This document shows positions 1 to 64,000 of a DNA stretch of 64,000 nucleotides, piece by piece. How positions within the stretch are numbered: position 1 is the stretch's first letter; every line of letters starts with the position of its first letter. A program made the position numbers and the translations under genes. The DNA comes from Urechis unicinctus. Its lineage: Eukaryota > Annelida > Polychaeta > Xenopneusta > Urechidae. The notes beneath the pieces are model-generated. The model saw only the letters and a program-made list of their open reading frames with translations. It did not search any database and was not told the origin of the DNA. The stretch is from the NCBI GenBank assembly GCA_034190875.2, contig CM067344.1:73093309-73157308 (forward strand), in the 5' to 3' direction.

Positions 1-3000
1 GTAATATTTTGACTTTGGTTTAGTAAATGGTTGCCTAAAGAATAATATAAATATCCATCACCAATATTTTTTGCTCTTCGGGAAAACTTGCCGTCAATCT
101 ATTCAAATAGCAGTCTACTATATTTGCACTCATCATGTTTTCCAAATAATAAGGGAATAGGCAGGAATAAAAACAAGGGTTACTTTCCGTTGTGCTCGGG
201 TGATGAATGCCAGCTGATGCCATTATTTGTCGAATACGCGCATATTCAAAGCGAATAGTTATATAGAATCTAAACGACAGACCAGCTGATAATACGCTTT
301 AAACAACCTAGTTGGTGCTGAATATTGACAACGCTGGCTTAATTTACGCGAGCTCCATGAGCTGTTCCTGTTCTGATGCACAATATATCGATCAACCGCA
401 GTTAAAACCGCTGTCGATTTTTACCCGGTTGATTCGGCAAACTGCGATATATTTTATGTGCTTGCCTCGTGACTGTCGGGCTGTGCAATCTCTTGTACCA
501 CGATCTGTTTGACACAGTGATTGGAATAAGATAACCCACCATTAGGGGACAACCTTATTGCTGTGTTAGGCTGTTTAGTGTACAAGGTCTCATTTGAATA
601 AGCACTGTGATAGCAATCTGCCTGCAGGGTTGACAAAGGGGTCTATTATCATCGCTATCATAAACACTTTAAATGTAAGATGCTTGCGTGGTAATTGTGA
701 AATTACTGCCTAACTAATGCCAGATATGCCTCATTTCGTGTACCTGCTACGTATGCAGTAAGCGAGTGCTTATGGGTGGCATAGTTTATACAGCGAAGAA
801 TGTAACTGCTATAGCCGACTCAAGTTTTATTATATTTAGTACATGAATATAAGGAGCATGCCCAATATTCAAAACACGAGGAAATATAAGATCCCATTAA
901 TAAACGCCAAGGAGGATGCGGAACTGCCAAACTATGTAATGATGCAGCAGCGTTGTCACCTTCAACAGACACAAAGCACATGCACACTCGATTTGAGTGC
1001 AAGACACCAATTGACCTAGTCTTGACTAGTATCGGGCTGAGCACGACTGTTGCAAATATGTGGCTTGAAAGAAGCGTGCACTGGAACATACTGTTCGAGC
1101 ACACATTCAACTTTATAGTAAGCAAAAGCCATTTTGCATGGTTCTCGTCATTGCAATATTGCAATATTATCTGAAGTCATCGGTGTTTGTTTGTATATCA
1201 GCCAAAATATCTTACAATGACTCCTCAGTGATCAATTTGCCGTCCCTGGTATCATTAGCCAATGTTATTGATCTGAGATAAGCCGCAATGCACGCAAATT
1301 TGTATATGAATGGGCCATAAATCGTCAGGCCTAGAAGAAGGCGGATTGTATGTGACCGGTTATATGAAGTAATATGCGCTACTTTGACCAAGTGGCACTC
1401 AGTTAGCTCTGATTGCGCCTCATCATATTCAACACGCCATTTACATACTCTTGGAGCAGGTGTTCAGGTAGGTACATTTAACCAGGTCGAATAAGTCATC
1501 ATTGAACTGTACAGCAACGATTGTTGACGTCCCAGAGATTTCGTTTAGAATATAATTACGTAGGTTACAGTATTTAAGTGAAATGTAACATTTAATCAAC
1601 TGTTTCACTCACAAACGCTACAATGATGACGAAGATGCCCATTTTCTACAACCGGGTTCCTGAGCCTGGAAATAAAATTATGACATTTACACCGCTGGAG
1701 TAGTGGCATAATGGATTGTTAGCCCTACCATTTCCCGATGTGTTTACTTTACTAGCTCACATTATTCCCCTTACAGGGGTAATAACCATGAGCTCCTCCA
1801 ATCGGGGAGCTATCAAGACAGAGCAGTTTCTGTATAGGTGACGCCAAGCACGGTAATTGATGGACATTTGGACAAAGCCGTGGGTAATCCTCATATTCTC
1901 AGAGGCATAAAAAACATTTTCTATTAGAACAAATAGGACGCAAGCCTTATAGCTAAATTCCTACATCAGATCGTATGGCAATAAATTCATATCAAAGAAG
2001 CTTACTTTGGTATGTACGATTGAGATCAAACGGGCTATTATTTCAACGCAGTTAACGTAAATCTTCGAAATAAGAGACATGTTGATGATATGCAATAACT
2101 CGTAAAACCAGCTATTGATCCAGCGTTAAAATTTTTGCAATGCATCTTTTGCTATATTCGATTATGTTTTTAATCACCAAGTGCATTTTTATCATTCATG
2201 TTATGCGATTGATGGTTGTTTTCTACTAATAACCATCATAGCCGAAGATAATTATCAGAAGAAACGCGATACACGAATCGAATCGTATAACGATGACTCA
2301 TCAACTCTGATATGATAATGACATTCTCCTTGCAACTATAAGAACGTAGCATTAGGGTTTTATGATAGCTATATCAACTGTCCTTTGTAGGGGATGGTCA
2401 CTCGGTTAGAAGCGATTATTTAGCTTCACTCGTTGCAAGACGGAAAGCACCATAACTCGATAACCCTTGCAATATCACGTTTTACTACGCCTGTCATGAT
2501 GCGTTATTTGCAAAACGACTCGATAATGAGCAAGAAGGTTCAGGAAGATTAAGACGATTATCCATAACCTGTGTAGCTCACCGTCTACTGCATCGTTGTT
2601 TTGCTTTTGTAATGTTTCATTGGTAACTGTTACGACATAGTGATATATTCTGCATTTACTATCACATCACTCACTTCCCTATTACAAACATATATATGTA
2701 TGTATGCCTGACTCTTTAAATCAATCAATTGTTGTGCCCTTCTTCGAATTTTGCGTGTCACTATCAGCTACTGTTTGTCTGGCAAAGCTTTCAGAATAAT
2801 TACTTTCCAACGCTGTTCTAATAGGGAATGATAGTTAGAGAGGTCGGTAACCCATCACCCAGCATAATGTTAAACATTACACGTCATACACACACAGACT
2901 CGCGCACGCATAGACCTTGGAACTCAAATGCCCAACGTGTGTCAATGTTGCGTTGCAGTATAGGTAGATGCAATAGTGTTGCTAATTGGATAACACCCGT

Positions 3001-3400
3001 GTGTGTCACCCATATTTCCCTCGAAATTTGTAATGGCAGTGATTATTCATTGTCTGGTAGGTCAGTGTACTTTCATCGGTTCACCTACGCAGCAAACGAA
3101 TGTGTTCTCCAATACTCACGCTTCTCTGCCCAAGATATGGAATTAAGGCGAGTTATATATTCGAGCATGCGAGCCATGCTTTGCAAGGCAAAGCTAGCAG
3201 TAAGCCATTAGCTAAACCGCAGATTGTCATTATACCTAAACATATTATGACGTTGTACCGCTTGGAAATTTATATTGATCTCGCTAACGAACAGAAACTA
3301 TTCAACCGACCGCATTTGTTAACTGATGTTATCCTCGAAAATAACGTTAAGGGACGGTTGGTTGTGTCTTTATTTTGACCCCATCCAGCTTTTTCTTAAA
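1..3400 (+). repeat. Diverged long direct repeat, copy 1
   Basis: No gene is visible here. The stretch aligns, with gaps, to 57041-61700 in the same orientation. Both begin with the same 36-base stretch apart from one base near its end. Further shared landmarks are GCGAGCCCCATGAGCTG-like sequence near 350, AACGCCAAGGAGGATGC near 903, and the segment around 2430-2600 ending in GTGTAGCTCACCGTCTACTG. Parts also match 25.5-28.8 kb and 42.0-43.6 kb. Short reading frames inside are not conserved between copies and are not called. Confidence 0.7.
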
Positions 3401-3815
3401 ATTAAAATAACGTAGATGGACCCATGCTGTTACATTTTTGCATTAGTAGCACTTTAGACACGGCGAGACTACGGTAATTACATTGCCGGTTTAAAGAAGA
3501 AATCAATTGCACAACATCACACGGCAAAGATCCCCCGTTCATCCATATGCCTTCAGGCTTCTGTAACAAATCAGGCTGTCTATAAACGACGCATTCAGGA
3601 GCTCAGCTACGCAGGAGGATATTCAAAAAACGGGCATGGTTATTTTGCGAATCTTTTCAGGCATAATCAGGCTTGCAACGTGACACGAAACCGCAGTACA
3701 AGGACCCCGCAATCATTTGGGTCTCCTTTTTTTGGTCACAAGACGTCAGATATCGTCTTATGGGTAATATTATGCTTGATTTGAACACGTCTTGATGACG
3801 AACGGGATAATATTT

Positions 3816-6500
<2,685 letters not shown>

Positions 6501-6975
6501 GACCGTTTTGCACGTTCTGTTTCCATCAGCTGATTTTGACCGCGGACATGCGCTCCGGTATCACAGTACCCCAATTTATTGGACATAAATATAGCATATA
6601 TAAATAAAATCACGGGGCTTGTAATGAACCAGAATCCTCTTTATTTTAGTCTCACTTCCATTTATCTTTTCTATATTTCAATATGAAATATAAATCAACT
6701 GTCTCCCTCCTCCTCGTACAACCCACCCTACCTGGCGCCCTCTGATTGCATGTTCATACATGTTTCTTTTGGGATTGTTGTGTTTTTTGTTTAGCAGTAC
6801 GTGGCCTATATTTGCCGAACTGCTTTACCTGGAAATAACAACAGCAACAACAACAACAACAACAACAACCATGACCGTTTTACACGTTCTGTTTCCATCA
6901 GCTGATTTTGACCGCGGACATGCGCTCCGGTATCACAGAACCCCAATTTATTGGACATAAATGTAGTATGTTCTG

Positions 6976-8815
6976 CTAATATTATATATCATTCCAATAC
7001 ACTAAAACATGACTTCTTTATAACCTTTGCTTTAAGTTTAACTATGTGTTATATGATATTTCAGTCATAGACAGTGTCACCCTTTTGCCATCTATTAGTC
7101 ATGAAAGTCATCGTTTAGATGTCAATAGTAGCTATCCCAAACAAAGTGTATTGTTTTGAGCGGACAGCTAAGTGTAACAGCTAGCCAAATAATGAGACCC
7201 CTAATAGGTTTTCAAAGTCAAGAGACTCTTTTGTCCGGGTATCTGGCCCATCAATATTGTTATTAAATTGTTGCCAAATTAGCAAGCAAGTCATTAATAG
7301 TACAATCACCCCATTTGAATCTATCAGTTATAAGCTATTAATGTCATGGTCTTCTGTCAGTTTGTCTTACAATCTGTGGTAGTTTAATTGTGGTATTAAG
7401 CATATTTGAAACCCCAAATCACACATGAGGCCTTTTTAGGACAGCGCAGTTCCCAAGATGTGACAACCCAACGGGTTATGCATGACTTAGATGATCACTT
7501 TGAATGGTTGTCCATCCCTGAAAGGGGTTACCCGACTTGTTGCATGCCACTTATATTGTACAATTTATGGGACTATGAGGTAGTAACCATTATTAGTTCT
7601 GCTCCTCAGCATAGCTTTTTCCAGTCCATCTGTCTGTTGGTAAACTTTTATTGGCTCATTGTTTTTTTAATAAAGCAGGCCACTGTTATATTGATTGTCA
7701 CTTACTAACAAGATATCAGCCCTTCGTGGCCTTACTATTGAGAAATGATGTTAACCAAATAGGGAATCATTTTAATGACAAGTTTTCTTATAAGGCATGC
7801 CACCGCTATCAATTGAACTCTTGTATTGATGATCACTTACAAATTAAATATCAGCTCTGTATGATCCTAAGTGATTTACCCAATGGGGTATGGAAAGTTT
7901 CGAGGTCGCATGTTGTCATAAATCAAGCTAATGGTCCCAAATCCTACCTAAGGCCTTCTGATGTCATTATCTCCTTGCTTACTAGAAATCAGATCTGTGT
8001 GATCCTTAACTTCAGCAATAATCCTATGATTATTATTGTAAATACTGGTAATGTGTAAAATGCCACAAGGCAATTGGTAATATTGGCCACTTACCAAACC
8101 CCAAAAATTTTTTTGGGATAAGTGTTCACCCCTGTGTTTCGTGGAATGATTTAATTTGTCATAACTTACTATTGAAAATCACATCAATAGAGGCAGATCT
8201 TCAGGGACTGTTTATCTCTCTTGTATCAAGCTAGATGTCTCAAATCATAAATGGGCTTTATCATGTCAATATCTCCATGCCATCTATAACTCATGTGGCT
8301 TCATCTACATTTCTGATAACTGAGCTAATGACAGCTGTTTTGACTCTACCAATTCAAGGGTCGTTGTCAAACATCATTGCCAGACATATTACAGTGTCTA
8401 GAGTGGTTAAATAACATTAAGCTGCCCAAAGCAATCGATATGCAAAATAGTTACAGCAATAACATCAATGATGGCCGTTTCATTATCCATGAATAATATA
8501 TAATAATATGCCCTACATGGTTTTTATCTTTGGAATCGTCCATGCTGCAGCATTAAGCTTCTGCGCAGTTCGAATAATAAACAATGAGAGATCGAAAAAA
8601 GTTTCTTTCGGTTCCTAAAAGAACTAAAAAACGCGCAATTCTTTGTGGGAGCTTTGTAACCCAAGATTGTATAAACAATGGTCTGTCAGTGGTATAAAAT
8701 ATAATGTCTGAAATGGTTGGTTATTAAAATTGGACAAAAGTAATACATTAGGAATTGTTTTGGTATATCAAAATATGCCAGGCTGGTAGGTTGGTTTGGA
8801 TAATTATATGTTTAG
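6976..8815. other. No gene seen; weak internal repeat
   Basis: AT-rich non-coding sequence. Between about 7680 and 8180 the phrase ACTTAC followed by an ATCAGMYCT-like stretch and a GATCCT-like stretch returns several times (near 7700, 7836, 7976 and, more weakly, 8164). This suggests an old, badly diverged repeat of about 140 bases. Open frames of 100 and 135 codons overlap this area but resemble no known protein and are not called. Confidence 0.4.
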
Positions 8816-8819
8816 AATA

Positions 8820-8893
8820 GTTTATATGTATATATAAATATATTTATATATATATATATATATAGATATATATATATATATATAAATATAGAA

Positions 8894-8926
<33 letters not shown>

Positions 8927-8975
8927 CATATGTATATGTATATATATATATATATTCATATATATATATAATATT

Positions 8976-9057
<82 letters not shown>

Positions 9058-9070
9058 TATATACATATAT
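8820..9070. repeat. TA-rich microsatellite array
   Basis: Long interrupted TA tract with TACA, TAAA and TAGA variants, leading directly into the first 164-base direct repeat. Confidence 0.9.
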
Positions 9071-9800
<730 letters not shown>

Positions 9801-10165
9801 CACCACGTTGAGCAAAACTAATATCCACGCTCGTATGTTAGTTGTCGTGGTTGCTCTGTAGTGTACGAAGCCGACCTTTCAGTAGCATGTGCAATAGGTG
9901 AACAACACCAATTCTTATCCCGCTGTCACTCAGGAGAGAAATTGTGGTACTATTTCCGCCCATAAAGTGCAAATTGCAAGTTTTACGTGCGAAATTACTG
10001 CATTAAATGGTAAAAGCTTCCTTCCGCCATGTTTGAATTTGTTTAGATGGTACGCTTGCATTTGTTTCTTAATGCGCATCCGCGAATGACTTCACGCTGC
10101 AGAACCAATACTTAAATACTCTCTGTATCCCTTGTTACATGAGATCGAACTAAGCATGTTCTAGC
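9801..10165. other. No gene seen
   Basis: Ordinary AT-rich sequence between the TA-array duplication and the small reading frame on minus. I see no recognisable motif or RNA gene. Confidence 0.5.
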
Positions 10166-10450
10166 CTATGTTTTTGAGCCTGATAACCTATAATCACCAA
10201 CCAATGCGCTTGTACCATCTTTCCCGTCGAATATTGCATACAATAACCCAGCCTTTGCAAGCAAATCAAACAGAGCAACTCGTTCTGTCATCCTGTCCCA
10301 AAACGGAAGAATAACTTCGCGATATATTGTCCCCAGCAGTCTATCACAGCTGTTTTCTATTACACGATCATTATTGTACACGTGCTGGGTCGAGGTTTCG
10401 GTATACGTCAAAATAGCGCCCTGCCTCTGGTATTCGCCGAGGGCGCCCAT
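10166..10450 (-). CDS. Small uncharacterised reading frame (94 aa)
   Basis: A complete ATG-to-TAG frame of 94 codons. Codon use is mixed in G/C at third positions, unlike the AT-rich surroundings, and the composition is protein-like (MGALGEYQRQGAILTY at the start, a hydrophobic helix-like FDLLAKAGLLYAIF in the middle, then GKDGTSALVGDYR). I recognise no family, see no signal peptide or convincing membrane helix, and find no splice context. It could be an exon or captured fragment, or a chance frame; several frames of this length are expected by chance in the window. Confidence 0.3.
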   Translation of the reverse strand: MGALGEYQRQGAILTYTETSTQHVYNNDRVIENSCDRLLGTIYREVILPFWDRMTERVALFDLLAKAGLLYAIFDGKDGTSALVGDYRLSGSKT

Positions 10451-10483
10451 GTTAAAAGCGTGGGAAAAGCCTGGCCATTACAA

Positions 10484-10760
10484 GCAGAAGACAACATCCG
10501 GTGACATAAATGTCCAACTACGACTGCTAGGTCGATAAAACATGGTGAGTATGTAATTATGGTTACGTCGGATAGCTATGAATAGACGTAGGGTCGCAAG
10601 TGGAGAAATAACTCCAGAACACACCTTAATGCACTAATTAACAGCTGTACTTGTGAAAGATGCGCATCAACTATCACAGTAAAAGATATACAAATGCCAA
10701 TTTGTATATTGTAATGATTATTGGTCGCCGACCGGTACCACTATCGTGGGATTCGCATGG
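10484..10760 (+). repeat. Long direct repeat segment, matches 63449-63900
   Basis: Shares with 63449 onward TACAAGCAGAWGACAA, CCGGTGACAT, TCGGATAGCTATG and ATAGACGTAGG, in the same order and orientation. At 10684-10740 there is one copy of the 57-base unit that is present four times in tandem at 63640-63867, so the tandem expansion is specific to the other copy. Confidence 0.75.
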
Positions 10761-13700
10761 TAGTGACTGTGACTGATGGTAAAAACTAATCACCACATAT
10801 GGTGTTATGATTTATCGAACTTATGTATATTCGTGACTCACGATTGAGGCCAACCCATAGAGGGTAAAATTCATTTTCGTGATTTTCGCTTAGCTCGGGG
10901 GATTTTTTCTACCTTGGTACCCATAATTGTGATGCTACCTGTTTCATGCCTTAAAAGCCTTTCTGTCATTTGATTGACGCACCAATTCAAATCGGCTGCG
11001 GGTTGTATAATGTTAGGAAAATACAGCATTTAGTCTTCATTTACGCTGTGTGCGTACCAAATTGATCGATCCATAGTACAGAGTCCCTGCTGAGGGCCGG
11101 TGCTGATATTATCGCGAGAGAATATTGGATTATGTAGATTTCTTATATACATAGTTATTACGCTTGACGGGGCCAGGGCGACCCACATCAAATAAATCGA
11201 GTTTAATCGGCTATAACAGTGAATAGCATGGATCAAAGTTCGACAGCCATAACTGAAAATTACATTTCAGAATCGCCCTTAAGGATGAAACTTGCACACG
11301 AATATAAAACCCTACATGTCTTGATGTCATTTAGCCAAAATTCAGTCAATCGTGGTAATCAAATAATTTTAAACAGGCGCATTTGCTTTCACAACACAAA
11401 CCTGTATTATACGTAGGTGAACTGGATAGATATCCAGATCATCATAAGCATTGTCTTGATCAAACTAGTAGTAGACTGAACAGTTTTGCTACCACGTTAA
11501 TTATAGTAAGCCCTTTATCTGACAAAATATGTTATATAGGAGAGCATTGGTAATGTTGTCTTTTCAATACCACTCTCTTGTGAATGTCTCGGTTGTGATG
11601 ATGTGTCATCATGGTTTAATCTATCTTCCGACATTCATCTAACAAAGTTGTTTACTTCATGCGGAACAAGTTTTCATGTCACTATCCAATGCATTTGAAA
11701 GCATATAAAGAGCTTGGTGAGTCAAACCAACCATCCGGGGTCAACTATCGTACTCACAGCAGGGCGACTTTATAACCTCATTGTCAATGCCTCGCTACAT
11801 GAAAGAAATTTGTAAATTTTCAGGAAAGCAAAAACCAGTTTCACAAAACCAGATAAAGGAGCAGCTACCTGTAAACACAAACAAATTTTACCAACAATAT
11901 GCCAACAATTACATGGCTATTAAAATAAACATGATTAAAATACACGCTTAATAGTGTCAATCATAAAATGTGAACAAGGACTGTAGATATAGCCTTGCAA
12001 TGCAACATTAATAAGTATGATTATTCACATTGTGGTTTACCATGAATATTCGCCAATATTCAGTTGTAAAAGTAGCAATTTAATCCCGTATATCCCTGAA
12101 TACTTTGATGAGTAATGCAGAATTGTAAGGACATATGTTTACGAAATGACATGGATTTTTCGTAAAAAACCATGAGTAAATTTTAGATCAGGAAAGTTGG
12201 GGACTGAGATAGAAGATAGGGTAGGGTGATGCAAGCGCTAAATAAACTCCACAAAGGAAGAATATGTGCAACCGAGGCAATGTGGCATTGAACCCACAAT
12301 TGTAATATCAACCAGTGAATCTGGCAACTCTGGCTTGGACAACTGTGGTACATCCATTGTAGAGGACCTTTTTTACATATCTTTCCAAGGCACACCCCAA
12401 CCATGAAGGTGTCATGTAGACTAACAGAGCAACTGTACCCGGATGTATATACCACAGTCTAGGCCTGCACAATGGTCTCTGAAGCGTATGCGCCATTCAA
12501 CTAAATGGGTTCATGAGATATTGGTTTATGCACCCAATGACACAAGTGATTTTGTACGTGCGAATTAATATAACTGACACTACCTTGAATCATGATCACC
12601 TGGATTAGACATTGGAATACAGAAATCCAAAAAATATAGGTCAAATTACAGATAGAGCGCACATATGTTTAAACAGGCATGTAAGTGTCCGATAATTGAG
12701 AATCTGCTTTTGTCGGGTATAAGTGTTGTCTTTTGCATGCTAGCAGTATGCGGGATTCAAACAATGAAATACTGCTGGTTACTAAGCCTATCATCAAACA
12801 AATATATCTAATATAAAATTATAGTTATATTGGCATAATTGTCATTTTAACGACAGCGTGTTGCAACACGTCAAATCCACGGCAGCATCGACCTTGATAT
12901 CTGCAGCATCATCGTCAAGTAAAAATCAATGACGATTACTGAAGGCTAGCTAATATAACACCTGGCATTTGTGATTTTTCATAAACGTATCATCTGCCCT
13001 GTGCAGGTCGTGATCACTCAGCAAGAAGTGTGTATTAGACTTCGTTCAATTCACCACAATTCAATAACCCATTCAATATCGAGTTTTGCTTGTCACATTG
13101 TGTTATTTGCGACAAGAGATAATGGAAAGTTGCGGGGTTTTTAGTTAAGAAGGCCCTCAGTATGAGATGAAGGTCATCGTCTACTGTGGCGTCTTTTTTC
13201 TTTTATTATCTTTTATCGACCTGTGACGGTAATTGCATAAGCTTATCTTCGGTTTTTTCACTACGCAACTCACTTCCCTCTAGCATAAATATATACATGT
13301 AGACATTTAATCTATAATGGTACATCGACACATACCTCGGGTCCCTATTTAATACCACGCATCCCTCCCACATAACATATAGATATAGTCTTCCATGTTT
13401 GCTGATGTCTAAATATAGCAGTGATTGCCGTCTACTATCTAGCTCAGATCTGGATTAAGTCAATCATGACAACACACAACAGGGCACAACATATTTCTAC
13501 AAACAAGCATCTGCATCAAAATTGATACATATGCCCATATGGATGCCCACAAACAAGATGTGGCCTGTTTTGGAGCACAGCCTGCTGACATATCGTATTG
13601 CGACAGCGTCTCTTCTGAATTAAGTGACTACATTCGCGCATTGAATCCGCGAGTAATAAGATTATCTGAGTTATATTGCAACTGCTAGACTTGATTTCTG

Positions 13701-16700
13701 GGTCAATTGTCGACTTTGTTGTAGGGACATTGTGGCCACGATCTTAACACAATGATTAGCCATATACATGACTATACGTGTACGATGGCTTCATTAAAAA
13801 GATCATTAACCCCGATCGTCCATCACTAGATAATCAATGCATATGGTGTGTTGACTCAGCTTAATCAATATTGTGTGTGCATTTGTTAGTGTGTGTATTG
13901 TATTAATTCTCGCTTCATGGTGACATTTGACGTCTTGCCGATCTGAGCATATATTTCGCTCCTTATATTTGGCTTACCAAGATATGACCACAAGCAATTG
14001 CAATTAATTCGATTACATAATAAAAGGTATCCGGCAAATTGTGAATTGCTTTTGTACATTTAAAACCTGTGCTAGGCGCATTACGAGCTCGTTTTCAACA
14101 TAGCTTTTCTTCAGGCATGGTATAACGTGTCATAGTTATGACAAGTGAGCATATACCGCCATGGTTCAAAATACGTAGATATGCCTTGTGCAGATATGCA
14201 AGCATTATTCTTCATAGAAGTAACCCAAGCGCCCATCCTGTTTTTATCTTAACTAACGATGGTAGGAAACGTACACTAGCATTATGCTAACATATTTGTC
14301 ACGCGAATATTCTAGGTAGAACTCGTATGAGACTATCGTTCCTTTGCAAAAAACGGGTGATCTGTGTTTGCAATTATGGCATTTAGTACAGTCCATTCTG
14401 ATAGAGGTGTTGGATTAGGCCTCTTTCATGAGTGTATTTGACTTATTATGTGATGCAATTGCTTCCCCGAAACAGTTTGTGGTTTATGTATGGTAATGGT
14501 GCTTGAGTACCGACTAGCAAAACTAGAGTTACAAATGCATCACTAACAGCTACAGATGGAATGTATTCTCGACGACGTAGATTTTGAAAAAATAAAACCC
14601 AAACATTCAATAAGTAATCGACATTACGTTTTTGTTAACATAATTGTTGCTGTATGCATACCAATATGATTTTATGTTTGATTATCGAGTATGTTCCACA
14701 TGATAAGTAATACATTGATATTTTGTTTATCCTGGGTCATGCAATGATGATGCTAGCAGATGATACACGCAGCATAATTAAAACCTATCCCTTTAATAGG
14801 TCTCATTTACATGGGATGAAAGATCTACATAACGGTAAAGATTAAAAGAAAATATATGAGATCCTGTCTTGGCTCCAGCAATAAAGGCCAATTATCTCTA
14901 CAAATGAGACAAGGCTACACTTTACAGATAAAATGCAATAATGACGCCGGTTTCGCGAAATGTTCAACCATGGTCACTGGCTTAAACAAGTGAAGACCGG
15001 ATACTCTTTGCGTTCGTGTGAATGATCGTCAATTCAGCGAATGGATTCCTCGTACATTTTTGTGATCCACGATATCTTGATCTGATTACCATGATTATTA
15101 GTGAGGGAAGATACTTGTTGTGATACTCGTTATTTACGAAAGATAAAGTAGTGATTGGCCATTGTGATATCCCTTTGTGTGTCACTCGACACAATGACAC
15201 ATTGATAATCTACTTGTGGATACTGTGCTAGCTGGGCCTATTTTAATCGTAAGTTCTCCATGTCCTAAAGTGGTAAAATGGTAGATTTGTCGAATCTGTT
15301 CCAGGCCCCTGACAGTATTGGCTGTTTAGGTATAAAATCTCAACAATGCAAAATACTATGTCAAATAATAACTATGTCGCTAGGGATTGTGCCACGCTGA
15401 CACATGTGCAAGGATGGACCACATCCTCTCCATTCGCAGAGAAAACAGCCACCAACTCCACCAAAAGCCATATTTAACCTTTCCTTATTGTTTCAAATTT
15501 GTTTAAATGCACAGAGTGACTGTAGATGGTAGATCGTTCCATTTTAATGTCATGCAGTCAATTCAACTTACCTAGGAAAATAATCCGCATTGACAAAGAT
15601 AACTGACAGTCAGCGTTCGATATAAATGAGATTAACGTGAATAGATCAACGATGTTCTAAATTATCCTCCACTTACCAGCTTCCTTCCCAGTGTAATGCA
15701 TAGAAATCTTGATTAATGATGCGTACTTGCTTACAGTTGCTTAGTAAAATATCACATTTTCTTAGAAGGTATGTAATCCGGTTTTTAAATGAACGATAAT
15801 GCTTCGGTGACACACGATACTTATGTCTTATAACATAAATTTGATAAACAAACTCGCCGCCTTGACCATGGGCAATTATTAGACGTAGTGTGCGTCACCT
15901 AAAATTCTTTGAGAGGAGATTTCTTTCTTGTTCATCTGATACAACACCTAACACCACTGACCTCAATAACTGCAGCACTTGGTATGCACTTTCATAAAGT
16001 GAACATCAGTCACAGTTAGGGGATGTCAGCAGTGCGCAACGCATCTGTAGACCTATGTCATTAACTACTGCTGGTTATACGATGAGAGTGCTTTTAGACT
16101 GATGGAAATGTGCGCAGTGATTTGAGCGTGCCTTTCATCCTAAGAAAAACGCTTTCATCCGCCGGATCATAATGCATAATTTATACCACAATTGCGTGCA
16201 TCTCATGTAGGTATGTAGTGAGACAATTTACTTGACTAGCAAGCTTGACAATTACGGACCTTTGCGGGATTCTTTGCATACATTTGCCTATGTAAACTTA
16301 AACCATTGCCGAAAATTATATGATCAAGGAACAAAGTATCTGCAGCTTGCAACCATGATGGTGTTTTATGGGAGCTGTTGCTATTGATAGTTTTTCTAAA
16401 ATGTAGCAGATGGGGTTAATTGATGGGAAAATATTGAATACAAACAGCTGTTCACAATATATTGCCCACCAGAACAAAGATACATTGGGTGCAATCTGCA
16501 TCCTGCAGCTAGCCTGCCTTATCGAACACCCATCGCGCCCTTTTATAGACACGCATTTCATTTATATATATGAGATATAATTATATTCATTTGGAAATCC
16601 ATCGAACTATTAGGGACGGAATAAAACAAGGTCGACTTGGCATCATTGCTTCGTTACCTTTCTGCGTCAAACATTTATTTGTTGACCATAAGCTGGAACA

Positions 16701-17216
16701 AAGATAACCTAACCGATCAGGTATCATTTATACGGCTTAACTCTACCTGTACCTGTGTCTTATGAATTATGGCATAAACAAGATGTGTTCACATATCTTC
16801 GTATCTACATCCTCGGCTTGATGTTCTAACGATAAGTATTTATAATAACGTGCAGGTCTGATTATGTTAAAGGTAATTGTGATTTATGTAATATTGGTAC
16901 CTGACAGTTGATTTAATGAATCTGATTCGCACAATGCGCGTGCACAATGGTATGATATGTAAATACCGCACAAAGCGTATTTGGCGGGTCTGAAAACCCA
17001 CCTCGCTTTCATCTAATATAAGAAACCGACCAAAATCCGGACAAGGTGTGCTTATTATCAAAAACATTTATTCGACTACACTGAAATAGGTATTGCCTAC
17101 GACTAAATAGTAAATGAACGGGTAATATGTATTTGTGGTCGCACGGAGCACTGTTTAACTTTAATACCATAGATTTCATCTTTCACATGACATTCAAACC
17201 ACAAAATGCAGTAGGA
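10761..17216. other. No gene seen; includes long direct repeat copy 2
   Basis: About 6.4 kb without a credible gene. Around 11516-11590 it matches 63925-63985 (CTCTTGTGAATGT). The stretch 13020-14160 matches 28680-29950: examples are TCGTCTACTGTGG near 13175 against AGTCTACTGTGG near 28767, AGCTTAATCAATAT near 13858 against 29693, and CAACATAGCTTTTCT near 14097 against 29897. This is a diverged copy of the same background repeat. The remainder is unremarkable AT-rich DNA. Confidence 0.6.
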
Positions 17217-17233
17217 GGGGGGGGGGGGGGGGG
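17217..17233 (+). repeat. 17-base poly-G run
   Basis: Seventeen uninterrupted G residues, preceded by GTAGGA and followed by TTGGCGG. It stands alone in AT-rich DNA and could form a G-quadruplex on the plus strand. Homopolymer length is also the least reliable part of an assembly. Confidence 0.95.
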
Positions 17234-17239
17234 TTGGCG

Positions 17240-18205
17240 GAGATATTGTACTTCTACCCAGGCATTCACATGTTGTCGCTCGACAACCTTTATGTGCCCA
17301 CACAGTGTGAATAATTGATGCCAGGAAATGTTTCCTCAATGCATGATTAATATTTGGCATTTCGTAGGGACCATTATGCAAATATATACATGTTCGTTTC
17401 CACATATCAGACGCACGTTTGTCAGTGATAAACGGTCGATAGGTGGGTGGTCAAATGTCATGAAATCTTGAGCAGAAAAGTATGTTAAACAACTGGTTCC
17501 TATAGCTACCTAAAATGGTGAAAGTACAAACGATACATAAGCATTTAGCCTGATTCGAAAGCACAATATATTTTAATTCGTTGGCCATTTACTGCAGCCA
17601 GATTTGACAGATAAAACCACGGATACAGTAGAGCATTCCTCTCGTCTTGTCAGGTCCTACGCCGTTGATCAGGCAGTGAATGACGCTGTATTAAGAGGAT
17701 GTGGCAAGTGGCACATCCGCACACGGACAATGAATATATATCAACATATAAACCGATAAAGGCAAGGGTAGTATAACGAATGGGATCTTTCGTCACATTT
17801 TTAAAAGGTTATTTCCTTCGTCAGATGCCTTCATAGGTGAATAGACGTACGAATGTATCATACATACAATGACTAAAGATTTGCAAACGATGGTCTCAAA
17901 ACGCTGGAATACATTAGCTATCATCCGGACGTAAATGGAATGCTAAGACTCAGTTTCGCGGCTACGGTGCGTTTTGTTTTGTACACCCACTTGCATCTTG
18001 CGGAAAAATACTCGTCACCTTGCCAACGATATCCTACCAACTGTATTCCACCTCACTTGCCTCTTTGAAAACTCCCTGTGTGGACACAGAATTTACTATC
18101 TACATTCCTCAGCATCTTTCATCTGTTGCACAGACTGCCAATTGGGGACTGGTACGATGGGGGACTGGTACACAATAAAACAGAAGATAAAAAACAGATG
18201 ATGCC
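17240..18205. other. No gene seen
   Basis: Nearly 1 kb of AT-rich DNA between the poly-G run and the TATG array. I see no gene or RNA signature. Confidence 0.5.
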
Positions 18206-18208
18206 GTC

Positions 18209-18540
18209 TATGTATGTATGTATGTATGTATGTATGTATGTATGTATGTATGTATGTATGTATGTATGTATGTATGTATGTATGTATGTATGTATGTATG
18301 TATGTATGTATGTATGTATGTATGTATGTATGTATGTATGTATGTATGTATGTATGTATGTGTGTATGTATGTATGTATGTATGTATCTGTATGTATGTA
18401 TGTATGTATGTATGTATGTATGTATGTATGTATGTATGTATGTATGTGTATGTATGTATGTATGTATGTGTATGTGTATGTATGTATGTATGTATGTATG
18501 TGTATGTATGTATGTATGTCTGTATGTGTATGTCTGTGTA

Positions 18541-18623
<83 letters not shown>

Positions 18624-18630
18624 TTGTGTT
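18209..18630 (+). repeat. Compound TATG then TG microsatellite
   Basis: A tetranucleotide TATG array, nearly pure to about 18360 and then increasingly interrupted by TGTG and TCTG variants. It passes into a TG dinucleotide tract from about 18543 to 18630. All three frames are open because TATG repeats contain no stop, which explains the Met-Tyr-Val-Cys frames; none is a gene. Confidence 0.97.
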
Positions 18631-18639
18631 AAAGAATCG

Positions 18640-19026
18640 CTAGAATATACTGGCTACGGAGCTCATGTCGTCTGGTACAAATGGCACATTGCTAGACTTT
18701 TTTGTTCACAAATTTCGTGCTGTGCGCAAATGATGGCACATTGTGCATTAATTACATTGCAGATAAAATCAACCATGTGTTGTGTATAAGTGCTCTTCTT
18801 GTTAACTACAGTCATAACATTTATCATACTAGTGACATTCAGTCGATTCACTGAAATAATGGGCATCCCACGCACAAAAATAAACGGTCTCACCTTGAGA
18901 TTTATTCGTTGTAAAGATGTATTGGAGAGCCAGATGATCTAGCACAATAACAGCATGTTTGCTAACCCTCAATGCTGCCCCCAGTTGCGGAAAGACTTTG
19001 TTATATAGAACGAGTTCTTTTCGTGT
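18640..19026. other. No gene seen
   Basis: AT-rich spacer between the TG microsatellite and the end of the broken reading frame on minus. No motif recognised. Confidence 0.5.
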
Positions 19027-19559
19027 TCAATCTGTTAATTTTTTAATGAGCTTGGACCCGATTTGGGCGTAACCCCAAACTAATCGTACCATATTTCTGC
19101 TGGATAATGTAACTGCTCTTTGTGCTACTTCTTTCATCTTGGATAAGGTGTCACGTAAATCTGGTAGCAGGCTGTTACTTGTTGTCATGCCTTGACCCAA
19201 ATCAATTTGTGATTCCCCTTGTTTTGCAGCTTCTGTTGCGACGTTTGTTCGCTTTCTGGGCGGGCGTCTTGTTGGTCGTTGACTGCCTGCTCAAGTGGTG
19301 CGTGAATTTCAGGCTGATTCAGTTCGTTCAAGTCGTGAATGTCAATCGAGCAGTAATCGACATTGGCCTGCACCTGGTCCATTCTGGCAGTCGACTGATC
19401 TTTAATGGTATCTAACAGGTCCATCGATGTATCGGCCTGTGCGTTTACTTCCATTGACTTTTGTTGTATTATGCACCATACTTTGTTTCCGGGTTGTTGG
19501 GTATACACCATTCTTTCTGACAACGCCGTGGGATAAATAAGACCCACCCACCCACCCAC
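19027..19559 (-). pseudogene. Broken, unrecognised coding stretch
   Basis: On minus, two adjacent frames look like one protein split by a frameshift near 19240-19270. The upstream frame is Gln/Asp-rich and probably coiled (MEVNAQADTSMDLLDTIKDQ, later QPEIHAPLEQAVNDQQ). The downstream frame continues with NVATEAAKQGESQIDLGQG, then LLPDLRDTLSKMKEVAQRAV and WGYAQIGSKLIKKLTD, ending at a TGA at 19027-19029. Both halves have clean, protein-like composition in a region otherwise full of stops. I do not recognise the family; a retroelement gag or ORF1-like protein, or a host exon, are possible. It lies just outside the left end of the TTAA-flanked element, so it is not obviously part of it. Confidence 0.4.
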
Positions 19560-19588
19560 AGTCGCTAAAGCTCAACGACAGTTCTTAA

Positions 19589-19690
19589 ACAGGTCGCGGA
19601 CTGGCCGCAGAACGAAGTACATACCTCGATCGAGGTACGTACTTCGTTCCCAGTACGGCGCATATCGATTGAGGTGCGCATGATAGTCGT
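19589..19690 (+). repeat. Left terminal inverted repeat with 40-bp palindrome
   Basis: Inverted counterpart of the right end at about 24880-24967. Outer part ACAGGTCGCGGACTGGCCGC; inner part GGTACGTACTTCGTTCCCAG followed by TACGGCG. Bases 19610-19649 form a 40-base palindrome with a single mismatch pair, centred on TCGATCGA. The right end lacks about 19 bases of it, so one arm of the palindrome is specific to the left end. Confidence 0.8.
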
Positions 19691-19911
19691 GCCACCGCCC
19701 TCTGCTGCTTTGCATTTTATGACAATATTTTCTGAAATGTGGTTGGCTTTGAACGATTTAATTATGCAAATATATTATGGCCTACATTTGGAACCAAATC
19801 TGTTGTTGTGAGCGATATCGGGCCTTCACTAGAAGAGTTTTCACTTCCATAATTCAACAGCGACTGCAAGTTTTTCTGCGTTCATGGTTTAATTTTTGTA
19901 CACACATCAAC

Positions 19912-19926
19912 ATGGCAGAGGTAAGG
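19912..19926 (+). promoter_or_regulatory. Start codon with immediate splice donor
   Basis: ATCAACATGGCAGAG followed by GTAAGG: a favourable start context and a consensus 5' splice site after only three codons. The matching acceptor TTTGAATAGACAG ends at 20461 and keeps the frame. Joining them brings a further 80-codon N-terminal part into frame. Confidence 0.6.
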
Positions 19927-22917
19927 TCTATGTTTTCTCATTTACAAGTATATCATCTTATGGTACATTATATGTTATTCAAAATTCTATGGCATATTAA
20001 TGAGCTATCGTTTATAATATAACACCCCTGTTGAATGATTTTTCTGAAACAATGGCGTAGTGATGCGATCGTACTTAAATATGGTGTGCTTCCTTTTGAA
20101 TTGGTGCCATATTCTGATAGTAGAGCGTATACAGATAAAAGGATGACACTAATGAATCACACGACCGAATCGCAGGTCGAATGTAGCCTTTCCTGGTGGT
20201 GTTCTTATATGGGATAATTTGTTTTCGAATTTTTAAACTTAACAGCTTAAGAAGTGACATAGCCCCACTCTGACGGTAGTATACATATATATTCACAATA
20301 CGTCGTGCGCGGCTTGAAGTGACAATATCAATAATTCCAACCGAATATGGTTTAGTCTGTTAGTAGAGGGTGAAAATAAAAATTCTCACAATAATTGCTT
20401 GTTTGTGTTGTGTACTTAAACATTGATTATAATATTTAATGTTATGTATTTGAATAGACAGTGTCTGAATTTTTCAAGAATTGAACAACTATTGGCCATG
20501 CCATTTTCAAAACGGTGTGCTTCCGAGCCCCTTCATTCACAATGGGGATGTTAGGAAACTGCAAACCTGAAATCAAAAGTTCCAAGTGGTGTCAAAGAAA
20601 AACTGTTGGATTTGGCTGGACAAAAAGAATCCGTCTATTACACACAAACTGCTCCTAAGTTCTGTCATTCATGCATTAAAAAGTGGATGAAATCTATCTA
20701 GACTAGAACATTCCTTCAGCCGTTAGTGATGAGTCTGAGCAGCCGCCTTCCAAGACGCTGAAAGTTGATTTCAACTCTCTCAACGAAGAAGCAAGAGTGC
20801 AAATTGCACATGATCTCGCACAAGAAGAGATCCAAAAGTGCAAGTCTCTCGCTTTAGCAATGTCCAAAGACACAAGTCTGGCAACACTGCTAACTCTGAA
20901 TACCAAAGAATGTAACAGTGAAGAGCCCAAAGTCATTAAGTCATTTTTGTCAGGCTTGGCTCATCATCCTAAGCCATCTGTGGAAGGAGAAACAAGTTCC
21001 CATTTCAGTGTGAAAAACAGCTACCAGATGACCAAGAGTGTGGAATCTGTTCTCAACCTAAGTGCAGTGAACCTTACACTCCCATCTCACTTCCGGGAGT
21101 CAGTTGTTCAGTACACACTTACTGGAAGTAGACTGGCCTTACAAATGCATGTATCAGGTGGGGCTCATGTTTCATATCAAAGTATTAAATCGTGGTTGAC
21201 AAGTCTTGCATCTTCCCCTCCTGAAGTACCAGAAGGAGATTTGATAGCAGGGTTTGACAATAACCAGGTGTTGCAGCGGAGATGGAAAGTAACATTGCGG
21301 AATGAAGTTAAGCGCAACATAGTCACTGTGGTTGTTTTATTTTTGATGGCAAGGAATGAAAAGTTGCAACATAAGGTCACTCTGAAACCAGTCTCATGGT
21401 GTAAAACCCCTCTTAAGGATGCTGACATGGAAAAAACCAAGTACATAGATAAATATGAGGTGAACCCGTGTTCTTACAAGTCTGTTTCTACAGTGCTTAG
21501 AAACATCGGACAAAAAGTTGGAGTGTCCAAATATGGTGGAACGCGCCAATGGGTTGTGGTTGTTTGTGATGGTGTGCCATACAATTTGTGCCGTCCTTTA
21601 CTTTGCTCAATGCATGTATGCTCCATATGTAAGGAAACATTTGACGGGAAAGCTGCATGTGTCCAGCACCACACTATGAGTCACCCAAATGAAGAAGCAA
21701 GCTTTGAGACAGAGTTTGATTGGGTTCTAGTGCAACCTGGCATGGGCCATATCGAGATGAATATGGTCAAACGGGTTGTGGAGTTGAGTTGGGAGGTATT
21801 CTGGAAAAATCTTTCCTTATGCCTCAACTTCACTCATCACCATAAAGGTTGGACTATGTGTAGAATTGCACGCAAGGCCATCACTCAAGAACTTATTGTG
21901 CCTTTCGTCAGGCATGAACTTTGGAGCCAAAGTCCAGACTTATCTGCATCAACATTTTTCAAGTTCACTATGACATCATCCAACCCAAACTATGCATTTA
22001 TGTTTGATTTTACCTTTGAACTTTTAGATGCACTATTTGTGTATCGAGCTGGGGAACGATGCCATATCCCACAGTTCACTGAAGCAGGCCGTGGTAAATT
22101 TGCCAAGCTCTGGTCAGGAAGACATCATCCATTATACGGGAACTGGAAATGGCTGACACAATCAGTGTACACCGAATGCCAGAAGAAATTCTGTGTTTCA
22201 TCCAAGAGTCATCATCAATTAACTTGTCAGAGAAACCCAACTGTGGGGAAGGTGAACAGACAAGTACAGAAATGGCTACCTAGTGTACCATCCACCAAGG
22301 ACTGGCAAATTGCATACTCTAATTTTGATCAACTTAACCTACTCCGAGAGACGATTTTCAAACCGATGGAAATAAAAGACCCCAAACGTCAAGAGAGCAA
22401 ATATGTACAGAACATCGACAACGAGGTAGAGGCCTTTCGAACACAGCTAAGAAAGAACGAGTACCTCCTCCACCCTGGGAAAGAACAAGTACATGTCAGT
22501 GTAGATGGACAGCCTCTTAATGTTGACTTGAAAAAAAAACTGTTGTAGTCTTTCAAGGGAAAAACGGGCCAAATACATGGAGTCATTCATAAATCATGAA
22601 GCCGAGGCCGAAAACAAGAAGGCTGCACCACCATCATTTAAATAATTTCCAGCGTTTGTCACCCCAGAGGAAAGGAAACGCTACATGGCTGTAGAAAACC
22701 AAACCATATCAGAATTGAAAATGATGGTTACAGAAAATATGCAAATGCTTATCGATGAAGATGTGCGGGAGGTTTTGGAGGCTATGTGGAATGAACTGAA
22801 CAAGTCCAAAAACCGACCAACAAAGACCAAGATAATAAACTTTTATTATGAATTGAAAATGTATGTGAATGACCAAGAAACTGGCGTGGATAGCAATGAC
22901 ACTAATGAGGATTGTTA
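19912..22917 (+). pseudogene. Candidate transposase gene, one intron, C2H2 finger, damaged
   Basis: Start ATGGCAGAG (19912-19920) is followed by a GTAAGG donor at 19921. The acceptor AG is at 20460-20461, and exon 2 opens in phase at 20462. Exon 2 runs to a TAA at 22915-22917, about 820 codons in all. It is broken by an in-frame TAG at 20552, a TAG plus frameshift near 20699-20706, a frameshift in an A9 run at 22531-22539 and a TAA at 22643. An uninterrupted 20707-22548 core remains. Visible features are an FCHSC cysteine pair near 20660, FDNNQ at 21253, CDG at 21565-21573 after a hydrophobic strand, a C2H2 finger CSIC...HHTMSH at 21619-21684, and GHIEMN at 21745-21762. The Asp, Asp and Glu at 21256, 21568 and 21754 could be an RNase H-fold triad; that is inference. 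Arrangement recalls uncharacterised families such as DUF6589 from memory only. Its place between the TTAA-flanked ends argues for transposase. Confidence 0.6.
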
Positions 22918-23570
22918 ATGTCATATCTGCTCATCCAACTGTAAGTAAAATCCCCACCAATCCTAGTTTTATGTACCCATTGTTTTGATTTAAAAGTCCT
23001 CATGATTTGCTGAGGACTGTGTTAATGATGTGTTTGTATACATGTACTAGTCTTAACTTGGAATGGAAACTTTTATCTAATCATGTTATTATCAACAGGC
23101 TGAAAGTAGTACACAAATGCATATGTTTGTGGAATGCAAGTTCTTTGTATGCTTTGCTGTTTTCAAGTTAACACAGTTTATGGTATAACAGTTTATAAAA
23201 ATAGAAATATTTATTCACAGGGACACTTATTTGTGACCAAAGTCAGACAGAATAATATGCATTTACAACACAAGACAGCTTATGCGATATACATAAATAC
23301 TTCTAGTATATGAAGTTAAAGCACATGGCAGCTTATGGAATATTCACAAACACGGCAGCTTAAGACCAATCAAGCAAAATTAAGCAGTACATATGGTACA
23401 GTAGTAAGTTTTTGTATCCATATCCGACTCTGTCCACCCAGTACACTTCACATGCACCCAGACCCCACATGTGGCTATGTTTTCACAGACAAGACATCTG
23501 CCATAGCGTTTATTATTATTTTTTTCGGTTGTAGACAGCATTGCAAATGGCACACTGATCTTGGTGCATA

Positions 23571-24260
23571 CTAACTGATAGTTTTAATATGATCTCTAAT
23601 TCGCTTTCTAATGTTATACCTGTGAGGTGTGGTAAATTTCAAAACTCCAGCAGTGGATGATGTAGGGAAGCCTGGGGGTCTGACAGGGTCAGGGGATACT
23701 GAGGGGGAGTCTAGTGGTGAGGCAGGATCAGTGGGGACTGTGAGGGAGCCTGGGGGTATCACAGGATCAGGGGATACTGCGGGGTAGCCAAGGGGTGAGA
23801 CAGGATCCGAGGGGATTATCAGGGAGTCTAGAGATGAGACAGGATCAGTGGGTACTGTCAGGGAGTCTAGTGGTAAGGCAGGATCAGTGGGGACTGTGCG
23901 GGAGCCTGGGGGTATCACAGGATCAGGGGATACTGAGGGGTAGCCAATGGATGAGACAGGATCAGAGGGGACTGTCAGGGAGTCTAGTGGTAAGGCAGGA
24001 TCAGTGGAGACTGTGAGGGAGTCTAGGGGAAAGGCAGGGTCGACGGGGACTGTGGGTGAGTCTGGCTGGGAGATGGGGTCTGAAGGAACTGTGAGGGAGT
24101 CAGGGGGTGAGAAAATATCAGCATGAGCTTTGGAGAAGTCGAAAGTTAACCTTGATGGATCTAGCCCAATTTGGATTTTGGTTACATTTTGGGGGTCTGG
24201 GCGGTGAAGACCTCTTGTAACGACATCTGTAAACCTTAAATAATAACCTAATATTCAATT
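23571..24260 (-). CDS. Second element ORF with 13-residue proline-rich repeats
   Basis: On minus, convergent with the candidate transposase gene, with 653 bases between the two stops. The frame is open from about 24260 (possible acceptor, TTGAATATTAG near 24262) to a stop at 23571. It reads through a globular-looking start (YLRFTDVVTRGLHRPD, KIQIGLDPSRLTFDFSK), then about twelve units of 13 residues of the type LDSLTVPTDPVSP, and ends with a basic tail (RYNIRKRIRDHIKTIS). No ATG lies in the open part, so a 5' exon is needed; I could not place it in phase. Function is unknown. Repeats and basic tail would suit a DNA- or protein-binding accessory factor, which is inference. Confidence 0.5.
23643..24112 (-). 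repeat. 39-bp coding minisatellite, about 12 copies
   Basis: Imperfect tandem repeat of 39 bases. On plus it looks like GGATCAGTGGGGACTGTGAG plus GGAGTCTAGTGGTAAGGCA with variants. A higher-order pattern exists: units containing GGGGATACTGMGGGGTAGCC return about every 156 bases. The period is a multiple of three and the minus frame stays open throughout, so the repeat changes protein length without breaking it. Confidence 0.85.
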
Positions 24261-24879
24261 AAAACAAGAACAAAACTTTTCCAAAACTCGAACAGAACAG
24301 GCGAACAAAACTGACAAAAGTATGAAAACTTACTGTTGCGGTATTATAGGGGACATTATGTTCACGATCAAACACCTGGTTGCTTTGTAATTCTATTTGA
24401 GAAGAATATTCATTTAAACACAACTGTACACGTATATGAACACTCACAATCAGACCCGGGTGGACAACAAGCGAGATGTGAAACAATCATGGTACATCGT
24501 ACTTCGATTGGAGTACGCATATATCGGTTGTGCAAATGGATTGACATGGGGTGTGATGTTATCATCTATAAGTCACAAATATGCCGTACAATTTTCACGA
24601 AACTATATTTCATATAATCTAGACAAACTAAGCTCCGCAAAAAGTAAGTTTTTTTTAGTTTTGCCAAACTGATACAAAATGATTCTTGCCTCATCAATCT
24701 TCAGGAAAGTCACGCGATAGCCGCCGTTCTAAAGTTTAAAAACGCATATGAAAGCCTTCTCGTGGACGTGCAACACTAAACATGGTCCCAAATCGAGGCT
24801 ATGACAACTAAGGGGGTTTCCAAGATTTTACCCAACCAAATCTCAGTAAATGATGTCACAATTTGCAAAACAGTTGAGA

Positions 24880-24967
24880 AAATTAATGTTTATGTATGCT
24901 TACTTCAAACCAAGTACGCCGAACTGGGAACGAAGAACGTACCCCTTCTGCGGTCGTCTTTGCCCTG
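24880..24967 (-). repeat. Right terminal inverted repeat
   Basis: Reverse complement reads CAGGGCAAAGACGACCGCAG, AAGGGGTACGTTCTTCGTTC, CCAGTTCGGCGTAC, matching the left end with scattered substitutions and one 19-base gap. It is bordered outside by TTAA at 24968-24971. A further diverged subterminal match to the left inner repeat lies in direct orientation near 24497-24535 (CGTACTTCGATTGGAGTACG). Confidence 0.75.
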
Positions 24968-24971
24968 TTAA

Positions 24972-25480
24972 AGCCCCTCGTGATCTCAATATACCGGCGA
25001 GGAGTGTGAGGTATCCTTTTTAAATGCCCGTTAACTCATGCTGCAGAAAGAACGCATTTGTAAGCCTTAGTTGTTGTTTTTTTGTATGATTTAGCTGGTG
25101 AATATAAACAGACAATTGGTGCTTTAACGTCAAATATCAACAGGAAATCACGAAGCGCACCTCTCATGTTTTCGGTTATAATAAGCTAAACTATGTTTCC
25201 CATATTGGCCACTCGATTTGAACGAATTTAAATGACTAACATGTTACCTAGGAATAAGCATCAAACAGCATGATCAATTCTTCGCGCTACAATACACGCT
25301 GATAGTATAAGATCCCCATTACTCTGTAACAGATTACTCAGTTTGAGTAGCTACTACGTGTTTTTTGAGAGGCAGGCTCGCAATGGGACCATAACTCGTA
25401 TCGCCGTCTCAGCTCTAGCTCAATTTAGCGCAGCGATATTTGGAGCACGGGAAATAGGTGTCATAAATCGATCCGTCGCT
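24972..25480. other. No gene seen
   Basis: About 500 bases between the right end of the TTAA-flanked element and the next copy of the background repeat. Nothing recognisable. Confidence 0.5.
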
Positions 25481-28400
25481 CAGAGATCCAATTTGCAACC
25501 TACTTTATGAACGCCACCGGGATGCATAACTGCCAAACCATGTAATGATACTGCTGCAACGTCACCACGGCTGATGTTATGATTGCTGAAGAACGAGTGA
25601 TAATTCGTTGTACAAACATCAAGTAGACCTTGTAGTGGGTAGAAGATAATTTGCACAATGTGAGTATGGAACGATAGCATCATCACAGAACGCATCCTAG
25701 TGAACGATGTGGGCGTAACAACGAGTTCATGTTTTCGCCAGGTAGACCCGACGATAAAGTCATAGACGATGGCATTGTGTTAAAATAAGGTTAGCCACAC
25801 AGGTAATACCGATTGCACCAAACATAAAATCAATGCCTGGTTGTTGTTTTTGTTGTTGTTCTTGTTATTTCCAGGTGAAACAGTTCGGCAACTAAAGGCC
25901 ACGTACTGCTTGCCTGGTGGGTTATTTTGTCCGATTTATATGTAAGAAATAATGACGATAAGTTCGCATGCGCTACCTTCACCAGAGGTATGCCATCGAC
26001 GCAAAGTATACGGGCACTTCATTATAAGGAAAGTCAGTGTATGTGTTTCTATGGCCACATGGTGTTTCTCCAATTATGGCAGTATCGAGCATGAATAAAG
26101 CGTGCGTCAGATTTTACGATACGAGCGTGCGTATACCTGTATTAGTATTGCTACGTTCTGACGAAGATCCCTGCATCACTCCTCTTGTAACATTAGAGGA
26201 ACATTCCACTTTGACGCAAACAAAAGGCAATTGGCATGGCTGTAGCATTTTGTAACCAGTAAATGATGCAGTGATACAATCGTCTGTCTGCTGCTCAGTG
26301 GTACAATCTCCTTCAATTGATGTATGGTACATATTCTTCTGCAGTCCTCGTTCCGCTTCGCAACATTTGCTATTCATCTAAACAATCCCGGGTAATCATA
26401 GTCTAATATTATATAAGTGTGGTCGTTCGTCTTGATTCTGTGTATATAGGTATTTAGGTAGTATATAGAGCCTGGACCGCTGACGAAGTCAATGCTTATA
26501 ACCAATTGGATATTGGTCACATATTTATATGAATTGGAACACAACTGATTTGCTATTTTACATGGCTATAGACAACTCTCTAATGGGTGAGACAAACACA
26601 GAGCAACTCCACCAATTTTACATCAAATAGGATTGTATTGCTATAACAATGATCAAACGATCGAAGATAGTGTATTCAGCAGTACACTAACGTTCATGCG
26701 TGGCTCATTATTGGCAGAAACACAGTACGAGAAATATTGTGCACCGAGATTTACGACAACTCATTGCATAGCCAGTTATGTTTTTGCTCCGCATTTTCTG
26801 CAGCGAGCACATGTCGATCATGATGTATGTCAAACAGTGGCTTATATGATACGATAGCCCTACCTACCAACTAAATTACCAATAAAATGCATGATACCTA
26901 ATACACCGCATATGGCGAAAGTAATATGATCAATTTGCCAATATTCTCAAAATCACTCTGGGTCATATGTAAATGTTGCGATGATTGACTTTGAGGTTTT
27001 GTCATCATTAGAAATAACCGAATTATTCTTTATATATTCCCGGCTAATCAACAATATTTTATTAGAAGCATTAATTATTTATCGTGCTGCTCTACGGTAA
27101 TATATATTTCTCAATTGGACATCAAACATTCTCGTGGGTGAGGCTGAATGGCGTTTTGACATATTGTGGCACATATCCTCATTAATATGTTAAGCGGCCA
27201 TTCCATACATCATATTGTCACCCACAAGCTACTGTATAGATACACGGCCTCATCTGGCAGCATCAACCGACTGTGCTGCAGTACGTCAGCATGTCCAAAG
27301 AAAACTCTGTCTGTTTTAGCTGGACTCTAAATAGTGTTGTAACCCCTCATGATGCAAGTCCTCGTATCATCTCTTAGCGTAACTTGGAGACCGGAACTCT
27401 ATTTACAAAGGCCACAATATATCGGTACACATAGCGTTGAATTGGTCTCCGTTGTTGAATGCAAACTTATAGCTAGACAGGAGGTGGAACGACCTGCTTT
27501 GTTGGATACAATTCCAGGTCATAAAACCCCAATGCGATATTAGGATACGGAGGCTTAGGAAATTCTTCTAATGATTCAGATTATTGCCTATGTTGTGTAT
27601 TCTCATTACAAGGGTACGATTACTCTACTCTTTGACGTTAAGAATTCGCAATGAATGTATTGTCCTCTGTCCTCCCGTGTCAAAATATTTTGCTGTAAAC
27701 TCAGACTAAGGTTGGTGTGTTTAAACCAGCGGAATAAGTCATCATTCAACAGTTGCAAAATGAAAGTTGACGTGTACGAGGCATCATTTAGAATGTAATT
27801 ACTGATTATTTCTATTTAATGCTATCCGGTAGAGGGACACAACACCTCATATAAGCTACTATCGGAACAATGGTGATGAAGCTGCTCATCTATGCCTAGG
27901 AACCGAGTAATGTCATTTACATCGCATGAGCAACGACAAAGTGGATAGTTACCGAGCGCCCAGTATTACTCATAGGCGGATGATAAACATGAGCGGATAC
28001 AATCTGGGAGATATTTTGGCAACGTTTGTTCCAACAGAGGGAATGCCAATTGCGGTGATTTATGGACATTCGGTCAAGGAATATCGGGCAAATCCGCTTC
28101 CCACGATACAAATACAAAGCAAGTCTTAGTGTTAAATTTCTGCATCCGATTATATGACAATGAAAACATAGCTACGATGCTTACTTTGGCATACATGATT
28201 GTGTTCAAGCAGCCATATGGACAAAATTTTTATTAACATGTTGATCATATGTAATGACTTATGATACCGCTGGATGCGATCCAACGGTAACCTTATCGAC
28301 ATCCATCCTGGTGTTCAATTAAGTAGGTGCCACGCTCGATGGGGGTTGTTCTTCGACATGATAGAAACATCACAATCAAATAAGCGTCGTTTTAAACATC

Positions 28401-30780
28401 TAAATAATCGTCCATCTAAATGCATTACAGGTTAGTGGATGATTCGAATATAGCGAAAAATGTAAGATGGGGTGGTTATCATAAAGAACTGGCTTTCAAA
28501 TGATGCTTGATATAAGTAGTCGCTGGACGTCGCTATTTGAAACTGTGAATCATCCCAACGTTTGAGATCTTGTGGGATCTTTGCTGACAAAATGAAAGCC
28601 ATCGTGACGAATCTTCAACTTTGATGTGATAATGACATTCATTTCTCAACACTTATGTAACTATAAGAAACTTTTTCATATTTCGATATTTGCGAGAGGA
28701 TATAAGGGATAGCTACCGGGCTCTCTGTTAAGAAGACCCTCAGTAAGCTGTGTAGCTCATCTAGTAGTCTACTGTGGAATGTTTTCGTTTTTGTAGTATT
28801 TATCTGGGACTGCAATGACATACAGATAGCATCACGACATCATTCCCTTTTCTATTGTATAAACAAATGCACGAAGACCTGGCTCCTTTTTCCTCTAATA
28901 CAACTGTAACTATTCGCGGATATGTATCGGGCAAAGCTGGCATATTGCTTCCATATAATTTGATGCAATGCTAGTTTGAGGTATCTGCTACCAATTAGCA
29001 AGCATATATTTCCTTTTTTATAATGCCTATCATATCCGTTTACAACAAGATATAGCTTTGAAAAGAATGTTTGGTGATGTTGATTGCATCACCTGGAGAC
29101 TAACAGATACAGCAATATTTCGAAGCCCACAATAAGCAATCGGCGAACCATCGTATAGGTTAATTAAGCTACAATACCTTTTAGGCTAGAAGTGTCCGTG
29201 CATTGTTACTGTGGCGGCATAATCATCCAGCACAATAAATCATATTCGATTCCCAAGTTGATTTCATGTACTCATGAACAGAAAGTCATTAAAATATCAC
29301 ACGTGCACTTCATTTTATTGTAACACGCAAACAGAACTAATAACGCATAGAGTCGGTACAATGTGGCCATGGTCTTAACAAATTTATTAGTCATACAATA
29401 TACTCTCTCATATGCACGAGAGCAGGAAGGGCAGCGCTGTCAAAAAAAGTCAGCTTGTTTCATTACAAATCCCAATGGACCAGGAAACATTACTGTGCAT
29501 GCTTCAACGCATTCCCTGACTAAATGGCTGAGACAAGATCCGGCCTGACATTTGCAGGGTACTGGCGAAGACACGATCCGCAATATGAACTGATTGTGAA
29601 GAGCAGATTCCGTGCACGATGGATTCACTAAACCGGCCACTTACTCTTATCGATCACCACTAGGTAACCACTGCACTGTGTTTTAGTGGGTCAGCTTAAT
29701 CAATATAGTGTGTGCATGTGCATGTGTGTATTGGGTTAATGTTTGCTTCATGCTCGACGTAATTGCGGCATTAGCCATTATTAAGCTCTTATTTGTTCGG
29801 CTAACCAAGATATGACAACGTGCCATAATATAAGGACTCGACAAATTGTGCATGGCTATTGCACATTTGCACAGGTATATCTCGAGCCCCATCTCAACAT
29901 AGCTTTTCTCTATGCATGATATAGCGTAAAATAGTAATGACAAGCAAGCACAATCTGCTTAAACTCTGAACATTTATAAACGTATGGATGTAATTTAAGC
30001 AAAGGCAATTAGAATACGTCTTTTTGGAATATTTCACCAATGAGAATGCTTCCCGGGGAAAATGTCTGCATGTCTGCGGTTCTCAGTGCTCGTTGCTATT
30101 ATTTGTTGTATTCCAAGTTTCCACTATAGTCATTATAAATGTCAATAACGCCTGATGCATTCCGTTGCAGAGGTCATCTGTACTGACCAGTCAAAGGCAT
30201 AAGATATATCACTATACCTGCCGTGTTCATTCTGATAGACTCTGAATAACTAAATATCTGCTCGTGAAACACCATACTGGGATTTTGTATGAGTTTGTCT
30301 GAATGGATAAAACGCTTCATTTGTAAATCCTGTGGTGTATAATCGGTTGATGCAATCTAATGTATTGATGCTTTGCCTATTTAATAACGACCCGAATATA
30401 TAATTAGGCAGCTGCGACAACGTATGGTGGGCTCACTTATTAATCTTTGGCTGGCTGGTGGGTTTCTTTTCACCAGGTCAACCCAGAAGTTAAAATGTGT
30501 AGGTTCAAAAATACACGCGCCTCAGCAGAACCTATGTGCTTATTGAAAACGAAGTCAAGGGGGATAAATTTATATGCGGTCTATATATCTATTCATTGGT
30601 GTCCGTGAACAACTACTGATTTTGAGGCAGTTAGTGTTTTACCTGTCTATATAATAAGCGAAGGGCCAGTGACGTAACGGTGTGGAAATTAATTCTGCAT
30701 GTGAGAAAATGGATGCGGGCGCGTCGTAGCAAGTAAAGGTGTATCAACACGTATACCCTTTCCAATAAATGATAAGAACA
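25481..30780 (+). repeat. Diverged long direct repeat, copy 3
   Basis: No gene is supported. Landmarks shared with other copies are GAACGCCACCGGGATGCATA near 25509 (compare 903 and 60985) and GGAATAAGTCATCATTCAAC near 27730 (compare 1487). ATGGTGATGAAGCTGCTC near 27870 matches 1622 and 42177. ATAGGCGGATGATAAACATG near 27972 matches 42663, and GTGTAGCTCATCTAG near 28750 matches 2570 and 43558. Order and orientation are preserved. A fragment of an AAC-tailed LINE interrupts it at 25847. Confidence 0.65.
25847..25916 (-). mobile_element. LINE 3'-end fragment with AAC-type tail
   Basis: Reverse complement of the 3' end seen at 6434-6496: GCAGTACGTGGCC, then TTGCCGAACTG, then ACCTGGAAATAACAA and a tail of AAC units. 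Only about 55 bases plus the tail are present, so this is a severely 5'-truncated insertion in the opposite orientation. Here the tail is the boundary of homology, which fixes the 3' end of the family. Confidence 0.8.
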
Positions 30781-30793
30781 AAACGCTCGAGGG

Positions 30794-31165
30794 ATGCTAA
30801 AACTTCAAAGCATCAATGCGTGCAGTGTGATTGATGCATTAAATGCTACAGTGGATGTCATTGGTATTGTGGTTTTGATAGTTTTGCAGATATGTCAAGT
30901 TGATCATGGGGGGAGCAAGCAAAAGATCATAAACTCCTTGTCATTGAACACACACCGGGTTTTATTTAAAGGGTTCATTGAAACCCTTAAGCTGGAAACG
31001 TTACTTGGTGACAAAACTCGGTGGGAAGAGGCTAATTCTGTCCTAGCCCCAGGTTTTGCTGAGGTGATCTTTCTAGGAAGCGAAGCGGGGGCATCTGTTG
31101 CAATCGGTGAAAATCCTAATGAATACGATCAACTACCTGTAATGAGCTTTGCAGCTCGCGCTTGA
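30794..31165 (+). CDS. Possible uncharacterised reading frame (123 aa)
   Basis: An ATG-to-TGA frame of 123 codons with a hydrophobic segment ([12 protein letters not shown]) near residues 22-33 and a more polar second half ([17 protein letters not shown], ending PVMSFAARA). It resembles nothing I know. It lies next to a TA array and stands alone. A frame of this length is expected a few times by chance in 64 kb of this composition, so this is a weak call. Confidence 0.22.
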
Positions 31166-31183
31166 AACCTTTCTTAAATATGG

Positions 31184-31400
<217 letters not shown>

Positions 31401-33960
31401 ATATTTATTTTTGATTGAGGGGAGACACTGTTTTATGGCTACGCTGCTGATAAGGGCTGCAAGAGTGCCTTAGTTGACCGCAGTGCGTACAATATTGGGT
31501 CATTTGTTTCATGTCATTGACCTATATATTATCTACCGACACGATGACGATAGTCGTAGCTTCAGTACGTCCGGCAAATAAGGTAAGGCTCTGAGGGTTT
31601 AATTGCGTAATATAAATGTAAATGCCTTGAAACGAGTCAATGGGATAATGTAATCTTCAACTGCTATTAATGAACAAATTAACCCAAATTATAAGCCGTA
31701 CTTTCAGCGCCAGATATTCCGGCTGTGCCAGTCACACATGAACTGCATAACTTATGAGGATTACTCAATCATCATTACTCAATCATCCTGTTAGAGCCAG
31801 GGGATGTGACACATAGCAGGATGATGAAGTATGGACAATTGGTTAGGCCCATTTAGTTTCTGTTCCTTACTTTCACAAAGACTTCATGTCGGCGACATAG
31901 TGTTTTCATAAGGAATCATTGGTTGGTAGCATGCAGGGTTGATAGGTGTTCTACAGTGCCACAGTGCAAAATAAACTTAGCCTGCAGAATGTTGCTCATC
32001 TATCTAAAAATTAGCAGAACGTTGCATAGCTACATAGCACAAAAAGCCGTAGGGATAATATTAGAATTTAAGTGCACGCGATAGTGCTTTGGTAGTTATA
32101 AATCCCTCTGGTGTAATGTTCATTTGATGCGTCCTGGAACTCTCTGCTTGGTTGATATCGGATTTGTTGATTAGTATTGGCCCTATTTGTCATTCTTTGT
32201 CTTAAATATCAACACTCACTAGTGCTTGCAAACTATGATAAGTATTGTGTTGAACGCACAATGTCGCTTTCTGCCTAGAGATACAATAGCAAAAGATATT
32301 ACATTTTACCTTATTAGATTTATATTTAATCAATTGCATTTACATCAATATCAATAATTCTTGCGACTTTTATCTTGTGAAGAACACATTTGTGACATTA
32401 TGATTGAAATCAAAAATCGTACATTAGACTTACCTGCATGTCATATTATTTTTAACGTCTAGCTTTGAAGCCACGAACGTGAAAGTAATTCAATCAAATA
32501 GAAGACATTGTTTTTCGAGGCATATTGTGGTTCAAGTTGCAGGGTTATTGCTTAATTCCAAAGTGCTTGTTCAACAGGTACTGAGCCAAATATATGCACA
32601 GTACGTGTAAATTAATTCATTAGTGCGCAATTAAGAAATGATGTGCGTCATGCAAGCAAAAAGACATGCTAAACCATTATGAAATATCGAACGGTTTCAG
32701 ATTATAATTGCCGACCACATAATCCTGTAAAATGTGCAACATGCTCAGACGTGACATTTTAGAAGAACGGACAGTCCCGGAAAAAAGAGAAATAATTGAT
32801 CTAATTTCAATTACTAGCCACAACCTATAAAAAATGAGCGATATCAACATTTGTAGAGGAGAGTGCTTCTGTCATGCGATTATCATCGTCGTCAAACGTC
32901 AGCGACGAGCTACAATAAATATAAACCTAATAAAACAGTGAGAAAAAATATTGCATTCCGTTTAGCATCATACAGCGGTATGCTTCTCCATGATATTACG
33001 GTGCTAATACAATACCAGCCTTGTTCTCAGATGATAAAGCTGATTTGAACCGTTTGCAGTTTTGGTTGATGTGAAAACGATTATATGAAATATTTGAAGC
33101 GTTAAGTCTATTATAAAACAATTCCCATTTTCCCCATTTGTACAGCTACCGTGATACAATGTGTTTTTGGTATCTAGATAACTATTACGTACCGTCCAAA
33201 GCTGGCCTATTCGTCCAAGTAAGTATGACCTATCACCTCCGTCCACTTTTCCCGAGTGCTTCAGCTGTCAATGCTTGCTGTGTAATAAATTTCCATAACT
33301 CTGTCAGGTGTTGTGTCCAGCGCTCTAACACAAATTGGAAACCCGTGGTAGTTTGAGTTTTGCAGACGTGAATGTCCTTTTTGCTCAATCTTTAATTATT
33401 TTGTATGCAATATAACGAGCAAACACGTATCATTAACACACGACTATACAATGTTATATAAATAGTCGAAGCTATCGATATTGATGACAACTGGTCAAAA
33501 ATGCCCTGCTTTGGAAGTCTGGGGGGCCGGAATAATCACTTGTGGTTCCATGGATTTAGCGGAGTAATTTTTAGGTCTTGTTGCACAATATGCATATACC
33601 AATGGCAATATGTCATGCGATGAACGCTAATTGCCCTTATACTGTTTTAGGAAATTGTCTAAGACGTTGAGGATATATACACGTGTCCTGTCCACCAATC
33701 TTATTACCATCGTATTCTTTGCCATGCTCCTCATAAGGTACAATATCATTATCACTTCGAGGTATAAATAATTACGGACTGCCGGGCAGTGACGGGTTAC
33801 GATCTGGGGTGCTCAGCTTTATCTCCACATTACAGTGTATGTGACAAAGTTGGGCTGGCTAATGAATACCTCAGAAATCCTATCTCCTTATTTTCTTGGC
33901 CCTTTTGTCATGGTCCAATTTTGTCTTCGGACCGCTTTGCCGAGATGGGCACTGGATGTC
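31401..33960. other. No gene seen; parts match 40.5-41.8 kb
   Basis: Non-coding AT-rich DNA. Weak direct matches to 40510-41810: the segment after the TA array, TTCCCATTTTCCCCATTTG near 33121 against CTCCCATTTGTCTCCGTTTG near 41529, and AATGCCCTGCTTTG near 33500 against AATGCCCTGTTTTG near 41799. This looks like another partial copy of the background repeat. Confidence 0.45.
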
Positions 33961-35300
33961 AATAGGCATGGATACTTCCCTTCAAAACATTAACAAATTG
34001 GGGCTGTTGTTTTTGCTTTCATGTACAATAGCCCTGTAAGCGCTGAGGACATATTGCAATATCATCATTTAAGGATTTACTGTTCTCTTCACGCAATTTG
34101 GCCAGCATAGCAAAATTAAAACGTTCCAAGTGGTCGTACGTTGGATTTCCTTTTCTGCCTAACACCTCTAAGCAAAAATAAAAGTGCAGTTTCACATGTG
34201 CCGTGTTTTTGGGATCGATTGTACGTTTGACAGTATGGTACAACGAAGATCACATTTGGACTTGGCGGTTACATTTTGAAATTTACAGAAATGCTTTCTT
34301 AACACGGCATGGTGTTCGGTAGAAAACAGGGACCTACTGTTCTTCCACACATCCTTCAAAAGCTCCGGAATGGTATTTCCATATGAAGAGGTGTTTACCT
34401 CAGAGTCATTGAACCCAGTATCACCATGGGAATCACCCTCTTCGGCAAATTCCCACACTGCTTGCAGTGGTTTGCACGCCCCTATCAAAGTCTCGTCATA
34501 GACTATTTTGGGTTCTTCATTAGGATCAAGAATTCTAATAGGAACTTTAGACCCACCGGGCTCGACCACTACGCGCGCCTCCAACAGATTCTTCTGTGCA
34601 AACCGTTCTGGGGACTCTCAAAGAGCATAAGAGAAACTTTGGTTCTCATCTAGCCCTGAGCCTATCATCGCGAAACCACAACCGTGTCTTTCATAACAAC
34701 GCGAGATATTCCTGGCTCCCCAACTACTGAAACACCCGAGAGCCAATATGCCCTGTTAAGAATAAAAAATATCACGTATATTACAAGATATTCTCTATTA
34801 GCCAACATAATATTACCTTGCCTTTTTAACAACGAAGGTCGATTCTCGGATGGTATTTCCCAATATATCGAAGCCATTCATTGTGCTTCCCATTTGGGTA
34901 GCTCAGAAAATGTCTCAGAACAAGGTGTGTATTTCAGTTGATTGATTATTCACACAACGGAACCTAAATATGTGGATAAATATGCGTTGTAAAGAGCAAA
35001 CATTCCAAGGGGACGTTTGAATCATACATCAATTGGCACTGGAATGAAGCTTACCTGATATCGATGACAACTGGTCAACATTTTCCCTTTTTAATGCTTG
35101 AGGTGGGATGGTATACAATTATCGTTGCAATATATAGTATGTCAATAATAATACGCCATGTGATCAATGCTTTATAGCCTTATGCTGCACATGGAGCTTG
35201 GGGTGGATATAAACACTCGTGTGTTGTAGCTACCTACGTTATCACCGTCGTCTTTATCTCCAAAGTGTGATGTCACACTGCTGATAACGTTCCGAACGGG
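33466..35300 (+). repeat. Diverged direct repeat pair flanking gypsy fragment
   Basis: Segments of about 250-400 bases at 33466-33870 and 35041-35300 share GATGACAACTGGTCAA, a GCAATAT...TATGTCAA-type stretch, CCTTATRCTG, GAGGATATA-like sequence with CACKCGTGT, and a CTTTATCTCCA end. Identity is roughly 60-65 percent by eye. The gypsy pol fragment lies between them. They lack obvious TG...CA ends, so calling them LTRs would be a guess; an older local duplication is equally possible. Confidence 0.5.
34019..34640 (-). pseudogene. Ty3/gypsy-like pol fragment (protease to RT boundary)
   Basis: On minus, EARVVVEPGGSKVPIRILDP followed by NEEPKIVYDETLIGACKPLQ matches the usual gypsy stretch after the protease (VPVRxxNPxxEPxxxYKGTxIG). 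It continues with a variable acidic linker, LLKDVWKNSRSLFSTEHHAV and LRKHFCKF. The next part, KCDLRCTI, is followed after a frameshift near 34215-34240 by YHTVKRTIDPKN, corresponding to the H-x-I-x-T region before the RT core. No RT, RNase H or integrase core follows, and no start or LTR is evident. It is a dead fragment of roughly 600 bases; an in-frame stop occurs upstream near 34610. Confidence 0.7.
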
Positions 35301-35912
35301 TTCTTTAACATTCTTGGATTCTAGTCATGTTTTGGAGGTGAAACAATAAAGTATTGATGATTCACCAGCTAGAAGGAATGTCTAAAACACAATCTAAGGC
35401 GTCGAAAGTCTATATTTTGTACAGCAATGCCATAGAAACCCCCTGTTATTTGAGTCGGTCTTGCTGTGTTATGCGGGCGCAACTTGAGGTAGGATAAGAT
35501 TATGACGACATCACTTTGTAGCCCTATAACAATAGTATAGTTTCTGTTGTCAATCGGTGATCAAGGATCAAGGCAACCATTCGTTTAAATAAATTGATAT
35601 TTAGCAAGTGGGTGGTGGTGTCTAGCATTGCGATTGAATATTTGAAACAGGTTGCAGACGATTCAGTGACTAGATATTTGTCGTACTCCAAACAAGCGGA
35701 GCCATATTGATAATTCACGGTAGGCTACAAGGCGCCTTGTCATTGCATGATGTGAACCACAATTGCGAGGCAATCTTCCACCTGGATTTCCAATGCACGT
35801 GGAGGCAGATTGCTGTGCCTTATGTGCACATGCAGATGGCAGCAATTATTGTAACCGTCGCTTCAACGCCAATTCTTGACACTGTATTGTTGCTGTATGA
35901 TATTTTAAACTT
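34700..35912. other. No gene seen
   Basis: AT-rich DNA containing the right member of the diverged repeat pair (35041-35300). Several frames of 60-90 codons exist on both strands, but none has a recognisable motif. Confidence 0.45.
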
Positions 35913-36116
35913 CCACCGACTGCTTAGCAGACAACACCTGAAACATCCACCGACTGCTTAGCAGACAACACCTGAAACATCCACCGACTGCTTAGCAGAC
36001 AACACCTGAAACATCCACCGACTGCTTAGCAGACAACACCTGAAACATCCACCGACTGCTTAGCAGACAACACCTGAAACATCCACCGACTGCTTAGCAG
36101 ACAACACCTGAAACCC
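35913..36116 (+). repeat. 34-bp minisatellite, 6 perfect copies
   Basis: Unit CCACCGACTGCTTAGCAGAC plus AACACCTGAAACAT, starting at 35913, 35947, 35981, 36015, 36049 and 36083. The copies appear identical; only the last differs, at its final bases. Each unit contains the small inverted repeat CTGCTTAGCAG, an 11-base palindrome around a central T. Identity this high implies a recent or homogenised expansion. Confidence 0.97.
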
Positions 36117-39100
36117 CGGCAGCATAAGAAACGCGAGACGACTTTCTTTTTTAGGTCGTGTTTCCACCGACTTACGAAACTGTTTATCTCATTAAAGACC
36201 AATTAGAACGCTCATTACTACGGGTCAAAATATTAGGGATCGTTTTACAGTTCAGATTGTCTCGTCACCGGTAGATTGCTTTTACTTAACGTTTCCGAAA
36301 TACTTTTGATATTACACTTTACATCCAATACCCAAAAATGTATCAGCAAACTGGGACCTGGCTATTGGCTATAATGCCTGCCTAAAGTGAATGACGACAC
36401 CACATTTAAGCAATTAAGAGTGCATTTGGGGAGTTGTAGGTAACGTGAAAAGCACTTAATAATGTCCATTTGGCTAAATAAGCTTACTTTCCTGCTATTC
36501 ACTTGCTGTATATATATATATATATATGTACATATACATTAAGATATGCATATATATGAACATAAATTTGTTTACCTTATTTTTGATGTTCCTAGAGCCT
36601 TTCTGACACTCGGAAGCCGTATTCTAAATAGGGCATAGTAGGTCGTTATAGTAATCGACTAAAAATGATCATGTATCCGCATGCCTTAGGAGGAAGATAC
36701 TGGGTGGACGAGTGAGGCGAGTCTTGTGATGTTGAATTATGTTCAACTATATATATTGGCATACTGTAACAGAATGCTAAGGAGAGTATTACTAATTGAT
36801 CGAACGGTGTGACTTCCAAAAGAGAAAGTCTATCCAATACCATGCTCATTCTAAACCCAATTATCCATGTAAGAGCAAAATAATGTTGTCTTTGCATTTT
36901 CCTTGATAGTTCGGCTCTGAACAATTTGATTCAGTTAATAAGTAAATATACGCGAATTTTTTTATCGTTTAAGTGTTGCGGCAACATAACCAACTTTGAT
37001 ATGATAGCACGCCATTTATTTACACAAGACAACATAATTTAATCCGGTTTCATTCTTTTGCTCATTGGGAAAAAGAAAGCACTTATACCCAACTAGTCGT
37101 ATGCTATATGCGGACGTGAATGATGAGATAATGCAGCGTATGAACAACGAACAGAGAACATACCGCAATGTAGCAAAAGTTGTTAGCCAATACCTGACCT
37201 TAAAATACGTATTTGTCTATAATTGACATTGTTTTCCTGAAGCATGACTAACCTTATGCCAAGCGAATTTCAAGATCTCAGCGAGTAAATATTCCTGAAT
37301 CCAATGTCTTGCTAAGTAGCCATTTGGCGGCTATTGCAACTATTTCATAAAATTATGGGTACCCTTGTGTAATCATTTCTTTTTCGCAGTTTATTGGTCG
37401 TTTAACACCGTTATAATGTGTTTAGCTCATCCATGCAAAAATGCCTCTTTGGCCCAATAAGTCTTTCCATGTTTTGACATGGAAACTATCTATATTGCTA
37501 AATGTTTATTTTCTGAGCGTGGAAGATTTATCCTCTTCTTTGTCTGTCTACACTTTGAGCGATATTGTAGAGTGAATAGGTGGAAAGGATAGCAGCTATG
37601 CATCTACGTGTTGTACTTGACTAATTAGCCCCAGCTAACGACCGATCCATCACTGCAACCACCGTAGTGATATTCACTACAATTGCAGTGACTGTTGGCT
37701 CTTACAGTCGTATTAAGTGAAGAGGTCATAAACGTCGATCAGTTCCATTATACCCCATGGTCTAATATTGCTAAATTTGTTGGACAAAAGGATCGGTGAG
37801 CTCAACAACCAGAATTCTTGGCAACTGTAAATAGATCTTATCTTCGAAGAAAAAGATTTCATGTGCTTTTCTTTTATATTAAGATATTTGTTCTTAAATT
37901 GGGCGAATATGATGCAGTAAAGTTATTCAATTATACATTATGAAAAGCCGTTCTGTCTTTGAGGTCAGAGTCCAACAATAATCATCTCGATTGTTTCTGC
38001 ACAAACTTGATCCCTTTTGTCAGCCTACAAATTGACGGGATATTTTAAGCAGAATAACAAACTAGCTGTTATTAGGAACATCGTCGATGTTTTATAAAGC
38101 ATACGCACAATAGCTGAGCTATCATCAATACTATCATAGTCGTTAAACACGATTAATGAACTCATTTTAACCTTGTTTTAACAAGCATTGTTACGTATAC
38201 CAATGTTAGCCATTTAATGTTGTCTCTTTCATTTGCTGAATTACTCCTTTTTGGCCTCCTGTGCGGAGGTCAAAATCCCAAAAGCTAATCACATGTTGCA
38301 CGATAATGGCTCGCATTACAAAGATGATAATTTAGTATCACCGTAGCATAGATAATAAAACCCTTCTATCATGAAAATTCCCAAGGCCGATAATTATAGG
38401 GTTCAATATTTTGCTTCTATTATCCACTTTATTGCTACTCCAACGATAGCTTTTAAGCGATTTTAGCCCTCAGCCCTCAGTTTTTTGCGCAAAAGGAATC
38501 GCACAAAAAAATTGATTATGCTCACCAAGCTCTGCAAATTGACCGCACGAATGAGAGCATTGTCACGAAAATCTAGTATTCAAATTTAAGACTACGGTTT
38601 ATTTTGATCTAGTGTTGAATGTTCATGCTAATTGGAATCGTCTTTTGTCGATTTAGCGCGTTTCTTTAACGTATAATAGCTGTATGAAGCGGAAGTAGAA
38701 ATCATTGCGGTTATGTAAACTAGCTAGAGCCCTGGTTCTCAAGTTTCCAGAAATGCATTGCGTAGCTATTTTTAAATGGAATCCCCCCCTTTTTGCATGA
38801 TAAGACAATAACTTACTACATAAATTATTTCAGACGATTCGAGCGTTTGAAGAGATAATCTTCGACCCCGTGTCATATCGAGTTGGTGACCTTATCATTG
38901 TTCACTGAAATTTATTCATTAGCGCGTCGTTTGCCGCATCATGACACTCACTTGTTTTTGTTGCTGCGCTGACGGAACTCCTTCGCACCACAATGCTTAT
39001 TTGTTGTCAGCAATTAAGTTGATATTATCACACGGGTATGTGTGATGTGAACGATAGCGATATCTGTTCTTGAGCCGTGCCCAGATATTATACATTGTAT

Positions 39101-39140
39101 AGGTTATAAAAGGTAAATGGCGCATACAACAAAAAGACTT
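36117..39140. other. No gene seen
   Basis: About 3 kb of AT-rich DNA with one short TA stretch near 36508-36528. Frames of up to 92 codons on minus near 36646-36924 show no known motif. I see no RNA gene or repeat boundary. Confidence 0.5.
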
Positions 39141-39424
39141 CATTGACGTTATTTTCACGCGAGCCCCATCTGATGCACCCTGTTTTGGCGCATAATATAT
39201 CGATTCATTTGTGCGAAGGTCACTCTAAATTTCTACCAGCACGATTGTATACACCTTTACGCACACTGCAGTCCAATGAGCTCGCTCGTGGCTGCTGCTG
39301 ATTTGTTTCGCGCTATGATTGGAACGAGATCTGGCGCTAGATAAGTGCTAGATAAGTGCTATATGATTCATGTTCACGTTGCATTAAGCCATTTGCAATT
39401 CTGTATCTACCGACGCCTTGGGAA

Positions 39425-39799
39425 TTAGCGGTACATAAAAGCTTTAATGAAATCTATGGTGCATTTGTAATACGGCTTATCAGGTGCTTGCAATTCCTTG
39501 GTACTCACAGCAGATGATATGTGGCCGAATAGAGATTGATATATCGCATTTTGTGTTGATATATATTGAGATTCGTTCCCGGATGTGCAAAATGTGTTAT
39601 GATTAATTAATCCGAAAGCAAAGTTGTCCGGGCCTAAGTAAATTGCCGTTATCAGGTTCAGCTGTCGGCTTACACCGCGGGAGACAATGTCGCTTGTAAG
39701 TGAAGCATGATACTTTTTCTCCCTCTGTGTTAGATTTAACTGCAGGTACTTTCGATGTATATCCAGATTGTGGTGTTCTATATTAAATCCCAGCGACAT
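39425..39799 (-). CDS. Small uncharacterised reading frame (124 aa)
   Basis: Complete ATG-to-TAA frame of 124 codons with balanced third positions and a varied, protein-like composition (MSLGFNIEHHNLDIHRKYLQ at the start, LNLITAIYLGPDNFAFGLIN in the middle, CTIDFIKAFMYR at the end). No family recognised, and no signal peptide or transmembrane helix. It lies just left of the GA/TA microsatellite block. The first codon is followed directly by coding-like sequence, but I see no splice site or promoter. It is the most gene-like isolated frame in the window, yet chance cannot be excluded. Confidence 0.33.
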   Translation of the reverse strand: MSLGFNIEHHNLDIHRKYLQLNLTQREKKYHASLTSDIVSRGVSRQLNLITAIYLGPDNFAFGLINHNTFCTSGNESQYISTQNAIYQSLFGHISSAVSTKELQAPDKPYYKCTIDFIKAFMYR

Positions 39800-39931
39800 A
39801 TTAACTTAATGTGTATCTATTTGATTGGCGATTTGTATTAACAACAGTTGTGAATTGTCTGAAATTACTTAAAATACTGATATGAGTGTGTCTTAATGCT
39901 CCTGTGCGGTGCGAAACAAAATCCATATGGG

Positions 39932-40035
39932 ATATAGAGAGAGAGAGATATAGAGATACATACATATATAGAGATAGAGAGATAGGAGAGAGAGAGACGA
40001 GAGAGAGACAGAGAGAGAGAGAGATAGAGAGATAT

Positions 40036-40118
<83 letters not shown>

Positions 40119-40135
40119 GAGAGAGAAATATAGGG
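39932..40135 (+). repeat. GA-rich microsatellite
   Basis: Purine tract of GAGAGA with GATA and GACA interruptions; the reverse strand reads as Ser-Leu repeats and the forward as Arg-Glu repeats. It leads straight into a TA array. Confidence 0.95.
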
Positions 40136-40139
40136 AGAT

Positions 40140-40480
<341 letters not shown>

Positions 40481-43400
40481 ATACTACACGTTGTGTTGTG
40501 CTGCTCAAAATAGTCTTGGGTTATTTGTTTATGCTATTTTGGATACTGTGATCGGCAAAGCACTCCTCAAACATTGTCGTTATTAGCCTCATTTACAGCT
40601 ACTTGTCTGACCTACAGTTGCACTAGGGCACTATTTAGATTGAGATTCCAACTGAGGCGAAGTCACGGATAATCTGCGTTCGCGGCGTTTATTGAACTGA
40701 GATTTAATTAAACGTTGTAGCTCACTCTCAATCTACATCAACTAAAATATAATGTGGCATAGCTTATTATTATTCACAAGTGTATTTGAATTTATTATAA
40801 GTAGCTAGGCACTGTTTTATTACATTTTGTGTATAGAAGCAGTTACACATAGCTTACAATATGGTAAAATCTGCCCTGCCGAAACAACTATAGGCTGCAA
40901 ATAATCTGTGTCATCCTATGTCTTTTCATCAATAACATCAATCAAATGGCGACACTAATACTAGGCCGGTAAGGCCATTTGCATTTATTTAAATCTACAT
41001 CCTCTATGCCTATGGTTGCATTCCAAGCGTCATCTCAAATAAGCTCAAAGCGTTTTTTCAGGTCTTCCTGCTTACAATGGTAACCTAGGCTAACCAAAAC
41101 GTGAACACCATTAAAATCCGACAAGACAGCGCAGTAAAACCCAGGATCTTATTTCCGCCCGCTACTTACATTATAAAATGATATCCATGCATCAGATGGT
41201 AAAATTTAGCTATTAGGAAAATACATATAGTGTACATAAAATAGTGAATCAATGAGCAGGAAATATGTATCATCGCCTTGCTGCCAACATTATGATAATA
41301 ACCCAAGCGTATGAGGAGCGTGCATCAGTAAGAAATTGGTGTTAGATATCGCTTTGTCACTTACCATACAAAACAGTCTTGAAACATGTCATATAAATAT
41401 GCAAGACTCACAGTAGATATTCGATGTAGTTGTACAAACGGCGTAAATCAGGGTATGGTGCTACTCACCCATCTGCCGAACACTTAAGTTGCAAGTCATA
41501 TTGGTTATATATGTTGTTGTTATACAACTCCCATTTGTCTCCGTTTGTTAATGTATCATAACTACATTGTATGAATATACACACTGTTACTACTCTACAT
41601 AATGTAAATGAAAACGATTAATTGTTTCATATACGTATTCGTATTCTTAGAAAACTGCATACCTTTGCGGTGCATGATCTCATTTCAGCAGGCGGCTTTA
41701 GAAAACTCTAGGCGTGTTTTTATGTAACTTCTTATTTCCTCTAAAGCAGAAAACCCATTTACACAGGCCGGTTCCCATACGCAAATACAATGTTTCATAA
41801 TGCCCTGTTTTGCAGAATAGCATCCAAGGGCATAGAACCATTACGCGAACGGACGATATGGGTTTTAGTACTTTGCAGCCACGAAATGAATACTAACTGT
41901 TCAAAACAGTTAATTTATGAAAGTAATTTGCTTTTCAAATGTAGACGTAGCACATATGACCACCTAGATAAGGCTTTGCAATGAATATAATAACCTTTGT
42001 CCTACGAAATATCTGTCAAAACATTATGTGAAGATAGGTAAGTATATACAGTATTAAAACGATTGTTAATGTGTACAAAGTATCATTTAAGATTCTAGTA
42101 TATGACGATGCCGCTACTCTCAGTGGTTAGGTTGTGGGATATAGGACGGCAAATATTCTTCATACGCGCAGAACGATGACGATGAAGCTGCTCGTCCCCT
42201 AAAATACAATCTCTACGCCAATAGAACTGAAACCTAAGCTAAGAGGGATGACTCGCTCCCCCAGGTAACAAAATATGAGAACACGCCACATTTGAGCATC
42301 GCATTGCTTGTCAGAGAATATATCTTAAAATCACCTGGAATATTCTGATCCATTCAAGAACGCAGTCCCCTCGACCCCTTATCTTTAATAGGAGTACATT
42401 TCCGTTTGGTCAATTCTTGAGGCGTTTGATAAACAGTCCCATGTGTATTTTGTTTGTTTTTAAGGCAACGTTATTTAACGATGGGCAAGCTGTTGAATCA
42501 TTAATATACACACCGCATAACTAGCCATACACTTTATCTATGCATACTTACTGGGTTGTGTCATTAATGCCGTCTGAGAAGCGATAGAGAGGACTGATTG
42601 CGCCATCATGCTCCTATGCGCACATTGATTAACTATCCTGCTACCAGCCCTCCATATAAACCTTAGGTGGATGATAAATACAGGCTGATACAGACAAGGA
42701 GCTATCAAAACGATGTAGTTCGACGTGAGGTGACACCAACCCTGTTGATTGATTGCCATTTGGTCAAAGCAATCTATTATCCTCAGATCATCAGTTGAGA
42801 AAATGCATCGAAAGTAGTATTGTAAAATTCTGATCGCACAATCATCCAATCCGATAACTTGATCGAATGAAAGACGCGTAGTTTAGTAAATACGATTGAA
42901 ATGGAACGGCCAAACTGATAAATAATTTCAAGGCAGGACACGTAAATTTTCAAAGTTGTAAATTCATAAAGTGTTAATTGGGTCAGATTTTGATATTAAT
43001 TACCAAGTGCATTATCATACATGCGATGTTTGCCGTTGGTAGTTGTGCTCCGACGTGACGGAAGCATCACAAATACGTCAATGTGGCGATGGGAGTTATT
43101 GTTGAGAGGTAAATATAGCAAATTAAGTATCATAAAAGTAAGGTACTTATGCAACGAGGATTAATAAAGGTTGTCTGAGTAATCGTATACACTTTTGAAA
43201 CCGTGGGTGAATGCATTGTACTCATACACAATGTAACTTTGTCCTTTCCTTGGTAACAAAATGACTCAAATAATGACGAATCACTACCTACTTTTTCATT
43301 GTGGCATGTTTTAACACTGACATAAATATGATTACCCGGCGGTTATGTTTTATGATCAAGATATTTCCTGCCCTTTGTGGATGGTGATCCCTCAGCTGAA

Positions 43401-44133
43401 AGCGAACATAATGTTTGTCTCGCTTCTAGTGAAAAACTATCACCCATCAATAACCTGTGCAAAATCAAGTATTGCTTTGCCTGTCGGATTGTGTCATTTA
43501 CGACAAAACCCAATGTAAAGCGGAAGGATTTTTAGTTACAGAGGACCCCAACCAGCGGTGTAGCTCGTCCGCGTAGCGTGCTTAACTACCTTTATGCAAC
43601 CGCTTCAGTGCTAATTTACTAATATCTATTTATTATGAGATTGTCAAAATATCAATGCATGAAAAAGTGTACCTTGCATTAATATAAAACTTGCAATACT
43701 GCAATGGCTTACATTTATTTCAGGGTTAATTATGGACTCCGACGTAGTGACACAGCAGCCGTGGTATTAGCAAATCAATCATTCATACTTTTCACTCTAC
43801 CATATTCATAAAAAAGAAAGTTAATAAAGGACGCACCTCGGAAGATGCCTCGTTGCACGTCCTGCCTAAATGAATAAGGCATGACTCGGCCGGACAGAGT
43901 GAGGGAGCGGATGTGCAATATGAACTGATGCAGATGAGCATAATATATCGTCTGAAATATTCCGAGTGTCTCTCTATGCTGGCTTGTAACGCTTCTCATT
44001 TTATGTAATGCATCATGAATAAAATGGTTATTTTGTTTATTTGACTTACTAGGAAGGCAGCTTCAAAGTATATACGACTAGTCTGCTAAGATGCAATGCA
44101 TTTTCCAGTGCAACCTGACTTGCATACAGTTAT

Positions 44134-44177
44134 AACCCTTACACACGACCGAGATATCTCGGTCGTGTGTTAGGGTT
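44134..44177. repeat. 44-bp near-perfect palindrome at LINE 5' border
   Basis: Arms of 22 bases meet at GAGAT/ATCTC. The left arm reads AACCCTTACACACGACCG and continues into the centre; the right arm is its reverse complement with a single mismatch (TTAGGGTT against AAGGGTT). It sits immediately left of the first sequence that I assign to the LINE 5' untranslated region. Confidence 0.9.
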
Positions 44178-45681
44178 AGAGTCGACTTCCGGCAAAATGG
44201 CGGAATTTTGAATTGTTTTCAAGCTCGAGAAAAACAGTAAAGGGAACGATATTTGGCTCGCTAACTGTTATTTATACTACGATTATCCCTGTGACTACCC
44301 AGGGTGAGCGATAATACATTAAAATGGAAGAGCAAACCGCGGGAATATCACACTCGGATTCGAACGAAAATGAAAACTCGCAGGATAATTCCAGCAACAC
44401 TGTGAATCTGAACCTGAAAATAAAACACTCCCAGAGTGTAACAGTGCTTACGTTTGTCTCCGAGCAGGTGTACAATGAGTTCAAAACTGCTGCTGACAAC
44501 TTCTTCTCTACTGCGCCAGATGTGGAAGAAGCAAATCTCGACAATGGAGACACACGCTACAGAGTCAACACAAAGGACAGTAGCTACACCATCTATTTCC
44601 ACATCAGTAACAAGGAAATTACGGTCAGTGGAATAAACCAACTTGACTTTATTAACAAGGATCGACCCATCTTAGTGAAAAGACTGGAGAAAAATGCAAC
44701 TGTAACTGTGTCACCAAAGCAGTACTCTGCTTTGCAAAGAACAACTGGGTACACTACAAATGTGAGAACCTCACAACACAAGAGATAAACCTAATTAATA
44801 AACCCACTTACGGTTTGTACAAATGCAAGGCTTGCAGTGACGAGTCGCATTATTATAATGGAGATACCTCTGCTTATGATAACACAGCGAACATGGACAC
44901 CTCAGAACCACTTGCTGTATCACAAGGATCGCCTGTGAGTCCCAGTTCTGCTCCAATCTCACCCATTCTTTCCCACTCGCCCACTATAACGACACCCCCG
45001 TCACCGACAACACCCATGCTGTGTACTACAAGCTACTCATCCAACAAGCTGCACAATGAGTCAACAGCCATCCAGCATACCAGCTGCTCTGGTTACCACA
45101 TCAGCCTCCCTCTCACATTCTGAGTTACCTCCACGCACCACTACAGGTGACTCCGCGATACCAGAACTCAACCAGAATCAAAAATGACAGCACAGGAGGT
45201 GTCACCATAACAGAAAATGCCTTCAAAGCAATTGAAAGCCACATAATAGAGCTAAAAATGACTATGATCCGACTTGAAGATAAAATCAACAATGAGCTGT
45301 TCTCCCTGAACAATCAAAAGAGAGGAGTGTCCATTACAGCCACTACCCAGACTGACAATACTTTGTATCCAGAAAGCTCAGACACTAGAAATCAAACACC
45401 AAACCAGAGTGATACCTCTACCCAAACAACCCCGACCGCAGCAATATATGATACCTCTACACAAACAACCATGACTGTTTGGAAAATATATCACTTGGTG
45501 ACAATGTGGCTTCTATTCTCACAAATATGCAAAGTAGCATTGACAAAATTGAGGACAAAATCCAAGCGCAACCTCAACTAGAATCAATAAACAACCGCAC
45601 CCAGCAACGTAGCTACTCTGCCGCTGCCTCCTCCCCATGGACAGTGACCAGCAAGCCAACACCTCAAAACAGTACCCACTT

Positions 45682-46077
45682 GTTTAAGGAAAGAGATGAT
45701 CCACTATCTAATCTCTACTTGACCCCACTGATAGTTTTTGACAGGTGGTACAACAGTGCAGAGCAAGCCTACCAGCATAAACACGCTGAGTACCTTAGTA
45801 ACAAGGACACTGGAACTAAAATCATGAGGTGCAAAAACCCAAAAGATATCATGAAAATAGGCAAGACACTGAAATCAACCCCCGAATGGAATGCTGATAA
45901 GGAAAGCTTTATGACTGAAATTCTTTCTGCTAAGCTGCTGCAATGTGCAGCTTACAAACGCCGTCTTGCTGAGTCTGACAATATGTCTTTAAAGGAAGAT
46001 ACATTGCATCCATTCTGGGGAGGGAAAGCTGGGATGAACAAGCTGGGAATCATCCACATGAAACTCCGACACCAATG
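45682..46077 (+). other. NADAR (YbiA/DUF1768-type N-glycosidase) domain in ORF1
   Basis: About 130 uninterrupted codons match the NADAR pattern from start to end: FKERDDPLSNLY, then FDRWYNSAEQAYQHKHAEY, IMRCKNPKDIMKIGKTL, W-N-A-D-K-E-SFMTEILSAKLLQ, LAESDNMSLKEDTLHPFWGG and GMNKLGIIHMKLRHQ. The family hallmarks LSNFY, S-x-EHAYQ-x-K, a late E-x-T-x-D-x-x-WG and G-x-N-x-LG are all recognisable, including the Glu of the AEQAYQ helix. NADAR enzymes cleave N-glycosidic bonds, as in riboflavin intermediates, and some remove ADP-ribose from guanine in DNA (family knowledge). The role in a LINE is unknown. The domain has no stop in it, although its neighbours do. Confidence 0.85.
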
Positions 46078-46161
46078 CCAACATCTAAGTCAAGATAATG
46101 GAACGACAACATTTCTACCCACCAAAACAACTTCAGAGAGGGCCAACCCCAAACGCCAAAA

Positions 46162-46664
46162 CACCTGATCCTAGGGGACTCAAATACAAGACCACTTACT
46201 CCGTCCAAAATGACAAAACGATGCACTATAACTATTAAGTCAACAACGACAGTGAATGAAGCCAGACAAGCAGCTGAGTCGCTTCAGCCAAAGGGGCAGA
46301 CAGTTGCCCTGCATGTAGGGACAAACGACTTATGAGACAAAACTGCCACATATGTAGCCAGCCAATTAACTACCCTCACCAAGCTACTGATAAGACACAA
46401 CAACAAAGTTATAATATCCAAGTTGCTTCCTCGTACTGGACTATCCATTCATGGCAAAGTACGCGAAGTAAATCAAACCCTACAACAAGCTTTCCGACAT
46501 ACCCCAGAGGTCAGATTTACCTCGACTGAACAGTTCCTGTACAATGAGAGGCCAAATTCCCTCTTGTTCAGGAATGGCAGGGGGCTACCACTCATCCACA
46601 TCAACCCCAAGGGAATTGCTGTACTGCGTTCACAGATACAGAAAGTCATAAAAGATCTGATGTA
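46162..46664 (+). other. SGNH/GDSL esterase domain in ORF1
   Basis: One frame carries HLILGDSNTRPL (block I, catalytic-type Ser in GDSN), then VALHVGTNDL (block III GTND), KVIISKLLPRTG, NQTLQQAF, LYNERPNSLLFRNGRGLP and LIHINPKGIAVLRSQI with the late His. It ends at TAA-type DLM-stop at 46664. One TGA follows GTNDL at 46333. Esterase domains of this fold are described in ORF1 of CR1-like LINEs (family knowledge); the known proposal is a lipid- or membrane-related function in retrotransposition. Confidence 0.8.
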
Positions 46665-46957
46665 AGTCTCTAACTCTTGAAAGGTGTCTTCTAAAAATGT
46701 TTTCATTTAATTTTGTTTGTATATGAAATACTCAATACCAATTGCTAATGTCTACAATAGCCAAAATCTGTTAACGCAAGCAGAAACCCATGTGTATGCA
46801 TGCACACATGTGTTTAAATATATAAATGCATGTGTGTTGAATATATGTCTGTAACAGACGCACTAACATGGCAATTATAGAAAACGTTGCCTAAATTTGT
46901 GTAATAATGGATTCGTTTGATGTTTTTCTCTTGCATTCTAATTCTAATTGATACTTG
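46665..46957. other. LINE inter-ORF spacer
   Basis: About 290 bases between the end of ORF1 and the first ATG of ORF2. It is AT-rich, with alternating purine-pyrimidine ATGCATG and ACACATGTG stretches near 46795-46840. No coding signal. Confidence 0.6.
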
Positions 46958-49900
46958 ATGACTCCTGTTCAAACTGGTCATGTAAATAGCTCATTGAAAA
47001 TTGGAACCTGGAATATCCAGGGTCTCATCTCTAAGGATGTGGATAAAACGCTTGACTTGACGTTTAAACGAGATATTTTGATATTGTAGGTTTGCTTGAA
47101 ACACACACAGTCGAAGGTCTGGGTGACAATATGCACTTTGATGGCTACAAAACTGTAAGTTATCATAGACCTAAGCACACCAAAACTACTCGTGGCTCAG
47201 GAGGTATCACTGTATTGGTTGATAAAAATATAGCCCAAGGAATAACATTCAAACCCTCACTAAATAAAGACTATGTATGGCTCCAACTAGATAAAAAATT
47301 ATTTGATCTTCACAATCATATCTATGTGTGCATAGCTTACATACCTCCCCCGGACTCTTCATACTCAAAACGTATCCAAATCAATCTCCTTGACCAAATC
47401 GAAACCGATATATTCAACTACAAAAACACTAGCCAAATAATTCGTCTTGGAGATCTCAATGCTAGAATAGGTACATGTAAAGACTTCATTGTCAATGATA
47501 ATGACAAACACCTACCGTTAGACAGCTACAATCTTGACTCACCTGAAATGGCAAGGATTAGCCAAGACAATGTAGTTGACAAAAGGGGCAAACATTTGCT
47601 AGAAATCTGCATAGGAGCACAGATGAGGCTCCTAAATGGCAGAAAACTTGGGGACACACTTGGCTACTTCACAAGCCATCAAATATAATGGGCATGCTGT
47701 TGTAGATTATGCCATGTGCAGTGAATCACTCATTGATAAAATACCTTACTTTAAAGTCTGAGAAATCAGACGAGACTTTTTCTTAACTCTAAAGAAATAT
47801 AGAAAAGAACGTAAATATGCCAAAAGCTGCTTCATAAATAAACAGATTACAAAACTAAACTCTCTGGAAAGAGATAACCCCTAAAAAAAGTTTTGGCAAC
47901 TACTGCAAGATATAAAGTCAGGCCCCAATAATGCTAATTGTGGAAACAACATCGAGCCTGGCACATGGTTTGACCACCTCACTAAACTCAATAAAGATAA
48001 TAGTGATGAATGTACAGAAATCAACAAAGACATAAACAGACTCCTCTCTTCGAAATCATTTACCACCCTTGATTATAGCCTGAAAAGCAAAGAAGTACTA
48101 CAAGCTATCAATAAACTTAAAAACAACAAAAGTCCAGGCCTTGATTCCATATCAAATGAAATGATAAAATGTTCAACCAAAGAAATGCTCCCTTGCCTAC
48201 TCGGCCTTGTCAATAAAATTTATGTTATGGGAATACACACATTCACAAAAAAGGATGTATCAATGGTCCCCAAAACTATAGGGGCATTACAATAACCAGT
48301 GCACTTGGAAAGCTTTTTAACTAGGTTATGGGCCAAAGACTTCAAGACTATCTTGAAGAAAACTCATGTATCTCAAATCTTCAAACTGGTTTTCAAAAGG
48401 CTCAAGTACATCTGACCACATTTTCACCCTCAAAACTCTAATTGATAAATAAACACACTCGAAAGAACAGAGATTATATGCCTGTTTCATTGACTTCAAG
48501 CAGGCATTTGACAGAGTATGACACACAGGTCTTCTTCTAAAACTAGCAAAAATAGGTGTCAACAATTATCTCTATAGCTACATCAAAAGCATGAATGCCA
48601 CAACCATACTTTGTGCCAAAGTGAAAGAAAACAAACTCACAGAGTTCTTCCCATCAGACATAGGAGACTGAGACAAGGTGACAACCTCAGCCCCATTCTC
48701 TTTAATGTTTTTATTAATGACCTGACTGATGACCTACACAAAACCATTAACACTGATGCAGTAAAACTTGGGAATGAACAACTAAACTGTCTATTATACG
48801 CAGATGATGTGGTTTTGTTATCTACTAGTCCATCAGGCCTTCAGAATTGCATTAATGCAGTCAAGACTTTTTAAGACAAATGGAGACTAACTGTCAATCT
48901 TAGCAAGACCAAGACTCTTATTTTCAACAAAAAAGGGAAGTTCATTGCTCATAATTTCCTGTTTGGGAGCCACAAAATTGAATGTACAGATAGTTATCCC
49001 TACCTGGGTATTAATTTTACATCATCTGGTTCACTAAAGGACTCCATGGATGCACTCTTCCAAAAAGGGTTAAAACTTAACAAACTCATTGACCACAATT
49101 ACAACATAAATACAGTTCTACATGTCTTTGATCACACGGTTAAGCCAGTCATATTGTGTGCCTCTGAGGTGTGGGGTGCAGAGATAAGAACTAGTTTTTT
49201 AAAGGATGGTCAAATATGTGAAAAGAACCTTGAAAACAATCTGATATCTCAGTTACAGCTCAAATTCTATCGAAGACTGCTGAATGTAAAGAGACATACA
49301 CCAATACTAGGTATTAGAGGGGAATTGGGTAGGCATCCAATTATATTTACAGCCATACTGAATTCAATCAAGTACTACTACACTATAACAACCAAACCTG
49401 GCAACAAACTGGTAAAAGAAGCACTCACTGAGAACTTCAAGTTGCATGACAAGAAACATAATGTATGGTATTCCAAGCTACTTCATATCTTCGACAATCT
49501 GAACATCAGTAACAACCCTATTCCTGCCAGCAAAATAAAACAATCTATAAAGAAAACTCACCAAAAAATTAAAATTATGTTTGAACAATATTGGCATCAG
49601 GGAATAAATAGTCCAATTAGTTTGTCCAGAAATAACGGTGGAAACAAACTAAGAACTTGCAAAAACCTTAAACAAAACTTTGAAGTAGAGAAACATCTAA
49701 CTAACACTGACGACAAGAAACACATTAATGCTATCTCACAATTTCGTCTAAGCTCCCACTCCCTGGACAATGAATCAAAACGAGGAACAATTAAAGACCC
49801 CAATAATAGAATATGCCAATTCTGTACAGCACAAGCCATTGCAAATGAGGAACACTTTTTGCTCAAATGTCCCCTGTACCACACAGAAAGACAAAAACTG

Positions 49901-49963
49901 AAGGACACAATTTTCAAGAACCCCAATATATATGTTTATTTCGTACTCAAGGTACCTGCATAA
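46958..49963 (+). pseudogene. LINE ORF2, 5' part: APE endonuclease and reverse transcriptase
   Basis: Starts at ATG 46958 (MTPVQTGHVNSSLKIGTWN). APE endonuclease pieces: IGTWNIQGL (47001), VGLLETHT after a frameshift near 47080, GSGGITVLVDK (47197), VCIAYIPPPDSS and GDLNARIG (about 47448-47471). A frameshift at 47683 follows, then NGHAVVDYAMCSES. The linker and early RT are riddled with stops (47760-48670) but keep NNKSPGLDSISNEMIKCS and YACFIDFKQAFDRV. The core RT has RQGDNLSPILFNVFINDL (48674) and LLYADDVVLL (48793-48822), whose Asp pair is intact. A C-terminal finger CQFCTAQAIANEEHFLLKC is at 49816-49872. The last certain ORF2 sequence is ERQKLKDTIFKN near 49920, where the second LINE begins. 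Confidence 0.8.
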
Positions 49964-50028
49964 ACAATAATTGTGATATATAAATTTAAACTATAGTGCT
50001 ACATTCAACGGAAAAAGAGATAAAACCT

Positions 50029-52989
50029 TTACGATACTAAAATATCTTGTATCATCAAATAAATCATTTCATCGTCAAATTCATCAATCATAATTTCATT
50101 GTTTTTAACACAAAACAATGTATTTAAGATACAGACCAAAGCCTTCTGTTCATCTGCTAAAGACTCTTTCTTGATAATTTGTGTGATATTGAACCCCACC
50201 TCATTATGTACATTAATGTTATATATGTGTCTAAGGTAAGCAATATTGCGACCCAAAGGTGAAAGGGCATTAGAACAAGCATGTTTGATCACATACTTAA
50301 CTACTGCATTGTCGCTGTGATTCATTTGGACAATCATTTTCAGCGTTTTAATGCATAAGGAAACGCTAATGTGTAGTTGGCCACTTAATGGCCCCAGTAC
50401 CCAAGTATGCAAAGCAATTGGAAGGTTGAGTATTCGCCTAACAGCCTTATTATTTTTTTATAACCATCAGAATCAATGGTCCATAACTGGGAGCCATAAA
50501 AACTGCAGCAATAGGAATTGAATAATTTACACAATGTGTTTTTATGCAACTCTCCAAAGTTCCCCATCATTTTGTTAAAAGCAACATTAAACATAGAACA
50601 TTTTGATGTGCAATCACTATAATCATTCAACATGTTATCAATGACATTCCCCAAGTGTTTAATAGTTGTAGCCCATTCAATAGTAGAGCCATACAATATC
50701 ACCTTATCAAATTCATTTACTGCCCTGCCATATTTTATGCATTTTGTTTTCAAAGGATTAAAAACTACGTTATATTCATCAGCAAATCGTTCACATATTT
50801 TCAACATATTGTTCTGTGCAATGAGACTTGGACTGAGTAAGGTAATGTCATCAGCATAACCAAGCGCACCAACATATTTGCTGCCTATATGACAGCCTAG
50901 TCCAGACTTTTTTAACCTTTGTATCAGCTCGTCAATGTACACAGTAAATAATATCGATGATATGACACCACCGTGCTTAACACCGTTTGATACATGACAC
51001 TCTTTTGATAAGCATGCATTCCATTCAACAGATATAGTCTGTCTCGAATAGCTATCCATAAGAAACCTAACTATAAGCGGAGGCACTTCACGCTGCAATA
51101 GCAATTTGAATAATTTTCCATAATGTACCCTGTCAAAGGCTTTACTAGCATCTAACAGACAACTAAAAACATCACTATTTCTTTGTGTATAATAACTAAT
51201 TGTTTCTTTATATACAGTCGTGCAAAGGATTGTAGAATGTCCCTTTTTGAAGCCAAATTGAAGATCAGACGTACATAAAACATTGCCATACTGTTTTAAG
51301 AATTATCATATCTAAAACTTTGCAAATTGAACTACATAATGCAATCCCTCTGTAATTATCACTACAACTTAATGATGATCGCATAACTTTTGGTATCGAA
51401 ACAATGGTTGAATTTAATAAATTATCAGCTGTATGGCCATGTGAAATCATAGCATTGAATAGTTTACATAAGAGACCAGCAAGTTTGGGCGTCCCGTTAA
51501 TCAAATGGTCAGAATAAAGCTCACGATTGCCATCGCTTTTGTTACTCTTCAACTTTCCTATACATTCAGATAAAACAGAGGATGTAACAACATCATATCT
51601 TGCACTGTCATAACTAATTCCAGCATTAAACGCTTTCATCACATCACGCATTTCATTATCGTTTGTGGGAACACTATTGAATAACGTCGAGTATTTATCA
51701 AGAAAAAGGTTTGCAATAGGCACTGGGCCACTTGCATTATCTACCACAGTAGGTACACTCTTACAGATTGGATTGATCTTTTTTAGTTCACGCCAAAAGT
51801 CTGTATTACTACATGCGTTTTCAGCCAGTTTTGTCTTCTTTATATCGAACTCATTTCTTTTGGCTGCGCGTACGGCATAATGATATTTATGACGTGACTG
51901 CTTCATTATGTCATACACAGTGCCTTGGTTAGGTTTGCCACACTCGATCCAAATCCAATGCCAGAAAAGTGATCGTTCTTTCTCTGGTTTTACAATCTCT
52001 AACCATCCCGCAATTTTCCTTGAAACAGGCTTCTTTGACGGAATAGTTTCTTTACCAGCTTGAGTACAACAGCCAACAATTGATTTACAAAATGCATCAA
52101 TAGCGGTTTTGTGATTGCTATCACGGCACCGCTTATCGGTGCATTGAAACACAGCATGCGATACAAACACACCATCAAGCAAAATATCCAATTCATTCTT
52201 GTACCGATTAACATATACCTCTGTTGCCTGACTCCAAGAGAGCCGATCATCTGGCAAGAAACTCTGACTATCTGTAGACATAACGTTGTCAATATTTACA
52301 TCTATTGTGATGAATATAGCATTATGATTTGACGGGTTTGTTTGGTCACGAATAACATTACTGATTTAAAGCAAAATTAGTATATGTACAATTTTTGAGG
52401 AGTTTTTACTGTTCCAAGAAACCCTCAAACAATTTCTCTCCATAAAGTCATTCAAACAGCGAGTCTGTGCATTGGTTCTTTCAAACGATGTGTTTAAATC
52501 ACCACAAATTACAACCGAGGTACAACTAATCGAATTGACAACAGACTCAATTACATTAATAACCTCCTCATATTCGTTTGTTACTTTGTTTCTTGAATAA
52601 TTATCACAAGGCATATATACGCAAATCAATAGCACACTCCCCAAAAGAAGAATCATTAATCGTAATGCCACAAACGCGCCTGTGAGTATATCTATATGTG
52701 ACACATGCTTAGAAAGAGACTTTCGGTATAAAATTACAGTTCCACCATAAGGGCGCCCTACTAGAATGTCAGATGTTGAGTCCATACCAGACTTTCCAAC
52801 AAATTGATAATCCTTATGCACATTATTCAGCATCGAGACATTTTCTTTTAATAACCAAGTTTCTTGTAAACACATTATATCACAACTGTAACGGTTCAAA
52901 CAATCGCTAACATAGGGAGTACACCTCTTTATCCCTTCCACATTCAAAGAGCATATATTAAAACAATTGCTGTTTGGACTATTATCCAT
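50029..52989 (-). pseudogene. Nested LINE ORF2: APE endonuclease and reverse transcriptase
   Basis: ATG at 52989 (MDNSPNSNCFNICSLNVEG), end at 50029, about 987 codons. Endonuclease motifs: SLNVEG, MCLQETW, GRPYGGTVILY, ICVYMPCDN and VICGDLNTSF. A TAA lies at 52366. RT motifs: LKSNKSDGNRELYSDHLING, STIVSIPK, DNYRGIALCSSICKV, DLQFGFKKGHST, CLLDASKAFDRV, HGGVISSILFTVYIDEL and LGYADDITLLSP; the catalytic Asp pair is intact. The C-terminal part has RRILNLPIALHTWVLGPL. The only frame changes are in short A homopolymers near 51297 and 50456. With one stop and two single-base slips it is close to intact. Confidence 0.82.
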
Positions 52990-53004
52990 GAGTGAAATTA
53001 CCTA

Positions 53005-53940
53005 TTACGCGCGTTTCGTCCAATACCGCCTGCATCCAATACCTTCAGGCCAGAATTCCGGCTTGTAGAGCAGATTTATATCTCCAGTCTCTAAAGCTAT
53101 CCGGTATGAAAGTGTCCAAGATTCTGGTTTAGATGCGCATTCAATTTCGAGCACCTTGATGCTCTGTTCTTCCAAAAACGATTTCAGCACTGACGAGACG
53201 ATATCACGATGCACACGAAATACGAAGAGTTCATATCTTCTGGGACCTGCACGTAGTTTGGTATCGGTGCGGTTACCAAAAATGGCTCTCGGCCTGTCCT
53301 GGATTGTCTCCTTATCTCGCGCTATCTACCGATCCTTTTTCGTCATTTTGCGCTGTTGACGCGGTTGAAGATGGAACACCTCTTCGTCTTGAGAGGTGCT
53401 TGACGAGGTCGTTGGTGTTTCTGGCCCGCCTTTATTCGGAAGGGGAGTGGAAGGAGGGGGTTGCTCCGAAGCAATGTGCGCCACATGATGTGTCGGTTTC
53501 TGTGTTGCAACAGTGGTTGAATACAGCGGTTTCGGGGCTAGGGATGGCATTTGGGCTTCAAGTTTGCAAAGTCGTTCGTTTATCGCAACAGCGGTAAATT
53601 CCTCGGGAATGCTGCGAGGCAACTCGTTTAAGTTGATTGCCACAAACGAGACCGGCAGCTTGGCATCGCAAAATATTGAGTCGATTGTCTTCAGACTCTT
53701 CATTATATCACCCATCTCTTTCATATGTGCTTTCTTTAGCCCTCGGCTCTGGCGTTTTTTAATTGGTGGCAGATGATCTGAGTAATTCTCCCAGAGTATT
53801 GATTTCGCCTCCGCAATGGCCTCAGGACAGTAAAACCCGGCGATTACATCCTTGATACTGTCATTGGTAGCACTTTTCAAGTGGTGAAAGGCGTAGGTCA
53901 GCAGCTCATTCACTACAATTTTGTCTTGGCTATCTGCCAT
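53005..53940 (-). pseudogene. Nested LINE ORF1 (311 codons, one TAG)
   Basis: Starts at ATG 53940 (MADSQDKIVVNELLTYAFHH) and ends at 53005, 16 bases before the ORF2 ATG. One frame throughout, broken only by a TAG at 53326-53328 after MTKKDR. The N-terminal half is helical; the middle is Pro/Ser/Thr-rich (EQPPPSTPLP). The C-terminal part, YELFVFRVHRDIVSSVLKSF then FWPEGIGCRRYW, matches a compact RNA-binding-like domain seen at the end of ORF1 in CR1/L2-type LINEs (family knowledge). It should bind element RNA as part of the ribonucleoprotein. Confidence 0.75.
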
Positions 53941-54271
53941 AGTAGATTCGGGATCTGACGTATTGTAGCAGAAACGAGCAGGTTAACAGTCTTTAAGTTT
54001 GAGTCCTACCATTGAGTCGATCACGATTGACACTTAGCTCAATCTTTTGTACGACTTTTCGCGATAAAAAACCGCTACACAGACAAATTCGTACATCGAA
54101 TCACAGCAATATCCTCTTCTTCGCACGCGCGGTATGATCACCAATCCAAAGTATTAACTTTCGTCCACATAAGTGGACAGTAACAGTCACAATATCCGTA
54201 AATATCAGAGCTGTCCGAGCGTGTGCTGTCACTCAATCAACGCGATCTCTAGTCAAACGGCTGAAGGCGTG

Positions 54272-54642
54272 AAGTGTAAGGCAGCTGACTAATGAACAAA
54301 TGTTTCCCTGGCTACTCACTAACGAGGACAAATAAATATGTAAAGCCTTAGGAAAGTATATATTTAACTCATTTAGCATAAGAACTCTGAAGCTAAATGC
54401 TAAGTGAACCACTACAAGCCTCCAGCCCCTGGAATGTGTGTGTATTGGGCAACCATTTGCATGTCTGATCACTATGTATTTATAATCATAATGTAACGCA
54501 GCCTCGTGACATGGTTACAGGTTTGTCTTTATGTGTTTTTTTACCCTGTTCGTTTGTACTAGCATTATAATTTTTCTAATCACAATAAATGTACATACAT
54601 GTATGATTGTCTGCTCCTAGAGGGCGCGTGATTGCCAAATAA
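54272..54642 (+). pseudogene. Outer LINE ORF2 C-terminus and 3' untranslated region
   Basis: Resumes the interrupted ORF2 with LTNEQMFPWLLTNEDK, stop, ICKALGKYIFNSFSIRTLK, ending near 54405. The rest, to 54642, is 3' untranslated sequence including AGGGCGCGTGATTGCCAAAT shortly before the tail. CR1/L2-like elements typically end in such a short simple-repeat tail rather than poly-A (family knowledge). Confidence 0.7.
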
Positions 54643-54862
54643 AATTCTATTCTATTCTATCTCACCCTATTTGATCTCTGTCTCTCTCTCTCTGTTTCTC
54701 TGTCTGTCTCTATCTCTCTCGGTCTCACTGTCTCTCTCTCTCTGTCTCTCTGTCTCTGTCTCACTGTCTATATCGCTCTCTCTCTATTTCATTCTCTCTG
54801 TTTCTCTCTCTCTCTTCTCTCTCTCTCTCTTTTTCTCTCTCTCTCTCTGATTCTCTATTTCT
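54643..54862 (+). repeat. ATTCT tail followed by CT-rich microsatellite
   Basis: ATTCT repeats (54643-54660) form the outer LINE tail. A CT/CTGT tract then runs to about 54862. The CT tract is flanked by the similar words CTCACCCTATTTGAT (54661) and CTACCCTATTGTGAT (54872). The Ser-Leu frame through it is an artefact. Confidence 0.85.
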
Positions 54863-54879
54863 CTTTCTCATCTACCCTA

Positions 54880-57040
54880 TTGTGATGACTGCCTGGCAGG
54901 CGAGCCGTGGCGTTCCGCACTCTAAATAAGGCTACATATATGATATGCAGGATTGTCGAAGTACGTAACCCGTGCAGCATGTAAAACAGATGAGTATTGA
55001 ACAATTATTTTGTTAGTTGGCGCGGGTATATCATACGAAGCCCGATATCGTTTGTCGTGGGTTTAGGTTTTTTGCGTAGTTCATGTAACCAAGTTTATGT
55101 ATTGGCCGAATACGCACACACGCATAACTACATAGCTTACATATAGCTATACTAACAATGAGTAGATGCAAAATTATTATATAGGTGTTAGAGATTATGT
55201 AACATTAAGCATTGTATGTTATTATATACATGTATGTACAGGGGCAATGGGGGCAGTTATTTCAATGACTCAAGCAGTACAATGGTCTAGAATAGAATCG
55301 AATAAACAGGCAACAACAGAATGGATGTTTTTCTGGTACACGCAAGTTCTACTCCTAAGGGGTAAATAAATAAGCCTATTTCAGGTTAGATAACCATGGT
55401 AATTTCTACATTTTGTAAAATATTATTATTAATATATTATTAATAATTCTAGTAGAGACTACATATTTTCCCATGTTATATTGCAATTTATAAATACGGA
55501 TTTATAAACGTGTAATACATTACAATCAAAGTGTATTATTTACTTCATATCTTACCTGTCTTATGTACCTTCCTAGTAATGGATCTCTTTTGCAATTATT
55601 GATATAGTTCCGTCACTACTCAAATTGCCTCCTATAACCTATGTGTGCGTCACAAGTTGACCCAGATAAGGGTCGGTACTGATTTTTGTACTATGGATAT
55701 GAAATGAAATTTGCCTTTTGAAAAGACATGACAAAAAACGTAGCTACCTAATTAGCTTAATGGAAAACGTTATTTGAATGTTTGAATTAACAGGCATTAA
55801 GTGCATTGGCCATGAATGGAGATTTGTATTTATGTCTATTGTTCCACCGCTTACAAGGATCATTCCTGTGACTTGCACAGTAATGCATGTGAACACATGT
55901 CGTTATATTCTTCAGCCAAATAAGTGTAGAGTTATCAACGATACACCATGCATATAGCAGCTGGACTGTTGATATATATCGACGATTATTTTGTGTTAGT
56001 GAATTGTATGGCTGGTCCTGTACGGCATATGAAGCGTCTTGATCATACAAGTGGCAGGCTGAAAAGATGTATTGCTTCTTGTCACAGGTAAAACGCCGTG
56101 CGTCTAGATAGGATAACTACGGAGGGCGATTTCCCTTTTGTACGTCAGCCGAAGGATTTACTTAACAAATGGTGGCATAAATAACGAACCATCATGAGGG
56201 CGGTGTAAGTATATACATCGTTTATGCATTTATTTGCATTGTTACGGGATGGAGCGCTTCCCCAAAACGGTTGATGGTGTGACGAGTTGTACTGTAATCG
56301 TAACTAAGTAAAGGCTTGCAAAACAAGAGCGACAAACAATCGACAGATGACTGCAGTAACAACAAGTATGATGAGCGTAAAAGGCTGAAAGCATTGTCAA
56401 TTTTAATAGATTCGTAAATTCGGATATAATGAAAACTCTTCACCCAACATGAATGCTCCGAATGATCGTTAGTGAGCCACAAAACATAAGCGATGACAGT
56501 GATTTGCAGCTTATATTCGATTAATCCCTGTCAGTATTAGTCACAATGTCTACGCTTGCCCCTCAGATAAAATGTGCATTCTCAGTAAAACAAATCGTCA
56601 TTCACCTTTGTGTGTCACAGTAGACACACACCTGCAAAATATCAAAACGCTAGTGTCAATAGAGCGGGTGGCTCTGTTTACGAACATGGCATTTGTAAAT
56701 AAATGACTGGTTCAATGACTTTTCATTTATGTGTTTCATGAGTTCGATTGCATGTTTATGATGAAAACGGCCACAATATAAGCGATTAAGTAGTAACCAT
56801 TTTGTTTCACGGTATACAAAAGACATCCCATGTGCGTGCACGAGAACGACACATAATGATTCCCAAGTCAAAGCTGATCTCACTGGATTTGCATTATTGG
56901 TCCTCATGATCATCAATAATGAAGACATAAAATCCTACCGCAGCTGACATTATTACAGGTAGAAATTAATGATGTTTCCATGGTCAGCCATTGTGTTTTT
57001 CTTAAGGTGGATGATGAATCTTATTGGGCAGTGCTATGGA
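54880..57040. other. No gene seen
   Basis: About 2.1 kb of AT-rich DNA between the LINE tail and the next background-repeat copy. Frames of 86-90 codons on minus (56222-56482, 56656-56928) have no recognisable features. Confidence 0.5.
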
Positions 57041-58053
57041 GTAATATTTTGACTTTGGTTTAGTAAATGGTTGCCTGAAGAATAACATCATCAATATCCA
57101 TCATGGTATGTAGCTCACAAACATTTTTGCTCTTCACGAAAACTTGCCGTCAATATAGTCCAATAGCGGTCTACTCAGTTCAATGGTCGCACTCATCCAG
57201 CTTTCCAAATAATAAGGGAATAGGCAAAGGAATAAAATGGTCAAAACAAGGGTTACTCTCCGTTGTGCTCTGGTGATGAATGTCAGCTGATGCCATTATT
57301 TGTCGAATTCGCACATATCCAAAGCGAATAGTTATATAGAATCTAAACGACAGATCAGCTGATAATACGCTTAAAACAACCTAGTTGGTGCTGAATATTG
57401 ACAACGCTGGCTTAATTTACGCGAGCCCCATGAGCTGTTCCTGTTCTGATGCACAATATATCGATCAACCGCAGATCTGACCGCTGTTTACCCGGTTGAT
57501 TCGGCAAACTGCGATCTATTTTATGTGCTTGCCTCGTGATTGCCGGGCTGTGCAATCTGCTGTGCCACGATTTGTTTGACACAGTGATGATAATGAGATA
57601 ACCAGGCAGATGCTATATGAATCACATTTTAGGTTGTATAGTCCATTAGCATATCTTTAGCCAGCGTCACCCTGTTGGAACAACCTTATTGCTTTGAAAG
57701 GTTGTTTAGTGTACTAGGTCTCAATATCATAAAAACGAAAAGGAACAGAGGCTGCATATCTGCGTACTTAGTTTTAATGTCACCGCTTACAACACAATAT
57801 TTCTTATAATAACTTCCCTGGTGTTGACAAATATCAAGGTTATTTTACGAGGAGATGTCATCAATCAATATGAATACAACATTATATTGTTTCGTGCAAT
57901 ATCTTCGATATTTGATCAATACAATCGCAATTTTTTGCCCTAGCAATAACTATGTTCACTACAATATTCAGGATGCTTACATGACGAAACTTTTGGCAGT
58001 AGCTCTACTTACAAAGAATGCTGAAACAGTAATGAAAATAGATTTAAATGACC

Positions 58054-58057
<4 letters not shown>

Positions 58058-58136
<79 letters not shown>

Positions 58137-58148
58137 TATATACATATA

Positions 58149-58179
<31 letters not shown>

Positions 58180-58213
58180 GGCATATATAAATATATATGT
58201 TTGCATGTATATA

Positions 58214-58271
<58 letters not shown>

Positions 58272-58295
58272 TATATATATATACATATATATATT
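58058..58295. repeat. TA microsatellite array
   Basis: TA tract with TGCATA, TACA and TAGG interruptions. It is absent from the equivalent place in copy 1 (near 560-600), so it expanded or inserted after the copies separated. Confidence 0.93.
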
Positions 58296-58904
58296 TGTTC
58301 GCCTGTGTGTGTAGTGTATGTATACGATTAGTACCTTCAACAATAAACCGAATATCAATCATGCTGTGAACATAGGGTTTACGTTAGTAGCCAAAACTGT
58401 TTTTCAACAGGGGTTTAGCTCATTTCTTACCCAAAAAACTTTGCAGCGGGGAAATTAAAAAAACAGGAAGTCCTTGATGTGTACGTAACATCATGCCACA
58501 CTCTATCAAGCTCGACTAGAATTGAATATATCTTCCCTAAAGGGACCAGTCTCGAGGTTTATCGGACATTTTATAGGGCACGCCCTAAAACGTGTGTCTT
58601 GAAAGAAGCGCGCCAACAATACACTTCAGTTAATCATGATTGATTCCCACTGACTTATATACCATGCACCTTGACTGCCTGCTTCACGAATGTTACATTA
58701 CAATAAGCACTGGTGAAACATTCTGGCTGCAGGGTTGACAGACGAGTATATCATTATCGCTATTATAAACGCTAATAATGTAAGATGATTGTGTGGTAAT
58801 GAGACCCACAAATTATCGAATCACTGCCTAGATTATGCACCCTACTGTTCACTTCTTAGTCAGAGATGCCTCATTGTGTGTACCTGCTAAGTGTGCAGTA
58901 ATAT

Positions 58905-60796
58905 TAGGGCGGACAAACGCGGCGCCAATCTCGTTTGGACAAGGCCGTTTTTGGGCCGTTTGGTAGTCCCATGTAAATGACCATTGACAACAAATGATGC
59001 AATGATACATTTTGTTCTTTTAATATATTATTAATGAAGAATAGCTTTTTCATTTGGTACCATTTTCGTCTTTTCTTGTAGGTATTTAATGTGGTTTTAA
59101 TTGCCAACGAAAATGGCGAAAAGTGGTATTTTTTCGAGGCCATAAAAGTTGTGTCGTGATTTATGTACCTAAGGGAAAAGGACCGTACCGATTTATTCTC
59201 CATACGATTGCTATATAAATCTTACCAAAATGTAGAAGAATGAAAGTGATATGTCGATCCGAGTGATAGACGATCAGAGCTTCGAGTTAAATGTGTTAAA
59301 TCGCGATTTTGCCGATTCAAAACCGGATAACTCTCCGAAACTCGAATAACTTTTCGTCTATCACTCGGATCCACAAAAAGGAGACTCTCCTCAACACATC
59401 CTATGATTATCTCTTCTGTGGGACCAAGAATAAAACGGTACGGTCAATTTAAAGACACCATGTATTCAGCTTATTTTCATTGAGAAATCTCCCTACGCCA
59501 CATAGCTTCGGCGCCATGGCAACGGTCCGCGTCCTTGGGAGATTTCATATTGCGACTTTATCAAAGGTTGGCAAGTCACGTTTTTTGAAGATTGTCGATA
59601 TGGAATTTATCTGATTTACAAAGTCAGTTGGACTGTTGCAGTCACTTGCACGATTCACAACAATTTGGCGTGTGTGAGTGAAACAGTTGGCATGCTTAAA
59701 TTACTTTTTAAATAATTTATGTCATACCGTTGAATCTATCAACCCTGCTTATTGGAACATCCCCATGAACTATTTGACCTGCATTGGTTGGGAAACTCAT
59801 CTCTTCTCTCCATCCCGTACCTTTTAACAAATACAGTAGAACTCTGTCATGATACTCAGAATGCGACAAAGCGGGTGTTATTCGAGGAGATATTATTACT
59901 ACGTAAACGATACGAATCTATCTGGGGCATAGAACATTTATCTTTCCACATGACATAACCAGTTCAAAACGATCCTCCACGAAATAATGCTACTTCCAAC
60001 CTGACAAACCGCAACATGACATAATGCATATCCTGTTGGGGTTTTCTAAATATGAAAGTTTTGTAAGACTTGCACGTATAACAACCTCACACGCTAAGAA
60101 ACTTTTCCCAAACAAATTCAGTTCGACCTTTATCAGATCCACTGGAGTTGACTTGTCGGTAAACATCAATGCGAATTAACTGGTGGTATATTGTAGTGGC
60201 TAGTTGTATCTGCTGTGGGATCTGGTTATTCATTGCCTTCATTTAATGACATGACAGTTGGTTTTGTCACTTCTACCGGACAAGAAACTGACAATTAAAA
60301 CTTTTTAAGGGAAAGGGAAAAGAATGCATTAAAGATTTCTCGGGACAGATACCACGGTGCAGGATGATGGTCGCCTGGTGGGTAAAGACAGAAGAGCATT
60401 CTCCAAAATAGGGCCATAATTGGAAAAATGGCTCCAGAGCACAAAATCAACATTTTGACCATCTGTATCACAGATAATCACTTTAAAGGAGGATTTCTTA
60501 GCATACAATTTCTAAAAGGAGGCCACAAATAACCGAATTAAAGCTTTACATTTGCAACTTATAGGTAAATGTTGACATAATTACACATTATAATCTCTTC
60601 ATACTGGAAAAGCAATTTTTCTGAGGCCGTGTCCAAATTGGACCCTAATTTGTTACTACAAAATATGCAATAACTTAATAACACAATATCCAATTCCAAA
60701 AAAGAAAGCAGTTTTGAGATGCTCACGGTGAGGTCTTTCCAATGAACTATTTATATATGCAATACAACCCTTTTGAATTTTTCATTGGCCACCCTA
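58905..60796 (+). mobile_element. 1.9-kb element with short TIRs and 7-bp target duplication
   Basis: The left end TAGGGCGGACAA and the right end (reverse complement) TAGGGTGGCCAA form a short imperfect inverted repeat. Both sides carry GTAATAT (58898-58904 and 60797-60803). Copy 1 of the background repeat shows the empty site near 755-790, colinear with one GTAATAT copy and its flank once the 1.9 kb is removed. So this is an insertion with a 7-base duplication. No transposase is visible; it appears non-autonomous. The 7-base target and TAGGG ends are compatible with P-like or hAT-like relatives, but the family is unassigned. Confidence 0.75.
59256..59371. repeat. Hairpin with 18-bp perfect stem inside the element
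   Basis: GATCCGAGTGATAGACGA at 59256-59273 is the exact reverse complement of 59354-59371. Inside, CTTCGAGTTA and CTCGAATAACT add a weaker second stem. The loop contains AATCGCGATT. Long subterminal hairpins are common in non-autonomous DNA transposons (family knowledge). Confidence 0.9.
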
Positions 60797-61845
60797 GTAA
60801 TATAGTGATGTGAGGTCGCATAAATTTTACAGCGAAGAACGTAACTGCTTTAGCTAACGAACGTTTTATTATATCAAGTGCATGAATACAAGGAGCATGC
60901 ATAAGAGGAAATTGGTTTTATGAATCGTTTTATCGCTCGGAGGTCCGATATTCAGCACATGAGGTGATATAAGATCTCATTTATGAACGCCAAGGAGGAT
61001 GCTTAACTTCCCATCCATGCAATGATGCAGTAGCGTTTTAACACCTTCACCAGACACAAATTACATGTGCACTCACGTTTGTCAAATATGCGGGTTATAC
61101 CCCGTATTAATGGGTTAATCTTATATTACACTTGCATAAAGGGTTTGCCCTTTATTATCTATAGTCATCGGTGTGCGTATGTATATCAGCATAAATATGT
61201 TACAATGATTCCTCGGTGATCAATTTGCCAACCCTGGTATCGTATATGTATATCGTTAGCTAATGTTAATGATCAGGGATTTGCCACAATGCTTACTCAG
61301 ATTTGTATACAAATGGAGACATAAACCGTCAGGCTTAGAAGAAAAGGGTTGTATGACAGCTGAATTAACCGTCCTTTGTAGGGAATGGTCCCTCGGCTGG
61401 AAGCGAGCATTAAGCTTCATTCGTTCCAAGCATCATAACTCGATAACCCGAGCAATATCACATTGTGTTGCGAAACGATACGATGATGAACAACGGAGTA
61501 CACAGTTATGACAATTATCAGCAAACTGTGTAGTACACCGTCCACAGCAGCGTAGTTTTGCTCTTGTTTTATTTCATTGGTAAGTGTTGCGACATTGTGA
61601 TATGTTTTTTGCATTTACCGACGCAACACTCCTGTTACAAATATATGTATGACTACCTAGCTATTTAAAGCAATTACTGTACTGTGGCATATTAAATTTC
61701 TCGCACTAATTCTTTTACTTATACAATAAGCTATTGTGCATCAGGAAATGTTTAAATACCGTTTACCAAATCATTTCATACCTACCCTGTCCAAATGGGG
61801 AATGGTAGTTTGGGATGTCCGTATCAAACAGACACACATACATCG

Positions 61846-62262
61846 AATTATATTTATATATTTATATATATATAGATATAGATATATCTATATATATAGA
61901 GATAGGGTATATATATGATATATATATATAGAGAGATATCTATTATATGTGGCTGTATATTACGGGATATCTATTATATAGTGTTATATAGATGAATATG
62001 ATTAATATCCATCAAATGCTCATCATATATTTATATATCTGTATAGGTATATCTCTCTTTCTATATTCTCTCTATATTTTATGTCTGTCTCTCTATGTCT
62101 CTGTGATCTAATATATATAACAAATATCTATATAGGGATCTATATATCTCTCTATCTCTATATATTCTCTCTCTCTACGGAATCTATCTGAAGCTCTACC
62201 TATATCTCAGGCTATATCTCTATCTATATATATATATATCTATAATATATATATATATACCA
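61846..62262. repeat. Complex TA/TAGA/TCTC microsatellite block
   Basis: Alternating TATA, GATA, GAGA and CTCT stretches with non-repeat islands (for example 61975-62030). It occupies the place where copies 1 and 2 have only short ATATATGTATG-like runs (near 2690 and 13290). Confidence 0.85.
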
Positions 62263-63639
62263 CGATCGTTCGTCATGAATTTGGTAGATAATGATTAATT
62301 CGTCGCATATGATTAACTGCTCCTAGTGTTCAACGATAACAATTCTTTTTCACTTATCTGTAGTAGCTTTATGCTCCGCCGCATACACAAATGGCGCATG
62401 TAAATAAGTAGATTTTCTAGACACGAAAAGAAGTTCTGCGGGATTTAAATCGGGTTAGGTTTCTCAAAACCGTCATCCATTGCCTACACAAATGCACATC
62501 CTCTTAATCAATCTCGCTTTCAGGCGCCTTTGAGCTTTAGCATGATTGAAGCTGCGTCGTGGGTAACCTTCGAATTACATTTATGTATTCATCAATGTAA
62601 TCTTTTTAAAAATCCATCAAATGCCATCCACATTTTCAGACACGCTGAAGGACACCTCTTTCTGCTTATCTGCGTAAACTTATGTGCGTAATCTAACATT
62701 TAACAAATGACGGCAGGGATGGTAAAATTGAATTGTAAGTTTTAGTTTGAGCACTACGGAATAAATTTGAAGCTGTACCAAAGTCGTAAGGCTTTTCTGA
62801 CCTTGTAAACTTTTTCTCTTCCTCAAAGCTTGTTAGATTTTCATTACCACGTAATGGTAGCTAAGCACCCAATCTTAGGAATGAAATAGCTATGCGCAAA
62901 CCTCTCTCTTATTAATGATTTACCGCATTGGCGGCTAAACCATCTTAACATTTGCATTCACATACTATGCGTGATGGAGTGTTCAATGACTGAAAGGAAA
63001 TTAATGAAAGATGGCAACCTGCACATAGAACCCATAATCTTGTACGATGCATTTGGTTCTTGATCATATTATTTTCGGCATATGCGCAGCTGGGTTAAAT
63101 TACGTCATCGTACCCGTTTGTTTTGTCCAATAACACAGATGCACCATTTGAGGAACTATCATCAATATTTTGTTTGTAGCCCTAGAAATGGCTGCGTTAA
63201 GCAAAGCACTGCCGGTTACGAACCACTCATAACAAAAGGCAAAAATTAGATTAGTTAATTTTTACAAAAATGTGTATTTCAGTACTCAATCAATAATATT
63301 AACATAGTAGTGAATAAAAGGACATATGACTCTCCATGAAGTCTAATATGCATTGTACATTCATGTACAAAGCTCCTAAAGCATTGTTTAAAGAGTTGTC
63401 AAAAAAGACGCTTCACTGAACAGAACGTACTCTCGCCATCATTCAAACATTACAAGCAGATGACAATGTCCGGTGACATTAATGATTAAACATATCAGCT
63501 AGTCCGATACAACATTGTGAGAATATAATAGTGGTTTCGTCGGATAGCTATGTATAGACGTAGGCTTTTGGCTGCAGAGTAGCTGCTCTCGGGAATTTCA
63601 TCTGTTGTTGTGAAAAATGAGCATCAACTATTATAGTTA

Positions 63640-63867
63640 AACATATTCAAATGCCAATTTGTATATTGTGAAAGTTACTAGTCGCCCACCGGTACCAACA
63701 TATTCAAATGCCAATTTGTATATTGTGAAAGTTACTAGTCGCCCACCGGTACCAACATATTCAAATGCCAATTTGTATATTGTGAAAGTTACTAGTCGCC
63801 CACCGGTACCAACTTATTCAAATGCCAATTTGTATATTGTGAAAGTTACTAGTCGCCCACCGGTACC
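63640..63867 (+). repeat. 57-bp minisatellite, 4 copies
   Basis: Unit starting AACATATTCAAATGCCAATT and ending CGCCCACCGGTACC, at 63640, 63697, 63754 and 63811. The copies are almost identical; the fourth begins AACTTATT. Because 57 is divisible by three, an open frame with a 19-residue repeat passes through, but the single-copy relative at 10684-10740 gives no coding support. Confidence 0.95.
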
Positions 63868-64000
63868 AATATTTTGGGATTATATTGCTACCAAGTTAAT
63901 TATAGCAACACCATTACCTGACAACATATGCTATTTAAGACACCATTAGTAATGCTTTCCTTTCAATACTACTCTCTTGTGAATGTGAATCTATGTATTA

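Follow-up and report, generated by a model that had tools for sequence, protein, structure and literature searches.

A NADAR domain in the ORF1 of a dead LINE of Urechis unicinctus is part of a PHD-NADAR-SGNH arrangement found with more than one type of ORF2

The window, the whole 64,000-nucleotide stretch of Urechis unicinctus DNA analyzed here, carries a LINE of the family designated A between approximately 44185 and 49930 on the forward strand, with a LINE on the minus strand lying beyond it. Parts of the element were assigned with the help of an intact ORF1 relative (P0002) and a family B ORF2 (P0003), as follows.

44185 to 44323, forward strand: 5′ end and 5′ UTR, with the AAAATGGCGG motif at 44194; the exact first base is approximate.
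44324 to 44788, forward strand: ORF1 N-terminal domain in the first frame, function unassigned, placed by its position and frame order as the N-domain of P0002.
44692 to 44838, forward strand: PHD-like zinc finger in a shifted frame; P0002 matches MLL1 PHD3 (E value, 0.0018).
44839 to 45680, forward strand: ORF1 linker of low complexity with two frame changes, perhaps partly helical, the helices being predicted solely by a P0002 model of low confidence.
45701 to 46075, forward strand: NADAR domain, based on the Pfam profile and solved NADARs, with equivalents of E43 and E125 present and His at the K50 equivalent.
46160 to 46665, forward strand: SGNH/GDSL esterase-like domain and end of ORF1, with a TGA at 46333 to 46335; P0002 matches the Pfam GDSL lipase profile at 21.1 bits, below the cutoff of 32.9.
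46998 to 47688, forward strand: ORF2 AP-type endonuclease with a frame break near 47065; P0003 matches Exo_endo_phos at 39.6 bits.
47885 to 49930, forward strand: ORF2 reverse transcriptase (RT) and C-terminal part, with several stops and frame breaks; P0003 matches RVT_1 at 129.7 bits.

This copy is dead. Its ORF1 has four frame changes and the one stop listed above within ∼2.35 kb, its ORF2 lacks ∼400 bases near 47758 relative to copy L010, and similarity to relatives stops at 49930, leaving the 3′ end absent. In the window itself, neither the PHD nor the SGNH frame had a significant Pfam match of its kind; the flanks of NADAR lie in other frames, and together with P0002 they bear out a preliminary description, made from these letters alone, that had placed a NADAR domain between PHD-like and SGNH parts of a LINE ORF1. 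The same description drew attention to the domain being stop-free amid damage, which is true and unremarkable, since with that number of lesions a lesion-free 396-base stretch is expected, by our estimate, about 4 times in 10, and NADAR is damaged in the family A copies L009, L010, and L012. Two neighbors of the element were also recorded. A near-perfect 44-base palindrome (AACCCTTACACACGACCGAGAT / ATCTCGGTCGTGTGTTAGGGTT) at 44133 to 44178 lies directly upstream of the LINE 5′ end; it was not found ahead of the element in the nine other copies compared. The minus-strand LINE (50029 to 53982) has endonuclease and RT frames and a possible ORF1 at 53005 to 53982, its RT sharing 26 to 27% identity with the RTs of the three families defined below.

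The frame at 45479 to 46168 encodes 229 amino acids, and residues 75 to 199 matched the Pfam NADAR profile PF08719 with 53 bits (E value, 6.1e−14) against a curated cutoff of 35.1 bits, confirming the domain call in this frame, so that the first of the two refuting outcomes named in the preliminary description did not arise; the P0002 domain scored 48.5 bits against the same cutoff. Among solved structures, the window domain matched YbiA (PDB 2b3w; E value, 5e−4), and a profile built from four copies matched both YbiA (E value, 4.7e−7) and 8bau (E value, 1.6e−6), a Phytophthora NADAR with ADP-ribose bound. The predicted model of the window domain was weak (mean pLDDT, 65.5), and a Foldseek search with it returned 8bau as the top PDB match, with a probability of 0.97 but an E value of 0.14, all other matches having probabilities of ≤0.08. 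The predicted model of the full ORF1 was poor (pLDDT, 46.1).

Querying the source genome of the window (1.19 Gb in 926 contigs) with the NADAR protein gave 36 match rows, or about 30 loci, made up of the window, 20 loci that were read, five second pieces of these, and 10 rows in nine further loci; the Pfam NADAR model gave 16 rows, 13 of them above the cutoff. The 21 loci read were divided into family A (the window and L009 to L012), family B (L013, L014, L018, L020 to L024, and L028), and family C (L015 to L017, L019, and L025 to L027). DNA identity of matching stretches was 80 to 94% between the window and L009 to L012, 82 to 99% between L014 and five B copies (L013, L018, and L022 to L024), and, in the main stretches, 84 to 99% between L015 and the six other C copies. 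SGNH was found downstream of NADAR in 19 of the 21 loci (all but L020 and L025) and PHD upstream in 12, and wherever parts were present the domain order was constant across the three families, as were the SGNH motifs GDSN, GTND, and LPLxHxN. The family A locus L011 also holds, on its minus strand (L011:7939-9900), a 654-amino-acid frame with 31 R[FY]MRFGK units, which we take to be an FMRFamide-type precursor.

These elements are LINEs, having an AP-type endonuclease and RT in ORF2, 5′-truncated copies, and target-site repeats. Each on a different chromosome-sized contig, L015, L016, and L017 have 6.8 kb in common at 98 to 99% identity; their match ends at one common 5′ point, and their flanks differ. 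Target-site repeats were identified for L023 (TATATTCAG, 9 bp) and, more weakly, for L015 (TATGAT, 6 bp), being convincing in L023 only; L016 sits in repetitive DNA, and its repeat is ambiguous. Many Tx1 elements, for their part, have a specific target site. The 3′ ends carry short CATTGT-type repeats in family B (L013, L023, and L024) and CT repeats in family C (L015 and L016). An AATGGCG-type motif occurs near the 5′ ends of all three families (in the window, in L014 to L018, and in L023); it resembles the YY1 motif of the human L1 5′ UTR and is perhaps a shared promoter element.

CR1/L2-type ORF1s with a PHD and/or an esterase were reportedly described by Kapitonov and Jurka in 2003. The arrangement found here is seen whole in L014, where an intact ORF1 of 752 amino acids comprises the N-domain, PHD, linker, NADAR (residues 426 to 554), and GDSL/SGNH. 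The preliminary description had counted copies lacking the domain as evidence against its reading; the NADAR-less copies that were read proved to be truncated, internally deleted, or interrupted, and no PHD-SGNH junction without NADAR was found among the loci read. None of eight copies of the family B ORF2 checked upstream (L029 to L036) has NADAR. L033 to L036 retain just part of SGNH, and L029 to L032 are without an ORF1 of their own (the SGNH piece in L032 is part of an opposite-strand family C copy), so that all eight look 5′-truncated. Six loci with an N-domain or PHD match and no NADAR match (L037 to L042) were read, and none had the PHD-SGNH form. The linker is directly joined to RT in L039 and L042, L041 has NADAR residues 1 to 16 followed by ORF2, and L040 continues into other sequence; L037 and L038 continue into N and are hence uninformative on NADAR. 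Frames of 2,959 and 1,969 amino acids at C10:14082173 (L037) and C6:52582574 (L038), respectively, were rejected as artifacts of N runs. In the family B copy L018 (L018:4296-5118), the N-domain stands directly before NADAR, with PHD and linker absent.

The genome does hold two NADAR loci unlike the LINEs, at C17:20983594 (124.6 bits) and C9:21499082 (78.8 bits), from which a host-gene domain could have been inserted once into a LINE. The first (L049:1094-2899; C17:20983093-20984898) lies in a 998-amino-acid open frame whose long tail is a degenerate repeat with many D, T, and A residues; the second is in several pieces, which may be exons. However, the LINE NADARs share just 22 to 23% identity with the C17 domain and are thus not a recent copy of it. 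With about 30 loci and the same domain order in three families, a one-off host-gene insertion or an assembly join is so improbable that it was rejected. Relatives were also sought in prokaryotes and viruses by pattern scans, which gave 62 and 31 stretches, respectively, none of them confirmed by tblastn, a negative of little weight given the narrow patterns.

Active-site columns were compared in the Phytophthora numbering with 8bau as a guide and residue roles taken from the available part of PMC11543638. E43 is kept in 18 of the 19 copies that have the column. The E125 column, aligned to 8bau and 2b3w, is Glu in 19 of 20, the YbiA type, Asp or His being found there in other NADAR subfamilies. 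W89 is kept in 19/21 copies and W133 in 15/18. At K50, 15 of 20 copies have Lys, counting the one in L012 that adjoins a deletion; the residue is His in the window, L009, L010, and L011 and Arg in L028. In family A, then, the catalytic Lys is replaced by His in four of the five copies, and the fifth, L012, is deleted there; the R93 column is Lys in all five and Arg in the other 15 copies. In the accessible text of a bacterial study, this Lys (numbered K95 there) is listed among the catalyzing residues (PMC11543638). On residue conservation, the NADARs of families B and C look catalytically competent, whereas the family A domain, with His at the catalytic Lys position, may be changed or less active.

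Selection on NADAR was assessed by Nei-Gojobori dN/dS with bootstrap intervals for 12 within-family and five between-family pairs; dS was saturated in all five of the latter. The within-family result was divided. The interval lies below 1 in six pairs, L014-L020 (0.13; 0.06 to 0.27; the lowest), L014-L022 (0.18; 0.09 to 0.32), L014-L018 (0.27; 0.15 to 0.49), L015-L027 (0.29; 0.14 to 0.66), L015-L017 (0.43; 0.18 to 0.99), and window-L010 (0.47; 0.25 to 0.98), and it spans 1 in the other six (L014-L013, L014-L023, L015-L026, window-L009, window-L011, and L011-L009), so that constraint is seen in half of the within-family comparisons. Purifying selection is clear in three of the five family B pairs (0.13 to 0.27), and we conclude that NADAR was constrained in the lineages leading to family B and less clearly elsewhere. 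The window copy itself bears no clear mark of having been kept by selection. Its NADAR gave dN/dS values of 0.47 to 0.75 against three relatives, with upper bounds of 0.98, 1.29, and 2.04, and the copy looks like a decaying one.

The ORF2s accompanying this ORF1 are of more than one lineage. The RTs of families A and B, including that of the window, carry the motif RQGDNLSP, and the best PDB match of P0003 by phmmer was human L1 ORF2p (101 bits). In L015 to L017 the ORF2 downstream of the PHD-NADAR-SGNH ORF1 encodes an endonuclease-RT from a different lineage, with the motif VPQGSILGP; VPQGSxLGP is presumably a CR1-type RT motif, and it is on this basis, rather than a tree, that the family C ORF2 is called CR1-like. 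The label CR1-like given to the window element in the preliminary description is not borne out, its RT motif being RQGDNLSP and the family A RT (L010) being 24% identical to the VPQGSILGP RT of family C. P0003 matched the family C RT with 87 bits (BLASTP), roughly the level of its L1 ORF2p match. Taking one representative of each family, RT identity is 62% for B-A, 25.5% for B-C, and 24% for A-C (A represented by L010), whereas NADAR identity is 61% for B-C and 48% for both B-A and C-A, and SGNH identity is 55% for B-C, 47% for B-A, and 44% for C-A, so that the nearest ORF1s are paired with the most distant ORF2s. The family C junction is more than a one-time accident, as it also occurs in L032, located on a fourth chromosome-sized contig, within a 5′-truncated 3,028-base match (98.4%) running from SGNH into the family C ORF2.

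Judged from these comparisons, the ORF2 next to the cassette ORF1 was swapped at least once, a clear case of ORF1/ORF2 recombination. The first family C chimera may possibly have arisen by nested insertion, since C-type RTs are abundant (94 match rows in the genome) and mostly without a known link to the cassette, but once formed it has been mobilized as a whole. A second swap probably took place within family C. The older copies L026 (90% identity) and L027 (84% in the main stretch) cease to match L015 at reverse-complement position 6307, past which they have ∼70 bases in common that are absent from L015; beyond these, L026 has a decayed RT 37 to 43% identical to P0004 and L027 a 56-amino-acid RT piece at 45%. 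A nested LINE in L026 is a possible alternative to this second swap. Three further C-type RT copies match L015 only from reverse-complement positions 7765, 7216, and 6399 on. At L044 and L047 (C2:34604500-34607500), where the L015 match begins at 6399, a C-type ORF2 follows a different ORF1 with a PHD and a by-eye RRM-like part, which may reflect a further ORF1 exchange or a junction formed by chance. Overall, the PHD-NADAR-SGNH ORF1 behaves as a portable cassette, whose downstream partner is an L1-like ORF2 in A and B and, in family C, one CR1-like ORF2 or, probably, two.

The NADAR domain is multicopy, in frame in an intact ORF1, under purifying selection in some of the comparisons, and common to elements with distantly related ORF2s. 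Our leading reading, to which we give about an even chance, is that the window holds a dead LINE of an autonomous type whose ORF1 protein was a fixed cassette of N-domain, PHD finger, linker, NADAR, and SGNH, its NADAR stripping ADP-ribose from guanine of the element's RNA or cDNA; of the roles considered for ORF1p, we infer this removal to be the most likely. ORF1p would coat the element RNA, PHD would contact chromatin, SGNH would contact lipid or remove acyl groups, and NADAR would hydrolyze ADP-ribose from guanine in the element's RNA or its first-strand cDNA (or would act on a small ADP-ribose derivative), by which the LINE template could stay readable in hosts that ADP-ribosylate guanine. 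Action of this NADAR on ADP-ribosylated nucleic acid is plausible, and in the accessible portions of two papers NADARs are reported to hydrolyze ADP-ribose from guanine (PMC11543638, PMC11125620).

NADAR could instead be a binding module only, docking ORF1p onto ADP-ribosylated RNA, DNA, or protein or sensing NAD-derived signals, with no catalysis needed. Family A would fit this, as it keeps both acidic residues yet has His in place of the catalytic Lys in four of five copies, but almost every B and C copy retains these residues together with K50 despite 39% NADAR divergence between the two families, and we consider a purely binding role rather unlikely. A similarly low likelihood is given to low-molecular-weight derivatives of ADP-ribose, or RNA-end by-products (RNA processing), being the NADAR substrates in place of base-linked ADP-ribose. 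Proposals of this sort exist, as far as the sources were available, for viral NADARs (PMC9503650) and for retrotransposon NADARs (PMC12477816). Against it, all NADAR/YbiA proteins assayed on guanosine-ADP-ribose acted on it, according to the accessible text of PMC11125620, and that of PMC9503650 favors macromolecular targets for eukaryotic RNA viruses.

Beyond removal of ADP-ribose from guanine by ORF1p, the cassette might be a portable means of counter-defense that passes between LINE lineages and enables retrotransposition despite guanine ADP-ribose tagging, for example by a clam CARP-1-like enzyme, a proposal that we regard as rather unlikely. In the available parts of the respective papers, guanine-N2 ADP-ribosylation of DNA is described in six edible clams (PMC11209040), the CARP-1 enzyme is proposed as part of innate immunity (PMC8053099), some animal RNA viruses have NADARs proposed to strip host ADP-ribosylation (PMC9503650), and what NADARs do in eukaryotes, including animals, is described as unclear (PMC11125620). 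A NADAR-domain protein is also reported in nematode trans-splicing (PMC9303266, available in part). The present elements raise the questions of whether reversing guanine ADP-ribosylation helps LINE movement and whether nucleic acid ADP-ribosylation is a defense against retroelements. Database entries for animal NADAR proteins may also include LINE ORF1s.

The preliminary description knew of no NADAR domain in a retrotransposon; the kind found here is already in print, as the available part of a 2025 Ectocarpus paper (PMC12477816) reports NADAR in an Ectocarpus Gypsy Pol and, via a Repbase query, in several Tx1 LINEs of Crassostrea gigas, where it is part of ORF1, and suggests RNA processing. 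Among the papers listed by the literature searches, PMC12477816 was the sole earlier report to appear, and none described the PHD-NADAR-SGNH order, selection acting on it, or its occurrence with different ORF2 lineages; as far as these searches show the PHD-NADAR-SGNH ORF1 as a portable cassette is new. The oyster elements, compared by description only, resemble ours in having a YbiA-type NADAR in a LINE ORF1, and the family B ORF2 here has L1 ORF2p as its best PDB match; they differ in that the accessible text of PMC12477816 names no PHD or SGNH partners, selection test, or sharing between ORF2 lineages. The Ectocarpus Gypsy elements are likewise retroelements with an acquired NADAR but are LTR elements with the domain at the Pol N terminus, not in ORF1, and the relatives found in that work, as far as available, were almost only bacterial (PMC12477816). 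CR1/L2-type ORF1s have in common with ours the PHD and esterase modules and the exchange of ORF1 across lineages, whereas the available text of PMC4120745 mentions no NADAR, and its Table 1 has no PHD plus esterase in one ORF1. DarT-associated and free-standing NADARs and YbiA have the same domain as the LINE copies, in which E43, E125, and (in families B and C) K50 are kept, but here it is embedded in a retrotransposon protein and its activity is predicted (PMC11543638 and PMC11125620, in the parts available).
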